Assembly: GCA_022825135.1 (NCBI GenBank)
Contig: JAJDYN010000012.1
Span: 124,001 to 188,000 of the forward strand
DNA length: 64,000 nucleotides
Direction of reading: 5' to 3'
From: Gemmatimonadota bacterium
GTDB taxonomy: Bacteria > Gemmatimonadota > Gemmatimonadetes > Longimicrobiales > Gaopeijiaceae
Program-made: the position numbers and the translations under genes
Shown here: positions 1 to 64,000 of the stretch, one piece after another
How the letters are laid out: each line of letters begins with the position of its first letter
How positions within the stretch are numbered: the first letter of the stretch is position 1
The notes under the pieces: model-generated
The model's database searches: none
Seen by the model: the letters and a program-made list of their open reading frames with translations, nothing else
What the model was told of the DNA's origin: nothing

Positions 1-1149
1 ATCGGAGAAGCCGATGAGCTCAGGGCGCATCGCAACGCCGTTTCCCGCCGCATCGGGGAACTGAGGCGGAAGGGTGACTCGGCGGACGGATTGATCGCCG
101 AGATGCGCAAGGTCGGCGGCCGCATCGACGCGCTCGGCGAAGTGGTGGAGGATGCGGAGGCGCACATCCGCGGTACCCTGCTGGAGATGCCCAACCTGCC
201 GCTCCCGGAGGTGCCGGAGGGGGGGGAGGAATCCAACGCGCTGATCCGCAAATGGGGGACGAAGCGGAACTTCGGTTTCGAGCCGAGGCCACACTGGGAG
301 CTGGGGGAGGGCCTCGGGCTCCTCGACCTCGCGCGCGGGGCAAGGATATCGGGTTCCGGTTTCCCGGTTCTCACGGGCCGGGGCGCCCGCCTGCAGCGGG
401 AGCTGATCGGCTACATGCTCGATCTGCATGTCCGCGAGCACGGCTACAGGGAGATGCGCGTCCCCTACATGGTCACGCGCGAGAGCCTTACGGCGACCGG
501 CCATCTCCCGAAGTTCGAGGAGGACGCATACGTCACGACCCTGGACGATCTCTGGCTCATCCCGACTTCGGAAGTGCCGCTCACCAACCTCCACCGGGGC
601 GAGATCCTCTCCGCGGAGGAGCTTCCTCTTCGCTACACCGCCTACTCGCCCTGCTTCCGGCGCGAGGCCGGCGCTGCCGGCGCGGACACCCGCGGCCTCC
701 TGCGCGTGCACCAGTTCGACAAGGTGGAGCTCGTTCGCTATGAGACCCCGGAGCGCAGCCGGGAAGCACTCGAGGAGATGACTGCGGAAGCGGAGGTGAT
801 TCTCCGGCGTCTGGGGCTTCCCTACCGCGTCCTCCGGCTGGCCACGGGCGATCTGGGCTTCTGGTCGGCCATGACCTACGATCTCGAGGTCTGGGCTCCG
901 GGCGTGCGCCGCTGGCTGGAGGTGTCGAGCGTCAGCACCACCACCGACTACCAGGCGCGACGCGCAAACCTGCGGTATCGGCCCCATCCCGGCCGCAAGC
1001 CGGAATTCGTGCACACGCTGAACGGCTCGGCGCTCGCTCTGCCGCGGCTGCTGGTGGCCCTGCTGGAGACCGGCCAGGAAGAGGACGGCAGCGTGACCCT
1101 GCCGGAGCCGCTGGCCGAGCGGCTCGGGGCCGGCCGCCTGCTGCCCTGA
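1..1149 (+). CDS. serS: Seryl-tRNA synthetase, 5'-truncated by the window edge
   Basis: This cytoplasmic class II synthetase charges tRNA-Ser with serine. The reading frame is open from base 1, and the first visible codons (IGEADELRAHRN...) belong to the N-terminal coiled-coil arm that grips the tRNA, so the true start lies upstream. Motif 2 is seen as FRREAGAAGADTRGLLRVHQ, followed by FDKVE. Motif 3 and the serine pocket are seen as DLEVWAPG and then EVSSVSTTTDYQARR, where many bacterial enzymes have ISSCSNCTDFQARR. The C-terminal NGSALALPRLLVALLE motif is intact. The gene ends 15 bases before a histidine kinase gene. The family assignment is secure; only the missing N-terminus is unknown. 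Confidence 0.96.
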   Translation: MGEADELRAHRNAVSRRIGELRRKGDSADGLIAEMRKVGGRIDALGEVVEDAEAHIRGTLLEMPNLPLPEVPEGGEESNALIRKWGTKRNFGFEPRPHWELGEGLGLLDLARGARISGSGFPVLTGRGARLQRELIGYMLDLHVREHGYREMRVPYMVTRESLTATGHLPKFEEDAYVTTLDDLWLIPTSEVPLTNLHRGEILSAEELPLRYTAYSPCFRREAGAAGADTRGLLRVHQFDKVELVRYETPERSREALEEMTAEAEVILRRLGLPYRVLRLATGDLGFWSAMTYDLEVWAPGVRRWLEVSSVSTTTDYQARRANLRYRPHPGRKPEFVHTLNGSALALPRLLVALLETGQEEDGSVTLPEPLAERLGAGRLLP

Positions 1150-1164
1150 GGAGGCGACGGGCGG

Positions 1165-2343
1165 GTGTCGCCGAAGCGCTGGTACGTCGGGCTCGCGGCG
1201 CTCTTCGTGGCGCTTGCCGGCTGGTATCTGCTGTACACACAGCAGATCGTGCGCGCGTTGCGGGCCGACAGCGAGATCTTCACGCGGATCTATGCGGAGG
1301 TCATGGAGGGCCTGACCGATCCCGAGGAGGGCAGTTCCATCCAGGCCCTGAGGGGGCTCCAGTTGTTGATCACCGAGTCGGGCGTGCCGTTCGTCATGAC
1401 CGGACCCGGAGACACCGTGCTGGCCGTCGAGAACCTTCCCTTCGAAGTGGATCTGGCCACCGCGGGGGGGCAGGAGCGGGTGCGCGGCTACATCAACACC
1501 CTGGATCAGCGCAATCCTCCGGTCGGAGATCCCGAGGTCCAGCTCATCCATTACGGCCCACCTCCGATTCTGACGCGCCTCCGCTGGATTCCATGGCTTC
1601 AGGCAGGGGGTCTGGCGCTGGTCGTGCTCATGCTGGCGGGACTGGTGCGATATCAGCGCCGAGTGGCTGGTGAACGCGCCTGGACGGTGATGGCCCGGGA
1701 GCTCGCACACCAGCTGGGCACGCCGATCTCTTCGCTGCACGGCTGGGTCGAAGTGCTCAGGCTGCCCGCGCCCGACCGGCCCGGAGAGCTGTCCGAGAGC
1801 GAGATCCTGCACGAACTCGGCGATGATGTCGAGCGCCTCGAACGCGTTACCCGCCGATTCGAGCTCATCGGTCGAGAGCCTGCCCTGGGGCAGGTCGACC
1901 TGACCCGGGTTCTGGAGGAGCTGGAGGGCTATTTCCGTTCCCGCCTCCCCAGCCTGGCGTCGGAAGTGGAGCTGGTGATGGAAGTTCCCTCCGATCTGCC
2001 CGCGGTCAGGGGACACCATGTCCTGCTCAGCTGGGCTCTCGAGAACGTGCTCAAGAACTCGCTCGACGCGCTTGCCGGGCGCGGGGGCAGGATCTCGATC
2101 ACGTGCTCCGGGTCGGGTGCGGGATGGGTGGATGTGCGCATCGCGGATTCGGGTCCCGGAATCGATCCCGCCGTGCGGGACGACATCTTCGAACCCGGTG
2201 TGACCACCAAGGCGAGCGGCTGGGGCGTGGGGCTCACGCTGGCGCGCCGAATCGTGCAGGGCGTCCACCGCGGGAAGCTCGAGCTGGTGTCCGAGTGGGA
2301 GCCCGGCGCCACGTTCAACATACGACTGCCGTCCGAGGCCTGA
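1165..2343 (+). CDS. Membrane sensor histidine kinase, orphan
   Basis: A 392-residue two-component sensor. Membrane segments lie at about residues 7-28 and 149-165 and enclose a periplasmic sensor region of about 120 residues of no family I recognise. The H-box is ARELAHQLGTPISSLHGW with His182 as the expected phospho-acceptor. The ATPase domain shows an N-box (ENVLKNSLDAL), a G1 box (DSGPGI) and a G2 box (GWGVGLTLARRIV). The GTG start has a good AGGAGG site 9 bases upstream, directly behind the serS stop. No response regulator is encoded in the window, so the partner is elsewhere. The pcrA gene begins 4 bases after the stop, which suggests co-transcription with housekeeping genes. The signal it senses cannot be told from sequence. 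Confidence 0.9.
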   Translation: MSPKRWYVGLAALFVALAGWYLLYTQQIVRALRADSEIFTRIYAEVMEGLTDPEEGSSIQALRGLQLLITESGVPFVMTGPGDTVLAVENLPFEVDLATAGGQERVRGYINTLDQRNPPVGDPEVQLIHYGPPPILTRLRWIPWLQAGGLALVVLMLAGLVRYQRRVAGERAWTVMARELAHQLGTPISSLHGWVEVLRLPAPDRPGELSESEILHELGDDVERLERVTRRFELIGREPALGQVDLTRVLEELEGYFRSRLPSLASEVELVMEVPSDLPAVRGHHVLLSWALENVLKNSLDALAGRGGRISITCSGSGAGWVDVRIADSGPGIDPAVRDDIFEPGVTTKASGWGVGLTLARRIVQGVHRGKLELVSEWEPGATFNIRLPSEA

Positions 2344-2347
2344 TCCG

Positions 2348-4618
2348 GTGGATCACCTGGAGGGTCTGAACCCCGAGCAGCGAGCCGCCGTGCTCCACTT
2401 CGAGGGGCCTCTCCTGGTGCTCGCCGGCGCGGGGACCGGAAAGACCCGGGCGCTCACCTGCCGGATCGCCCACCTGGTGCGCGAGCACGGCGTGCCGCCG
2501 CATCGCATCCTCGCCGTCACCTTCACCAACAAGGCGGCGGGTGAGATGCGCGAGCGCGTCGCCAACTATCTGGGCGAGGAGCCGCGCGGCATGTGGCTCG
2601 GCACGTTTCACGCCCTGGGGGCACGTCTTCTGCGCATCCACGCGGACGAGGTCGGCCGGGCGGCTCCATTCACCATTTTCGATGCCGAACAGAGCCTGAA
2701 CCAGGTCAAGCGCGCCCAGAAGGCCGTGCGCGTCAACCCGGACCGATGGAATCCGCGATCGGTGCAGGGTGTCATCAGCTCCGCCAAGAACGTGCTCATC
2801 GGCCCGCAGCGGTTTCATGACGAGAACGCGGACGGGGCCGACCCGCTGGCGGCGGCGGCGGCGCTGGTGTACCCCGAGTATCAGGCTGCGCTGGCGCGCC
2901 AGAACGCCTTCGACTTCGACGATCTGCTGATGAAGCCGGTGGAGCTGCTGGAGTCCCTTCCTGACATCCTGCACCGGTACTCCGACCGCTTCGCGTTCCT
3001 GCTGGTGGACGAATACCAGGACACCAACCATGCCCAGTTCCGGCTGCTCGACCTGCTGGCGCGCGTGCACGGCAACCTCATGGTGGTGGGCGACGACGAT
3101 CAGAGCATCTATGGATGGCGGGGAGCCGACATCCGCAACATCCTCCAGTTCGAGTCGGTCTTTCCCAGCGCCCGCGTCGTCCGCCTGGAGCGCAACTACC
3201 GGTCCACCGGGCACATCCTCCACGCGGCCAATGCCGCCATCTCGCACAACGTGGCCCGCAAGGAGAAGACGCTGCATACGCGCCGCCCGGACGGCCAACT
3301 CCTGAGCGTTCTGCACACCGCGACCGAGACCGATGAGGCTCGCTGCATCGCCGATGAGGCCGAGTCGCTCAGGCAGGCCAACGGATGGCCGTACGGGAGT
3401 TTCGCGGTCCTCTACCGCACCAACGCCCAGTCGCGCGCGCTCGAGGAGGAGTTGATGCGGCGCTTCATCCCCTACCAGATCGTCGGCGGGGTGCGCTTCT
3501 ACGAGAGGCGCGAGATCCGCGACGTGCTGGCCTATCTGCGCCTGATCTCGAATCCCCGGGACGAAGAGGCCTTCAACCGGGTCGTCAACTATCCGAAACG
3601 CGGAATCGGCACGGTGTCGCGCAGCCGATTGACGGTTTGGGCGCGAGCACGCGGGGTGTCGCCGCTCGAAGCTGCGGCGGAGGCTCGTGCGGTGGAGGGA
3701 ATCCGGCCGTCCGCCGCCGGCACGCTCGGGCGCTTCGCGCGCATGATCGCCGGCTGGCGCGCCCTCGCCCGGGAACGCAGCGCCGGGGAGGTCACGGAAG
3801 CGGTGGTCACCGAGTTGGACGTACGGGAGAGGCTGCGCAGGGAAGGCCCGGAGGGCGAAGACAGGGCTGCGAACGTTACGGAGTTGATCGCCGCCGCCTT
3901 CCGCTTCGACCCCTCGGAGCACGATCCGGGAGAGGAGGAGGAGATCGCAGGCGCCAGCGACCTCGACCTGTTTCTTCAGCACACGGCTCTGGTCACGGGC
4001 ATCGACGCGCACGACAGCGGGGCCGACGCGGTCACCCTCATGACGCTCCACAGCGCAAAGGGGCTCGAGTTTCCCTGCGTCTTTCTCGCCGGGATGGAGG
4101 AGGGACTGTTTCCGCTTTCGCGGGCACTGGAGCTGCCCGGCGAGCTGGAGGAGGAACGGAGGCTCTTCCATGTCGGGCTCACGCGGGCCGAGGAGAAGCT
4201 CTACCTCAGCTACGCGGCGCGAAGATGGAGAGCCGGGGAGGGGATCACCTCGAGGCCGTCGTCATTCCTCGGCACGATTCCCGACAGGCTGGTGGAATAC
4301 CGGCGCTCGTCGCGGCTGCAGTCGTCCCGCCGCCGGTATCGCGGGAGAGGCGAGTACCGGGAGGACAGGTATGGCCGCAGGTCGCTGGACCGAAACCAGG
4401 GGTATGCGGACCCGGACCCGCCCGGATACGACGATCTGAACCAGGACGCTCCCCGCTACCGGCAGGGGGAACGCGTGGTTCACGGGAACTTCGGCTTCGG
4501 ATCGATCCTGGAGATCTCGGGCTTCGGTCCGGACCTCAGGGTGACGGTGGATTTCGATGACGTGGGCAGGAAGAAACTGGTAGCCCGCTTCGCGGGTCTG
4601 GAGAGGGCGTTCGAGTGA
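2348..4618 (+). CDS. pcrA: UvrD/PcrA-type superfamily 1A DNA helicase
   Basis: A 756-residue 3'-5' DNA helicase for repair and removal of replication conflicts. Visible motifs are the Q-motif region (LNPEQRAAV), Walker A AGAGTGKT at residues 26-33, motif Ia (TFTNKAAGEM), Walker B/motif II (VDEYQDTNHAQ), motif III (DDDQSIYGWRGA), motif IV (LERNYRST) and motif V/VI (VTLMTLHSAKGLEF, then VGLTRAEEKLYL). The C-terminus (GERVVHGNFGFGSILEI...) matches the Tudor-like RNA-polymerase-binding tail of PcrA, which favours PcrA/UvrD over Rep. The preceding linker (about residues 650-700) is rich in Arg and Tyr. The GTG start lies 4 bases after the histidine kinase stop. The stop overlaps the upstream GTG of gatC. 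Confidence 0.96.
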   Translation: MDHLEGLNPEQRAAVLHFEGPLLVLAGAGTGKTRALTCRIAHLVREHGVPPHRILAVTFTNKAAGEMRERVANYLGEEPRGMWLGTFHALGARLLRIHADEVGRAAPFTIFDAEQSLNQVKRAQKAVRVNPDRWNPRSVQGVISSAKNVLIGPQRFHDENADGADPLAAAAALVYPEYQAALARQNAFDFDDLLMKPVELLESLPDILHRYSDRFAFLLVDEYQDTNHAQFRLLDLLARVHGNLMVVGDDDQSIYGWRGADIRNILQFESVFPSARVVRLERNYRSTGHILHAANAAISHNVARKEKTLHTRRPDGQLLSVLHTATETDEARCIADEAESLRQANGWPYGSFAVLYRTNAQSRALEEELMRRFIPYQIVGGVRFYERREIRDVLAYLRLISNPRDEEAFNRVVNYPKRGIGTVSRSRLTVWARARGVSPLEAAAEARAVEGIRPSAAGTLGRFARMIAGWRALARERSAGEVTEAVVTELDVRERLRREGPEGEDRAANVTELIAAAFRFDPSEHDPGEEEEIAGASDLDLFLQHTALVTGIDAHDSGADAVTLMTLHSAKGLEFPCVFLAGMEEGLFPLSRALELPGELEEERRLFHVGLTRAEEKLYLSYAARRWRAGEGITSRPSSFLGTIPDRLVEYRRSSRLQSSRRRYRGRGEYREDRYGRRSLDRNQGYADPDPPGYDDLNQDAPRYRQGERVVHGNFGFGSILEISGFGPDLRVTVDFDDVGRKKLVARFAGLERAFE

Positions 4619-5007
4619 GCAGGCCGCAAGAGTCGGAGCCGGGCGTGACCGTAACCATTCAGGAGATTCGCCGGATCGCCGCGCTCGCTCGCCTCCGCCT
4701 CGAACGGGGGGAGGCGAGACGCATGGCGCGCGACATGAGTTCGATCCTGGAGCACATGACGGTGTTGGGCGAGATCGCGCCGGAGCCTGCTCGGACGTCC
4801 GGCGTCCCGCAGCGCGAGGGCTCCACGCGGCTCCTCGGGGATGCCTCCGACGGGGGCGGCGCTCCGGCGGAAGGAGCCAGGACGATGCCGGATCCGCTCG
4901 AGCGACCGCTCTCGCGCATCGCTCCCGACTGGCGGGATGGGCTTTTCGTCGTGCCCCGGCTTCCAGGTGTGGCGGGGACACCCGGTGAACCGGATGGCTC
5001 GCCGTGA
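4615..5007 (+). CDS. gatC: Asp-tRNA(Asn)/Glu-tRNA(Gln) amidotransferase subunit C
   Basis: The small subunit that clamps GatA to GatB in the tRNA-dependent amidotransferase. The core [15 protein letters not shown] and the following [12 protein letters not shown] match the GatC helices. Two starts are possible. GTG at 4615 overlaps the pcrA stop and gives 130 residues. GTG at 4645 ([11 protein letters not shown]) is closer to family N-termini and gives 120. Both exceed the usual length of about 95, because a Gly/Ala/Pro-rich stretch sits between the helices and the C-terminal [13 protein letters not shown] segment. Its stop overlaps the GTG of gatA, so the three gat genes are translationally coupled. 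Confidence 0.9.
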
Positions 5008-6457
5008 CGGCGAATGCGGCCGGCGTGGCGGCGCGGGCCGCGGAGGTACGGAGCGGGAGGCTTGCCTGGGGCTCGATGGCCGCGGAGGCACTGGAGGCCC
5101 AGGGGGCGTGGGAGCAGGGCGCCGCACCGCTCAACGCCTTCATCGCCCTGGGTCCGCACGCGGACCGGCAACGCCGTCCACGCGACGGCCCGCTCGCGGG
5201 GATTCCGGTCGCGGTCAAGGACAACCTGGTCACGGGGGGGTTCCCGACCACCTGCGGCTCCCGCATCCTGGAGGGCTTCCGCTCCCCGTACGAAGCCACC
5301 GCCGTGCGCCGGCTTCGGAGGGCGGGAGCGGTCATCGTCGGCAAGACCAACATGGACGAGTTCGCCATGGGATCTTCGACCGAGAACTCCGCCTTCGGCC
5401 CCACGCGCAATCCCTGGCACCGGGAACGGGTGCCCGGCGGAAGCTCCGGCGGGTCGGCGGCGGCGGTGGCCGCCGGCATCGTGCCGGTCGCGCTGGGCTC
5501 GGACACCGGCGGTTCGGTTCGCCAGCCGGCTTCGTTCTGCGGGGTGGTGGGCATCAAGCCCACCTACGGGCGGGTAAGCCGCTACGGCCTGGTGGCCTTC
5601 GCGTCCTCTCTCGACCAGGTGGGCGCCCTCGGCCGCACCGTGCGTGACGCGGCAACGCTGCTCGAAGTGGTAAGCGGCCACGACCCGCGCGACGCCACCT
5701 CGGTCAACCGCCCCGTTCCGCCTCTGGCGGCGGCCTGCGAGCGGGGGGTGCGGGGGCTGGTGGTCGGCGTTCCGCGCGAGTACTTCCCCTCCGGCCTGGA
5801 TCCCGTGGTGGGCCGGCTGGCGGAGCGGGCACTGCGGGCGCTGGAGGGAGCGGGCGCCGAGCTGCGGGACGTGTCCCTGCCGCACACGCGATACGCCATT
5901 CCCGCCTACTACATCATCGCGCCCGCCGAAGCGTCCTCCAATCTGGCCCGCTACGACGGTGTCCGCTTCGGGCGCCGGTGCCGGGACGCCGACAGTACCG
6001 AGCGACTGTATGAACTGTCCCGTTCCGAAGGCTTCGGCACCGAGGTCAAGCGCCGCATCCTGCTCGGCACGTACGCGCTGTCGGCGGGCTACTACGACGC
6101 GTACTACGGCCGTGCGCAGGAGGCGCGGGCTGCCGTCGCCCGGGATTTCGAGCGGACATTCCGTGACGGCGTGGACGTGCTTTTCACCCCGACCTCGCCG
6201 ACCCCCGCCTTCAGGCTGGGAGAGCGCATCCACGATCCCTACCGGATGTACCTGTCCGATGTCTTCACCGTGACCGCCAACCTGGCCGGGGTCCCCGCGC
6301 TGTCCGTTCCGATCGGGCTGGCGGAGGGACTTCCGGTAGGAGGACAGCTCATGGCCGCTCACTGGCGGGAGGACACGCTGCTGACCGCGGCCGCGGCGCT
6401 CGAAGCCGAACTGGGGACGGTGGGATCTCCCCCCGTTCCGTCCGGCGCAGGAACTGC

Positions 6458-6461
<4 letters not shown>
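5004..6461 (+). CDS. gatA: Asp/Glu-tRNA amidotransferase subunit A (amidase)
   Basis: The 485-residue glutaminase subunit of GatCAB. It releases ammonia from glutamine (or asparagine) for conversion of Asp-tRNA(Asn) or Glu-tRNA(Gln) to the amide form. The amidase-signature triad is complete: Lys72 in GIPVAVKDN, cis-Ser147 in [12 protein letters not shown] and nucleophile Ser171 in [12 protein letters not shown]. The spacing equals that known for GatA. The GTG start overlaps the gatC stop (GTGA), and the stop overlaps the gatB start (ATGA). A GatCAB operon implies that Asn-tRNA and/or Gln-tRNA is made by the indirect route here. No AsnRS or GlnRS gene is in the window to test this. Confidence 0.97.
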
Positions 6462-7897
<1,436 letters not shown>

Positions 7898-7901
7898 GGT
7901 C

Positions 7902-7924
7902 GGCGGATTGCCGGCCAATCCGCC
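7902..7924. terminator. Hairpin between convergent genes, probable bidirectional terminator
   Basis: A perfect 9-bp inverted repeat, GGCGGATTG and CAATCCGCC, surrounds a 5-base loop (CCGGC). It lies 4 bases after the gatB stop and 24 bases beyond the stop of the minus-strand gene. No T-tract follows on either side, so termination by this stem is inferred from its position and strength. Confidence 0.6.
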
Positions 7925-7947
7925 GGGCGTGCCGCCCGTGGTGCCCG

Positions 7948-8589
7948 CTACCTGGTCTCGCCGGCCGGCTCGCGCCCGTCATCCGCCTGCGGGACGGCGG
8001 GCGTCGCAGCCGGTTCATCGCCTGCCCGCCTGCCCGAGGGATCTTCTTCGGCCGGCAACGCGGAACGAGCGGTCTCACGCGGGCGCTCGAGGGCTCGGGC
8101 GCCGGCGCCCACCCCGCGCACGGCCGCAGCCGTCTTCAGAAACGCCTCCTCGGCTTCGGCCTGCACCACTTCCAGCAGCGCGTTGAACTCGTCGATGCGG
8201 GTTTCCATGTGCGTCGAAGCCTGCCTCAGCCGGTCGGACAGCGCCCGCACGGAACCCGTGAGGTGTTGTGCCTCGTCGCGCAGCGAGCGGGTGATGGCAT
8301 CCACGTTGTCGGCGACGCCGCCGGCCCGTTCGAGCACCGGCCGGCTCTGTTCCTCCAGCCGGCGCGCGATGTCGGTGAGCCGGCGCCCGTGCACGTCCAG
8401 TCGCCTCAGGAAGGCCAGCAGCGCCACGGCGCCGACGAAGGCCAGGACCACGAGGGCCAGAAGGCCCCACTCGCTGACATTCGCGATCCCCGAGGGCGCG
8501 ACCATGACCAGAACCGTGTCGCGCGCCGGTCCCTGCCCCGACACCCCGGCCGATGCCGCGTCCGATATCGTCCAAACCGTTGCAATCAT
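7948..8589 (-). CDS. Membrane-anchored coiled-coil protein (DUF948-like), hypothetical
   Basis: A 213-residue protein with one membrane segment at about residues 41-60 (WGLLALVVLAFVGAVALLAF). A long amphipathic coiled-coil follows (LTDIARRLEEQSRPVLERA, then repeated heptads to about residue 150). The tail is Pro/Ala/Glu-rich and probably disordered. This layout resembles DUF948/YtxG-type envelope proteins, but the match is by architecture only. The first 28 residues before Met29 (ATG at 8505) are unlike a normal N-terminus, so the shorter start is credible. Neither start has a clear ribosome site. The gene is alone on the minus strand, convergent with gatB and divergent from murA. Confidence 0.7.
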   Translation of the reverse strand: MIATVWTISDAASAGVSGQGPARDTVLVMVAPSGIANVSEWGLLALVVLAFVGAVALLAFLRRLDVHGRRLTDIARRLEEQSRPVLERAGGVADNVDAITRSLRDEAQHLTGSVRALSDRLRQASTHMETRIDEFNALLEVVQAEAEEAFLKTAAAVRGVGAGARALERPRETARSALPAEEDPSGRRAGDEPAATPAVPQADDGREPAGETR

Positions 8590-8898
8590 CGTATGATCAG
8601 GAGCGGCAATGAAGCCGAGAGAATTGGCGACAGCTCTCCGGAGAGCGTGTTACCGACGGGTGCATCTAACGTATTGACAATAACTTGTAGAATCACTTGT
8701 TCTCCGATAGTAGCGCATGCGCGGCTGGCGCTGCAAGAACTTCCATGCACGTCCTGATCCCGCTGGCCGGGGCGTCGGCAAGGTGGTATGTTGGCGCGGC
8801 AATGCGACCAGAGCCCCGACACCCGACCGCCCGTCGGGGTCCCGCCGCGGGTCGGGCGCCCGACGGTTCCATCCGGTCCAACCTTCCTACCCCACGTC
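8590..8898 (+). promoter_or_regulatory. Divergent regulatory region and structured leader upstream of murA
   Basis: No gene is seen in these 309 bases. A 14-bp perfect palindrome GCTCTCCGGAGAGC lies at 8633-8646. An AT-rich island at 8661-8715 stands out from the GC-rich surroundings. It holds TTGACA (8674-8679), TAGAAT (8688-8693) and a direct repeat ACTTGT-6-ACTTGT (8683-8700). None of these boxes forms a well-spaced -35/-10 pair: the best is TTGTAG-17-TAGTAG, 8685-8713, and it is weak. Further on, CCCGAC (8822), GTCGGG (8833), GTCGGG (8851) and CCCGAC (8859) can pair in alternative ways. The last two form a perfect 14-bp palindrome. Confidence 0.5.
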
Positions 8899-10176
8899 AT
8901 GGCACACTTCCTTGTCGAAGGCGGCCACTCCCTTAGCGGGACCATACGGCCGGCAGGAAACAAGAACGCGGCTCTCCCCGCGCTCGCGGCGACGCTCCTG
9001 GCGACAGAGCCCGTCACCCTGGAGAACGTCCCGCGCATCAAGGATGTCGAGGCGCTGGCCGCGATCCTGCGGGCCCTGGGCGCGGAAGTGTCCTGGGAGG
9101 GCCCCAACGTGGTCACCGTGGATGCCGGGCAGGTAAGCGATGTCCGTCCCCCGCGCGCCCTCGCGGAGCGCATTCGGGCCTCGATTCTGCTCGCGGGCCC
9201 GTTGTTGGCGCGTTTCGGACGCGTCCTGCTTCCGCCTCCCGGGGGTGACGTGATCGGCCGGCGTCGGCTGGACACCCACTTCATGGCTCTTGCGGCGTTG
9301 GGAGGAGAGACCCGGCTGGGAAGGGAATTCGAGATCCGTGCGTCCAGGCTGGAGGGCGCCTCGATGTTCCTGGACGAGCCTTCGGTGACCGGCACCGAGA
9401 ACGCGGTGATGGCGGCCACTCTCGCCCACGGCCGTACGCGGATTCGAAACGCGGCGGCCGAACCGCACGTCCAGGACTTGTGCCACCTGCTGAATGCGAT
9501 GGGTGCGCGCATCCGCGGCATCGGCACCCATGTCCTCGATATCGAAGGCGTCGGAGAACTTGGCGGAGCCAGATACCGGATCGGCGCCGACCACATCGAG
9601 ATCGGTTCCTTCATCGGCCTCGCGGCGGTGACGCGAAGCAACCTGGTCATCGAGGATGCCCCGATCGAGCATCTGGATTCGACACTGCTGGGGTTCCGGC
9701 GTCTGGGCGTCGAGTGCGAGGCCGATGAAGGGTCGCTGGTCGTGCGAGGCGATCGCGAGCCGACCATCCGGGCCGACGCCTTCGGCCACGTTCCCAAGAT
9801 CGACGACGGGCCCTGGCCGGCGTTTCCTGCCGACCTCACGTCGATCGCGCTCGTCACGGCCACGCAGTGCAACGGCACCGTGCTGGTATACGAGAAGATG
9901 TTCGAGTCACGCATGTTCTTCACCGACAAGCTTGTTGCCATGGGGGCGCAAATCATCCTGTGCGATCCGCATCGGGCGGTCGTGGTCGGCCCCGCGCAGC
10001 TGCGGGGCGGACGCCTCGAGAGCCCGGACATTCGCGCGGGCATGGCGATCCTGCTGGCCGCTCTGGCTGCCAGGGGAACCAGCGAGATCCACAACATCAC
10101 TCAGATCGAACGCGGCTATCAGCGGATCGACGAACGCCTGCGCCGGCTCGGAGCGCAAATCGAGCGGGTGGACTGA
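8899..10176 (+). CDS. murA: UDP-N-acetylglucosamine 1-carboxyvinyltransferase with Asp in place of catalytic Cys
   Basis: The 425-residue first committed enzyme of peptidoglycan synthesis. It transfers enolpyruvate from PEP to UDP-GlcNAc in the cytoplasm. The ATG at 8899 gives MAHFLVEGG..., with the essential Lys22 in GNKNAALPALAA. An upstream in-frame ATG at 8788 would add 37 residues of non-family sequence and was rejected. The loop that normally reads PGGCxIGxRP is here PGGDVIGRRR, so Asp117 (codon GAC at 9247) replaces the Cys that fosfomycin alkylates. The same natural Cys-to-Asp change is established in mycobacterial and chlamydial MurA, where it confers intrinsic fosfomycin resistance. 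The rest of the fold looks intact, so activity is expected. Confidence 0.95.
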   Translation: MAHFLVEGGHSLSGTIRPAGNKNAALPALAATLLATEPVTLENVPRIKDVEALAAILRALGAEVSWEGPNVVTVDAGQVSDVRPPRALAERIRASILLAGPLLARFGRVLLPPPGGDVIGRRRLDTHFMALAALGGETRLGREFEIRASRLEGASMFLDEPSVTGTENAVMAATLAHGRTRIRNAAAEPHVQDLCHLLNAMGARIRGIGTHVLDIEGVGELGGARYRIGADHIEIGSFIGLAAVTRSNLVIEDAPIEHLDSTLLGFRRLGVECEADEGSLVVRGDREPTIRADAFGHVPKIDDGPWPAFPADLTSIALVTATQCNGTVLVYEKMFESRMFFTDKLVAMGAQIILCDPHRAVVVGPAQLRGGRLESPDIRAGMAILLAALAARGTSEIHNITQIERGYQRIDERLRRLGAQIERVD

Positions 10177-10310
10177 AGGTCCGCGGACGAATCCGCGAAC
10201 GCCGGGAGGCGTAGTTCGGAAGCAGGCGGCCGGCAACCAACCGTCACCTGTGGTGAACGCAGGGATGTGGGACCCGGTGACACCCGACACCTGGGGCAGG
10301 GAGGTACACC

Positions 10311-10631
10311 GTGAGTGAAGCGGGAACCGACGGAGAGCGTCGCAGAAGAAAGGGCATTCGCGAGGGGTTGAGCCAGGGGCTCGGTTTTCTTTCGGCGCTC
10401 AAGGACGCCATTGAAGAGACCCTGGCCGAGACCCGCGAGCAGAGCGGACCGAACGCCGAGGCGGCGCGCGATGCGTTGAAGGGCGCGTTGTCCCGGGCGC
10501 AGGCCGCAGCCGGGACCGCCCGCGACCGTCTGGACTTCGTCACCCGTCGTGAAATGGACCAGCTGCGGGAGGCGGTAGAGCGTCTCGCAGCCAGGATCGA
10601 GCGCCTGGAGCGTCAAGATCCGGCTGAGTGA
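10311..10631 (+). CDS. Small coiled-coil protein, phasin-like, unknown function
   Basis: A 106-residue, highly charged, all-helical protein with no membrane segment or signal peptide. The GTG start is supported by GGGAGGT 6-11 bases upstream. The middle (SALKDAIEETLAETREQSG) and C-terminal helices (FVTRREMDQLREAVERLAAR, then IERLERQDP) have heptad spacing. The C-terminal pattern 'DxVxRxExDxLRxxVxxLxxRIxxLE' resembles phasin-like and UbiK/BMFP-type accessory proteins. The resemblance is weak, and no function can be assigned. The gene lies 134 bases after murA and before the nusA leader. The rimP gene often occupies this position in other bacteria, but this is not RimP. Confidence 0.75.
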   Translation: MSEAGTDGERRRRKGIREGLSQGLGFLSALKDAIEETLAETREQSGPNAEAARDALKGALSRAQAAAGTARDRLDFVTRREMDQLREAVERLAARIERLERQDPAE

Positions 10632-10690
10632 CCGGCGACGCGCCGGGCCGGCAGCCCACGGGCCGCAGGAGCCGGCGCGGCCGGCGCGGA

Positions 10691-10758
10691 GCCTTGAACG
10701 GGGGTGGACAAACCCTTATTGTTCAAGGTCCGGGCGGGTCGTCGGCCGACGACCTTGA
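10691..10758 (+). promoter_or_regulatory. Mutually exclusive complementary segments in the nusA leader/promoter
   Basis: Three segments can pair in two competing ways. Segment A is CCTTGAAC (10692-10699). Segment B is GTTCAAGGTC (10721-10730). Segment C is GACCTTGA (10751-10758). A:B is a perfect 8-bp pair and B:C is another perfect 8-bp pair, so B cannot join both. A 16-bp palindrome GTCGTCGGCCGACGAC (10738-10753) lies between B and C. An intrinsic terminator begins 3 bases after C. The layout resembles an attenuator. Alternatively A and B could be an operator, because they overlap the putative -35 and -10 boxes. Confidence 0.5.
10694..10722 (+). promoter_or_regulatory. Candidate sigma70-type promoter for nusA-infB
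   Basis: TTGAAC at 10694-10699 and TATTGT at 10717-10722 are separated by exactly 17 bases. Each box matches the consensus at 4 of 6 positions. Transcription would begin near 10729, upstream of the terminator at 10761-10790, so the terminator would lie inside the nusA leader. Support is by pattern only. Confidence 0.45.
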
Positions 10759-10760
10759 GA

Positions 10761-10790
10761 GTGGGGAGCCAGTGGCCCCCGCTTTTTTTT
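10761..10790 (+). terminator. Strong intrinsic terminator upstream of nusA
   Basis: GTGGGG-A-GCC-AGT-GGC-CCCCGC folds into a 9-bp stem (one G-U pair, one bulged A) with a 3-base loop. Eight T residues follow. This is the clearest intrinsic terminator in the window. It lies 107 bases before the nusA ATG and 130 bases after the preceding gene. It either ends the murA-side transcript or, if the promoter at 10694 is real, attenuates nusA. Confidence 0.85.
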
Positions 10791-10896
10791 ACCCGGCAAG
10801 CCGGGTGGGACCGCAAGGGCGGGCCGCCCGCGACATGATCCCGATGGCTCGGGGCGGGCGGACGATCCGCCTGTGCCGGCAGGGCGAACGGAGTCG

Positions 10897-12243
10897 ATGA
10901 TAGCGAACTCGGGCCAGATAATCGCGGCATTCCGGGACATGGCCGCCACCAAGAACCTGTCCGTGGACGAACTCAACGAGTTGATCCAGGACGGGATCAT
11001 GGCCGGCCTCGCACGCATCCATGGGCCCAACGTGCGCGCGGAGATCGACGTGGACGACATGAGCGGAGCGATCGATATCGTCGTCCTCAAGCGTGTCGTG
11101 GACCAGGTCGAGGACGGCTCCGCGGAGATTTCCCTGGCGGAAGCCCGCTGGGACGACGAGGACTTCGAAATCGGAGACCTCATGGAAATCCCCATGGACT
11201 TCTCCGAGTTCGGGCGCAACGCCGTGATGGCAACCAAGCAGCGCATCGTCCAGCGCATTCGCGAGAACGAGCGCGACCGGATTCGGGAGGAGTTCGCGGA
11301 TCGGGTCGGCGAGCTGCTCTCGGGTGACGTCCAGCAGATCGAGCGGGGCAAGGTGGTGGTGATGCTGAACCTCGCCAAGGACGCGGACGCCATCATCCCC
11401 TGGAAGGAGCAGAATCCCCGGGAGCGTTTCCGTCAGGGCGACCCGATTCGCGCCGTGCTGAAGAAGATCGAGGAGTCGCCCAAGGGGCCTCGGCTCATAC
11501 TGTCGCGCGCGGATCCCGTCTTTGTCGAATCCCTCTTCAGGCTCGAGGTTCCGGAGATCTACCAGGGCATCGTCGACATCCGGGAGAAGGCCCGCGAAGT
11601 CGGCGGCAGAACCAAGATCGCGGTGTCGTCGCGCGACGAATCCATCGATCCGGTGGGCGCGTGCGTGGGGCTGAAGGGGTCCCGCGTTCAGGCGGTCGTT
11701 TCCGAGCTCGGCGGCGAGCGGATCGACATCGTGCCCTGGCATCCGGATCCCGAAGTGTTCGCCCGGCGGGCGCTCGCGCCTGCGCGGGTTGCGAAGGTCA
11801 TCAGCAACTACGACACCCAGGTGATCACCGCCATCGTCGACGAGGATCAGTTGTCGCTGGCGATCGGCCGGAATGGACAGAACGTTCGCCTGGCATCGCA
11901 GTTGATCGGGTGGCAGATCGACCTCTACGGGTCTCGCGAGTGGCTTGAGCGGGGAGCGGATACGGCCATCTTCCCGGATGCCGAGGAGAACTACGAAACG
12001 TCCGATTTCCCGCTCTCGGAACTGGAGTTGCCGGCCGATGCGCTGGAGGCGCTGGGAGGGGCGGGATACACCACCTTCCTCCAGATCATTAACCTTGAGA
12101 GGGGCGAGTTCCTGGCGATACCGGGACTCTCTACCGATGCCGTCGACCAGATCGTCGCGCTGATCGACGAATTGACCGTGATCGAGGGCGAGGAAGACGC
12201 GCAACCCGAAGCTCTTGCGGACGGACAGCACACAGACGGATGA
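10897..12243 (+). CDS. nusA: Transcription termination/antitermination factor NusA
   Basis: A 448-residue RNA-polymerase-binding factor that promotes pausing, intrinsic termination and antitermination. The ATG at 10897 (MIANSGQIIAAFRDMAATK) matches NusA N-termini. A GTG 24 bases earlier is in frame but less likely. The domains in order are the N-terminal polymerase-binding domain (to about 125), S1 (about 135-200, GKVVVMLNLAKDADAIIPWK), KH1 (GACVGLKGSRVQAVVSELGG), KH2 (LSLAIGRNGQNVRLASQLIG) and a C-terminal helix-hairpin-helix segment (LEALGGAGYTTFLQIINL). The acidic tail is short. The gene heads an infB-rbfA-truB cluster. NusA is known to repress its own operon in E. coli, which is relevant to the leader terminator. 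Confidence 0.97.
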   Translation: MIANSGQIIAAFRDMAATKNLSVDELNELIQDGIMAGLARIHGPNVRAEIDVDDMSGAIDIVVLKRVVDQVEDGSAEISLAEARWDDEDFEIGDLMEIPMDFSEFGRNAVMATKQRIVQRIRENERDRIREEFADRVGELLSGDVQQIERGKVVVMLNLAKDADAIIPWKEQNPRERFRQGDPIRAVLKKIEESPKGPRLILSRADPVFVESLFRLEVPEIYQGIVDIREKAREVGGRTKIAVSSRDESIDPVGACVGLKGSRVQAVVSELGGERIDIVPWHPDPEVFARRALAPARVAKVISNYDTQVITAIVDEDQLSLAIGRNGQNVRLASQLIGWQIDLYGSREWLERGADTAIFPDAEENYETSDFPLSELELPADALEALGGAGYTTFLQIINLERGEFLAIPGLSTDAVDQIVALIDELTVIEGEEDAQPEALADGQHTDG

Positions 12244-12317
12244 GACAGCCGGGGCACGGCGCGGACGGGGTTCGGTAGCCGGGCCAGGGAAGCCAACCAG
12301 GGAGAAAGGTCAGGGGC

Positions 12318-15300
12318 ATGCGGGTGTTCGAGCTTGCGAGAGACTTGCGGGTCTCGTCGCGGATGCTGTTGACGCTGCTGCGCAAGATGGGCGTAGCGCT
12401 GCACGGAGACAGGGATTTCGTGCCGGGCGACGACGTCTCGCGTCTCCTGGCGCGAATCGAGCGCGAGCGGCGGCAGAGCGGCTTCGGAACCCGTGAAGCG
12501 GTGCGGGCCGCCCTCGAAGATGTTCGGTCAACCCATGTCCGGCGGAGGCGCAGCCGCCGGCGAATCAGGCGCGTGACGCCGAGCGAAGCTGAAGTCGTGT
12601 CCGTGGCGTCCCCGGTCGGGATGGAGGAAAGCCCCGACTCGGCGGCTGAACGGGGCGATTCGATCCTGTCGTCTGGAGTGGCCGCGGACGGGTCGCGCCG
12701 TGCGCAGGAGTCCGTGTCGGGAGCAGCCTCTGTACTGCCGTCCGAGAGCGATGCGACGGAACCCGCTTCGGATGCCGGTGCCGCGGGACAACACGCGCCC
12801 AACGGCAAAGCGGCGTCTCTCGAGTCCGCAGCATCGCATCCGGACGCCGCCGACACCGGAACCGGGCCGCTGCCGGCTGGGGCAGACAAGCTCGATGGCG
12901 ACGCGGCGGGGACCGCCGGTGGAGAGGATGTCGTGGCCGCCGATGTGGTAGCTGCGGCGCGGATCGCGGACGCCGGCGATCAGCCGGTTCCGGAAGGGCA
13001 CGCCCAGGGCGGGCCGGCCTCCGCCTCGCTCCCGACCGACCATCAGGACGCGGTTCCCGACCCACCGTCCGGGAGCCAGCCCGCCGCTCCTGCCGCCTCC
13101 GACGCGTCGCCGACGTCGGCCTCCGCGCAACCTCCGGCAGGGACATCCTCCGACATGGGTCGTGCGGCCCCGACCGGCGACGCGCAAGTCACGGCGGGCG
13201 AGACCTTGCCGACTCCAGCCCGACCCAAGTTGCGGTCGGCGCGCAGTCAGGGCCCCGAAGGTCCCGTCCGTGTGGTGCGTCAGTCGGCCCGACTGGCTCC
13301 CGCGGCCAGCGCGGGGCCCGGCGGCCAGGTGCGCATCCAGGCCGAGGGATACGGGCCGGACGGCCGGCGGAAGCGGGGGAGGAAAAAGGGCAGAAGACGC
13401 CAGCGGGTCGACCAGGGCGCCGTTCAGGAGAACATCCAGCGCGTGATGGCCGAACTGAAGGGCGGGGGCCGGCGCCGGCGCAAGAGCCGCGACACCCGTC
13501 CCAGGGTGGAGGAGAAGGAGGCCCGCAAGGAGGAGGCCCGCAAGCAGGAGGAGCGTGAGGCCACCACCGTGCGCGTGAACGAGTTTCTTACCGTGGCCGA
13601 ACTCGGGGAACTCATCGACATATCGTCGACCGAACTCATCGGCTCGGCGTTCAAAAGCCTGGGCCTGATGGTCACGATCAACCAGCGGCTGGATTTTGAC
13701 CAGATCGAAATGCTCCTGGACGAGTTCAACTTCACCGCGGTCCGAGAGCAGGAGTACGGGGCCGCCGAAGAAAGCGAAGAGGAGGAGCAGGACGACCCCG
13801 AGCTTGCGATGCCCCGCCCGCCGGTGGTCACGGTCATGGGTCATGTGGACCACGGAAAGACGAAGCTGCTCGACTCGATCCGGGACACCAACGTCGTCGC
13901 GGGCGAATCCGGCGGCATCACCCAGCATATCGGAGCCTACCACGTTGAAGCGGACGGCGAACGCTCACTCACCTTCCTGGATACGCCGGGCCACGCCGCG
14001 TTCACCGCGATGCGCGCGCGCGGCGCCGACGTCACCGACATCGTGATTCTGGTGGTGGCGGCGGACGACTCCGTCATGCCGCAGACCATCGAGGCGATCT
14101 CCCACGCGCGCAACGCCGGCGTCCCCATCGTGGTGGCCATCAACAAGATGGACCTGCCGGCAGCAGACGCCGAACGCGTCAAGCAACAGCTTCTCAACCA
14201 CGACGTCACCGTTGAGGATTTCGGTGGCGACGTTCTGGTGGCGCCGATCTCCGCCCGCAGCGGAACGGGCATAGACGAGTTGCTGGAGAAGGTGCTGCTG
14301 CAGGCCGAGTTGCTCGAACTGAAGGCCAACCCGAACCGCCCGGCGACAGGAGCCGTGATCGAGGCCAGGCTGGATGTCGGGAAGGGCCCGGTCGTTTCCG
14401 TGCTGGTTCAGCGGGGTACCCTTCGAGTGGGCGACGACTTCATCTGCGGCAAGTTCGACGGCCGCGTGCGGGCGTTGCTGGACGAGCGCGGGGCGGTGGT
14501 GGCTGAGGCGGGGCCCGGCATTCCGGTGCAGCTTCTGGGCGTCAGGGGCGTGCCCCAGGCGGGCGACACGCTGCAGGTCATGGAGGCGATGCGCGCATCC
14601 GAGATCGCGAGCACCCGCCAGCGGCTGGAGCGCGAGAAGCTCCTGCGCATCAAGGATCGCGGGATCAGGCTCGGCGACTTCTCCCAGATCCTGTCCGCGG
14701 GTGAGGTCAGCACTCTGCCGCTCATCATCAAGGGCGACGTGGACGGCTCCGTACAGGCGGTGTCGGATACGCTCCAGCGGCTCAGCACCGCGGAAGTGCA
14801 GGTGGAGATCGTCCACCGGGCAGTTGGGGCGATCAACGAGGAGGATGTTCTGCTGGCGCGCACCGCCGGCGGTGTCATCATCGGCTTCAGGGTGCGTCCG
14901 AACGTCAACGCCCGGCAGCTGGCCGAGCGCGAAGGCGTGGACATCCAGGTCTACGACGTCATCTACGATGCGGAAAACGACGTGCGCGCCGCTCTCGAAG
15001 GCATGCTTGCCCCGGAGCGCCTCGAGAAGGTCGTGGGAAGCGCCGAGGTGCGCGAAACCTTCAGGGTGACGAAGGTGGGCACCATCGCGGGCTGCTACGT
15101 GAGCGAAGGGGTTGTGGAACACCAGTCGACGGTGCGTCTGATCCGTGACGGCGTCGTGGCGTACACCGGGGAGATCGCTTCGCTCAAGCGGTTCAAGGAC
15201 GATGTCAAACTGGTCCGCAACGGGCTCGAGTGCGGGATAGGAATCGCCAACTACAACGATGTGAAAGTGGGTGATGTCATCGAGTGTTTCGTGGTCGAGG

Positions 15301-15341
15301 AAGTCGCGCGCACCCTGGCCGGAAGTGCCCACGGGCGATGA
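12318..15341 (+). CDS. infB: Translation initiation factor IF-2
   Basis: A 1007-residue GTPase that positions fMet-tRNA on the ribosome. An IF2 N-terminal winged/helical domain opens the protein ([20 protein letters not shown]). About 230 residues of low-complexity Ala/Pro/Ser/Asp-rich linker follow, then a Lys/Arg-rich segment ([14 protein letters not shown]). A second N-terminal domain follows ([20 protein letters not shown]). GTPase motifs are G1 GHVDHGKT at 508-515, G3 DTPGH at 555-559 and G4 NKMD at 609-612. Domains II-IV follow, ending [16 protein letters not shown]. It is longer than E. coli IF2 because of the linker. It begins 74 bases after nusA; no ylxR gene lies between. Confidence 0.97.
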
Positions 15342-15371
15342 AGCCGCGGGCGGTCCGGCGGCTCGCCGGCC

Positions 15372-15653
15372 GTGGTGATCGGGGCGGTCTCCTGGGACCT
15401 GCTGCTGCCGGGCTGCGTGTCCCTCAAGGACAAGCGCCGCGTCGTCCGGTCCCTGAAGGACCGCATGCGCCACCGCTTCAACGTCGCGGTCTCGGAGACC
15501 CACATGCGGGAGCTGCACGCGCGAGCGGGTCTTACCGCGGTCTTCGTGACCACGGAAGGGCGTCACGCGGAGTCGATTCGCGGCCACCTCGCCAGCTTCG
15601 TCGAAGCCGATGGCCGCGTCGTCGTACTGACGGTCCGCGATCCCCTGGCCTGA
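15372..15653 (+). CDS. DUF503 (YlxP-like) protein
   Basis: A 93-residue protein of the DUF503 family, a small alpha/beta fold often encoded between infB and rbfA. The family pattern is clear: VIGAVSWDLLLPGCVSLKDK, then RRVVRSLKDRMRHRFNVAVSE, with the conserved SLKDKR and RFNVAVSE stretches. A second GTG, 3 bases downstream, could also be the start. Its function is not established; a role in ribosome maturation is inferred from its constant neighbourhood. It is 30 bases after infB and 68 bases before rbfA. Confidence 0.9.
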   Translation: MVIGAVSWDLLLPGCVSLKDKRRVVRSLKDRMRHRFNVAVSETHMRELHARAGLTAVFVTTEGRHAESIRGHLASFVEADGRVVVLTVRDPLA

Positions 15654-15721
15654 AGCCCTCCCGGACTCGGGTGGAGGTCGGCGTGGGCGCCCGGTTCTTC
15701 GGCCCCGGCCCCTGAGCGCAG

Positions 15722-16093
15722 ATGGGTCGCAGGCTCGCCCGGGTGAACAGCCAGCTGCAGCGCGAGATCACGCGCATCCTCCGCAGCCAGGTGCGCGATC
15801 CCCGCGTGGGCACACCGGTGGTCACCGAAGTCCGGGCGACCTCCGATCTCTCGTTCGCGCGGGTCTTCGTAAGGCTGGACGGCGGCGGCCGTGAACGCGA
15901 TCAGGCCATGAAGGGGCTCGCCGCCTCGGCGCCGTTCATCAGGGGATCGCTTGGCGCGGAACTCCACATCCGGCGTGTGCCCGAGCTGCGTTTCGTCGAG
16001 GACACGTCGCTGGAACACGCCGCGCGCATCGAACAGATCCTCAAGGACGTTCTCCCCGGCGACGGCGCCGCCGGGGAAGGGGAGGAGGGGTGA
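15722..16093 (+). CDS. rbfA: Ribosome-binding factor A
   Basis: A 123-residue KH-fold factor needed for maturation of the 16S rRNA 5' end and the 30S subunit. The family features are visible: RLARVNSQLQREITRILRSQ, VRDPRVGTPVVTEVRATSDL, and the C-terminal RRVPELRFVEDTSLEHAARI. An ATG at 15722 starts the gene. The stop is overlapped by the GTG of truB, so RbfA and TruB are translationally coupled. A short acidic/Gly tail ends the protein. Confidence 0.95.
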   Translation: MGRRLARVNSQLQREITRILRSQVRDPRVGTPVVTEVRATSDLSFARVFVRLDGGGRERDQAMKGLAASAPFIRGSLGAELHIRRVPELRFVEDTSLEHAARIEQILKDVLPGDGAAGEGEEG

Positions 16094-16968
16094 GTCGCCC
16101 CCGCGACGGCGTGCTTCTGATCGACAAGCCCATCGGGCCCACCTCCCACGACATCGTCCGGGAAGCGCGCGCGCGACTGGGCCTCCGGCGCGTCGGCCAT
16201 GCCGGCACCCTGGATCCCTTCGCCTCGGGACTGCTCCTCCTCTGCCTCGGCCCTTCCACCCGCATTTCGCAATACCTGTCAGCGATGGACAAGACCTATC
16301 TGGCGACGGCCCGCCTCGGCGTGTCGACCACCACCCACGACCTGGACGGGGACACCGTGGACGACAGCTCCCGGTGGCGTGAGCTGGACGAGCGCGCCGT
16401 CGGTGATGCCCTCGCGGCGCTGCAGGGCCCGATCCTCCAGGTTCCGCCGCGCTTTTCCGCCAAGAAGGTGCAGGGGACCGCCGCCCACCGCCGCTCTCGC
16501 CGGGGCGAGGTGGTGGAGCTCGAACCGGTTCCGGTCGACGTGTACGAGATCCGGGACATCCGTTGCGCGCTCCCCTTCGTGACCTTTGCGGTGCGCTGTT
16601 CTTCCGGAACCTACGTCCGGGCGCTCGCGCGCGATCTGGGGACGGCGCTGGGGACCGGAGCTCACCTGACCTCGCTCAGGCGCACGGCGGTGGGCTCGCT
16701 GAGCGTCCGCGACGCCGTTTCTCCGGGCGAGTTGCGCGAAGAGGTGCCCCGGGCCGCGCACCTCCCTGCCGCGAGAGCGCTGGCGCACCTGCCTGCCGTG
16801 CGCGTGGACGAGGAGGACGCCGCGCGCCTGGCCTGCGGACAGGCCGTCGAACCGACCCTCGAGCCCGTGCCCGACGCCGATCCGGTGGTGGCGCTCGAGC
16901 GGGGAACCCTGGTCGCCATCGGGGCCTGCCGGGGCGGCGTGCTGCGACCGCGCAAGGTGTTCCGGTGA
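16090..16968 (+). CDS. truB: tRNA pseudouridine(55) synthase
   Basis: A 292-residue enzyme that makes pseudouridine 55 in the T-loop of tRNAs. The N-terminus GVLLIDKPIGPTSHDIV and the catalytic motif GHAGTLDPFASGLLLL are present, with Asp in TLDP as the catalytic residue. The later motifs IDxYEIRD-type (VDVYEIRDIRCAL) and CSSGTYVRALARDLG are also seen. The C-terminal region is shorter than a full PUA domain. The start overlaps rbfA and the stop overlaps ribF, each by 4 bases (GTGA). Confidence 0.96.
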   Translation: MSRPRDGVLLIDKPIGPTSHDIVREARARLGLRRVGHAGTLDPFASGLLLLCLGPSTRISQYLSAMDKTYLATARLGVSTTTHDLDGDTVDDSSRWRELDERAVGDALAALQGPILQVPPRFSAKKVQGTAAHRRSRRGEVVELEPVPVDVYEIRDIRCALPFVTFAVRCSSGTYVRALARDLGTALGTGAHLTSLRRTAVGSLSVRDAVSPGELREEVPRAAHLPAARALAHLPAVRVDEEDAARLACGQAVEPTLEPVPDADPVVALERGTLVAIGACRGGVLRPRKVFR

Positions 16969-17972
16969 CGGCGTCCGGCCACACGGAGGATCGCGGCGCG
17001 GGAGCGGCCCCACCCGCGCTGGTCCCGCGCTTTGAGCGGGGGAGCGTGGTCACGGTGGGGACCTTCGACGGCGTCCACCTGGGCCACCGGGAGGTACTCA
17101 GCGAAATGGGCCGGAGAGCCCGGCGCACGGGCAGGCCCAGCGTCCTGGTGACCTTCCGTCCCCACCCGCTCCAGGTCCTGAGGCCGGCGGACGCGCCCGG
17201 GCTCCTGACCAGTTCGGTCGAGAAGAAGGAGATCCTCGCGCAGAGCGAACTCGACTACGCCGTCTTCCTGTCCTTCACGCGGGCGCTGGCGCGCTATACT
17301 CCCCGGCGCTTCGTGGAGGAGATTCTGGTCGCCCGCATCAGGGTGAGGGAACTCGTGATCGGCTACGATCACGGTTTCGGCCGGGGGCGGTCGGGAGACG
17401 CGGAGACCCTGGATGGCATGGGAACGGAGCTGGGGTTCGACGTCCAGGTCGTACCGCCCATCGTCGCCGGGGGCGGTCCCGTGTCTTCGAGCAGGATTCG
17501 CAAGGCGCTGCTGAAAGGCGACGTCCGTGCCGCGCATACCGGGCTCGGGCGTCCGTATTCGCTGCGCGGAGCGGTCGTCCGGGGTGACGGCCGCGGAGAG
17601 CGCCTCGGCTTCCCCACCGCCAACCTCGAGATTCGGGACTCGCGGAAGCTGATTCCCGGCGAGGGCATCTACGCGGTGCGCGTCAGGTTGCCCGAGGGGG
17701 CGAGGGACGGAGCCCTGCACATCGGACCGCGCCCTGTCTTCCCCGGCTCCCCGGCCACGATCGAAGTGCATATTCTCGACTACAGTGCCGACCTCTACGG
17801 GGCAGAGCTCCAGCTGGATCTCATCGAACGGCTCCGTCCCGTGCGATCCTTTGCCAGCGTGGCGGAGCTGGTCAGTCGGATGAACGAGGATGTCCGGCTT
17901 GCGCGCCGCATCCTGACCGAATACCGCGACCGCCACTCCTCTCCACAGACCAGATCCCGGATGAAACCATGA
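16965..17972 (+). CDS. ribF: Bifunctional riboflavin kinase / FAD synthetase
   Basis: A 335-residue enzyme that converts riboflavin to FMN and then FAD. The GTG at 16965 overlaps the truB stop. Longer in-frame openings run back inside truB and were rejected. The N-terminal nucleotidyltransferase domain shows [16 protein letters not shown] and [13 protein letters not shown]. The C-terminal kinase domain shows [18 protein letters not shown], then [11 protein letters not shown] and [10 protein letters not shown]. The truB-ribF order is common. No FMN riboswitch is visible, as expected for a gene inside an operon. Confidence 0.96.
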
Positions 17973-18313
17973 CCGAACTGACCCGGCAGACCTGCGAACC
18001 GTGCAGGGTCGGAGCCCCCCCTGCCAGCGAAGCCGAAATCTCCGCCTGGCGTACACAGATTTCCGACTGGGAGATCGTAGAGCGCGAGGGCATTCCCCGC
18101 CTCGAGCGCGTCTTCTCCTTCCCGGACTTCGTCCAGGCCCTGTCGTTCACCAACCGCGTGGGCGCGCTCGCCGAGGAACAGGGACATCACCCGGCTCTCC
18201 TGACGGAGTGGGGGCGCGTCACCGTCTCCTGGTGGACCCACAAGATCCGCAATCTCCATGTAAACGACTTCGTAATGGCTGCCAGGACCGACGTGGCTTT
18301 CGGCGAAGGCTGA
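17969..18313 (+). CDS. Pterin-4a-carbinolamine dehydratase family protein
   Basis: A 114-residue small alpha/beta protein. The family active-site pattern is complete: [20 protein letters not shown] followed by [14 protein letters not shown], supplying the paired His and the later His/Asp. The N-terminus carries a CEPC pair (residues 9-12) typical of bacterial members. The canonical role is recycling of the pterin cofactor after aromatic hydroxylation. No phenylalanine hydroxylase gene is in the window, so a role in molybdopterin or other pterin metabolism is also possible. The ATG overlaps the ribF stop. Confidence 0.92.
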
Positions 18314-18340
18314 GCCCCTGTCGCCCGGTTGGAGCGCGCG

Positions 18341-18421
18341 CCTTGTAGCCTCCACCCCTTATGGCTAGCTTTGGTCGCCGTTTACAAGTCAGTGGGTTCG
18401 CGCCCGGGCTTCCCTTGTAGC
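18341..18421 (+). promoter_or_regulatory. rpsO: Leader with repeated and complementary elements upstream of rpsO
   Basis: CCTTGTAGC occurs twice (18341-18349 and 18413-18421). TACAAG (18383-18388), which can pair with CTTGTA in either copy, lies between them. The downstream pairing makes a hairpin of about 37 bases just ahead of the ribosome site GAGGAGG (18434-18440) and the ATG at 18451. A weak promoter (TTGTAG-17-TAGCTT, 18343-18371) would start transcription near 18378, keeping only the downstream hairpin in the mRNA. S15 is known to regulate its own mRNA through leader structures in several phyla. That this is such a leader is inference. Confidence 0.45.
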
Positions 18422-18450
18422 GTTCAGACTCTTGAGGAGGCGTTCCCGCG

Positions 18451-18711
18451 ATGGGATTCGTAAAGGAAGAAGTCATCCGGAAGTACCAGGTTCATGATGG
18501 TGACCGGGGCAGCGCCCCCGTTCAGATCGCGATCCTGACCCACCGAATCAATCATCTCCAGGGTCACTTCCGCGCACACAAGAAGGACCATCACAGCCGC
18601 CAGGGTCTGCTCAAGATGGTGGGCCGGCGAAGGCGGCTCCTCGAGTACATGAAGCGGACCGACTACGAGAAGTACCGCGAACTCATCGCGGACCTCGGTC
18701 TCCGCCACTAG
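18451..18711 (+). CDS. rpsO: 30S ribosomal protein S15
   Basis: An 86-residue primary 16S rRNA-binding protein, slightly shorter than the usual 89. The family core is seen in [20 protein letters not shown], then [20 protein letters not shown] and [21 protein letters not shown] strong GAGGAGG lies 10 bases before the ATG. The pnp gene starts 8 bases after the stop. The rpsO-pnp order is widely conserved and usually forms one transcript. Confidence 0.98.
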
Positions 18712-18719
18712 GTCAGAGC

Positions 18720-20846
18720 ATGCTGAAAAGAATCGAGCGACAGTTTGCAGGACGCACCCTGGTCCTGGAGACCGGGCGCATGGCGAGGCAGGCCCACGGG
18801 GCCTGCCTCGTTCGTTTTGGCGACACCATGGTGCTGTGCACCGCCACGGCACAGACCAGGCCCACCCATCTCCCCTTCTTCCCTCTCACGGTCGAGTACC
18901 GGGAGAAGACCTACGCGGGCGGCAAGATCCCCGGGGGCTTCTTCAAGCGGGAGGGGCGCCCGGGCGAGAAGGAGATCCTTGCTGCGCGGTCCATCGATCG
19001 CCCTATCCGCCCGCTGTTCCCGAAAGGGTACATGAACGAAACCCAGATCATCTGCTACATCCTGAGCGCGGACCAGGAGAACGATGCGGACGTCCTCGGT
19101 CTGATGGGCGCCTCGGTGGCGCTCAACATGTCGAAGATTCCGTTCCACATCCCGGTGGCGTCGGTGCGCATGGGCCGGATTCAGGGCGCCTGGATCGTGA
19201 ACCCCACCTTCCAGCAACTCGAGTATTCCGACGTCGACCTGGTGGTGGCGGGATCCGCCGAGGCGATCACCATGGTCGAAGGCGCCGCGGTCGAGGTGCC
19301 CGAGGAGGACCTCCTCGAGGGGCTGGGCGTGGCTCATGAAGCGATTCGTGAACTGGTGGCCATGCAGCGTGACCTCATCGCAGACGCGGGCGCGGAGGAA
19401 ATGGCATGGACAAGCGTGGAGCCGCCCAGCGAACTGGTCGACCAGGTCGAAGCGCTCGCCCGGAAGCGGGTTGCGGCCGCGCTCGAGGTGGAGGAGAAGC
19501 AGGCCCGCGCCACGGCGCTGGGGGAACTCGGAGATGAGTTGGCCGACCAGGTGCAAGGCGAGGGTGCGGAGAGCGATGAAGTCCGCGCCGCCGTGAAGGG
19601 CGTCCTGCGCAACCTCGAAAAGCAACACGTGCGCGCGGGAATCCTCGACCATGGCAGGCGCGCCGACGGCCGGGGCGTGGACGATGTCCGTGAACTCGGC
19701 TGCGAGGTGGGCGTCCTGCCCCGGCCGCATGGTTCGGCCCTCTTCACGCGCGGACAGACGCAGGCCCTGGGCGTCGTCACCCTCGGCACGTCGCGCGACG
19801 AGCAGCGCATCGATTCGATCGACACGCTCGAGGAGACCACGAAGTCGTTCATGCTGCACTACAACTTCCCGCCCTTCTCGGTGGGGGAGGCGAGGCCGAT
19901 TCGCGGCACATCGCGGCGCGAGGTGGGACACGGCAACCTGGCCGAACGCGCCATCCAGCCTCTGCTGCCCGACTACGACGATTTCCCCTACACCATCCGT
20001 GTGGTGTCCGACGTCCTGGAGTCGAACGGCTCCTCGTCCATGGCTTCCGTTTGCGCGGCCTCGCTGTCGCTGATGGATGCGGGGGTTCCGCTCAAGGCGT
20101 CCTGCGCAGGGGTGGCGATGGGGCTGGTGAAGGAGCGTGAACGCTTCGAGGTCCTCACCGACATCCTGGGGCTCGAGGACGCCCTGGGCGACATGGACTT
20201 CAAGGTGGCCGGGACGCGCAAGGGCGTCACCGCGATTCAGATGGACATCAAGATCGAGGGGCTCGACCTGGCGATCATGCAGGAGGCGCTGGGAAGGGCG
20301 CGCACGGCGCGGCACCGCATTCTCGACGCCATGGATCACGCAATCCCCTCGGCGCGCACGGACCTGTCCCAGTACGCTCCACGCATCATCTCCGTCTCGA
20401 TCAACCCTGAGAAGATCGGTGAGATCATCGGTCCTAAAGGAAAAACCATCAGGGCGATACAAGATGAGACCGGAGCCAAGATCGACATTGAGGACTCCGG
20501 GGTGGTTAAGATCGCCGCCGTCTCGGGCGAGGCCGGCGTACGCGCCCGGGAGATGATCGAAGCCATCGCCCAGGAGCCCGAGGTCGGACGCATCTACGAG
20601 GGTCCGGTCAAGAACACGACCACCTTCGGAGCCTTCATCGAGATCTTCCCGGGCACCGAGGGGCTTTGCCACATCTCTGAACTCGCCGAAGGCCGTGTGG
20701 GCAAGACGGAGGACGTCCTCAAGGTCGGTGAGATCGCGCGGGTCAAGCTGCTCGCCATCGATGAGAAGGGCCGGCTGCGTCTCTCCAGACGCGCGGCGCT
20801 TGCCGACAACACCAGGGGCGGCACGTCGTCTCGGGCTCGCCGGTGA
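18720..20846 (+). CDS. pnp: Polyribonucleotide nucleotidyltransferase (PNPase)
   Basis: A 708-residue phosphorolytic 3'-5' exoribonuclease of the RNA degradosome. Two RNase PH-like domains are seen (first: [20 protein letters not shown] and the [20 protein letters not shown] stretch; second: [20 protein letters not shown]-type, with [20 protein letters not shown]). KH follows from about residue 568 with the GxxG loop in [21 protein letters not shown]1 closes the protein ([20 protein letters not shown]). Length and order are normal. It follows rpsO by 8 bases. A GTG that overlaps the stop could start the next gene. Confidence 0.97.
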
Positions 20847-20935
20847 CACCTGCCCGGTACCGCCGATCCCTGCGGTCCACCGGGCCAGTCGCGCCGGCTC
20901 CTGCCGCCCCGCCCAGGACCCGGAATCGGGACCGC

Positions 20936-22156
20936 ATGGCGGTCACCACGCTCGAGTCCGGCATCCAGGTACTGAGCGAATCCATTCCCGGAGTCCGCTC
21001 CGCGGCGGTCGGCGTCTGGGTCCCACAGGGCTCGGCGCACGACGGCGACGACGTTCTGGGGGCGAGTCATCTGCTGGAGCACATGGTTTTCAGGGGAACG
21101 CAACACCGTTCACGCGAGCAGATCGCGCTCGCCCTGGAGAGTCTGGGTGGTTCCCTGGACGCTTTCACAAGCCGGGAGCACACGAGCTTCCAGGCCCGCG
21201 TGCTGGATGAGCATCTGCCCCAGGCGCTCGATGTGCTTGCGGACCTGGTGCTCTTCCCCACGCTCCTGGACGAGGATCTGAAGCTCGAGCGGCGCGTCGT
21301 TCTCGAAGAGATCTCCACGATCGAGGATACTCCCGAGGACAGCGCCTTCGAGCTGCACGGCCAACATCTGTGGGACCGGCATCCCTACGGGGCATCCATT
21401 CTCGGCACCCGCGACACCGTGTCGGCGATCGGGAGAGATACCCTGTGCGATCTGCACCGGGGGCGCTATGGTGCGCGAGGCATGGTCGTCGCCGCCACCG
21501 GCAACGTGGCGCACGATCAGGTGGTGGAGCTGGCCGCGCACTACTTCCGGCACGCACGGGACGGTGCTCCCGCGGCGCCGATCCCCGAACCGGCGTCGGC
21601 GGTGGAGGGAAGGGAGGTTCATGTCCGGCGGGAGACGGCCCAGACCCACATTGTGGCCGGAACCGTCATCCCTCCGCGGGCCGACCGCAGGCGATACGCC
21701 CTGGTGCTGCTCGCGGCGGCGATGGGGGGCGGCATGAGTTCCCGGCTGTTCCGGCGCATTCGCGAAGAACTGGGTCTGGCCTACTCGGTGTATACCTTCC
21801 AGTCCTTCTATTCGCGCGCGGGGATTTCGGGCATCTACGCGGGGACTCGTCACGACGCAGCCGGCCAGGTCATCGACGCCATCAGGGAAGAGCTTGCGGT
21901 CCTGGCCCGTGACGGCCTCCCTTGCGACGACCTGGTCCAGATCAAGAGCCAGGTCAAGGGACAGATCATGCTCTCCCTGGAGAGCCCCGGCGCCCGGTTG
22001 TACCGGCTGGCGGGTTTCGCCCTGCACCAGGAGCCCTTCACAACGCTGGACGAACTCCTGTCACGCATCGATCGCGTGACGGAAGCGGAGGTCGCCGAAT
22101 GCGCGGCCCGGTTCTTTCATCCCGACCGTCAGTGCCTGCTTCGCCTGGGACCTTGA
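20936..22156 (+). CDS. M16-family zinc peptidase (processing-protease-like)
   Basis: A 406-residue, single-chain insulinase-family metalloprotease. The inverted zinc motif HLLEH lies at residues 45-49, with the third ligand Glu in ERRVVLEEIS. A C-terminal inactive half contains GGGMSSRLFRRIREELGLAY and the usual YS-type strand. The start is uncertain: GTG at 20843 overlaps the pnp stop but adds 31 Pro/Arg-rich residues. ATG at 20936 gives a family-like N-terminus (TTLESGIQVLSESIPGVRSA). No signal peptide is seen, so it is probably cytoplasmic. It follows pnp, as in many bacteria. Confidence 0.92.
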   Translation: MAVTTLESGIQVLSESIPGVRSAAVGVWVPQGSAHDGDDVLGASHLLEHMVFRGTQHRSREQIALALESLGGSLDAFTSREHTSFQARVLDEHLPQALDVLADLVLFPTLLDEDLKLERRVVLEEISTIEDTPEDSAFELHGQHLWDRHPYGASILGTRDTVSAIGRDTLCDLHRGRYGARGMVVAATGNVAHDQVVELAAHYFRHARDGAPAAPIPEPASAVEGREVHVRRETAQTHIVAGTVIPPRADRRRYALVLLAAAMGGGMSSRLFRRIREELGLAYSVYTFQSFYSRAGISGIYAGTRHDAAGQVIDAIREELAVLARDGLPCDDLVQIKSQVKGQIMLSLESPGARLYRLAGFALHQEPFTTLDELLSRIDRVTEAEVAECAARFFHPDRQCLLRLGP

Positions 22157-22223
22157 AGCCGCGGCGGACGCCCGCAGCCCGCGAACGAACTCCCCACGGC
22201 ATTCGAGCCGCGACGCCGGGCTC

Positions 22224-23336
22224 ATGCTGATCGGAGTTCCCGCCGAGCGCAAGACGCACGAATACCGGGTCGCGCTGGTCCCGGCGGGCGTGGAAGCCCT
22301 GACCCGGGCCGGCCATCAGGTGCTGATCGAGAAGGGCGCCGGCCTCGCAAGCGGCTTCACCGACGATTTCTACCAGCGCGCGGGCGCGGAGGTGGTGGAC
22401 AGCGCGGGCGAGGTCTGGGCGCGCGCCGCCATGATCGTGAAGGTCAAGGAACCTCTCGCGGAGGAGTGGCCCGACATGCGCGAGGGGCAGATCGTCTTCA
22501 CCTTTTTTCACTTCGCGGCATCCGAAGCTCTCACCCGGGCGGTCATGGAGTCCGGCACGGTGGCCATCGCGTACGAGACGGTGGCCACCGACAAGGGCGC
22601 GCTGCCCCTGCTTACGCCGATGAGCGAGGTGGCCGGGAGAATGGCGGTGCAGGAGGGCATCCGATACCTGACGCGCCCCTCCGGCGGCAGCGGGATCCTC
22701 ATCGGGGGTGTTCCCGGGGTCATGCCCGGCAAGGTGCTGATTCTCGGAGGCGGCGTCGTAGGTACCCAGGCGGCGAAGGTGGCGGTGGGACTTGGGGCGC
22801 GCGTCTCCATTCTGGACACGTCGCTCCCCCGGCTCCGTCATCTGGCAGACGTGATGCCCGGGGGCGTCCGTCCCCTCTACTCCACGCGCTACGCGGTGCG
22901 CAAGCAGTTGCGCGATTCGGACCTGATCATCGGCGCGGTGCTGCTGCCGGGTGCGCGGACGCCGTTCCTTGTGTTCGAGGACGATCTCGCCACCATGCGG
23001 CCCGGATCGGTGATCGCGGACGTGTCCGTAGATCAGGGCGGGTGTGTGGAGACCATCCGGCCGACCACGCACGAAGCTCCCACCTACGTCGTCGACGGCG
23101 TGATTCACTACGGTGTGACCAACATCCCGGGCAGCGTACCTCGAACGAGCACGCTGGCGCTGACCAACGCCACGCTGCCCTATGTTCTCGAGCTGGCGGA
23201 CAGAGGCTGGAGAGATGCCTGTCGTCGCAATCCGGCCCTTGCCCGTGGTGTCAACGTGGTTCGGGGCGAGGTCGTTCACGCCGCGGTGGCGGATGCGTTC
23301 GGCCTGCCGCCGATGCCCCTCGCCAGCTCTTTCTGA
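22224..23336 (+). CDS. ald: Alanine dehydrogenase
   Basis: A 370-residue NAD-dependent enzyme that interconverts L-alanine and pyruvate plus ammonia. The N-terminal signature IGVPAERKTHEYRVALVPAG is followed by IVKVKEPLAEEWP and the substrate loop FTFFHFAASEALT. The Rossmann motif is VLILGGGVVGTQAAKVAVGL. The C-terminal NIPGSVPRTSTLALTNATLP is diagnostic of Ald. Length is normal. It is 67 bases after the M16 gene and is followed by 171 non-coding bases holding the mreB promoter region. Confidence 0.97.
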   Translation: MLIGVPAERKTHEYRVALVPAGVEALTRAGHQVLIEKGAGLASGFTDDFYQRAGAEVVDSAGEVWARAAMIVKVKEPLAEEWPDMREGQIVFTFFHFAASEALTRAVMESGTVAIAYETVATDKGALPLLTPMSEVAGRMAVQEGIRYLTRPSGGSGILIGGVPGVMPGKVLILGGGVVGTQAAKVAVGLGARVSILDTSLPRLRHLADVMPGGVRPLYSTRYAVRKQLRDSDLIIGAVLLPGARTPFLVFEDDLATMRPGSVIADVSVDQGGCVETIRPTTHEAPTYVVDGVIHYGVTNIPGSVPRTSTLALTNATLPYVLELADRGWRDACRRNPALARGVNVVRGEVVHAAVADAFGLPPMPLASSF

Positions 23337-23378
23337 CCCGTGTCGAGAGGTGGCCATCCTTCGCAATCCCCTCCTTTG

Positions 23379-23458
23379 AAGCAGCCTCCGAATCTTGCTC
23401 CGGACCAAACCACAACTTAAGATGCGGGCACTTCCCGGGGATTGGCCGGAGGCTGCTT
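23379..23458. repeat. 12-bp inverted repeat enclosing the mreB promoter
   Basis: AAGCAGCCTCCG (23379-23390) and CGGAGGCTGCTT (23447-23458) are exact reverse complements, 56 bases apart. The candidate promoter TTGCTC-17-TAAGAT lies wholly between them. In RNA the arms could close a long stem, but the left arm would lie upstream of the transcription start. A paired DNA operator is therefore the simpler reading. Alternatively, a transcript reading through from ald could use the stem to terminate, although no T-tract follows. Confidence 0.65.
23395..23423 (+). promoter_or_regulatory. mreB: Candidate sigma70-type promoter for the mre operon
   Basis: TTGCTC (23395-23400) and TAAGAT (23418-23423) are 17 bases apart, in a locally AT-rich patch of an otherwise GC-rich gap. 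Transcription would start near 23430, about 78 bases before the mreB GTG. The -35 box matches consensus at only 3 of 6 positions. Confidence 0.5.
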
Positions 23459-23507
23459 ACCGCTTGGGCACGAACCTCATCAATCCACTGTAGGTAAAAG
23501 AGTTAGA

Positions 23508-24551
23508 GTGCTTTCTTCGAGTTGGTTCAAGCCGCGTCGCAGCCTCGTTCCCGTCCACGACATCGCAGTGGACCTGGGAACCGCGAATACGCTCGTGTAC
23601 GTCCGGGGCGAGGGGGTTGTGGTGAACGAGCCCTGCGTGGTCGCCGTGGAGAAGACCTCGCGCAAGATCCTCGGGATCGGTCTCGACGCCAAGCGCATGC
23701 TCGGGCGCACCCCGGAAGACATCGAGGCGATTCGCCCTCTGAAGGACGGCGTCATCGCGGATGTCGACATCACCGAAATGATGTTGCGCCACTTCCTCAA
23801 GCGGGTGACCTCCCGGCGCATGTTCCGGATGAAGCCCCGCGTGGTCGTGGGCGTTCCTTCGGGCATCACCGAACTCGAGCGGCGGGCGGTCCGCTCGTCG
23901 GCACTGATGGCGGGTGCGAAGTCCGTGTACATGGTGGTGGAGCCGGTGGCAGCCGCAGTGGGCATGGGTCTCCCCATCGAGTCGCCGACCGGAAACATGG
24001 TGATCGACATCGGAGGCGGCACCACCGAGATCGCCGTGATCTGTCTTTCGGGCGTCGTCGCCAACTCCTCGATCCGCGTGGGCGGCGACAAGATCGATCA
24101 CGCGATCGAAGACTCCATGCGCAGGCATTACAAGCTGCTCATCGGAGAATCCACCGCCGAAATGATCAAGATCCAGATCGGCTCCGCCTTCGATACCGGC
24201 GAGGAACAGGAGATGGACGTCAAGGGTCGCGATCTCGTCAGCGGAATGCCCAAGATGATCCGTATCGGCTCTTCGGAGGTTCGAGAGTGGATTCAGGAGC
24301 CCATCAGATCCATCGTGGACGCGGTGCGCCGCGCGCTCGAATCGACGCCCCCGGAGCTTTCCGCGGACATCGTCGACAGAGGCCTCCTGATGACCGGTGG
24401 TGGCGCGATGATCCAGGGCCTCGACCAGCTGATCACATTCGAGACCAACCTGACCGTGCATGTTGACGAAGATCCTCTGACCTGCGTTGTGCGCGGGGCG
24501 GGCCGGATTCTCGAGGATCTGCACACGTTTCGTAAGATCCTGACGGCTTGA
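23508..24551 (+). CDS. mreB: Rod-shape-determining actin-like protein MreB
   Basis: A 347-residue bacterial actin that forms membrane-bound filaments and directs lateral wall synthesis. GTG at 23508 gives MLSSSWFKPRRSLVPVHDIA. An in-frame extension upstream would reach into the inverted repeat and adds no family sequence. Nucleotide-binding motifs are DLGTANTLVYV (phosphate 1), NMVIDIGGGTTEIAVICLSG (phosphate 2) and the C-terminal LLMTGGGAMIQGLDQLI. It heads mreB-mreC-mreD-mrdA-rodA, which predicts a rod or elongated cell. Confidence 0.97.
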   Translation: MLSSSWFKPRRSLVPVHDIAVDLGTANTLVYVRGEGVVVNEPCVVAVEKTSRKILGIGLDAKRMLGRTPEDIEAIRPLKDGVIADVDITEMMLRHFLKRVTSRRMFRMKPRVVVGVPSGITELERRAVRSSALMAGAKSVYMVVEPVAAAVGMGLPIESPTGNMVIDIGGGTTEIAVICLSGVVANSSIRVGGDKIDHAIEDSMRRHYKLLIGESTAEMIKIQIGSAFDTGEEQEMDVKGRDLVSGMPKMIRIGSSEVREWIQEPIRSIVDAVRRALESTPPELSADIVDRGLLMTGGGAMIQGLDQLITFETNLTVHVDEDPLTCVVRGAGRILEDLHTFRKILTA

Positions 24552-24623
24552 CCGCTGATCGTCGACCGGTCTGCGCAGTGGTCGAGGCGGCAGCGCGAGC
24601 CTTGAGCCCGACGGGTGGGGTTG

Positions 24624-25550
24624 ATGCGGGAATACGGCGGTGCGAGCGGTAACGGACTGCGGAGACAGTTCCTTCTGGCGGCTGCCTGCCTGCTTGCCGG
24701 CCTGTTCTTCTACCTCATTCCCACGGGGCCCCAGCAGAATATCGCGTCCGGCATTCGGCTGACTCTGCTGCGCCCGTTCGTGGACATCCGGAGCGCGCTG
24801 TCCGCGGCCCGGTCGAGGAGCCGCGAAGCGGACATGCTCCGTGCACAGGTGGACTCCCTGCGCGCCTGGGTGGCCAACAATGCGCCGGCGATAGAGGAGA
24901 ACCGGCGCCTTCGAGTCCTGATTGGGCTGGCGCCGCTGGTGGAACGGTCGTATCGCGCGGTGGGCGTGCACCGCCCGGGAAACCTGGGCTCGCAGAGTAC
25001 GATCGTGCTCGACCTCGGTTACGACCAGGGTGTTCATGGGTTGTCCCCGATCATCACTGCCGATGGGCTCGCCGGCAGGGTTCTGGAAGCCCACCCGTCG
25101 CTTTCGATCGGCATGGACTGGTCGCACCCGGACTTCCGCGCCTCGGTCATGTCGGAGGACGGTGAGCTGTATGGCATCGTCGGCCCGGAGCCGGCCACGT
25201 TCGGGGGAGCCGAACGACTCATTCTGACGGGCATCCCGTATTTCGACGTCCTGGCGGACGGCACGCTGCTGGTTACCAGCGGCCGTGGCGGCGTCTATCC
25301 GCGCGGCGTGCCCGTGGGGCGGGTCGGAGGGCTGGCCGAGATCGAAGAGGGATGGCACCGGAGTTACTGGGTGTACCCCACGGTACATCCGGCCTCCGTC
25401 ACGCACGCTCTGGTCGGAGTCTCCGAGGGAGCCGGACTCGAGGGCGAGGCGGACTTGTCCAGTCTGTTTCCCCCACGAGCGTCACCGATCCCGGACTCCG
25501 CCGGCGAGATCGGACCGGGCAGTTCGCCTGCTTCCGATGGCAGTGGCTGA
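24624..25550 (+). CDS. mreC: Rod-shape-determining protein MreC
   Basis: A 308-residue bitopic periplasmic scaffold of the elongasome. One N-terminal membrane segment (FLLAAACLLAGLFFYLIP) is followed by a coiled-coil (about residues 50-100, SRSREADMLRAQVDSLRAWV). The beta-rich MreC core begins at about residue 115 (STIVLDLGYDQGVHGLSPII) and includes LLVTSGRGGVYPRGVPVGRV. ATG at 24624 has GGGTGGGG 4-11 bases upstream. GTG at 24615 is an alternative. The C-terminal Pro/Ser tail overlaps the first codons of mreD by 14 bases. Confidence 0.94.
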   Translation: MREYGGASGNGLRRQFLLAAACLLAGLFFYLIPTGPQQNIASGIRLTLLRPFVDIRSALSAARSRSREADMLRAQVDSLRAWVANNAPAIEENRRLRVLIGLAPLVERSYRAVGVHRPGNLGSQSTIVLDLGYDQGVHGLSPIITADGLAGRVLEAHPSLSIGMDWSHPDFRASVMSEDGELYGIVGPEPATFGGAERLILTGIPYFDVLADGTLLVTSGRGGVYPRGVPVGRVGGLAEIEEGWHRSYWVYPTVHPASVTHALVGVSEGAGLEGEADLSSLFPPRASPIPDSAGEIGPGSSPASDGSG

Positions 25551-26067
25551 GCGTCCGCTTACCGGCACTCCGCGGCGCGGAATCGGGCCGGGCGTGGTCG
25601 TTGCAGTCACCCTGATTCTGGTCTTCCTCCATTTCGTACTTCGGCTCGGCCTGGGAGTGGGTGCCGAAGCTCCCGATCTGCTGACGGTCGCACTCCTGTT
25701 CCACGTTCGCAGGGTCCGATTCGGGACTGCCGCGTGCGTCGGCTTCACCCTGGGCATGCTGGAGGACGCGTTCACGCTCGTGGCCTTCGGCGCGAACACC
25801 GTGGCGATGACCGTGGTGGGCATTCTGGGTGTGCAGACCAGGGCATTCTTCGTGCCCACCACCTCGCTTTCCTTTCACATCATCTATTATGTCACCGGCA
25901 AGTGGCTGCGTGACTTCATCCACTGGATCCTGCAGCAGGCCGCCGGTGTCACGAGCGGGTTCATCGAACCGATGATTCTCACCGCGGTTCCGGCCGCGCT
26001 CTATGCCGCGCTGGTCGGCGTGCTCGTCGTGAAGCTCATCGGTCCCTTCAGCGAGGGCGAGTCATGA
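25537..26067 (+). CDS. mreD: Rod-shape-determining membrane protein MreD
   Basis: A 176-residue polytopic membrane protein of the elongasome. About five hydrophobic segments are visible (VVVAVTLILVFLHFVLRLGL; the segment around PDLLTVALLFHV; CVGFTLGMLEDAF; a middle segment at TVAMTVVGILGV; a C-terminal segment PAALYAALVGVLVVKLIG). The FTLGMLEDAF stretch matches the MreD GLLxD core. Identification rests partly on position between mreC and mrdA. The ATG lies inside the 3' end of mreC, and the stop overlaps the mrdA ATG. Confidence 0.9.
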   Translation: MAVAERPLTGTPRRGIGPGVVVAVTLILVFLHFVLRLGLGVGAEAPDLLTVALLFHVRRVRFGTAACVGFTLGMLEDAFTLVAFGANTVAMTVVGILGVQTRAFFVPTTSLSFHIIYYVTGKWLRDFIHWILQQAAGVTSGFIEPMILTAVPAALYAALVGVLVVKLIGPFSEGES

Positions 26068-27908
26068 ATCAGTTCCAGGTTGCCCATCCGGAGGCGTCGC
26101 AGCGCGCTCGCATCGCCGTCGTCGGGCTGATCGCGCTCTTTGCGGTTCTCACCGTCGCCTTCTTCCGCCTCCAGGTGCTCGAGGCGAACACATACGAGCT
26201 TCGCTCGGAGTCGAACCGGCTCCGGCCGTTTCCCATTGAAGCCCCCCGCGGCGCCGTTTTCGATCGCGACGGGCGGGTGGTTGCGAGCAGCGTTCCAGGC
26301 TATTCGCTGCACGTGTTCCCTTCCGCTGCTTCCGAGGTCATGGAGACCACGCTCGAGCGCCTGCAGTCGTACCTCGACCTGGACGATGAGAGGATCGAAC
26401 TGCTGCTCGAACGTGCCCGGCGCGAACCCTATCAGCCGCTCCTGGTGGACGGCGACGCCGATTTCGATCTCGTCTCCACGCTCGAAGAGCACCGCGCGGA
26501 GTTGCCGAACGTGGTGGTCCGGATGGATCCGAAGCGCCAGTACCAGGCTGCGCGCGCGGTTTCCCACCTCATGGGCTATGTAGGCGAAGTCACTGCGGAG
26601 GAATTGGAGCAGGAACGGTATTCGGAGTACTCGCGCGGCATGACGGTGGGCAAGGAGGGTGTGGAGCGGCAGTATGAGGCCCGGCTTCAGGGGAAGCGGG
26701 GCTTGCGCTATTCGGAGGTGGATGCGCTGGGCCGGGTCGTCAGCTCTCCTTTCGGACAGGTCGTGCAGGCACCCGAGCCCGGGGTGGACATGCAACTGAA
26801 TCTCGACCTCGATCTGATGGAATGGATCCATCACATCTTCCCCGATTCCATGCGCGGCGCGGTAGTGGTGCTGGATGCCGAAGACGGTGGCGTGCTGGCG
26901 CTCTATTCGGCTCCGACCTTCGATCCCAACAGCTTCGTGGGGGGGATCGAGCCCGACGAATGGGCGTCCCTCAACAGCGACCCCGACCAGCCGCTCTTCA
27001 ATCGCGCGGTCGTCGGACGCTATGCCCCGGGGTCCACGTGGAAGCTCGCCGTCGCGGCCATCGGGCTGCAGCTCGGCCTGGTGGAGGCGCACGAACACAT
27101 GCCGCAGGGGTGCACGGGAGGGATGTTCGTCGGCAACCGCAGGTTCGGCTGCTGGGAAGAAGCCGGTCACGGAGCTCTCAATCTCGTGGAGGCCATCCAG
27201 CATTCCTGCAACGTGTACTTCTACCAGCTGGGCCTCAGGATCGGGCTGGAGCGTCTTCTGGCGAATGCGAACGAGATGGGCTTCGCGCGCCAGTGCGGCA
27301 TCGACCTGCCCCGTGAGTCACCGGGGGTGTTTCCGGGCGGCCTGGGGTTCTGGGAGGAGCGGTTCGGGTACCGCGCGCAGGAAACGGAGGTGTTGTCCCT
27401 CGCGATCGGGCAGGGCCCCAACGACCAGACCCCCCTGGGGATCGCCCAGTTCTACCTCGCCATGGCCCGGGGCGGGCAGGCTCCCGCGCCACGCATCCTG
27501 CGGGGGGAGGAGGCGGGCGCAACCTGGGACATCGGGATTTCGCCGGAGCACGGCGAGGTGCTGATCGAGGGACTCAGGCGGGTCTTCATGCCGGGCGGCA
27601 CGGGGTATATGTCCTCGCTCGAGCACTGGGAACTCATGGGCAAGTCGGGCACCGCCCAGAACGCACAGGATCCGGACCGCAGCCACGCCTGGTTCGCGGC
27701 AATGGCGGGCCCGCGGGGGGAGCAGCCGGAGATCGTCGTGGTTGTGCTGGTGGAGTTGGGAGAGAGCGGATCCATCGTGGCGGCCCCGCTCGCCGCCAAG
27801 TCCGCGGACTACTTCCTGCGCAAGCGCTACGGCATCCCCACCGACACAATACAGACGCTGCGCGAACATATCCTGACGGGCACGCCTGCTCCGTGGGCGA
27901 TCTGGTGA
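26064..27908 (+). CDS. mrdA: Penicillin-binding protein 2 (elongation transpeptidase)
   Basis: A 614-residue class B PBP, the cross-linking enzyme of the elongasome paired with RodA. It has an N-terminal membrane segment (IAVVGLIALFAVLTVAFFRL) and a pedestal domain (IEAPRGAVFDRDGRVVASSV). The transpeptidase domain has the three expected motifs: SxxK as STWK with Ser324, SxN as SCN at 381-383, and KSGTA with Lys527. The ATG overlaps the mreD stop. All catalytic motifs are intact. Confidence 0.97.
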   Translation: MNQFQVAHPEASQRARIAVVGLIALFAVLTVAFFRLQVLEANTYELRSESNRLRPFPIEAPRGAVFDRDGRVVASSVPGYSLHVFPSAASEVMETTLERLQSYLDLDDERIELLLERARREPYQPLLVDGDADFDLVSTLEEHRAELPNVVVRMDPKRQYQAARAVSHLMGYVGEVTAEELEQERYSEYSRGMTVGKEGVERQYEARLQGKRGLRYSEVDALGRVVSSPFGQVVQAPEPGVDMQLNLDLDLMEWIHHIFPDSMRGAVVVLDAEDGGVLALYSAPTFDPNSFVGGIEPDEWASLNSDPDQPLFNRAVVGRYAPGSTWKLAVAAIGLQLGLVEAHEHMPQGCTGGMFVGNRRFGCWEEAGHGALNLVEAIQHSCNVYFYQLGLRIGLERLLANANEMGFARQCGIDLPRESPGVFPGGLGFWEERFGYRAQETEVLSLAIGQGPNDQTPLGIAQFYLAMARGGQAPAPRILRGEEAGATWDIGISPEHGEVLIEGLRRVFMPGGTGYMSSLEHWELMGKSGTAQNAQDPDRSHAWFAAMAGPRGEQPEIVVVVLVELGESGSIVAAPLAAKSADYFLRKRYGIPTDTIQTLREHILTGTPAPWAIW

Positions 27909-27936
27909 CTCGAACCGACGGCGCGGAGATCACCCC

Positions 27937-29193
27937 GTGAGGGCCCTGTTCTCACGGTGGGCCCTCGACAGCGGCTTCGTCCTCGCCCTGCTCGCGCTCT
28001 CCGCCTTCGGCGTGGCGATGATCTATTCGACGGGCCAGCTGAACGTGCCCAGCCCTGTCGTCGAAGGTGTCTGGATCCGGCAGCTGGTCTGGTTCGCGCT
28101 CGGGCTGACGGCCTTCACCATCATCAGCCGGATCTCCAGCAACTGGATCGAGTGGATTTCGGTTCCCGCCTATGTGCTGGCGGTCGTGTTGCTGGCCGTC
28201 ACACTGGTCGTGGGTACCGGCCGTGGCACGGCGGCCGGGGTGACCAGCTTTCTCCAGTTCGGCGGCTTTCAGTTCCAGCCGGCGGAGGTCGCCAAGATTG
28301 CGACCATCCTGGCCTTGGCGCGGCTGATGGCGTCCCGCCGGGAAGCGACCGGCCATGGTTCCAGGCGATCATGGCAGTTGACCGACGTGATCGCGCCATC
28401 CGCGCTGGTCGGGCTTCCTCTTCTCCTGGTTCTGTTACAGCCGGATCTGGGGACCGCGATGGCCTTCGTGGGCATCCTGATGGCAGTGCTCTTCTGGTCG
28501 GGAATCCCGCTGACCTACCTGTTCCTGCTGGTGAGCCCGGCCATCGCGCTCATCGTGTCTTTCAACACGTGGCTGTTCTCGGCGTACATGGTGGTGCTGG
28601 TCGGGCTTCTCTATCTGCGCCGCTCCCGCCTCTACACGTTCGAGTACGTGGCGGTGCTCGTGTTCAATCTGGCCGTGGGCACGGTCGCCCGGATTCTCTG
28701 GGACTCCCTGGCCCCCTACCAGCAGAACCGGGTGCTGGTGTTTCTCGATCCTGGTCTCGATCCGCAGCAGGCGGGTTACCACCTCGTCCAGTCGAAGGTC
28801 GCCATTGGGAGCGGAGGGCTGACCGGCAAGGGGTTTACGCTGGGCACCCAGAAGCGGTTCAACTTCCTGCCCGAGCAGCACACCGATTTCATCTTCGCCG
28901 TGATCGGCGAGGAGTTCGGCTTCGTGGGCACGCTGCTGGTCCTCTCCGGCTTCGCCTATGTCCTGTTCCGGCTCGTCCGCATGGCGACCGGAACCGGCAG
29001 TCACTTTGCAAGCTTCGTGCTCTTCGGTATCTTCGGCGCCTGGATTACCCACGTCTTCGTAAACACCGGAATGACCGTCGGGCTGGTGCCGGTCACCGGC
29101 ATTCCCCTTCCATTCATCAGCTACGGGGGCTCCTTCCTGCTGATGTGCTGGGTGGCTGCGGCGCTCGCCGTGCGCGCCGCCCGGCAGCACTGA
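27937..29193 (+). CDS. rodA: Peptidoglycan glycosyltransferase RodA (SEDS family)
   Basis: A 418-residue multi-pass SEDS polymerase that joins lipid II into glycan strands with PBP2. About ten membrane segments are visible. Family landmarks are GVAMIYSTGQ near the N-terminus, FQFQPAEVAKIATILALARL, LLLQPDLGTAMAFVGILMAV, the large periplasmic loop with FLPEQHTDFIFAVIGEEFGF, and the C-terminal VPVTGIPLPFISYGGSFLLM. The GTG start is 28 bases after mrdA. The pairing with mrdA, not with a division PBP, favours RodA over FtsW. Confidence 0.96.
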   Translation: MRALFSRWALDSGFVLALLALSAFGVAMIYSTGQLNVPSPVVEGVWIRQLVWFALGLTAFTIISRISSNWIEWISVPAYVLAVVLLAVTLVVGTGRGTAAGVTSFLQFGGFQFQPAEVAKIATILALARLMASRREATGHGSRRSWQLTDVIAPSALVGLPLLLVLLQPDLGTAMAFVGILMAVLFWSGIPLTYLFLLVSPAIALIVSFNTWLFSAYMVVLVGLLYLRRSRLYTFEYVAVLVFNLAVGTVARILWDSLAPYQQNRVLVFLDPGLDPQQAGYHLVQSKVAIGSGGLTGKGFTLGTQKRFNFLPEQHTDFIFAVIGEEFGFVGTLLVLSGFAYVLFRLVRMATGTGSHFASFVLFGIFGAWITHVFVNTGMTVGLVPVTGIPLPFISYGGSFLLMCWVAAALAVRAARQH

Positions 29194-29200
29194 ACAAGCC

Positions 29201-30058
29201 ATGGCCTGGTTCAACAAGCCCAAGAAGCCGTTGCGCGCCCAGGATCGCCGGGATGTGCCGAGCGACGTCTTCAGGAAGTGTCCGGGATGCCGCGCCATCG
29301 TATACCGAGAAAAACTCGCGCAGAACCTCTCCGTGTGCCCGGAGTGCGGGTTTCATTTCAGGTTCGAGGCTTCCGGCTATCTGCGTCTCCTGATGGACGA
29401 AGACTCCTTCAGCGAGGCCCACGCGGGCCTGGCCAGCTCCGACCCCCTGGGCTTCGTCGACTCGAAGCCCTACCCCGCCCGGGTGCAGGTGGCCGAGCAG
29501 CGCGCGGGACGACCGGAAGCCATGGTGGTGGGTGCGGGCAAGCTGGACGGCATCCCGGTGTCGCTGGCGGTGATGGATTTTTCCTTCATCGGAGGATCGA
29601 TGGGATCGGTGGTGGGGGAGAAGCTGGCCCGAATCATCGACAGGTCCCTCCGCGAAAATGTGCCGCTGGTCGTCGTGAGCGCCTCCGGCGGCGCCCGCAT
29701 GCAGGAAGGGATCCTGTCGCTGATGCAGATGGCGAAGACGGCAACATTGCTGGCGAGGCTGCACGGGGCCGGCCTGCCCCACATATCCATCCTCACCAAC
29801 CCCACAGCGGGCGGGGTAACAGCGTCCTACGCCATGCTGGGCGACGTCAACCTCGCGGAACCCGATGCCTTCATCGGGTTTGCCGGGCCCCGGGTGATCG
29901 AGGAGACGATCCGGCAGGAGCTCCCGGACGGGTTTCAGCGATCCGAATTCCTGCTCGAGCACGGCATGCTCGACTGCGTCGTGCCGCGCAAGGAGTTGAA
30001 GGCCACTGTGGCACTCCTGCTGCGGCACATGTGGGCGGGGTGGAAGCCCCAGGGCTGA
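29201..30058 (+). CDS. accD: Acetyl-CoA carboxylase carboxyltransferase subunit beta
   Basis: A 285-residue subunit of the carboxyltransferase that transfers the carboxyl from biotin to acetyl-CoA, the first step of fatty acid synthesis. A four-Cys zinc ribbon is complete (Cys27, Cys30, Cys46, Cys49, in KCPGC and VCPECGFHF). The crotonase-fold core shows the oxyanion-hole stretches VVVSASGGARMQEGILSLMQ and TNPTAGGVTASYAMLGD, then GFAGPRVIEET. The ATG is 7 bases after rodA. The accA partner is not in the window. Confidence 0.97.
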   Translation: MAWFNKPKKPLRAQDRRDVPSDVFRKCPGCRAIVYREKLAQNLSVCPECGFHFRFEASGYLRLLMDEDSFSEAHAGLASSDPLGFVDSKPYPARVQVAEQRAGRPEAMVVGAGKLDGIPVSLAVMDFSFIGGSMGSVVGEKLARIIDRSLRENVPLVVVSASGGARMQEGILSLMQMAKTATLLARLHGAGLPHISILTNPTAGGVTASYAMLGDVNLAEPDAFIGFAGPRVIEETIRQELPDGFQRSEFLLEHGMLDCVVPRKELKATVALLLRHMWAGWKPQG

Positions 30059-30120
30059 AGCCCTCCGGCGCCGCTCCACACCCGCTGGAGAGTACGGCGC
30101 TGAAGGCCGGGGCGCCCGCG

Positions 30121-31404
30121 GTGAGCGAACTGTTTCCGCGACTGGGGCATGGCGTCCAGTGGGGCCTCGAACGGACCCGGTCCCTGCTCGCGACCCTGGG
30201 GGAGCCACAGCTCGCCTACCCGTCGATCCACATCGGCGGGACCAACGGCAAGGGGTCGGTGGCGGCGATGTGCGCCGGGGTGCTGAGGGAGGCCGGCCTG
30301 CGCACCGGGCTCTACACATCCCCCCACCTGTGCGATTTCCGCGAGCGCATCCAGGTCGACGGCCGTCCGGTCGAACGCGGGACCATGGCGCGGGTGGCCG
30401 CCGGGCTGCACGCGCCCGTCGACCGGATCAGGCCCACCTTCTTCGAAGCGACCACGGCCCTGGCGTTCGGGGTCTTCGCCGACCGGGAAGTCGACATCGC
30501 AGTGGTGGAGGTCGGGCTCGGCGGCCGCCTCGACGCGACCAACGTGATCGTCCCGGTGGTGACCTGCATCACCAACGTCTCGCTCGACCACGCGGACTAC
30601 CTGGGCTCCACGGTGGAGGACATTGCCCGCGAGAAGGCCGGGATCATCAAGCCGGGCATTCCCATCCACACGAGCGAGACGGACGGGCGAGTGCTGCGAA
30701 TACTGAGGGACCGGGCAAAGCGGGCCGAGGCTCCCTTCTTCGTGCTCGATCCGCTGAGGGATCTGCGGGACCTGGAGCTCTCGAGGCCGCGAACGAGCTT
30801 TCGCATGTCCTCCGACGCCTGGGGCGACCTCGAGCTCTCGGTGCCGCTGGCGGGAGGGCACCAGGCGACCAACGCGGCGCTGGCGGCGAGGGCGCTCGAA
30901 TCGCTGCCGGAGAAGCTGCGACCCGCTCGACGGGCGGTCGTACGGGGGCTGGCGGAGGTGAGTTGGCCGGGTCGGGTGCAGCTGCTGCGGCGGAGCGGCG
31001 TAACCTGGGTCTTCGACGTAGCTCACAACGTCGCCGGGATGGAGACGCTAGCCGCCACCCTGCGGTCGCTCGGGCTTCCGCGGCCGATTGTGGTGCTCGC
31101 GGGCATCCTGGGAGACAAGGACTGGGGAGGCATGCTTCCGGGTCTCCTCGCGACCGCCGACGCAGCGGTCCTGACGCAGCCCCCGTCCGCGCCCGGTGAA
31201 CGAAGATGGAACCCCGGGCAGGTCGCGGCCGCGCTCGCACCGCGGTTCACGCTCGAGGTGGAGGCGGGCTTCGGCAACGCGCTGGCCAGGGTGGCCGAAC
31301 GGGCGGAGGGCGGCACGGCGGTGGTCACGGGATCCTGCCACACGGTCGGCAGCGCCCTCGACGAGCTTTGCATCCAGCCGTTCCCGACCCCGTTCCGGGT
31401 TTGA
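30121..31404 (+). CDS. folC: Folylpolyglutamate / dihydrofolate synthase
   Basis: A 427-residue Mur-ligase-like enzyme that adds glutamate to folates (and dihydropteroate). The P-loop IHIGGTNGKGSVAAM is preceded by GLERTRSLLATLGEP. Later motifs are TYSPH-type (LYTSPHLCDF), FFEATTALAF, VGLGGRLDATN and SLDHADYLGSTVEDIAREKA. The C-terminal domain has WVFDVAHNVAGMETL. GTG at 30121 was chosen because in-frame sequence upstream lies inside accD and is not family-like. The first 62 bases after accD hold no gene. The accD-folC order is common. Confidence 0.94.
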   Translation: MSELFPRLGHGVQWGLERTRSLLATLGEPQLAYPSIHIGGTNGKGSVAAMCAGVLREAGLRTGLYTSPHLCDFRERIQVDGRPVERGTMARVAAGLHAPVDRIRPTFFEATTALAFGVFADREVDIAVVEVGLGGRLDATNVIVPVVTCITNVSLDHADYLGSTVEDIAREKAGIIKPGIPIHTSETDGRVLRILRDRAKRAEAPFFVLDPLRDLRDLELSRPRTSFRMSSDAWGDLELSVPLAGGHQATNAALAARALESLPEKLRPARRAVVRGLAEVSWPGRVQLLRRSGVTWVFDVAHNVAGMETLAATLRSLGLPRPIVVLAGILGDKDWGGMLPGLLATADAAVLTQPPSAPGERRWNPGQVAAALAPRFTLEVEAGFGNALARVAERAEGGTAVVTGSCHTVGSALDELCIQPFPTPFRV

Positions 31405-31435
31405 CGCGTCGAGCGAAGCGCATAGATTCGCCGCC

Positions 31436-32740
31436 ATGTCAAAAGGGAAAGCCTTCCCCAGACTTCCGGGCTTTCGGGACTTCGCCCCGGAGGTCCTGGC
31501 CGAGCGGGAGCACGTGTTCAGGAGCTGGCGCAGCATGGCGCGTCGCTACGGCTTCCAGGAATACGACGGGCCTCCGCTGGAACCGCTGGAACTCTACCGG
31601 GAAAAGAGCGGCGACGAGATCGTCGGGCAGCTGTACGCATTTGTCGACAAGGGTGGGCGTGAGGTATCGCTGCGCCCTGAGATGACCCCGTCACTCGCGC
31701 GCATGCTCGGCGAACGGAGCCGGGCCATGGCGAAGCCCATCCGCTGGTTTTCGATTCCGCAGCTCTTTCGCTACGAGCGCCAGCAGCGGGGGCGTCTGCG
31801 GGAGCACTTCCAGTGGAACGTCGACATCCTCGGTGAAGCCGGGACGGGCGCGGATGCGGAAGTCCTGGCGGTGGCGGTGGACGCCCTGCGAGCGCTGGGC
31901 CTGGGACCGGACGACTTCCTGGCCCGGGTTTCGGATCGCCGCCTGCTGTCCGCGATTCTCGACGCGCTGGGGGTGCCGGAAGACCGGATTCCCGCAACCT
32001 ACATCGACATAGACAAGTACGAACGGGTGGGCCCGGACCTGACGCGCGCCCGGCTGCACGAGTCCGCCGGGCTGGCCCCCCGGGCCGTGGATGCACTGCT
32101 GGAGATCCTGGACGCTTCCGGGCTCGATGTGGTCGAGGAGCTGCTTGGCGAACGTGATGCCGTCGGCGCCAGCCTCGCCGAACTGCGCCGCTACGAGGCG
32201 GACCTTACGGCGATGGGGCTTGGTCCATTCCTTCGCTTCGACCTGCGCATCGTGCGCGGACTGGCGTATTACACCGGCATCGTCTTCGAGCTCTTCGATC
32301 GCAGGGGCGAAATGCGGGCCATCTGCGGAGGAGGCCGCTACGACCAGCTGCTCGAGCGGGTCGGCGGCGAACCTCTCGCGGCGGTGGGGTTCGGAATGGG
32401 GGATGTGGTGCTCACTGAATTGCTGCGCGATCGGGGACTGCTCCCGCGGCCGACCCCGTCGATGGACTGGTTCATCGCCAGCGTGTCGCCGGCCCAGCGT
32501 CTGCTGGGACGGGAGATCGCCCATGTCCTGCGGGAGGGCGGTTCAACGGTCGCCTATGCCCTGGAGCAGCGTCCCGTGCGCAAGCAGCTCGCCATGGCCG
32601 CCCGGCAGGGCGCGCGCAAGGTCATACTCCTGGGGCCGGAGGAGACGGCGAGAGGGGTGGCGGTGATCCGCGACATGTCGCAGGGCAGCCAGCAGGAAGT
32701 CTCCCTGGCCGACCTGCGGCGGGGCAGGCCGACACCGTGA
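31436..32740 (+). CDS. hisS: Histidyl-tRNA synthetase
   Basis: A 434-residue class II synthetase. ATG at 31436 gives MSKGKAFPRLPGFRDFAPE, which matches family starts; in-frame sequence upstream lies inside folC. Motif 2 area: FRYERQQRGRLREHFQWNVD. Histidine-binding motifs: RGLAYYTGIVFELF (usually GLDYYTG) and GGRYDQLL. The REKSGDEIVGQLYAFVDKGG and RPEMTPSLARML stretches resemble the organelle/cyanobacterial subgroup more than the E. coli form. The C-terminal anticodon-binding domain is complete, which excludes the HisZ regulatory paralogue. The stop overlaps the GTG of the next gene. Confidence 0.94.
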   Translation: MSKGKAFPRLPGFRDFAPEVLAEREHVFRSWRSMARRYGFQEYDGPPLEPLELYREKSGDEIVGQLYAFVDKGGREVSLRPEMTPSLARMLGERSRAMAKPIRWFSIPQLFRYERQQRGRLREHFQWNVDILGEAGTGADAEVLAVAVDALRALGLGPDDFLARVSDRRLLSAILDALGVPEDRIPATYIDIDKYERVGPDLTRARLHESAGLAPRAVDALLEILDASGLDVVEELLGERDAVGASLAELRRYEADLTAMGLGPFLRFDLRIVRGLAYYTGIVFELFDRRGEMRAICGGGRYDQLLERVGGEPLAAVGFGMGDVVLTELLRDRGLLPRPTPSMDWFIASVSPAQRLLGREIAHVLREGGSTVAYALEQRPVRKQLAMAARQGARKVILLGPEETARGVAVIRDMSQGSQQEVSLADLRRGRPTP

Positions 32741-33243
32741 CCGCTCGCCGGAGAGGCCGGCAACAGCGGCGAGCTCTCCTCCGGGCGGTGGCGTGCCTGT
32801 GCGCCGCAGGCTGTTCTCCGGACCGCCCACCCGACGCGAGCGGGAGCGCGGCACCCGCTTCGGAGCCCCCGGCGGCACGTTCGTCCTTCGGCGCCGACGA
32901 TGCCGAGGCGATGCCACTCGTTCTCTTCGATGAAGTAGCGGACCCGCTTCTGGAACGCCGTCTCACCCTGCATCTGCTCGCCCGGGAGCCGGGCGGGCGC
33001 GCGCAATTCAGCCGAGCCCTGCGGGAGCTGCTGCCCGAACGGGCCGCCCGCGATTCGACTCTGGTCGCGATTCGAGCGATCGTCTACCATCCGGCGGTGC
33101 CGCCGGGAGCGAGTGAGGGGAGCCTGGTGCCCGTGGCCTGGGGCGAATGGATTCCTCTGGAGGGCTGGTACGGTGAAATCCGAACAGGTCGCGGCACCGG
33201 GCACCGGGTCTACTTCTACCATGGAGCGCCCCCGGAATGGTAG
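32737..33243 (+). CDS. Putative lipoprotein, unknown function
   Basis: A 168-residue protein with an Arg-rich n-region and a short hydrophobic run ending in CAAGC, with Cys26 as the likely lipidation site. A Ser/Pro/Ala spacer follows. The mature part has a helical segment (LTLHLLAREPGGRAQFSRAL) and a beta-rich end (VPVAWGEWIPLEGWYGEIRT). I do not recognise the family. The GTG overlaps the hisS stop and the 3' end overlaps the next start by 7 bases, so it belongs to the same transcript as hisS and proS. Confidence 0.65.
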   Translation: MTARRRGRQQRRALLRAVACLCAAGCSPDRPPDASGSAAPASEPPAARSSFGADDAEAMPLVLFDEVADPLLERRLTLHLLAREPGGRAQFSRALRELLPERAARDSTLVAIRAIVYHPAVPPGASEGSLVPVAWGEWIPLEGWYGEIRTGRGTGHRVYFYHGAPPEW

Positions 33244-33527
33244 CCGACGGCAACAGGGGAGTGCGCAGGGACATGGCCCGCGCCGTGCGCCGGCTCAACA
33301 TCCTCGAGTACTTCATTCTGGCCGCGGCGGCCGCAATGTCCCTGGGCGGGGGCGCCCTGGTGGCGCTGCTCCTCAACGAGTTGACGGGCGCGCCCTTCCG
33401 GGTATCGTGGTTCGTCTCCTCGCTCCTGCTCTTCAGTGTTCCCGGGTTCTTCGTATTCCGCAGAGAGAGCAGACGCGACCCTTCCCGCGGCGCCGCGGGC
33501 CACCCCCAGGACCAGACAAATGGCTGA
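33237..33527 (+). CDS. Small two-helix membrane protein, unknown function
   Basis: A 96-residue protein with two predicted membrane segments (about 25-46, YFILAAAAAMSLGGGALVAL; about 57-74, VSWFVSSLLLFSVPGFFVF) and a basic C-terminal tail. It has no signal peptide and no recognised motif. The ATG lies inside the end of the preceding lipoprotein gene and its own end overlaps the proS ATG by 8 bases. Tight packing argues that it is a real gene. Confidence 0.6.
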   Translation: MVADGNRGVRRDMARAVRRLNILEYFILAAAAAMSLGGGALVALLLNELTGAPFRVSWFVSSLLLFSVPGFFVFRRESRRDPSRGAAGHPQDQTNG

Positions 33528-34980
33528 TGACAAGCGGCTGACGCCCCGGAGCGAGAACTTCTCCGCCTGGTACAACGATGTCGTTCAGCGCGCCGAACTG
33601 GCCGATTATTCGCCGGTGCGCGGATGCATGGTCATCCGTCCATGGGGATACGCCATCTGGGAGCTGATGCAGCAGGGACTGGACGGTCTCTTCAAGGAGA
33701 CCGGCCACGAGAACGCTTATTTCCCCCTGCTCATTCCGATGAGCTTCATCGAGCGCGAGAAGGAGCACGTCGAAGGCTTCAAGCCGGAGCTCGCGGTCGT
33801 GAGCCACGCCGGTGGCAAGGAACTCGAGGAGCCCTACGTCGTGCGGCCGACCTCCGAGACCATCATCTACTCGATGTACGCCAAGTGGGTGCAGAGCTAC
33901 CGCGACCTGCCCCTGCTGCTGAACCAGTGGTGCAACGTGATGCGCTGGGAGCTGCGCACCCGGCTCTTTCTGCGCACCTCGGAATTCCTCTGGCAGGAGG
34001 GACACACCGCACACGCGACACAGGAGGAAGCCGAGGAGGAGGCGCGGCGCATGCTGGGGGTGTACCGCAGGTTCCAGGAGGACTGGATCGCGATGCCCCC
34101 GGTCAGCGGGCTCAAGAGCGAATCGGAGAAGTTCGCGGGCGCGGTGCGAAGCTATTCCGTGGAGGCGCTGATGCAGGACAATCGCGCGCTCCAGGCGGGA
34201 ACCTCCCACTTCCTGGGACAGAATTTCTCGCGCCAGTTCGGCCTCACCTTCCAGAGCGAGGCGGGGCGCGAGGAGTACGCCTGGAATACTTCCTGGGGCG
34301 TGTCCACGCGCATGGTCGGGGGCATGGTGATGACCCACGGCGACGACAACGGCGTTGTCGTGCCGCCACGGATCGCTCCGGCTCAGGTCGTGGTGGTGCC
34401 CATCTGGCGCACGGACGCGCAGCGCGTACTGGTGCTGGAAGCGGCCGACCGCTTCCGCGACCGGCTGATCTCGGCGGGGCTGCGCGTGCGCGTGGATGCC
34501 CGGGACCACCTCAACCCCGGTGCCAAGTTCTACGAGTGGGAACGCAAGGGCGTCCCTTTCCGCGCCGAAATCGGGCCGCGTGATGTGGCGAAGGGGCAGG
34601 TGGTGCTGGCCCGGCGGTTGCCGTTCCCGGACGGGAAGCGAAAGCGCTTCCTGCCGCAAGAGGAGGCGTTGGCCACCCTGCCCGGTCTGCTCGACGCATT
34701 CCACGAAGACCTGCTCGAGCGCGCACGCGCGCGCCGCGAAGCCAACTCCCACCGGGGGATCTCGGATCTCGGCGAGCTCAGGGAGATCCTCGACGCAAAG
34801 GGTGGACTGGTGTACACCGGATGGAGCGGCGACCCCGAGGTGGAGGAGCGGGTCAAGCAGGCGACCAGGGCCACGATCCGGGTCATCCCCGACGAAGAGT
34901 TCGCGTCGTCCAGCCGGCCATCGCGGTGCATCGGCGGCGGAGTTGCCGAAATGGAGGTGGCGTGGGCGCGGGCATACTGA
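33520..34980 (+). CDS. proS: Prolyl-tRNA synthetase, archaeal/eukaryotic-like type
   Basis: A 486-residue class II synthetase. ATG at 33520 gives MADDKRLTPRSENFSAWYND, the start typical of the short ProRS type (YNDVVQRAELADYSPVRGCM). Motif 2 is RTRLFLRTSEFLWQEGHTAH. Motif 3 region: GGMVMTHGDDNGVVVPPRIA. There is no INS editing insertion, and the chain ends in a conserved Tyr (WARAY), both features of the archaeal/eukaryotic-like class (also in Thermus and other bacteria). The lysA gene starts 1 base after the stop. Confidence 0.95.
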   Translation: MADDKRLTPRSENFSAWYNDVVQRAELADYSPVRGCMVIRPWGYAIWELMQQGLDGLFKETGHENAYFPLLIPMSFIEREKEHVEGFKPELAVVSHAGGKELEEPYVVRPTSETIIYSMYAKWVQSYRDLPLLLNQWCNVMRWELRTRLFLRTSEFLWQEGHTAHATQEEAEEEARRMLGVYRRFQEDWIAMPPVSGLKSESEKFAGAVRSYSVEALMQDNRALQAGTSHFLGQNFSRQFGLTFQSEAGREEYAWNTSWGVSTRMVGGMVMTHGDDNGVVVPPRIAPAQVVVVPIWRTDAQRVLVLEAADRFRDRLISAGLRVRVDARDHLNPGAKFYEWERKGVPFRAEIGPRDVAKGQVVLARRLPFPDGKRKRFLPQEEALATLPGLLDAFHEDLLERARARREANSHRGISDLGELREILDAKGGLVYTGWSGDPEVEERVKQATRATIRVIPDEEFASSSRPSRCIGGGVAEMEVAWARAY

Positions 34981-34981
34981 G

Positions 34982-36235
34982 GTGACCCCGCTGGCTCGCT
35001 CGGACGGCGTGCTCCGCTGCGGACCGTTTCCCCTCGACGACATCGCCGCCCGCTTCGGAACTCCCCTCTACCTCTACGATGGAGCCTTGCTGGAAGACAG
35101 ATACCGCACCTTCGAAGCCGCTTTCCGGGGTGCCCGCCTGCTCGTGGCGTATTCGGTCAAGGCCAACGGAAACCTGGCGCTCCTCAACCTCCTGGCCCGT
35201 CTCGGTTCCGGCGCCGACATCGTGAGCGGAGGAGAACTGGCGCGCGCCCTCGAGGCGGGGATTCCCGCGAAGCGGATCGTCTTCGCCGGCGCAGGGAAGA
35301 GCGAAGAGGAGCTGGGCGCCGGGCTCGACGCCGGAATCTACGGCTTCAACGTCGAGAGCCGTGAAGAGCTGCACTTGCTCGAAAAAATCGCCGTCCGGCG
35401 GGGTGTTCAGGCCCGGGTCGCGCTGCGGGTGAATCTGGACATCACCTCGCCCACGCCGCACGAGTACACGCGAACGGGACACGCCGGCACCAAATTCGGC
35501 GTTCCCGCCGACGAAATCATGGACCTCTACCGATGGGCCGCCTCCCGGGCCGCTCTGCGGGTCGCGGGAATCGCGGTCCACATCGGGTCGCAGATCGTGG
35601 ACGCCGAACCGTACGAGACTGCCGCGCGCGAGATCTTCGCCCTGGAACAGGCGCTTTCCGACGAGGGCATCCCGCTCGAATACGTCGATCTGGGTGGTGG
35701 ATTCGGTGTCGCCTACGGGGACGAACCCGAGATCGATCTCGCGCGCGTCGCCGCGGCGGTCCTGCCTGCCGTGACCGGGCGCGGGCTCCGGCTGATTCTG
35801 GAGCCGGGTCGCTTCATCGTGGGCGAATCCGGGACGCTCATCGTGCGCGTACTGTACGTGAAGCGATCCGGGCACAAGACCTTCGTGATCACGGATGGGG
35901 GCATGACGGAGCTGCTGCGCCCCAGCCACTACGGCGGGTATCACCAGGTCGAGCCGGTGCGCACCCGTCCGGGCGCCCCGACGGTTGTGAGCGATGTGGT
36001 GGGCCCCGTGTGTGAGGACGGCGACTTTCTCGCGCGCGACCGCGCCATCGAGCTGCCCTCCGCAGGCGATCTGATGGTGGTGCGGACCGCCGGGGCCTAC
36101 GGTTTCTCCATGGCCTCGAACTACAACAGCCGCCTGCGCCCCGCAGAGGTGCTCGTTGCCGGCGGCGGACTCCACCTGATCCGCCGGCGGGAGACCTTCG
36201 CCGACCTGGTTCGCGGGGAGAGGATCCCGTCATGA
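34982..36235 (+). CDS. lysA: Diaminopimelate decarboxylase
   Basis: A 417-residue PLP enzyme making L-lysine from meso-diaminopimelate. The GTG at 34982 is 1 base after proS. The PLP lysine lies in [14 protein letters not shown]. Other family landmarks are [75 protein letters not shown] and the C-terminal [20 protein letters not shown]. No lysine riboswitch is present upstream, as the gene is inside an operon. The stop overlaps the guaA ATG. Confidence 0.97.
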
Positions 36236-37788
36236 CCCCCGCCAGGCCGCGCGACCGCGTGCTGATCCTCGATTACGGATCGCAGTTCACCCAGCTCATC
36301 GCGCGCCGCATCCGCGAGGAGCGGGTCTTCTGCGAGATCCACCCGCCGACGCGGTCCCTGGAGTGGATCCGGAGCTGGGCACCCAGCGCGGTCGTGCTCT
36401 CGGGCGGGCCGTCGTCGGTCTACGAGGACGATGGCCCGGGGGTCGAGGCGGAGCTGCTGCACATGGATGTTCCGGTTCTCGGAATCTGTTACGGCATGCA
36501 GCTGATCGCCGAACTGGAAGGTGGACGGGTGGAGTACGGCAAGCGCGAGTACGGACGAGCCGAGCTGCGCCTGAGCGAAGCGGAAGGCCTGTTCGCGGGA
36601 TTCGCGCGCGAAGACCCCGTCACGGTCTGGTGTTCACACGGCGACCACGTGGACCGGCCTCCGGAAGGGTATCGCGTCGTCGCTTCCACCGAGGGCCTCC
36701 CGGTGGCGGCGTTCCGGGCCGAGGATCGGGCCATCTACGGAGTGCAGTTTCATCCGGAAGTCGCGCACACCCCCGAGGGCGACCGGATGCTCTCCAACTT
36801 TCTCTTCCGCGTCGCCGGCTGCCGTCCGAGCTGGACGGCGAGCGCGTTCGTCGAAGAGAGCATCTCCGCCATCCGCGAGCAGGCGGGAAGCCGGTCCGCC
36901 ATCTGCGGCCTCTCGGGCGGCGTCGACTCCTCCGTCGCGGCCACGCTGGTGCATCGGGCGCTCGGCGAACGCCTCACCTGCATCTTCGTGGACAACGGGC
37001 TCCTGCGGAAGGGGGAGCGCGAGGGCGTGGAGCGCACCTTCCGCAGGCACATGGGGATGGAGCTGCTGGTCGCCGACGCGCGCGCCGAGTTCCTGGACGG
37101 GCTCGCCGGTGTGGACGATCCCGAGCGCAAGCGCCGGATCATCGGCGAGACCTTCATCCGCGTATTCGAACGCACGGCGCGCGAGGCCGGCAAGGACGCG
37201 TCCCTGCTCGTACAGGGCACGCTCTACCCGGACGTGATCGAGTCTCTCTCCGTGCGGGGTCCGTCCGCGACCATCAAGACCCATCACAACGTGGGCGGGC
37301 TCCCGGACGACATGCCCTTCGAGCTGATCGAGCCGCTCCGCGAGCTGTTCAAGGACGAGGTGCGCCGGGTGGGGCGGGAGCTGGGCCTCCCCGAAGCGTT
37401 CGTGGCGCGCCATCCTTTCCCGGGCCCTGGTCTCGCCGTGCGTATCGTCGGCGAGGTTACGGCGGAGCGGCTCGAGGTGTTGCGCGAAGCGGACGCCGTC
37501 TTTCTGGAGGAGATCCGGGCCGCCGGGCTCTACGACGAAATCTGGCAGGCGTTCGCGGTGCTCCTGCCGGTGCGGTCGGTGGGCGTGATGGGCGACGCGC
37601 GCACCTACGAGTGCGCGGTGACGCTGCGCGCCGTGACCTCGCGCGACGGCATGACGGCCGACTGGTACCGGTTTCCGCCGGAAGTTCTGGCGCGCGCCTC
37701 AACCCGCATCATCAACGAGGTCGCTGGGGTGAACCGCGTGGCGTACGACATCAGTTCCAAGCCCCCGGCCACCATCGAGTGGGAATGA
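36232..37788 (+). CDS. guaA: GMP synthase (glutamine-hydrolysing)
   Basis: A 518-residue bifunctional enzyme making GMP from XMP. The N-terminal class I amidotransferase domain starts [20 protein letters not shown], with nucleophile Cys in LGICYGMQL and the HPE dyad in [11 protein letters not shown]. The PP-loop ATPase follows with [20 protein letters not shown]. The dimerisation domain closes with [14 protein letters not shown]. All motifs are intact. The start overlaps lysA (ATGA). A 16-bp palindrome follows directly after the stop. Confidence 0.98.
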
Positions 37789-37804
37789 GGAGGGCGCGCC
37801 CTCC
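37789..37804. terminator. 16-bp palindrome between convergent genes, probable terminator
   Basis: GGAGGGCGCGCCCTCC is a perfect palindrome starting at the base after the guaA stop and ending 14 bases before the stop of the minus-strand gene. It would form a GC-rich hairpin usable by both transcripts. There is no T-tract, so its activity is inferred. Confidence 0.5.
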
Positions 37805-37818
37805 CGCCGGGGCGGAGA

Positions 37819-38172
37819 TCAGGACGCGGGAGCGGGCTCGTCCTCGGTGCGCAGGGCCCTCAGCGTGTCGTCGATCTCGGCCCACACTTCGACCATGAAC
37901 TGCACGCGGACTCCGTTGACGTCGATGTAGTCGAGCAAATCGGCCTCGGTGATCCCCCTCGCCTGCAGAATCTCCGCCTTCTCCTCCGGGCTGACCCGCC
38001 CATCGGGTGAATGGAGGGCCGCCATGCGCAGCTCCACATAGGTGCCCACGAAGACGTCGCGGGTGATCGTGCCCGCCGCCTCGGTCGCCTGCTCGCCGCC
38101 GCACGTGAGCGAGAGGCACAGCAGCCCGCCCCCGAGAAGCCTGCGCATTCCGTGCGCCATCATGCGTTTCAT
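37819..38172 (-). CDS. Small exported (possibly lipid-anchored) protein, unknown function
   Basis: A 117-residue protein. It starts with a basic n-region and a hydrophobic stretch (RRLLGGGLLCLSLTCGG) whose Cys24 or Cys19 could be lipidated, although the residues before Cys are not ideal. The mature part is helical: VFVGTYVELRMAALHSPDGR, then SPEEKAEILQARGITEADLL, resembling small helical lipoproteins of the DUF4296 kind. No function is known. The ATG overlaps the stop of the OPT transporter gene by 4 bases, so the two are co-translated. Confidence 0.65.
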   Translation of the reverse strand: MKRMMAHGMRRLLGGGLLCLSLTCGGEQATEAAGTITRDVFVGTYVELRMAALHSPDGRVSPEEKAEILQARGITEADLLDYIDVNGVRVQFMVEVWAEIDDTLRALRTEDEPAPAS

Positions 38173-40163
38173 GCTTCGCGAGTTCCTCCACTGTTGGCCG
38201 CGCGCCAGAGGAGCAGGCAGAGCCCCGCGAAGATGAGCGTGCCCACCAGCTCGGAGAATCCGGGGAAGAGGCCCGCGTACCAATCGTGGCCGAGGATCCA
38301 CTGTGCCGCCCGCGAGGGATCGCCGGTCACCTGGGTGACGACGTAGATCGCGCCCCCGATCAGCACCCCCACCAGGGCGGCCCCGGCGATCAGGCCGGAG
38401 CCGAACAGAACACCCCGCTCGCGCTGCTCGGCCAGCCGCTCTCCGCCCCCGTCCGCCGAAAAGCGGCGGGTCAGCGCGCGCCGCATCATGCCCCCCACGA
38501 AGATCGGGGTCATCAGCGAAACCGGCAGGTACAGCCCCACCGCGAACGCCAGCGACGGCAGCCTCAGCCCGAACTCGACGACGGCGGCCAGCGCCATGCC
38601 GACGATGACGAACATCCACGGCAGGGTATCGGCCAGGACGCCGTCCACCACGAGCTTCATCAGGTTCGCCTGAGGAGCCGCCAGTTCCGCTCCGCCGATG
38701 CCGTACGACTCGTTGAGGACGATGAGCACCCCGCCCATCACCGCCGCGCTGGTGATCACCCCGATCAGCTCGCCGATCTGCTGCGAGCGCGGAGTCGCGC
38801 CCAGCAGGAAGCCGGTCTTGAGATCCTGCGAGGTGTCTCCCGCGATGGCCGCCGAGATGCACACCACCGCGCCCACCGCCAGCACCGCGACCTTGGAGGC
38901 GGCGGTGCCGTCGTTCAGCCCCAGCCCCACCCAGATCAGCGAGGTGAGCAGGAGGGCGGCGATGGTCATCCCCGACACCGGATTGGACGAGGAGCCGATC
39001 AGCCCCACGATGCGCGAGGACACGGTGACGAAGAAGAAGCTGAAGAGCACGATCAGGACCGCGCCCAGCAGGTTCACCGGGACGCCCGGCCAAAGCCAGA
39101 GAGCCACGGCAAGCAGCGGGGCCAGCGTGAAGACGAAGCGCATGGACAGATCCCGCTGCGTCCGGGAGGTCGCTCCGCCGCCCCGTCCGATGCCGCCCAG
39201 CCCCAGCTTGAAGCTCTCGACCATGGTGGGCAGCGATTTGGCGAGTGTGGCGATGCCCCCGAAGGCCACGGCTCCGGCCCCGACGTAGCGAATGTAGTTG
39301 CTCCAGATCTCTCCGGATCCCAGCTCGGCCATCGGGACCGTGGCCGGGTACACCACGTCGTTCCCGCCCCAGGCGTTGATCACCGGGATCAGGATCAGCC
39401 AGGCCAGCGCGCTTCCCGAGAACATGATGGTGGCGATTCGGGGTCCGATGATGAACCCGACGCCCAGCAGCTCGGGGGTGAAGTCTCCCCCGATCTGGGC
39501 CTTGCCCGGGAGGGGCGCCGCCGGCGACTCGTTCCAGAGGGATAGCCCGCGGGGGTTGGCCAGCGCCTGATAGACGGCGCCGACGCCGAGCCCGGCGAAG
39601 AGGAGACGAGCCTTGCCGCCTCCCACGTCCCCCGCCACCTGCACTTCCGCGCACGCGGTGCCCTCGGGATAGGGAAGCTTCCCGTGCTCGCGCGAAATCA
39701 GGTAGGAGCGCAGGGGAATCATGAACAGCACGCCCAGCATTCCCCCGAAGAGCGCGATCACCGTGATCTGTGTGACGCTCACCAGGATGGCGGGATCCTC
39801 GCGCGCCCAGAGGAACAGTGCGGGGAGCGTAAAGATGACCCCGGCCGCCAGCGACTCCCCCGCCGACCCCACCGTCTGCACCATGTTGGACTCGAGGATG
39901 GTGCCGCCCCAGATGCGGAAGATCGCCACGGCCATGACCGCGGCCGGAATCGAGGCGCTCACCGTGAGCCCGACGCGCAGCCCCAGGTAGGCGTTGGCGG
40001 CGCCGAACACGATGCCCAGAACCGCTCCGATCAGCACGGCGCGGGGCGTGAACTCCAGGATTTGCTCGCGCGCACCCACGTACGGCCGGTACTGGTCCCC
40101 CGGAAGCGTCTCGTATGCCTGGGGAGGGAGCCCGCCTCGGGGCCCGGGGTCGACTGTCGCCAT
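38169..40163 (-). CDS. OPT-family oligopeptide/metal-chelate transporter
   Basis: A 664-residue polytopic inner-membrane transporter. About 14-16 hydrophobic segments are visible. Family landmarks are PRAVLIGAVLGIVFGAANAY, LGLRVGLTVSASIPAAVMAV, NMVQTVGSAGESLAAGVIFT and, in the C-terminal half, AGDTSQDLKTGFLLGATPRS (typical of bacterial OPT proteins). The OPT family moves small peptides or metal-siderophore complexes by proton symport; the substrate cannot be told here. ATG at 40163 was preferred to an in-frame start 15 bases upstream. A small exported protein is encoded immediately downstream. Confidence 0.93.
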   Translation of the reverse strand: MATVDPGPRGGLPPQAYETLPGDQYRPYVGAREQILEFTPRAVLIGAVLGIVFGAANAYLGLRVGLTVSASIPAAVMAVAIFRIWGGTILESNMVQTVGSAGESLAAGVIFTLPALFLWAREDPAILVSVTQITVIALFGGMLGVLFMIPLRSYLISREHGKLPYPEGTACAEVQVAGDVGGGKARLLFAGLGVGAVYQALANPRGLSLWNESPAAPLPGKAQIGGDFTPELLGVGFIIGPRIATIMFSGSALAWLILIPVINAWGGNDVVYPATVPMAELGSGEIWSNYIRYVGAGAVAFGGIATLAKSLPTMVESFKLGLGGIGRGGGATSRTQRDLSMRFVFTLAPLLAVALWLWPGVPVNLLGAVLIVLFSFFFVTVSSRIVGLIGSSSNPVSGMTIAALLLTSLIWVGLGLNDGTAASKVAVLAVGAVVCISAAIAGDTSQDLKTGFLLGATPRSQQIGELIGVITSAAVMGGVLIVLNESYGIGGAELAAPQANLMKLVVDGVLADTLPWMFVIVGMALAAVVEFGLRLPSLAFAVGLYLPVSLMTPIFVGGMMRRALTRRFSADGGGERLAEQRERGVLFGSGLIAGAALVGVLIGGAIYVVTQVTGDPSRAAQWILGHDWYAGLFPGFSELVGTLIFAGLCLLLWRAANSGGTREA

Positions 40164-40370
40164 TTTGCCTCCAGCCACGGGTTGCGCGGAACCCGGGCAA
40201 CGTGGATCGCGCCTTCTCGGCTTGTCAAGCGCGCGAAAGGCGGGCGCCGAGCCGGCTGGAACCGGCTACACCGCAGCCTCGCGGGATGGTCCGAATCTTG
40301 AATTTCAGGGGATAGGCGGATGCCCCGGAACCCCGTGCGCCGGGGGTTGGAGTGGGGCTTTGCCGCCGAA

Positions 40371-40389
40371 GTCTGCCAAAATGGCAGAC
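40371..40389. promoter_or_regulatory. Operator-like palindrome 1 upstream of clpB
   Basis: GTCTGCCAAAATGGCAGAC consists of perfect 8-bp arms (GTCTGCCA/TGGCAGAC) around AAA. An identical copy lies 39 bp downstream. It does not match the CIRCE, HAIR or CtsR sites known to me. The rest of the OPT-clpB gap (40164-40370) holds no gene; a CTTGAA box at 40297-40302, similar to a heat-shock -35, has no matching -10. Confidence 0.7.
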
Positions 40390-40409
40390 GGACGCCGCGC
40401 AGATTGACG

Positions 40410-40428
40410 GTCTGCCAAAATGGCAGAC
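40410..40428. promoter_or_regulatory. Operator-like palindrome 2 upstream of clpB
   Basis: An exact second copy of the 19-bp palindrome, 39 bp from the first centre to centre (just under four helical turns, so roughly the same DNA face). TTGACG, a good -35 match, ends directly before it (40404-40409). The palindrome would fill the promoter spacer, although no convincing -10 box follows. An upstream in-frame ATG of clpB (40420) falls inside this copy, which argues for the later start at 40465. Confidence 0.7.
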
Positions 40429-40464
40429 GACAGCCTGCATGACCAGACGAAAGGGAAGCACCAG

Positions 40465-43056
40465 ATGATCGAAGTCGACCGTTTGACGGTGAAGGCGGCC
40501 GAAGCGCTGCGAGCCGCTGTCACGGATGCCGGAGGGCGCCGGAGCGCCGAGGTCTACGGCATCCACCTCCTCGACGCCCTCCTCCGCCAGGAAGAGGGTA
40601 TCGTCAAGCCCATCCTGGACAAGATCGGAATCTCCGCCCCCGCGGTCGCCGAACGGGTGCAGGCCGCGCTCGACGGCCTGGGCCGCATCTCGGGAGGATC
40701 GGATGCGCGCGTCAGCCGCGATCTCGCCCGCGCGCTCTCCGCGGCCGAGCGGCACGCCGCCGACCTCGGCGACGACTACGTGTCCACCGAGCACCTCCTG
40801 CTCGGGCTCACCGTCGAGAAGGACGACGCGGGCCAAATCCTGCGCTCGGCGGGCGCCACGGAAGAGCGGGTGCTGGAGGCGCTGTCGGCGGTCCGCGGCA
40901 GCCACCGGGTCACCGACCAGACCCCGGAGGATCGGTACCAGGCCCTCGCGCGCTACAGCCGCGACCTCACCGCGCTGGCGCGGCGCGGCAAACTGGACCC
41001 GGTCATCGGCAGGGACGCCGAGATCCGCCGGGTGATCAAGGTGCTCGCGCGCCGCACCAAGAACAATCCCGTGCTCATCGGTGAGCCCGGAGTGGGCAAG
41101 ACCGCAATCGCCGAAGGCCTGGCACAGCGCATCGTCGCCGGCGACGTGCCTGGTGCGCTGGCGGAAAAGACCTTCCTGTCGCTCGACATTTCGGCCATGC
41201 TCGCCGGCGCCAAATACCGCGGCGAGTTCGAAGAGCGCATGAAAGCGGTGTTGAAGGAAATCTCCGACGCCGAGGGCCGCTTCGTCATGTTCGTGGACGA
41301 GTTGCACACGGTCGTGGGCGCCGGAGCCGCGGAAGGGGCGGTGGACGCCGGCAACATGATGAAGCCTCTGCTGGCCCGGGGCGCGCTGCGCATGGTGGGT
41401 GCGACCACCCTCGACGAGTACCGGAAGCACATCGAGAAGGACCCCGCCCTGGAGCGGCGCTTCCAGCCCGTCTACGTGGCGCCGCCGTCGGTGGAGGACA
41501 CGATCGCGATCCTGAGAGGCCTCAAGGAGCGCTACGAGGTACACCACGGCGTGCGTATCCGCGACGACGCCCTGGTCGCCGCCGCCCGGCTGTCCGACCG
41601 CTACATCGGCGGCCGCTTTCTGCCCGACAAGGCGATCGATCTCATGGACGAGGCCGGCAGCCGTCTCCAGATCGAGATCGACTCGCTGCCCACCGAGATC
41701 GACCAGGTCGAGCGACGCGCCATCCAGCTGGAGATCGAGCGTCAGGCACTGGAGGATGAGCACGACCCCTCGGCGCGGGAACGCCTGGAGCGCATCCGCC
41801 TCGAGCTGGCCCAGCTGCGGGAGCGCAGCTCCAGCATGAAGGCCGGGTGGCAGGCGGAACGGGACGCCATCGACCGCCTGAAGACGCTCAAGGAGGAGGC
41901 CGACGCGCTCCGCACCGAGTCCGGGCGCGCCAAGCGAACCGGCAACCTGCAGCGGGCCGCCGAGATCGACTATGGCGAGCTTCCGGCGCTCGGCACCGCG
42001 CTCGGACGAGCCGAGGAGCGGCTCGCCGAGCTGCAGGCGGACGGAACCTGGCTGCGCGAGGAAGTGGACGCCGACGACATCGCCGCGGTGGTCGCGGAAT
42101 GGACGGGGATTCCGGTGGCGAGCCTGGTGGAGTCGGAGAGGGAACGGCTGGTCAGGCTCGAGGCGTTGCTGGGCGGGCGGGTGATCGGCCAGGACGAGGC
42201 GCTTGCCGCCGTCTCGAACGCGGTCCGCCGCTCGAGAGCCGGGCTGCAGGATCCCGACCGGCCGGTCGGCTCGTTCATCTTCCTGGGCCCGACGGGGGTG
42301 GGGAAGACCGAGACCGCGCGTGCGCTGGCCGAATTCCTCTTCGACGACGAGCGCGCGATGGTGCGCCTGGACATGTCCGAGTACATGGAGAAGCACGCCG
42401 TGTCGCGGCTGCTGGGCGCGCCTCCCGGCTACGTGGGCTACGACGAAGGCGGCCAGCTGACCGAAGCGGTGCGCCGGCGTCCGCACGCGGTCATCCTGTT
42501 CGACGAGATCGAAAAGGCACACTCCGACATCTTCAACGTCCTGCTTCAGATTCTCGACGACGGCAGGCTGACCGACGCCCAGGGCCGCACGGTCGATTTC
42601 CGCAATGCCGTGATCATCATGACCTCCAACCTGGGCAGCCACTACATCCTGAGGCACGCCGGCACCGATCCGTGGGAAGAGGTGGAGGCGACCGTCACCC
42701 GGGAGCTGCGGCGACACTTTCGTCCGGAGTTTCTGAACAGAGTGGACGACATTGTTCTCTTTCGGCCATTGGACCGGGCCTCGATCCGCGCGATCGTTGA
42801 TCTGCAGCTTGCCCGGGTGCAGGCGCTGGCCGGCGAGCTGGGCATCACGCTCGAGGTCTCACCCGAAGTCCGGGAGCTGCTCGCGAAGGAGGGCTACGAG
42901 CCCGCGTTCGGCGCGCGCCCGCTGCGGCGCGTCATCCAGCGTCTCGTCCAGGACCCGCTTGCCATGTCGCTGCTCGAAGAAGATGTGGGTAAATCCTCGA
43001 CCATTCGCGTCGTCCCCGCCGCGGGCACCGGCGGGTTGGCCTTCGAGCGAACGTGA
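40465..43056 (+). CDS. clpB: ATP-dependent disaggregase ClpB
   Basis: An 863-residue Hsp100 chaperone that extracts proteins from aggregates with DnaK. The N-terminal Clp repeat domain is followed by NBD1 (Walker [21 protein letters not shown]), a coiled-coil M domain (about residues 395-510, [20 protein letters not shown]) and NBD2 ([40 protein letters not shown]). The C-terminal domain includes [17 protein letters not shown]. The M domain separates it from ClpA/ClpC. ATG at 40465 ([20 protein letters not shown]) has AAGGGA upstream. The 40420 ATG would overlap the operator. Two palindromes upstream suggest stress regulation. Confidence 0.96.
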
Positions 43057-43568
43057 ACGGAGGCGTCCGGCGGGCGGGTGGATTCCTGGTCCACTGCTCG
43101 ACGGCTCTGCTGGCGGCGGGGTGTGCAACCTCCCCGCCGCTGCCTCCGGCCGCCGAGGATGCGACCCCCCTTCGCGCCGCGGAACGCTTTCTGGACGCAG
43201 CCAACCGACAGGACCTCGACGCGCTCGCGCGCACCTTCGGCACCCACCGCGGTTCGATCGCCGACACCGGCGGGGGGCTGCGTTGCGGACTCCGCAGGGT
43301 CGCGTCCTGGCTGAGGGCCGCGGACCGCTGCCCGTCCCGCCAGGAGGTCGAGGTGCGCATGCACGCCATCGCGGCGGTGCTGCGGCACGACGGCTACGAC
43401 GTGGCCTCCGCGGAGCCGGTCCCCGGTCGCGACCGGCCGGTCACCCGGGTATCCGTCGAGGTTCGACGGGGAGAGCGGATCCACCGCGATGTCGGAGTGT
43501 TCGTGATCCGCACTCCGTCCGGGTGGCTCGTGGAGTCGGTCGAACTGGAGAAAATCACGGGGCGCTGA
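43053..43568 (+). CDS. Putative lipoprotein, unknown function
   Basis: A 171-residue protein with a signal segment ending LLAAGC (Cys24 as probable lipidation site). A mature domain includes RAAERFLDAANRQDLDALAR, which resembles the start of an NTF2-like or DUF4878-type alpha+beta fold (one helix, then a curved sheet ending VGVFVIRTPSGWLVESVELE). The fold is a guess from pattern. The GTG overlaps the clpB stop. The 3' end overlaps the convergent methylmalonyl-CoA epimerase gene by 14 bases. Confidence 0.65.
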   Translation: MNGGVRRAGGFLVHCSTALLAAGCATSPPLPPAAEDATPLRAAERFLDAANRQDLDALARTFGTHRGSIADTGGGLRCGLRRVASWLRAADRCPSRQEVEVRMHAIAAVLRHDGYDVASAEPVPGRDRPVTRVSVEVRRGERIHRDVGVFVIRTPSGWLVESVELEKITGR

Positions 43569-44010
43569 CGGGCCGCGCCCGCTCGACCAGCTCCACCAGC
43601 GCCCCGCCCGTCCCCTTTGGATGGAGAAAGGCGACCAGGCCGCCGTGCGCGCCGGGCCTCGGAGTTCGGTCGATGGGCCGGAACCCCGCGGCGACCAGGC
43701 GGTCGAGTTCGCCGCTCACGTTCTCGACGCGGAAGGCCACATGATGAAGGCTCGAGCCCCCTGAGGCCAGGAACCGCGCGACCGCGCCGTCCGGGTCATG
43801 AGGTTCGAGCAGCTCCACGGCCCCGATGAAGCACACGTCGATGCCGTGTTCCGGCAGGGATCGGCGGGGCGAGGCCCGCTCGCCCGTCAGGGTCTCGAAC
43901 AGCGGCGCCGCCACCTCGATCGAGCGGACGGCGATGCCGACATGGTCCACCGGGTAGTGCAGCGGGTTCGGTGACGGATCCACAGGCCCTGCTGCGGGGT
44001 CGAATTCCAT
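43555..44010 (-). CDS. mce: Methylmalonyl-CoA epimerase
   Basis: A 151-residue glyoxalase-fold enzyme that interconverts (R)- and (S)-methylmalonyl-CoA in propionate or odd-chain metabolism. Metal and substrate residues are seen in YPVDHVGIAVRSIE (His23), the VELLEP stretch, GGSSLHHVAFRVENV and GGALVELVERARP. ATG at 44010 is preferred; the frame stays open upstream but the added 34 residues are not family-like and would cross the divergent promoter region. No methylmalonyl-CoA mutase is in the window. The gene is convergent with, and overlaps, the preceding lipoprotein gene. Confidence 0.9.
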   Translation of the reverse strand: MEFDPAAGPVDPSPNPLHYPVDHVGIAVRSIEVAAPLFETLTGERASPRRSLPEHGIDVCFIGAVELLEPHDPDGAVARFLASGGSSLHHVAFRVENVSGELDRLVAAGFRPIDRTPRPGAHGGLVAFLHPKGTGGALVELVERARPVSAP

Positions 44011-44126
44011 GACCGGTCGAGATTCGGTTATACTTGAGCAATTCAGGGAAGCAGGGAAGGGCGTTGCAGCGCTTCCGCTTCCATCGTACGAACGACCCGG
44101 GACCCGGATCAAGGAGATCAGCCAGG
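44011..44126. promoter_or_regulatory. Divergent region between mce and trxA
   Basis: A short AT-richer patch holds TATACT (44029-44034), a possible -10 box for trxA, overlapping TATAAC on the opposite strand. No good -35 is seen at proper spacing for either direction. An 8-bp palindrome GACCGGTC lies next to the mce start (44011-44018). Confidence 0.3.
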
Positions 44127-44456
44127 ATGAGCGATCGAGTTCTGACGGTTACGGACGAGAGTTTCGCCAACGACATAGAGAACAGCCAGGGACTGGCGAT
44201 GGTGGATTTCTGGGCGACCTGGTGCGGCCCCTGCCGCATCGTCTCGCCCATCGTCGACCAGCTCGCGGACGAATATGGTGACCGCGGGGTGACGGTGGGC
44301 AAGGTGGATGTGGACACCAACCCGGGCACCTCCGCCCGCTTCGGGGTGCGCTCGATCCCGAGCATCCTCTTTTTCAAGGACGGCAGGCACGTCGACACGG
44401 TCGTCGGCGCCGTTCCGAGGGCCCACCTCGAGGAGAAGATCGAGGCGCACCTGTAG
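44127..44456 (+). CDS. trxA: Thioredoxin
   Basis: A 109-residue cytoplasmic thiol-disulfide reductase. The active site is FWATWCGPCRIVSP with Cys33 and Cys36. The cis-Pro stretch is VRSIPSILFFKDGRHV. Asp27 (MVDFWA), the buried acid of thioredoxins, is present. ATG at 44127 was preferred to an upstream in-frame opening because it matches family length. AAGGAG lies 11-16 bases upstream. The rsmI gene follows after 22 bases. Confidence 0.96.
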   Translation: MSDRVLTVTDESFANDIENSQGLAMVDFWATWCGPCRIVSPIVDQLADEYGDRGVTVGKVDVDTNPGTSARFGVRSIPSILFFKDGRHVDTVVGAVPRAHLEEKIEAHL

Positions 44457-44478
44457 GTCCGCGATACGCGAGCGGGGG

Positions 44479-45324
44479 GTGGCGATCCTCTACCTCGTCA
44501 GCACCCCCATCGGGAACCTCTCCGACCTCTCGGGGCGCGCGGCCCGGGTCCTGGGCGCGGTGGAGAGGATCTTCGCGGAAGACACGCGCAGGACCGGGAA
44601 GCTGTTGCGGCACCTCGGCGTCGACACGCCCCTCACCTCCCTGCATCAGCACAACGAAGCGGCGCGCGCGGGGCGGGTTCTCGAGTGCCTGGAGTCGGGA
44701 CGCGACGCAGCGGTGGTGAGCGATGCCGGAACCCCGCTGGTCTCGGATCCGGGCGCGCGCGTGGTGGACGCCGCGCTCGACGCCGGACACGACGTGGTTC
44801 CGGTGCCGGGGCCGTCCGCGGTTCTGGCCGCTCTGGTGGGGTCGGGGCTGCCGGCGGACCGGTTTGTCTTTCTGGGCTTCGCGCCCCGCAAGGGCCTCGA
44901 ACGGCGTGCTCTGCTGCGGCGGGTCGCCGATTCGCCGGAGACCACCGTGCTCTTCGAGGCTCCCGGCCGGCTGGGCCGCCTGCTCGCCGACCTCGAGCGA
45001 GCGTGCAGCCCCGGCCGCCGGGTGGCGGTGGCGCGCGAAATGACCAAATTGCACGAGGAGTTCGTGCGAGGAACCCTGGCGGAGGCCCGGGCCCATTTCG
45101 GCGAGCGCGCGCCCCGGGGAGAGGTGACGCTGGTGATCGACCGCTCTCCGGGGGGCGAACCCGACGAGTCCGCGGCCCGGGAGGTGGCCGCCGGACTGCT
45201 GGCCGGAGGCGCGCGGCCGAGCGAAGCGGTCCGGGAGGTGATGGCCCGGATCGGAGTGTCTCGCAACCGCGCCTACCGTATCGTACATTCTACTGTTGCC
45301 CGAGACCGGCCGGAGACGGAGTAG
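44479..45324 (+). CDS. rsmI: 16S rRNA (cytidine-1402-2'-O)-methyltransferase
   Basis: A 281-residue SAM-dependent enzyme of the tetrapyrrole-methylase fold that modifies C1402 in the decoding centre. Family motifs are LYLVSTPIGNLSDLSGRAAR, EDTRRTGKLLRHLG, AVVSDAGTPLVSDPGARVVD, PVPGPSAVLAALVGSGLPAD and the C-terminal GEVTLVIDRSP. The GTG start follows a G-rich stretch. It is the first gene of a run leading into the envelope genes. The next gene starts 50 bases later. Confidence 0.95.
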   Translation: MAILYLVSTPIGNLSDLSGRAARVLGAVERIFAEDTRRTGKLLRHLGVDTPLTSLHQHNEAARAGRVLECLESGRDAAVVSDAGTPLVSDPGARVVDAALDAGHDVVPVPGPSAVLAALVGSGLPADRFVFLGFAPRKGLERRALLRRVADSPETTVLFEAPGRLGRLLADLERACSPGRRVAVAREMTKLHEEFVRGTLAEARAHFGERAPRGEVTLVIDRSPGGEPDESAAREVAAGLLAGGARPSEAVREVMARIGVSRNRAYRIVHSTVARDRPETE

Positions 45325-45374
45325 ACGCGCGCCGCACACCCACAGGCGCTCAGGCGGGAGTGGTTCAGGAATCG

Positions 45375-46040
45375 ATGCCGAAGCCGATCGTTGTCCCGAT
45401 CGTCGCGGCCGTGCTCGCGGCCGTGGCGCCGGTCGAACCGACGCTCACCATCGCGCGCCTTCAGTACGACGGAGGGGGCGACTGGTATGCGAACCCCTCC
45501 TCGCTGGCCAACCTGCTTGAGCGGATCGCGGGCGACACCGGGCTGCCGGTGGCGGATCGTGAAGCCACCATCACCCTCCGTGATCCCGCGCTCCCCGACT
45601 ACCCCTACGTCTACATGACCGGTCACGGAAACGTGAGTTTCGCCCTGGACGAGCAGGGCGCGCTGCGCGACTACCTGCTGGGAGGGGGATTCCTGCACGT
45701 CGACGACAACTACGGGCTCGACGAATCCTTCCGCCGGGAGATCGCGCGCGTGTTTCCCGGCCGCGAACTCGTCGAGATCCCCCCGGATCATCCCGTTTTC
45801 CGCGCCTTTCACCTGTTCCCGGAGGGCCTGCCCAAGGTCCACGAGCACGACGGGGGTCCGCCCCAGGCCTTCGGCCTCTTCGAGCGCGGCCGGCTGATGC
45901 TGTTCTACAGCTACGAAAGCGATCTGGGAGACGGCTGGGAGGATGCCGAGGTGCACGATGATCCCCCGGAGACGCGCGAGCAGGCGCTGCGCATGGGCGT
46001 GAACCTGTTCGTCTACGCCATCACCAGGGGGGCCTCCTGA
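45375..46040 (+). CDS. DUF4159 protein, exported, GATase1-like without catalytic Cys
   Basis: A 221-residue protein with a probable signal segment (VVPIVAAVLAAVAPV). The DUF4159 pattern is clear: LTIARLQYDGGGDWYANPSS, PDYPYVYMTGHGNVSF, and LRDYLLGGGFLHVDDNYGLD, with EIPPDHPVF later. DUF4159 domains are predicted to adopt a class I amidotransferase-like fold. There is no Cys anywhere in the protein, so amidase chemistry of that class is impossible. In other genomes DUF4159 proteins sit near MoxR, DUF58 and BatA genes; none is here. It is followed 41 bases later by the DUF4175 gene. Confidence 0.88.
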   Translation: MPKPIVVPIVAAVLAAVAPVEPTLTIARLQYDGGGDWYANPSSLANLLERIAGDTGLPVADREATITLRDPALPDYPYVYMTGHGNVSFALDEQGALRDYLLGGGFLHVDDNYGLDESFRREIARVFPGRELVEIPPDHPVFRAFHLFPEGLPKVHEHDGGPPQAFGLFERGRLMLFYSYESDLGDGWEDAEVHDDPPETREQALRMGVNLFVYAITRGAS

Positions 46041-46081
46041 ACCCGGCGCCCCGCCGCAGTGTCCGCGGCGCGTTCGAGGCC

Positions 46082-49000
46082 GTGCGCGGCCACGTCGGAA
46101 CCCGCTTCGGGATGGCGGGGGCGCTGTGGGCGACCGTTCCCGTGGCCGTCACCCTGACGCTCGCCTGGTGGCTCGGAGGTGCGGCGGGGTGGCGCCAGGG
46201 AAGCGCTGCGCCGCTGATCCTGGACGGGTTCGCGATCGCCGCGGTCGCCATCCTGGTCGCCTCGCTGCTTCGGCTCCGGCGCCGTTCGCTCGACGAAGCC
46301 AGGGTCGCCGCAACCATGGAGGAGGCGGCCGGTCTGGCCCGCGGCGTGGTGCGCGGCTCGCTGGAACTCTCCCGTTCGGTTCCGCCCGGTGTGTCGGCCG
46401 CGCTGGCCCGCCGTGCCGAGGCGCGGGTTGCGGGCCGCCTCACCTCCCCCACGTCCGTGCTGGCCGGGTCGCTCCACCGGCGCAGCGGGCGCTGGATGCG
46501 CCTCGGAGCAGGGGCGCTGGTGGTGGCCAGCGTACCCGTGATCTCCGCATGGGTCGCGTCGCCGGAGCGGTCGCGGCGCGCCTGGTCGGGACTCGCAACT
46601 CCCTTCGGGGTGATGGCGAGCCCCCGCTATGCCCCTCTCGCGCTCCGGCCGGGGGACATCGAGGTTTCCCGCGGGTCGGACGTCACCATCGAGGTCGAAA
46701 CGATGGGGCGCCCCGAGGTTACCCTGCACTCGCGCGCACCCGGAGAGATACCGCGCGCCGACACGCGCCAGGCGCCTGACAGCGTGGCAGCGTTCCGGTT
46801 CAACGCCGTGGAAACCGCCTTCGAGTACTGGGCGACGGCCCCTGACGGGAGCACGAGCGAGCGCTACCGGGTCACCCCGGTGGACCCGCTGTTCGTCGCG
46901 GATCTGGTTCTTCAGCTCACCTTCCCCCCCCACACCGGCCGCTATGCGGAAGAGTATCGGGGATCCGCGCCCCGGCTGAGCATTCCGGTGGGCACCCGCA
47001 TACGCGTGGAAGGACGTGCCAGCCGCGAACTCCAGGTGGCCAGCCTCGCAGTCGAGGAGCCGGGCGGGCCGGCGGTCGCCCTGCAGATCGACGGCCCCCG
47101 CTTTCATGCCGACTGGACGCCGCGCGTCGGGGGCGTGTACCACTGGGATCTGGTCGACGCGCGCGGCGGCGGCCCGGAGCTCCCGCCCGTCCCGCTCGAC
47201 ATCACCCTCGTGCGCGACTCGGTACCCGCCGTCGCCATCGTCTTTCCCGGCCGCGACACCGTTCTGCCGCTCTCGATGGAGCAGCCGCTGGTCGTCCAGG
47301 CTCATGACGACTACGGGCTCGCCTCCGTCGAGCTGGTGGCCTACCGCGTGCGGTCTCTGGGGGCGCCGGAGGATCCGGTCGTGCGCAGGATGGGAATGGC
47401 CGGCACCCGGAGTGCCCTTGTGCGCCCGCTCCTGGACGTGTCCGACTGGGGACTGCTCGCCGGCGACGTGATTCGCTACCGGGCGCGCGTGGTCGACAAC
47501 GCACCGTCGCCACAGATCGGCGAGAGCCCGGAATACGCGCTGCGCATGCCGGAGGCCTCCGAGCTTCGCTGGCAGGCCCAGCAGATGCTCGAGGACGCGG
47601 CGGCCGAAGTCGAATCGCTGGCGGAGCAGGCGGGAGAAGCGGCCCGGGAGACCCGCGAGCTGGAGCGCCGCAATCAGGCGGAACTCGCCGAGGAGCGCCG
47701 GAATCCGGGAACGCGGGGAGAGGAGGAGCTGAGCTTCGAGGAGCAGGAGGAGCTGCGGCAGGCGCTCGAGGCGCAGGAGGAACTGGCTGCGGAGGTCGAT
47801 TCGCTGAGACAGGAACTGGAGGAGGTCTCCGAATCCATGCGCCAGGCAGGTCTTCCGAATCCCGAGTTCACGGAGGAGATGGACGAACTCCAGCGTCTGC
47901 TCGAGGAGATGATGCCCGAGGAACTGCGCGAACGCATGGAGGACATGGCGCGCAACCTCGAGGAGATGGACGAGGCGGCGTCGCTGGAGGCGCTGGAGCG
48001 GCTCGCGCAGGACCAGGAAGAGCTGCGTCAACGGCTGGAGGAATCCATCGAGCGCTTCCGCCGGGCCGCCACGGAACAGGAACTGCGCGCCGCCGAGGAG
48101 GAGGCCGCGGAGTTGGCGCGCAGGGAGGACGCGCTCGCCGACGCGATGGAGGAAGGGGACACCCTCCAGCTGCGCGCGCGCCAGCAGGCCGAGCTGGAGC
48201 AGCAGACCGAGGCGCTCCTCGAGCGCATGGAAGAGGCGCGCGAGCACCTCGACGAGCTGGGAGAGCAACAGGCGGGAGACCGGGCCGAGGCCGCGGGAGA
48301 GCGTACGGACGAAGCGCGCCGCGACATGGCCGAAGCCCGCCGGCAGGCGGAGGCGGGAGAAACACAGTCGGCCGCGCAGGAGGCCAGAGAGGCGGCCGAG
48401 GCGCTCAGGGAAGCCCGGGAGGCGCTGGCGGAAGCGCGCGCCGAGATGACGGAAACAATGGACGCCGCGGTGCGCGAGGCGCTCCAGCAGACGGCGGAGG
48501 ATGCCCTTTCCCTGGCGCGCCAGCAGGCGGCGCTGCGCGAGCAGATGCGCCGCGCGAACGCGGAGCAGCAGGCGGACATGCGGGCCGACGAAGCTTCGCT
48601 CCTGCGCGGCGTGCGCAACATGGCCGAGAATCTGAGCGCGGGCTCCCGGGCCTCCGGCCAGGTCGATCGCGAAGTCAGCACGGCCATCGGCGAAGCCATG
48701 GAGGCCATCAGCGAGACTCTGGAGGCGCTCGACAGTCGGCGCGGGTCGACTCCGTCCCCGACCGCAACCGCCGAGGCAGCCGTGCGCGCGCTCAACCGGG
48801 TGGCGCTCCAGGCCATCGCAAGCGCCGGACAATCAGGGCAGGAGGCGGCCTCGGGCGGAGCCGGAGAGATGCAGGAGATGCTCGAAACCATCGCCCAGCG
48901 CCAGGGCGATCTGATCATGCAGACCGAGGAACTCATGCCGATGCAGCTGGGGGAGCAGGCGCTCGCCAGACAGATGCAGCAGCTCTCGCAGGGTCAGGAG

Positions 49001-49417
49001 GCAGTGGCCGGCGAGCTCGGCGATCTGGCGCAGCAGCCGAACTCGGAAGAGCAGGCGCTCGGGAACCTTGATGAACTCGCGCAGGAGGCGGCGGCCCTCG
49101 CGGAGGCACTTGCCATGGAACGTCTGCGCGCGGAAACCATCGAGCGCCAGGAGCGGCTCTTCCAGCGTCTGCTGGACGCCGGACGAAGCCTTGAGCGGGA
49201 CGAGGAATCGGAGGAGCGGGAATCCGAGGTTCCCGGAGAATTCGAGCGAAACGCAGTAGCGCCTCTTGCCGATGAGGACATGAACGCGCTTCGGTTCGAA
49301 CTTCCTTCAGCAGATGTCCTGGGTCGCCTGCCCCCGGCGCAGAGACGCCTGGTGGTCGAGTACTTCGAGCGTCTCAACCGGGCTGCGGCCACCCCGCCTC
49401 CGGGAGGTGGGCCGTGA
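46082..49417 (+). CDS. DUF4175-family membrane protein with very long coiled-coil
   Basis: A 1111-residue protein. Two N-terminal membrane segments (about 10-33 and 45-62) and a third at about 138-157 (GAGALVVASVPVISAW) are followed by a beta-rich, Ig-like region (about 180-470). About 600 residues dominated by Glu, Arg, Gln, Ala and Leu come next, with heptads suited to an extended coiled-coil (RLLEEMMPEELRERMEDMAR and similar). The end is short and Pro/Gly-rich. This is the DUF4175 architecture. The start is uncertain: the frame is open back to the preceding stop, and a CTG at 46037 would add 15 residues. The stop overlaps the next gene (GTGA). Confidence 0.85.
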   Translation: MRGHVGTRFGMAGALWATVPVAVTLTLAWWLGGAAGWRQGSAAPLILDGFAIAAVAILVASLLRLRRRSLDEARVAATMEEAAGLARGVVRGSLELSRSVPPGVSAALARRAEARVAGRLTSPTSVLAGSLHRRSGRWMRLGAGALVVASVPVISAWVASPERSRRAWSGLATPFGVMASPRYAPLALRPGDIEVSRGSDVTIEVETMGRPEVTLHSRAPGEIPRADTRQAPDSVAAFRFNAVETAFEYWATAPDGSTSERYRVTPVDPLFVADLVLQLTFPPHTGRYAEEYRGSAPRLSIPVGTRIRVEGRASRELQVASLAVEEPGGPAVALQIDGPRFHADWTPRVGGVYHWDLVDARGGGPELPPVPLDITLVRDSVPAVAIVFPGRDTVLPLSMEQPLVVQAHDDYGLASVELVAYRVRSLGAPEDPVVRRMGMAGTRSALVRPLLDVSDWGLLAGDVIRYRARVVDNAPSPQIGESPEYALRMPEASELRWQAQQMLEDAAAEVESLAEQAGEAARETRELERRNQAELAEERRNPGTRGEEELSFEEQEELRQALEAQEELAAEVDSLRQELEEVSESMRQAGLPNPEFTEEMDELQRLLEEMMPEELRERMEDMARNLEEMDEAASLEALERLAQDQEELRQRLEESIERFRRAATEQELRAAEEEAAELARREDALADAMEEGDTLQLRARQQAELEQQTEALLERMEEAREHLDELGEQQAGDRAEAAGERTDEARRDMAEARRQAEAGETQSAAQEAREAAEALREAREALAEARAEMTETMDAAVREALQQTAEDALSLARQQAALREQMRRANAEQQADMRADEASLLRGVRNMAENLSAGSRASGQVDREVSTAIGEAMEAISETLEALDSRRGSTPSPTATAEAAVRALNRVALQAIASAGQSGQEAASGGAGEMQEMLETIAQRQGDLIMQTEELMPMQLGEQALARQMQQLSQGQEAVAGELGDLAQQPNSEEQALGNLDELAQEAAALAEALAMERLRAETIERQERLFQRLLDAGRSLERDEESEERESEVPGEFERNAVAPLADEDMNALRFELPSADVLGRLPPAQRRLVVEYFERLNRAAATPPPGGGP

Positions 49418-51195
49418 GCCGGAGCCCCCGCCGGAGCCTGCCCGTTGCCCTTTCGCTCGTGTCGGCGCTGGCGGCACTGGCCCCCGGCGCAGTGGATGGC
49501 CAACTGTCCTCGAGCGAGGAATCCAGGCTCCTGCGCGAAGCGGCGCGCGCCGAGTCGGCGGGAGACCATGCCGCCTCCGTCGAGATCCTTACCTCGCTGT
49601 TGGCGGAGCGGCCTGCCTCTTCCGGAGCCATCTTCGCCCTTGAGCGTGTGCTGCGGGCACAGGGCCGGGTGTCGCAGGTCCTGGATCCCATCGACGCGTT
49701 CCTGGCGGTCGACCCCGTGTCCACCGGCCCCCGCTACCTCAAGCTGAGGATTCTCCTGGAGGTGGATTCCCTGGCTGAACTGCGTTCCGCGGCGGAATCC
49801 TGGATCGCACAGAACCCGGCCTCGCCCGATTCCTATCGCGAGGTTGCGCGAGTGTACGAACGGGCGTTCGGGGGCGAAGAGGCCCTGTCGGTGCTTCGGC
49901 GGGGACGGAGCCGCGCGGGTGGTGGAGTCCTCGCGGTGGAAGCGGGAGACGTTCTCCTTCGGCTCGGGCGTCCCCGTGAGGCACTCATGGAATGGGCTCG
50001 CGCGCTCGACGGACCGGATGCCCAGGCGCCCGGAGCGTTGCGGCGGATGGTGCGCACCGGCGGGGAGCACCCCGCATTGGCGCCGGGGGTGGTTAGCGAG
50101 CTGACGGTGGACGGTGCGTCCGAAACCCGCAGGCGGGCGGCGATTGAGATCGCGCTCGAGGCTCGTCTGCAGCCGGAGGCGCTGCGCCTTGCCGAGGAGT
50201 TTGTCGGAGATCTGCCCGAGCGCGAGCGGGAGGGCTTCCTCAATGCGCTGCTGCCGCTCGCCGAGGAGAAGGACGCCGACCAGCTCGCGCTGTGGACCCT
50301 CCAGCAGTTGCGTCGCGAGACTCCGAGGGGTTCACGTGCGCGCACGCTGGATCGACAGATCGCCGTCACCTCGCTCGTGGCCGGCGATACCGTCCGCGCG
50401 CTGGAGGCCAGAGAGCGGTACGCCCGCGGACTGCCCGAGCGCTCGCCGGAGCGGCGACGGGCTCTGGCCGAGGTGATCCGCCTGGAGGCGGCGACCGGCG
50501 CTCCGCTCGAGCTGCTGGACCGCTTCGCCGCGTTCCGCCAGGAGTTTCCGAACGCACCCGAAGCCGACCCGCTGGCGGTGGCGCTTTCGGCACGCTTCCG
50601 CGAGGACGGCGATTCGGAGACCGCGGCGTTTGTGCTGGAGGGGGTTCAGGGTCCGCTGAGCGCGCAGGAGCGTGCCTGGCTGGCGCTCGAGGCGGGCAAC
50701 CGGGAAGGTGCCCGGATCAACCTGATGCTCGCCGCGGCGGGACTGCCAGCGACCGAGGCCACGGTGATCGTGCAACTGATCGGCATCCTGGACCGGGTCG
50801 GCGAGCAGGCGGCCGCGCTGGCGGGCAGGGTATCCATCGCGCGCCACAGGGAAGGCGCGGGTGCGGCGTTTTCTCTGGTGAGCGAAACGGTGCACGCCTT
50901 GCCGCCGGAAGACCAGCCTCCCCTCCTCGCCATGGCCGCCCGCATCGCCGACGAAACCGACCAGCAGGGCGAGGCGGCGCGCCTGCGCGAGTCGCTCGCC
51001 GCCACCTTTCCGGAGTCGAGCGAGGCACCGGAAGCCATCCTGCAGCTGGCCCGCTACCGGGCGACCACCCCCACCGGCGTGCCGGCAGCCATCGAGCTGC
51101 TCGAAGAACTCATTCTGGCGCGTCCCAACAGCGCGGTCGTGCCGGTGGCGCGCCGCGAACTGGAACGCCTGAGGGCGTCCGGAGGTGCATCGTGA
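49414..51195 (+). CDS. Exported helical-repeat (TPR-like) protein
   Basis: A 593-residue protein with a signal peptide (LPVALSLVSALAALAPGAVDG, probable cleavage before Gln). Paired helices run along the whole length with the Ala/Gly/Leu spacing of tetratricopeptide repeats (AARAESAGDHAASVEILTSL; DVLLRLGRPREALMEWARAL; IELLEELILARPNSAVVPVA). It has no catalytic motif and is presumably a periplasmic scaffold. The GTG overlaps the DUF4175 stop, and its own stop overlaps the next start, so stoichiometric expression with its neighbours is likely. Confidence 0.85.
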   Translation: MSRSPRRSLPVALSLVSALAALAPGAVDGQLSSSEESRLLREAARAESAGDHAASVEILTSLLAERPASSGAIFALERVLRAQGRVSQVLDPIDAFLAVDPVSTGPRYLKLRILLEVDSLAELRSAAESWIAQNPASPDSYREVARVYERAFGGEEALSVLRRGRSRAGGGVLAVEAGDVLLRLGRPREALMEWARALDGPDAQAPGALRRMVRTGGEHPALAPGVVSELTVDGASETRRRAAIEIALEARLQPEALRLAEEFVGDLPEREREGFLNALLPLAEEKDADQLALWTLQQLRRETPRGSRARTLDRQIAVTSLVAGDTVRALEARERYARGLPERSPERRRALAEVIRLEAATGAPLELLDRFAAFRQEFPNAPEADPLAVALSARFREDGDSETAAFVLEGVQGPLSAQERAWLALEAGNREGARINLMLAAAGLPATEATVIVQLIGILDRVGEQAAALAGRVSIARHREGAGAAFSLVSETVHALPPEDQPPLLAMAARIADETDQQGEAARLRESLAATFPESSEAPEAILQLARYRATTPTGVPAAIELLEELILARPNSAVVPVARRELERLRASGGAS

Positions 51196-52475
51196 ACGCT
51201 TCTTGCCGGTCGAGAGCCGGGCGGTGCTTCGCCCGGACGACACTGCTCACGGCACTGTTGCTGGCGCCGGCAGCCCTGCGGGCCCAGCATCTGCTGGTGC
51301 CGATGGACGAGGGTCAGGATGACCACCTGAAAGCCTATGGCCTCACCTACCGGAGCCTCGAGCGGGGCGCGACGGCGGAGTGGCTGCTCAACTACCGGGA
51401 CGGCTCCTTTCTCTTGCCGGACAGGCAGGACGTTCGTCGGGAAGCGGCGTTGCGCGGCGTCAGCATCGAGCCGGTGAGCGCCGCCGACGTGGCTGCAATG
51501 CGCGCGCTGATCGCGCGCTCCAACATGGAGTCCGTGATCCTGGAGAAGGCGCCCAGCGTTGCGATCTACACGCCCGCCAACACGACACCCTGGGACGACG
51601 CCGTGACGATGGCGCTCGAGTACGCGGGCATCACCTACGACAAGGTGTGGGATCCGGAAGTCCTGAACGGGGATCTGGAGAACTACGAATGGCTCCATCT
51701 CCACCACGAGGACTTCACGGGCCAGTACTCCAAGTTCTTCATCACGTACGCGGGAGCTCCCTGGCTGCAGGAGGAGGTGGCCCGCAACCAGGAGGTGGCG
51801 ACCGCGTTCGGATATCCGCACGTGCCCGCACTCAAGAAGGCGGTTGCGAGCGTGATTCTGGATTACGTCGAAGGAGGCGGCTTCCTCTTTGCCATGTGTT
51901 CGGCAACGGAGACGCTCGGCCTGGCCCTGGCGGCCCGGGAGGCCGATATCGCGGCAGCGTTCGCCGACGGTACTCCGCCCGCTCTCGACGCTTCGGCGCA
52001 CATGCAGTGGGGCCGGGCGCTTGGGTTTCAGAACGCCGAAGTACAGCTCTCCCCGTCGGTCAACGCGTTCAGCGACATCGACGGCCATCAGGTGAACACC
52101 CCGTGGCGCGAGGAACTGGGGACGTTCACCCTCTTCGAGTTCTCGGCCAAGCTGGATCCCGTGCCGTCGATGCTGACGCAGAGCCATGAGGACGTGCTCT
52201 CCGACTTCTACGGGCTCACCACGTCCTTCCGCCTGGACCGCATCAAGCCGGGCGCCATCGTCCTGGCGCAGGAGGGCGGATGGGCCAAGTACATCCACGG
52301 AAACCGGGGCGAGGGAACCTGGACCTTCTACGGCGGGCACGACCCGGAAGACCCCGAGCACCAGATCGGCGACCCGCCCACGGATCTCTCGCTGCACGCG
52401 AATTCCGGCGGCTATCGCCTGATTCTGAACAACGTCCTGTTCCCCGCGGCTCGCAAGCAGCAGCGCAAGACCTGA
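51192..52475 (+). CDS. Exported GATase1-like protein (often labelled 'asparagine synthetase B')
   Basis: A 427-residue protein with a signal peptide (TLLTALLLAPAALRA, cleavage before Gln). The mature N-terminus (HLLVPMDEGQDDHLKAYGLT, then WLLNYRDGSFLLP) matches a family that databases often call asparagine synthetase B. Neither the N-terminal nucleophile nor the PP-loop of that enzyme is present. The central domain has LDYVEGGGFLFAMCSATETL, in which the DYxxGGGFL core is shared with the DUF4159 protein of the same cluster. Cys236 sits where a class I amidotransferase or DJ-1-type fold would hold its nucleophile. Function unknown. Confidence 0.8.
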   Translation: MNASCRSRAGRCFARTTLLTALLLAPAALRAQHLLVPMDEGQDDHLKAYGLTYRSLERGATAEWLLNYRDGSFLLPDRQDVRREAALRGVSIEPVSAADVAAMRALIARSNMESVILEKAPSVAIYTPANTTPWDDAVTMALEYAGITYDKVWDPEVLNGDLENYEWLHLHHEDFTGQYSKFFITYAGAPWLQEEVARNQEVATAFGYPHVPALKKAVASVILDYVEGGGFLFAMCSATETLGLALAAREADIAAAFADGTPPALDASAHMQWGRALGFQNAEVQLSPSVNAFSDIDGHQVNTPWREELGTFTLFEFSAKLDPVPSMLTQSHEDVLSDFYGLTTSFRLDRIKPGAIVLAQEGGWAKYIHGNRGEGTWTFYGGHDPEDPEHQIGDPPTDLSLHANSGGYRLILNNVLFPAARKQQRKT

Positions 52476-52515
52476 CGCGGACGGCAGGAAGGATCAACCT
52501 CCGGGCTTCCGCCTC

Positions 52516-55116
52516 GTGACCCCCGAGCGGCCTCGTCCCCGGCCGGATCTCGTCCTCGCTCGCGAGGCGGCAGGGCGCATGCGCGAGCAGATCGCGCGGG
52601 CCGGAGGACGCGAGGTCAGCTTTCTCGCCACCGTGACCCCCGAGCGCGTCATCGTCGACCCGCGCACCGTGGCCCGGGGCAATCGGGCCGCCGTTCTTGC
52701 CGCCGCGGCCGACGCGCGCACCGGCGAGATCATGCTGCACAACCATCCCTCGGGGGTGCTGGAGCCCTCCGAAGCCGACCTCCGCGTGGCCGCCCGGCTC
52801 TACGAGCAGGGCGTCGGCAGCGCCATCGTCGACAACCTGGCGCGAGCGCTGTACGTGGTGGTGGAACCACCGCCGCCATCGTCGCTCGAACCCCTGGACA
52901 TCCGCGAACTGGAGGCGGTGGCCGCCCCGGGCGGCGCCTTGTCGCGCCTGCACGAGCGCTATGAGGACCGTCCCGGCCAGCGCGGCATGCTGGCGGAGGT
53001 GGCGCGAGGATACAACCAGGGAGGGGTGACCCTGGTGGAGGCCGGCACCGGCACCGGAAAGTCGGTCGCCTATCTGCTGCCCGCAGCCCGCTGGGCGATC
53101 CGCAACAAGGAACGCACGATCGTCTCAACCAACACCATCAACCTGCAGGAACAGCTCGTCGCCAGGGATCTTCCCCTCGTGCGCGAGCTTCTGGGAGAGG
53201 AGTTCCGCTGGGCGCTGATGAAGGGCAGGGGGAACTACATTTCCATCCGCCGCGCGCATCTGGCGGCGGAAGGCGCGGCCACCCTCTTCGGGGAGGACCG
53301 CACCCACGAGGTCAACGCGCTGCTCGACTGGATCGCCGGGACTGAGGACGGGTCACTCGCCGACCTGACGACCGCCCCGTCCCGGGAGGTATGGGAGGAA
53401 GTGCAGTCCGACTCCGATATCTGCCTGCACGCCCGCTGCCCGCACTTCCAGTCGTGCTTCTACCAGCGCTCGCGCCGGGTTGCGGCATCGGCCGACGTGC
53501 TGGTGGTGAACCACCACCTGCTCTTCTCCGACCTCTCCCTGCGCATCGTCACCGACAATTTCACCCAGTCCGCGGCGCTGCCGGCATACCGCCGGCTGAT
53601 CCTCGACGAGGCGCACAACGTCGAGGACGCCGCCACCAGCCACCTGGGTGCAAGCCTGAGCCGAAAGGGGCTGGCCGCCACTCTGACGCGCCTGGAACGC
53701 GTGGCGGGCGTGGTGCGCCGCAAGCTCACCGGCCTCCCCGCGGCGGCGGATGATGGCGTGCGGCCGGAGGGTCCCCTGGCGGGCCCCGCCGCGAAACCGC
53801 TTCTCAGCCGTCTCAAGGACAGGCTGCTCCCCTCGCTCACGCGGGCGCGGGCGGCATTCGAGGCCTTCTTCCAGACTCTCGACGAGATGGCGCCCCTGCC
53901 CGGAGGGGTGCGCGTCAGGCTCGGTTCGGAGCAGCTCCCCGAACCGATCGACCGGGCGCGCGTCCATCGGAGCTTCAGTGCGCTGCTGGACGCGCTCGAA
54001 GGGCTGGCGCGCGAAGTATCCGAGCTCTCCGTCCGCATCGAACTCACCGACGAGTGGCGCGAACCGCTGGAGGGAAGGATCCTCGATCTGCGCAGCATCG
54101 AGCGCCGTCTGACGAATGCGTCGCGGAGCCTGCGCCTCGTCCTGGATCCGGCGGAAGAGGGACAGCGATACGTTCGCTGGGTGGAGCAGAGAAGTCCCCG
54201 GCGCGGCAAACGGCGCAATCTTCACCTCGCCGCCGCGCCCATCGAGCTGGACGAACTGCTCAGAGAACAGTTGTTCGAGCGCGTTCAAACCACCGTGCTT
54301 ACCTCCGCGACCCTGACCACGCGCAATGATTTCAGCTTTCTGCGACGACGTCTGGGGCTGGCCCGCGAAACCGGGGATGGGCGCGCCCTGAGCGTCGCTG
54401 AAGCACGCATCGACTCTCCTTTCGACTTCGGTGCGCAGACCCTGCTCTGCGTCCCGTCGGATCTGCCCCGGCCATCGTTCGGAAGTGCGGCGGGGAGCGG
54501 CTCCTTCGATCGTGCCACGGCCCGCGCCGTGGCCGCGCTCGCCGACATCACCCGGGGTGGGCTGTTCGCCCTCTTCACCTCGCATCGGGCTCTGCGTGCG
54601 GTGGCAGAGGCTCTTCGGGCGGAGGGAGCGGGATCCTGGCCGCTGCTCGTGCACGGCGAGGATGACAGGTCCCGGCTCCTGGCCCGCTTTGTCGAGGCGG
54701 GCAACGCCATCCTGCTGGGCACCTCATCCTTCTGGGAGGGAGTGGACGTGCCCGGCCGCCCCCTGCGCGCGCTGCTCATCCAGAAGCTTCCGTTCAGCGT
54801 CCCCACGGATCCGGTCGTCGAGGCACGCATGGAAGCCATCGAGGCGGGGGGAGGCAATCCGTTCCAGGAGCTCATGCTGCCTCAGGCGGCGCTTCGTCTG
54901 CGCCAGGGATTCGGTCGCCTGGTGCGCTCGCGCCGGGACCGGGGCGCCGTGGTGCTTCTGGATTCGCGAATCGTCAAGTACCGCTATGGCCGCTACCTGC
55001 TCGAGTCGCTCCCCCCGGCGCCGCTCGCCCACGGGCCGTGGCGCCGCGTCGAGGAGCACCTGCGTGCGTTCTACGGCCCCCCCGCCAGGCCAGGGACTGC
55101 GCAGCGCGCGGGATAG
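52516..55116 (+). CDS. JAMM/RadC-like domain fused to DinG/XPD-type helicase
   Basis: An 866-residue fusion. Residues 1-115 carry a complete JAMM metal site: Glu33, then H-x-H-x7-S-x2-D as His75, His77, Ser85 and Asp88 (LHNHPSGVLEPSEADL), as in RadC. The rest is a superfamily 2 helicase: Walker A AGTGTGKS at 176-183, DEAH at 364-367, LTSATLTT-type motif III and C-terminal QKLPFSVPTDP and QGFGRLVRSRRDRG. Three Cys with DinG iron-sulfur spacing are present (303, 308, 314), but the first ligand is Ser243 (GRGNYISIRR). It starts 40 bases after the GATase1-like gene. An exonuclease-DinG fusion is known in Firmicutes; this domain is different. Confidence 0.88.
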   Translation: MTPERPRPRPDLVLAREAAGRMREQIARAGGREVSFLATVTPERVIVDPRTVARGNRAAVLAAAADARTGEIMLHNHPSGVLEPSEADLRVAARLYEQGVGSAIVDNLARALYVVVEPPPPSSLEPLDIRELEAVAAPGGALSRLHERYEDRPGQRGMLAEVARGYNQGGVTLVEAGTGTGKSVAYLLPAARWAIRNKERTIVSTNTINLQEQLVARDLPLVRELLGEEFRWALMKGRGNYISIRRAHLAAEGAATLFGEDRTHEVNALLDWIAGTEDGSLADLTTAPSREVWEEVQSDSDICLHARCPHFQSCFYQRSRRVAASADVLVVNHHLLFSDLSLRIVTDNFTQSAALPAYRRLILDEAHNVEDAATSHLGASLSRKGLAATLTRLERVAGVVRRKLTGLPAAADDGVRPEGPLAGPAAKPLLSRLKDRLLPSLTRARAAFEAFFQTLDEMAPLPGGVRVRLGSEQLPEPIDRARVHRSFSALLDALEGLAREVSELSVRIELTDEWREPLEGRILDLRSIERRLTNASRSLRLVLDPAEEGQRYVRWVEQRSPRRGKRRNLHLAAAPIELDELLREQLFERVQTTVLTSATLTTRNDFSFLRRRLGLARETGDGRALSVAEARIDSPFDFGAQTLLCVPSDLPRPSFGSAAGSGSFDRATARAVAALADITRGGLFALFTSHRALRAVAEALRAEGAGSWPLLVHGEDDRSRLLARFVEAGNAILLGTSSFWEGVDVPGRPLRALLIQKLPFSVPTDPVVEARMEAIEAGGGNPFQELMLPQAALRLRQGFGRLVRSRRDRGAVVLLDSRIVKYRYGRYLLESLPPAPLAHGPWRRVEEHLRAFYGPPARPGTAQRAG

Positions 55117-55243
55117 GAGACAGGCGGCCACCGCGGGCAGTTTTCCCCCCGCGGACAACCCGGTACATTACCAGCGTTCGCGGTCTCCCTTCGCGCGACA
55201 GGGGACCTGCCTCGGCGCGGCACCCAAATCGGGCTTTGACTTC

Positions 55244-55459
55244 ATGAAACGGATCGCCGGCATTCTCGTCGCAGCCTTCTACGCGGTCATCACCTTCCTG
55301 GCCTTCGGCCACTCGGCGGACGGATGGGCCGGAGGACACGCCGATTTGGGCTTCTGGTGGGCCGTGATCGGCGGCTTCCTCGCCATCGCCGGACTGGGGG
55401 CATTGATCGGCACGCTCCTGCACACGCGCCGGAGGAACCGCCTGCCATCGGGCGGTTAG
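55244..55459 (+). CDS. Small two-helix membrane protein, unknown function
   Basis: A 71-residue protein with membrane segments at about 5-22 (AGILVAAFYAVITFLAFG) and 37-58 (FWWAVIGGFLAIAGLGALIG), with a basic tail. The gap before it (55117-55243) has a weak promoter-like pair (TTTTCC-17-TACATT, 55141-55169) and no gene. No family is recognised. It stands alone between larger genes, so confidence is moderate. Confidence 0.6.
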   Translation: MKRIAGILVAAFYAVITFLAFGHSADGWAGGHADLGFWWAVIGGFLAIAGLGALIGTLLHTRRRNRLPSGG

Positions 55460-55551
55460 AAGGCCCAACCACGCGCGGGCGCTGCCCCGGGCGGGTTTCG
55501 ATGTCCCGACCCCCTGTCAACCTCAGCCACTGAAAGCACGGGCGCGTCCAT

Positions 55552-56190
55552 ATGAGCCTGAAGCATACCCCGACCAAGATCGTGTGCGTAGGAAAGAACT
55601 ACGCGCTCCACGCACAGGAGTTGGGCACCGACGTTCCCCCTGAGCCCATCATCTTCCTGAAGCCGGTCTCCTCCCTGCTGGCCGCCGGCGAGACAATCCG
55701 GATGCCTTCCTGGGCCGGGCGCGTGGACTTCGAGGGTGAGATCGCGCTGGTGGTGGGGAAGCGCGCCCGCCGGGTCGCGCGCGAGGACGCATGGGACGTG
55801 GTCGATGCCATCGTGCCGCTGAACGACGTGACCGCGCGCGATCTGCAGCGCAGGGACGGACAGTGGACCCGCGCCAAGAGCTTCGACACCTTCTGCCCGG
55901 TGGGCGAACCGGTCCCGGTGGCCGATGTGGATGTCGGGGAGCTGGAGGTGATCACGCGTGTAAACGGCGAGGTGCGCCAGCACGCCCATGTGAACACGAT
56001 GGTGTTCCCGATCCCCGAGTTGGTCCGCTTCATCACTGCCGTGATGACCCTCGAGCCGGGAGACCTGATCGCGACCGGCACGCCCGACGGCATCGGCCCG
56101 CTCGCGCCGGGCGACCGGGTCGAAGTCGAAATCCCGGGTGTGGGGACGGTGGCCAACCCGGTGGCGGTGGAGGAGGTCGATTCCGGCTGA
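55552..56190 (+). CDS. Fumarylacetoacetate hydrolase-family protein
   Basis: A 212-residue single-domain FAH-fold enzyme of the FAHD1 size class. Landmarks are KIVCVGKNYALHAQELG, PIIFLKPVSSLL, the metal-binding VDFEGEIALVVG (Glu pair plus a later Asp), VPLNDVTARDLQRRDGQW, KSFDTFCPVG and LIATGTPDGIGPLAPGD. FAHD1-type enzymes act as oxaloacetate tautomerases/decarboxylases or acylpyruvate hydrolases; aromatic degradation is an alternative. The substrate cannot be fixed. The last base of its stop is the first base of the next ATG. Confidence 0.93.
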   Translation: MSLKHTPTKIVCVGKNYALHAQELGTDVPPEPIIFLKPVSSLLAAGETIRMPSWAGRVDFEGEIALVVGKRARRVAREDAWDVVDAIVPLNDVTARDLQRRDGQWTRAKSFDTFCPVGEPVPVADVDVGELEVITRVNGEVRQHAHVNTMVFPIPELVRFITAVMTLEPGDLIATGTPDGIGPLAPGDRVEVEIPGVGTVANPVAVEEVDSG

Positions 56191-56992
56191 TGACGGATGC
56201 GCCCGCGGCCCGCTCGATCGCTTCCTCCGGGGCTCCCCGTTGGGTGCGCTGGGTCGCGGCAGCCATCTCCGTGGCAACCCATGCGATCGTGATTCTGATC
56301 TACCCGCATCTGAGAACCGAGACGGCGCCCCCCGTCGCGCCGCTGCCGGTCTTCGTTCCCGCGAGTCAGGACGGCATGCAGGTCGTGCAGCTCATCGAAC
56401 TCGACGAAGCGACGCCCGAGCCTGCTCCACAGCCTGAACCGGAAGTCACCCCGGCGCCCGAGGAACCGGCGCTCGCGGAGGATGCGAACCCGGCGGTAGT
56501 CGTGGCCGACGTCGAGGTCCCTGCCGGCGACCCGCGCACCGCCGCGGAGAGGTTGCGGCCCTTCATGAACAACCCCGAGGTCTGGCGCCCCATCGACCCG
56601 GAATTGCTCGACCTCACCCTGGAGGAGCGCGCTCGCTTCGAAATGGCCGCGGTCCTCGACCTCTGGATCGACTCGATCACGACCGCTGAAGCCGCGCGGG
56701 TCGCCGCGATGGACTGGACCTACACGGACGCGGACGGCGACCGCTGGGGATTTTCGCCGGGCAAGATCCACCTGGGCGACATTACCCTCCCGCTCCCCTT
56801 CCAGTTCGGCCCCAACCCATCGCGCATCAACGAGCTGCGGGAACGCGACTGGGAATGGATGGAGCTCGAACGGGGCGCGGTCGCGGCCGCCGTGGAGCAG
56901 TCCTGGAAGGATCGTGCGCGGGCAATCCGTGACCGCATGGACGCCGAGCGCGCGGCGACGCGCGGGGATTCGGTGCGCCGCCCGCCCGGGAC

Positions 56993-56996
<4 letters not shown>
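56190..56996 (+). CDS. TonB/TolA-like membrane anchor with unknown C-terminal domain
   Basis: A 268-residue protein. One N-terminal membrane segment (WVAAAISVATHAIVILIYPH) carries Ser27 and His31 in the S-x3-H spacing typical of energy-transducing TonB. A Pro/Glu/Ala-rich linker follows (about 45-105), as in TonB/TolA. The C-terminal 160 residues are helical and Trp-rich (DWTYTDADGDRWGFSPGKIH; RINELRERDWEWMELERGAV) and do not look like a TonB C-terminal domain. No ExbB/ExbD genes are in the window. It overlaps the FAH gene by 1 base and valS by 4. Confidence 0.75.
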
Positions 56997-59746
<2,750 letters not shown>

Positions 59747-59787
59747 TCCCCCCACGCGAGTCGCTCCATGGCAGGGGTCCGGAACGG

Positions 59788-61467
59788 ATGCCCCTGCGGG
59801 TGCTTGCTCTGCTCGGCGTGCTGATGGCGGGGTGTGCGCGCGAAGCCACCCCTCCCGGCGGCCCTCCCGACCGGCTTCCGCCGATCGTGATCCTGAGCGA
59901 GCCGGATACCTTCTCCACCGTGGAGCCCTTCCGTTCTCCGGTAACCCTCCGCTTCAGCGAGCGCATCAGCGAGCGACCCAGCGCGGGCACCCTGGACCAA
60001 TCGGTGGTGGTGTCGCCGGCTTCGGGCGAGGTGCGCGTGTCGCACGGCCGTGAAGGACTCACGGTGCGCGCGCTGGGCGGATTCGAAGCCGGGCACATCT
60101 ACCGCGTGACGGTGCTGCCGGTCATTCAGGACATGTTCGGCAATGCCCTTCAGGAACCCTTCGAGCTGTTTTTCTCGACCGGGCCGGAGTTTACCCCCAA
60201 TGTTGTCGCGGGCTCGGTCATCGACCGCCTTACGGGCGATCCCCTTGGCGACGCGCGGGTGGACGCGTCCGTCGCCGGAAGCGCCGTGGTGCACACCGCC
60301 GTCACCGACAGTGCGGGAATCTTCGCCCTGCGCTACCTCCCGGCGGGCGACTATGTGGTGAGCGCCTACCTCGACCGCAACCGCAACGCCCAGCCGGACT
60401 TCACCGAGCCCCAGGGAAGGCGTCCGGCCCCATTGGACGGCGGTGGGGAAGCCGCCGACACCGCAATCGTGCTCGAGGTTGCCCTGCTGGCCCGGGACAC
60501 CACCTCGGCGCGGATCGCCCGCGTCACCGTCGAGGACTCCATCAGCCTCGGCGTCTCCCTCGACGACTACCTCGATCCGGACCTCCCGCTGGACGACGTG
60601 CGCGTCGTGGTCACTTCCGACAGCGTCGACGCGCCCGGGTCGCTGGCCGTCCTCCATCCGCACGAGGCGGAAGCCTATCGGAGCGCGCTGGCCGACAGCC
60701 TTGCGCGGGAACAGGCGGTCCGGGACAGCGTGGCGCAGGCGCAGGCGGATTCGGCGGCCCGGGCGGAGGCCGCCGCCGGGGATTCCACGGCAGCAGTCGA
60801 TCCCGGGGAGCTGGCCGAGCCGGCCGAGACGGAACCCGACCCGCCGCCGGCACCGGCGGCGCAGGACACGGCACAAGCCGGGGCGGCGGAGCAGGAACGC
60901 CCCACCGCCCAGCAGACATTTGTCGTCATCCTGGACGGAGTGCTGGTCCCCGAGGTGCCCTACGAGGTCGAGATATCGAACATCACCAACATCAACGGCG
61001 TGGAGGAAGGCGGGGGAACCGTCGGCTTTACCCGTCCCGCCCCGCCGCCGCCTCCCGAAGACACCACCCGCACCGAGGCGGACAGCGTTGCCACGGATAC
61101 CATCCCGGCGGCTCCCGGCGACACGCTCCCCTCCGCCGACTCGACCGCTCGCGACACCATTCCCGCGGAGGCTGCCGTCCCCGGGGAAGCGGCGCCCGGC
61201 GACACGCTGGCCGTCCCGGCCGACTCGACCGCTCGCGACACCATTCCGCCGCCTCCGGCCGACTCTGCCGGCAGGGACACGATCCCCTCGCCAGCCGCGG
61301 ACTCCGTCCGCCTCGACACGGTATCGTCACCACCCGGGGTTTCGGTGCGCCGCGACACGGTCGCGATCCTCCCGGCCGAGGACTTGCGCCGACGCGGCAG
61401 GAGGGTCTGGATGCCGCCGGCACGGAAGCGGTTCTCCCGCGACGCCCGGTCCGGCACGGTTCAATGA
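59788..61467 (+). CDS. Ig-like-domain lipoprotein with Thr/Pro-rich repeat tail
   Basis: A 559-residue surface or periplasmic lipoprotein. ATG at 59788 gives MPLRVLALLGVLMAGC, a lipobox with Cys16. GTG at 59743, overlapping the valS stop, would add 15 residues. An SbsA/Big-5-type Ig domain comes first (VILSEPDTFSTVEPFRSPVT; LTVRALGGFEAGHIYRVTVL). A carboxypeptidase-regulatory-like domain follows (VAGSVIDRLTGDPLGDARVD; ALRYLPAGDYVVSAYLDRNR). A low-complexity Asp/Ala/Thr/Pro tail with repeated STARDTIP-type units follows, and the end is Arg-rich. No enzyme motif is present. The stop overlaps selA (ATGA). Confidence 0.82.
   Translation: MPLRVLALLGVLMAGCAREATPPGGPPDRLPPIVILSEPDTFSTVEPFRSPVTLRFSERISERPSAGTLDQSVVVSPASGEVRVSHGREGLTVRALGGFEAGHIYRVTVLPVIQDMFGNALQEPFELFFSTGPEFTPNVVAGSVIDRLTGDPLGDARVDASVAGSAVVHTAVTDSAGIFALRYLPAGDYVVSAYLDRNRNAQPDFTEPQGRRPAPLDGGGEAADTAIVLEVALLARDTTSARIARVTVEDSISLGVSLDDYLDPDLPLDDVRVVVTSDSVDAPGSLAVLHPHEAEAYRSALADSLAREQAVRDSVAQAQADSAARAEAAAGDSTAAVDPGELAEPAETEPDPPPAPAAQDTAQAGAAEQERPTAQQTFVVILDGVLVPEVPYEVEISNITNINGVEEGGGTVGFTRPAPPPPPEDTTRTEADSVATDTIPAAPGDTLPSADSTARDTIPAEAAVPGEAAPGDTLAVPADSTARDTIPPPPADSAGRDTIPSPAADSVRLDTVSSPPGVSVRRDTVAILPAEDLRRRGRRVWMPPARKRFSRDARSGTVQ
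61135..61247 (+). repeat. 29-bp exact direct repeat in the lipoprotein tail
   Basis: Identical 29-base copies at 61135-61163 and 61219-61247, 84 bp (28 codons) apart, encode ADSTARDTIP-like units. Further degenerate copies (DSAGRDTIP, DSVRLDTV) follow. The exact identity suggests recent duplication or repeat exchange. Confidence 0.8.
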
Positions 61468-62858
61468 ACGATCCGCGCCGCCACCTGCCGAGCGTCGACC
61501 GGGTGCTGGCTTCCACCGCCTTCGCCACGCTGCTCGCCGAGCATCCCCGGCAGCGCATCGTGCACCATCTGCGCTCGGCGCTGGATCATGCCAGGAAGCA
61601 ACTCGCGCGCGAAACCGGCCAACCGCCGCCGGCCATCGGCGACCTCGCCGGAGAGGTCGAGCAGGCACTTGCCCTCGACGGCATCCCGTCGCTCCGCCCG
61701 GTGATCAACGCCACCGGCGTGGTGCTCCACACCAACCTGGGCCGGGCGCCCATCGCACCCGCCGCCCGGTCCGCCATGGCTCGCGCCGCGCGCGGGTACG
61801 GCAACCTGGAGTTCGACCTGGAGCGCGGGAGCCGCGGATCGCGCTACGTGCACTGCGTGCAACTCCTGAGGGAACTCACGGGGGCCGAAGCCGCGCTCGT
61901 AGTCAACAACGCCGCCGGCGCGCTGGTGCTGGGCATGAACACCCTGGCGGCGGGGAAGGAGGTCGCGGTCTCGCGGGGAGAACTGGTGGAGATCGGAGGC
62001 GGCTTCCGCATTCCCGAAATCCTGGTCCGCAGCGGGGTCCGGCTGCGCGAGGTGGGCTCCACCAACCGCACCCGCATCGCCGACTACGAGGCAGCGCTCG
62101 AAACGGGCGAAGTTGCGGCGCTGCTCAAGGTGCACCGCTCAAACTTCCGCATCGAGGGGTTCACCGAAGAGGCCGGCGTCGCCGAGCTGGCGGAGCTGGC
62201 CGACCGCCTGGCCGTCCACTTTTTCCACGACCTGGGAACCGGGCTGATGATGGATCCCGCCGCGCTCGGCCTTCCCGGGGAAACGCGGGTGGCGGACAGC
62301 CTGGCGAGCGGTGCTCACGTGGTCGGATTCTCGGGGGACAAGCTGCTGGGCGGGCCGCAGGCGGGGATCCTCGTGGGACGGAGGGAGCCGATCGCGAGGA
62401 TGCGGCAGAACCCGCTGTGCCGCTCCCTGCGCGTCGACAAGGTGACGCTGGCGGGGCTTGAGGCGACCCTGCGGCTCTACAGGGATCCCGGCCGCGCTTT
62501 GAGGGAGATACCGGCGCTGCGCATGATCGCCGCCTCTCCGGAAGAGCTGTTCGAGCGGGCCACCCGCCTCGCCGCCGCTCTGGAGGCCCGAGGCGTGGAA
62601 GCTCGCTTGAGCCGGGGCACTTCGCTGGTGGGGGGCGGAACCTGTCCGGGGGTCGTCCTCGACACGTTTGTCGTCGAGCCCGACACCGGCGCGCGGTCCG
62701 TGTCCGGCGTCGCACGGCGCCTGAGACGCGGCGATCCGCCGGTGCTCGCGCCCGTGGACAACGATCGCCTCGGCCTCGATCCCCGCACGGTCGAACCCGA
62801 AGAGGAGTCCCTGCTCGTGGAACGGGTTGTTCGCGCGTGTCTTCCGCGCGAAGATTGA
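61464..62858 (+). CDS. selA: L-seryl-tRNA(Sec) selenium transferase
   Basis: A 464-residue PLP enzyme that converts Ser-tRNA(Sec) to Sec-tRNA(Sec), implying use of selenocysteine. Landmarks are INATGVVLHTNLGRAPI, YGNLEFDLERGSRGSRYVH, VVNNAAGALVLGMNTLA and the PLP lysine in VGFSGDKLLGGPQAGI. Length and order are normal. The ATG overlaps the lipoprotein stop. SelB, SelD and the tRNA(Sec) gene were not found in the window; the 143 bases after the gene hold no tRNA-like fold that I can see. Confidence 0.95.
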   Translation: MNDPRRHLPSVDRVLASTAFATLLAEHPRQRIVHHLRSALDHARKQLARETGQPPPAIGDLAGEVEQALALDGIPSLRPVINATGVVLHTNLGRAPIAPAARSAMARAARGYGNLEFDLERGSRGSRYVHCVQLLRELTGAEAALVVNNAAGALVLGMNTLAAGKEVAVSRGELVEIGGGFRIPEILVRSGVRLREVGSTNRTRIADYEAALETGEVAALLKVHRSNFRIEGFTEEAGVAELAELADRLAVHFFHDLGTGLMMDPAALGLPGETRVADSLASGAHVVGFSGDKLLGGPQAGILVGRREPIARMRQNPLCRSLRVDKVTLAGLEATLRLYRDPGRALREIPALRMIAASPEELFERATRLAAALEARGVEARLSRGTSLVGGGTCPGVVLDTFVVEPDTGARSVSGVARRLRRGDPPVLAPVDNDRLGLDPRTVEPEEESLLVERVVRACLPRED

Positions 62859-63001
62859 GGCGCCATTCGCGTGCCGGGCCGGAGGGCGTCGGCGCCGAAG
62901 CTGGAAGAGGTGCCGGCGGCGTACTGGAACACGGGCGCGCCAGCCGGGTTCTTCCCGTTTGACCCGTCGGCTGATGGAGTCGCATCCTCAGGAGCAAGAC
63001 C

Positions 63002-63331
63002 ATGCAGATTACCCTGACGCCTGAAGCCACCACAAAAATCAGGCAGTTTCTGGAAGACCATGATTCCCGGTCCGCCGCCGGACTGCGTGTTGCCGTGCTC
63101 CCCGGCGGTTGTTCCGGCTTCCAGTACGGCCTGAACATCGAAGAGGCGCCCGAGGACGACGACGAAGTGCTGGAGCTGGATGACTTCCGGGTTTTCGTGG
63201 ACCCCTTCAGCGCCCAGTATCTCGAGGGCGTGCAGATCGACTATGTGTCCAGCATGATGGGACAGGGCTTCAGCTTCACCAATCCCCAGGCCTCGGGCGG
63301 ATGCGGCTGCGGAAGCTCCTTCACGGTCTGA
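63002..63331 (+). CDS. A-type Fe-S cluster carrier (IscA/ErpA/HesB family)
   Basis: A 109-residue protein that carries or delivers iron-sulfur clusters. The three cluster ligands are Cys37 (PGGCSGFQYG), Cys101 and Cys103 (SGGCGCGSSF). The N-terminal LTPEATTKIRQFLED and VDPFSAQYLEGVQIDYV stretches are typical. ErpA and IscA cannot be told apart without a tree. GGAGC lies 11 bases upstream. It is followed 58 bases later by an MBL-fold gene. Confidence 0.93.
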   Translation: MQITLTPEATTKIRQFLEDHDSRSAAGLRVAVLPGGCSGFQYGLNIEEAPEDDDEVLELDDFRVFVDPFSAQYLEGVQIDYVSSMMGQGFSFTNPQASGGCGCGSSFTV

Positions 63332-63389
63332 CCCCGTTCCCGGTCCGAGCGGACCGTCCCACGACCCTCGCGGCGGACACATCACGCAG

Positions 63390-64000
63390 GTGATCCGCCT
63401 ACGGACCTTCACCGGCGCGGACGGCTTCCAGCAGAACGCGTGGCTGGCGATCTGCGATGCAACCCGCGAGACGCTGGTCATCGACCCCGGCGCAGGGGCG
63501 CCCGACATGTGCCGCGCGATCGAAGCGGACCAGCTGGCCGTCAAGGCAGTCATCCTGACCCACGCCCACCTGGACCATGTCGAAGGGGTGCCCGACATCC
63601 GCACCGTCACGGATGCCCCGATCTTCCTCCATCCCGCCGACGCCTTCCTCTATCGAGCCGCGACCGCACAGGCGGCCGCCTTCGGGGTGCACGCGCCACG
63701 GCTGCCCGCCGTCGACAAGGAGCTTGCCCACGGGGACGAACTCGGCTTCGGGAGGTGCGCGTTTCACGTGCGCCACGCGCCCGGTCACTCCCCCGGTCAC
63801 GTCATGCTGGTCAACGAAGACGAGCGGATCGCCGTGGTGGCCGACGTCGTGTTCGCCGGTTCGATCGGACGCACGGACCTGCCGGGCGGAGACATGCAGC
63901 AGTTGCTGCAATCGATCCGCGAGCAGGTGCTGACGCTCCCCGACGACACCCGTCTGTTCACCGGACACGGCCCCGAAACCACGGTGGGATGGGAGCGGCG
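63390..64000 (+). CDS. MBL-fold metallohydrolase (glyoxalase II-like), 3'-truncated by the window edge
   Basis: At least 203 residues of a metallo-beta-lactamase-fold hydrolase with no stop before the window ends. The metal motif THAHLDH is complete (His58, His60, Asp62, His63). Later ligands are in APGHSPGHVML, VVADVVFAGSIGRTDLPGGD and TGHGPETTVG. The IGRTDLPGGD and TGHGPETT stretches are typical of the small glyoxalase II/YcbL-like group. GTG at 63390 is the only start seen with proper family spacing. The substrate is unknown. Confidence 0.9.
   Translation, partial: MIRLRTFTGADGFQQNAWLAICDATRETLVIDPGAGAPDMCRAIEADQLAVKAVILTHAHLDHVEGVPDIRTVTDAPIFLHPADAFLYRAATAQAAAFGVHAPRLPAVDKELAHGDELGFGRCAFHVRHAPGHSPGHVMLVNEDERIAVVADVVFAGSIGRTDLPGGDMQQLLQSIREQVLTLPDDTRLFTGHGPETTVGWER

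Follow-up and report, generated by a model that had tools for sequence, protein, structure and literature searches.

A RadC-like DinG helicase of Gemmatimonadota with an N-terminal JAMM domain and a serine in place of the first iron-sulfur cysteine

The window, i.e. the whole stretch of 64,000 nucleotides of Gemmatimonadota DNA analyzed here, contains on its forward strand an open reading frame (52516-55116) that starts with GTG, has no internal stops and encodes a protein of 866 amino acids with a single match in the 3.54-Mb assembly. The gene is flanked on the same strand by a gene of unknown family (51201-52475, start chosen by eye), which is kept beside the helicase gene in most loci examined, and by a downstream gene of the FAA-hydrolase family (55552-56190). 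The stop codon of the upstream gene is located 40 bases before the GTG of the helicase gene, and this spacing suggests that the two may be co-transcribed. Elsewhere in the window (61464-62858, + strand), we found a gene for the selenocysteine synthase SelA (Pfam, 427.7 bits), so the organism may make selenoproteins.

The original prediction had placed a complete set of JAMM residues N-terminal to a Walker A/DEAH helicase of the DinG class, and we could confirm every position, namely E33, H75, H77, S85 and D88, K182-S183 of Walker A and E365-A366-H367 of the DEAH box. The JAMM residues belong to a RadC-type JAMM/MPN+ domain (residues ~14-118, 52555-52869), which is supported by Pfam PF04002, an AlphaFold2 model, a fold search and conservation. 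A linker under weaker constraint (residues ~119-148, 52870-52959) connects it to a DinG/YoaA-type superfamily 2 helicase (residues ~149-850, 52960-55065) with Walker A at residues 175-183 and the DEAH box at 364-367; all of these features are on the + strand. The iron-sulfur site reads Ser-Cys-Cys-Cys. As proposed earlier, C303, C308 and C314 keep the C-x4-C-x5-C spacing (53422-53457, + strand), and the place of the first cysteine is taken by S243, encoded by TCC (53242-53244, + strand).

Comparison with curated models supports this layout. A search against Pfam returned RadC (PF04002) at residues 43-98 with 28.0 bits (cut-off 22.1, E 2.3e-6), although the NCBIfam equivalog model for RadC scored only 27.8 bits against a cut-off of 180. 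The helicase part matched DEAD (37.6 bits, cut-off 26), DEAD_2 (24.8, cut-off 21) and Helicase_C_2 (151.3, cut-off 25.3) in Pfam, and the ATP-site residues are retained in its DinG-type MD1, Arch and MD2 arrangement. In NCBIfam, the top-ranked helicase model was YoaA, whose cut-off was not reached (549.5 bits vs 680), and the DinG models likewise remained below theirs (PRK08074, 469.7 vs 789; PRK11747, 405.2 vs 598). A separate match to stand-alone RadC (139 bits) is located elsewhere in the same genome.

The original prediction had treated the fusion as unusual, an assessment that does not hold: "RadC-like DinG" is one of ten published DinG subgroups, which also include ExoDinG and EndoDinG, with a protein from Desulfuromonas soudanensis as an example (Cheng 2025, PMC11981726, section 3.8). 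The fusion is not a new architecture, nor is it an artefact, and the identity of the window protein with this subgroup is close to certain. In both, a RadC-like domain with one E, two H and one D precedes a helicase of MD1, FeS, Arch and MD2, and HolC is absent from the genome. The window protein differs in that its first iron-sulfur cysteine is a serine; its three cysteines still fit the definition of the subgroup, which allows for four or three Cys in the FeS domain (PMC11981726). According to the review, RadC-like DinG has not yet been the subject of any research, and E. coli radC mutants show normal sensitivity to DNA damage; its main text, Table S1 aside, mentions neither Gemmatimonadota nor the SCCC pattern (PMC11981726).

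HolC (PF04364) was not detected in the assembly, which is 93% complete, compared to matches in 2 of 14 controls. Together with the YoaA score below its cut-off, this rules out a YoaA with a HolC partner for this genome. The window protein shares the helicase core with E. coli YoaA and DinG, but its scores do not reach the curated cut-offs of either model (680 and 598), it carries the additional JAMM domain and Ser243, and its genome has no HolC match.

Structure prediction was consistent with these assignments. The AlphaFold2 model of residues 1-150, calculated from 41 sequences as input, had a mean pLDDT of 87.0 and a pTM of 0.73; in this model, E33 lies just ahead of strand 34-40, H75 and H77 close strand 72-76, and D88 is found near the start of helix 86-97. 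Its top fold match in the PDB was the crystal structure of Chlorobium RadC (2qlc, E 5.1e-6), and the matches that followed included CSN5, a Caldiarchaeum Rpn11 homologue, BubCD and PfJAMM1 (best 50 of 449 matches with E up to 10; TM-scores modest, 0.4 to 0.5). A profile of 41 N-terminal domains likewise identified 2qlc as the best of six PDB hits up to E 1 (E 5.7e-7); the next match, a CoA transferase at E 0.004, was taken for chance. The domain shares with the RadC family (UPF0758, 2qlc) the JAMM fold and the motif HxHPSGxxxPSxxD. Stand-alone RadC has an additional N-terminal HhH region, which is absent from the window protein. The full-length model (pLDDT 83.6, pTM 0.81) had its best PDB fold match in 6fwr, a DinG with single-stranded DNA, which we take to be the E. 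coli protein. It ends in helix 842-853, a candidate for the alpha7-like helix with which MD2 closes in the subgroup.

The original prediction depended on conservation of the JAMM residues among relatives, and such conservation was found. All 57 aligned rows, with the window among them, share E33, H75, H77, S85 and D88, and so do 82 of 82 rows after addition of 25 loci of the families f2 to f5; this set is biased towards intact domains, as the contig-collection loci had partly been found via the pattern MLHNHPSG (among the matches listed), and decay is known outside it. The added loci were hand-picked among the matches listed in a whole-protein search of the phylum's genomes, with the N-terminus aligned. 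Before the 57-row alignment, we removed L001 and L003, which represent the window, all matches with E values above 1e-20, and any row that repeated another one over the first 250 aligned residues. The JAMM domain had a median dN/dS (Nei-Gojobori, window plus 7 near relatives, 28 pairs) of 0.10, compared to 0.16 in the helicase and 0.41 in the linker, indicating that the coding sequences of JAMM domain and helicase are both under purifying selection.

Across the phylum, a whole-protein match was found in 248 of 298 genomes. A profile of the N-terminal domain matched in 276 of the 298, which by hand count comprise 230 strong (E <= 4.3e-15) and 46 weak matches (1.2e-6 to 7.3e-4), with none in 22 genomes. 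The weak matches were taken for stand-alone RadC; the strong ones include two genomes with a decayed site (G110 and G122), and a strong match is thus not equal to an intact site. The remaining 50 genomes had no match to the window protein, and parts of the phylum may be without DinG-type helicases: PF13307 matched in 2 of 22 genomes tested besides the window's (G010 above and G113 below the cut-off), and it was absent from the tested genomes of the families f7 (7), f8 (1), f9 (2) and f11 (4). These distributions bear on the suspicion that the fusion might be an artefact of assembly or gene calling, a view for which the existence of domain-less relatives at the same locus could be cited. We reject it as virtually excluded by the strong N-terminal match in 230 of 298 genomes, by purifying selection over both parts in near relatives and by the single match in the assembly; moreover, most of the matches listed lie in open frames of at least 800 codons and a few in shorter ones. 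A recent relocation of a stand-alone RadC into the helicase is unsupported as well, given that a match to stand-alone RadC is still present in the genome and that the strong N-terminal match is so widespread.

Locus-matched relatives that lack the domain, which the original prediction had named as a refutation, do exist in some lineages, but they represent losses particular to these lineages, with the flanking genes retained, rather than an artefact in the window. A helicase without a strong N-terminal match was found in 18 of 248 genomes (230 + 18 = 248). Six of these are fragments at contig ends (G084, G131, G178, G230, G253, G267), while 12 are absences inside contigs (12 of 248 helicase-bearing genomes), distributed over the genera g51 (3), g43 (4), g54 (3), g6 (1) and g4 (1). 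The helicase as well as C303, C308 and C314 are retained in all 12. Additionally, two members of genus g11 have a decayed yet alignable JAMM region, in which the five positions read S-I-H-S-E (G122, L110) and R-L-Q-S-E (G110, L115). We inspected wider flanks at nine loci, namely seven losses and the two decays. The FAA hydrolase gene is downstream in 9 of 9, and four of the losses as well as both decays (6 of 9) additionally have the upstream unknown gene. Loss at the same locus is thus shown by both flanks in four genomes and by the downstream flank in another three. On a quick tree of the helicase part (82 of 100 rows; long branches warned for L077, L113 and L114), the label "JAMM present" needs 4 changes. 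In one helicase relative (G070, L113/L162), the open frame extends ~280 codons upstream of the match with a sequence unlike the JAMM domain, ~165 of them past the end of the upstream gene; this extension is possibly a replacement domain.

Outside the phylum, a Fusobacterium vincentii protein (L188, 2974-5442) with 29% identity over 95% of the length has no RadC match in Pfam, and its alignable N-terminal region reads S-R-T-S-E, combined with four Cys at the iron-sulfur site; the L188 record is called a plasmid, yet it is 2.1 Mb in size. Losses and decayed sites in G110, G122 and F. vincentii suggest that catalysis by the JAMM domain is dispensable in some lineages. They would also fit an N-terminal domain that is mainly structural or binds DNA or protein and whose kept metal site is structural, given that these three proteins can still be aligned over the region although most of its metal residues are gone, and that loss of the whole domain leaves the helicase intact in 12 genomes. 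We regard this alternative as unlikely, although still worth considering, as all five residues are invariant in the 82 carriers of the biased set, which would exceed what the fold needs. Among them is Ser85, presumably not a metal ligand in JAMM sites.

The original prediction had further described the iron-sulfur set as incomplete. Literally, this is correct in that the first cysteine is a serine; the conclusion of a simply defective site does not follow. Among the 82 rows, position 243 is Ser in 58, Cys in 22 and a gap in 2; the 18 rows from the search for losses have 4 Ser, 12 Cys and 2 gaps. The window's own family (f1) has Ser in 16 of 16 rows, and the families f2 and f3 of the same order have 12 Ser and 1 gap (n = 13); the families f4 and f5 of the same class have 25 Cys and 1 gap (n = 26). 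Among the 45 contig-collection rows without a family code, we counted 34 Ser, 9 Cys, one of which is the Riflebacteria protein L077, and 2 gaps. Taken together, Ser is present in 28 of 28 rows covering the position in the window's order, compared to Cys in 25 of 25 in the two other families. Given this consistency within the order, Ser243 is not a local lesion. On the helicase tree, the phylum's Cys rows, 29 in number, form a single branch with a support of 100, and the Ser/Cys label needs 2 changes with L077 counted, this only outgroup being a long branch.

One could argue that the Ser243 protein is a cluster-free or damaged helicase whose iron-sulfur cluster has been lost, as one of the four ligands is not Cys. 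Against this, Ser is the sole replacement at position 243 in the 82 and the 18 rows, and the other three cysteines were never replaced across these 100 rows, missing only where rows are truncated or gapped; without a cluster, one would expect these cysteines to disappear as well. The 95 relatives with a residue at this position have Ser codons of both kinds, TCN in 58 (TCG 27, TCC 26, TCT 5) and AGC in 3, in addition to the Cys codons TGC (24) and TGT (10). This codon usage fits a serine that is maintained, while the three AGC rows (L049, L028, L136), which are scattered within the Ser part of the tree, could also be explained by separate changes from Cys to Ser. Overall, we consider loss of the cluster improbable. 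Iron-sulfur variants with one Cys changed to H, S or D have been reported and may still bind the cluster, which according to the review requires experimental proof (PMC11981726).

We also examined the genomic setting of the gene. Among the matches listed, the unknown gene is upstream on the same strand in 40 of 46 contig-collection loci (L033-L078) and the FAA hydrolase gene is downstream in 35 of 46; the misses include cuts by contig ends and two loci from other phyla. The product of the upstream gene (~420 aa) has no Pfam or NCBIfam match. Its identity in the 40 loci is 58-98%, exceeding the conservation of the adjacent helicase, and it constitutes an uncharacterised conserved family. Four contigs titled Gammaproteobacteria (L034, L037, L038, L039) carry the same neighbours around a gene whose product shares 91-92% identity with the window protein, and these labels are probably wrong.

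With its conserved neighbourhood, the helicase gene looks like a stable chromosomal gene rather than part of an island and is apparently inherited vertically; a reading as a mobile or defence gene is unsupported. Nine PADLOC families matched (six typeIV_DinG, one PprDinG, two PDC-S28), all via the helicase part from residue 137 onwards. A scan of viral contigs with the N-terminal profile revealed 16 loci with partial matches (query residues between 42 and 147). In a plasmid collection, 324 records matched, all below 60% identity, 40 of them covering at least 80% of the query; the best 8 of the 324 include four of chromosome size (2.1 to 4.9 Mb) and one annotated yoaA. Two LexA-DNA-binding-domain matches were present in the genome, a weak test for SOS, as this family also matches archaeal controls.

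Based on these data, we favour, at a probability of roughly 60%, a member of the RadC-like DinG subgroup that works as an iron-sulfur helicase with a JAMM zinc hydrolase acting on protein at DNA. The helicase would translocate on single-stranded DNA, as DinG does, with the Fe-S domain holding a cluster via three Cys and the serine oxygen, or via an open site. The JAMM domain would bind zinc and hydrolyse a peptide or isopeptide bond of a protein met by the helicase on DNA. This step would be accessory, as the helicase is retained in lineages that have lost the JAMM domain. The earlier suggestion of a helicase with its own metal-dependent hydrolase appears reasonable, as all metal-site residues are present in a domain whose sequence is under selection, and the JAMM domain is likely a working zinc hydrolase.

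As to what this hydrolase would act on, the original prediction had named de-conjugation or a nuclease-like activity. The modelled fold speaks better for a peptidase or isopeptidase and less for a nuclease; its relatives suggest that the target would be protein rather than DNA. To our knowledge, no peptidase activity has been proven for RadC itself. A nuclease reading, in which the JAMM domain would use its metal to trim the DNA that the helicase opens, in analogy to ExoDinG and EndoDinG, is rather doubtful. Comparative genomics reportedly proposed RadC as a nuclease, which would count in its favour. So would the N-terminal nucleases in other DinG subgroups (PMC11981726).

A more specific version of the zinc hydrolase acting on protein, which we put forward as a long shot, takes human DNA-protein crosslink repair as its analogy. 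There, the XPD-class Fe-S helicase FANCJ is described as unfolding a crosslinked protein, which the metalloprotease SPRTN can then cut (PMC12279946). The likeness is one of function only, a helicase paired with a metalloprotease in such repair; FANCJ and SPRTN are two separate human proteins, whereas the window protein is one chain. As far as we know, SPRTN is not a JAMM protein. By this analogy, a single chain might act as FANCJ plus SPRTN, its helicase moving on single-stranded DNA until it meets a covalently trapped or conjugated protein, unfolding this protein and feeding it to its own JAMM metallopeptidase, with a Ser-ligated 4Fe-4S cluster in the window's order. If true, this would represent a bacterial self-contained remover of DNA-protein crosslinks or of DNA-bound conjugates.

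To the published subgroup, our analysis adds natural relatives in which the JAMM domain is missing or dead, as well as a Ser at a ligand position across the sampled members of the order. A JAMM site that is invariant in the aligned carriers and decayed or absent elsewhere provides natural controls for the role of the domain. Similarly, the Ser/Cys split between families provides a natural pair for the question of a Ser-ligated cluster in a helicase. If the JAMM domain indeed cuts proteins at DNA, bacteria would have, in one chain, the counterpart to a human repair pathway that takes two proteins.
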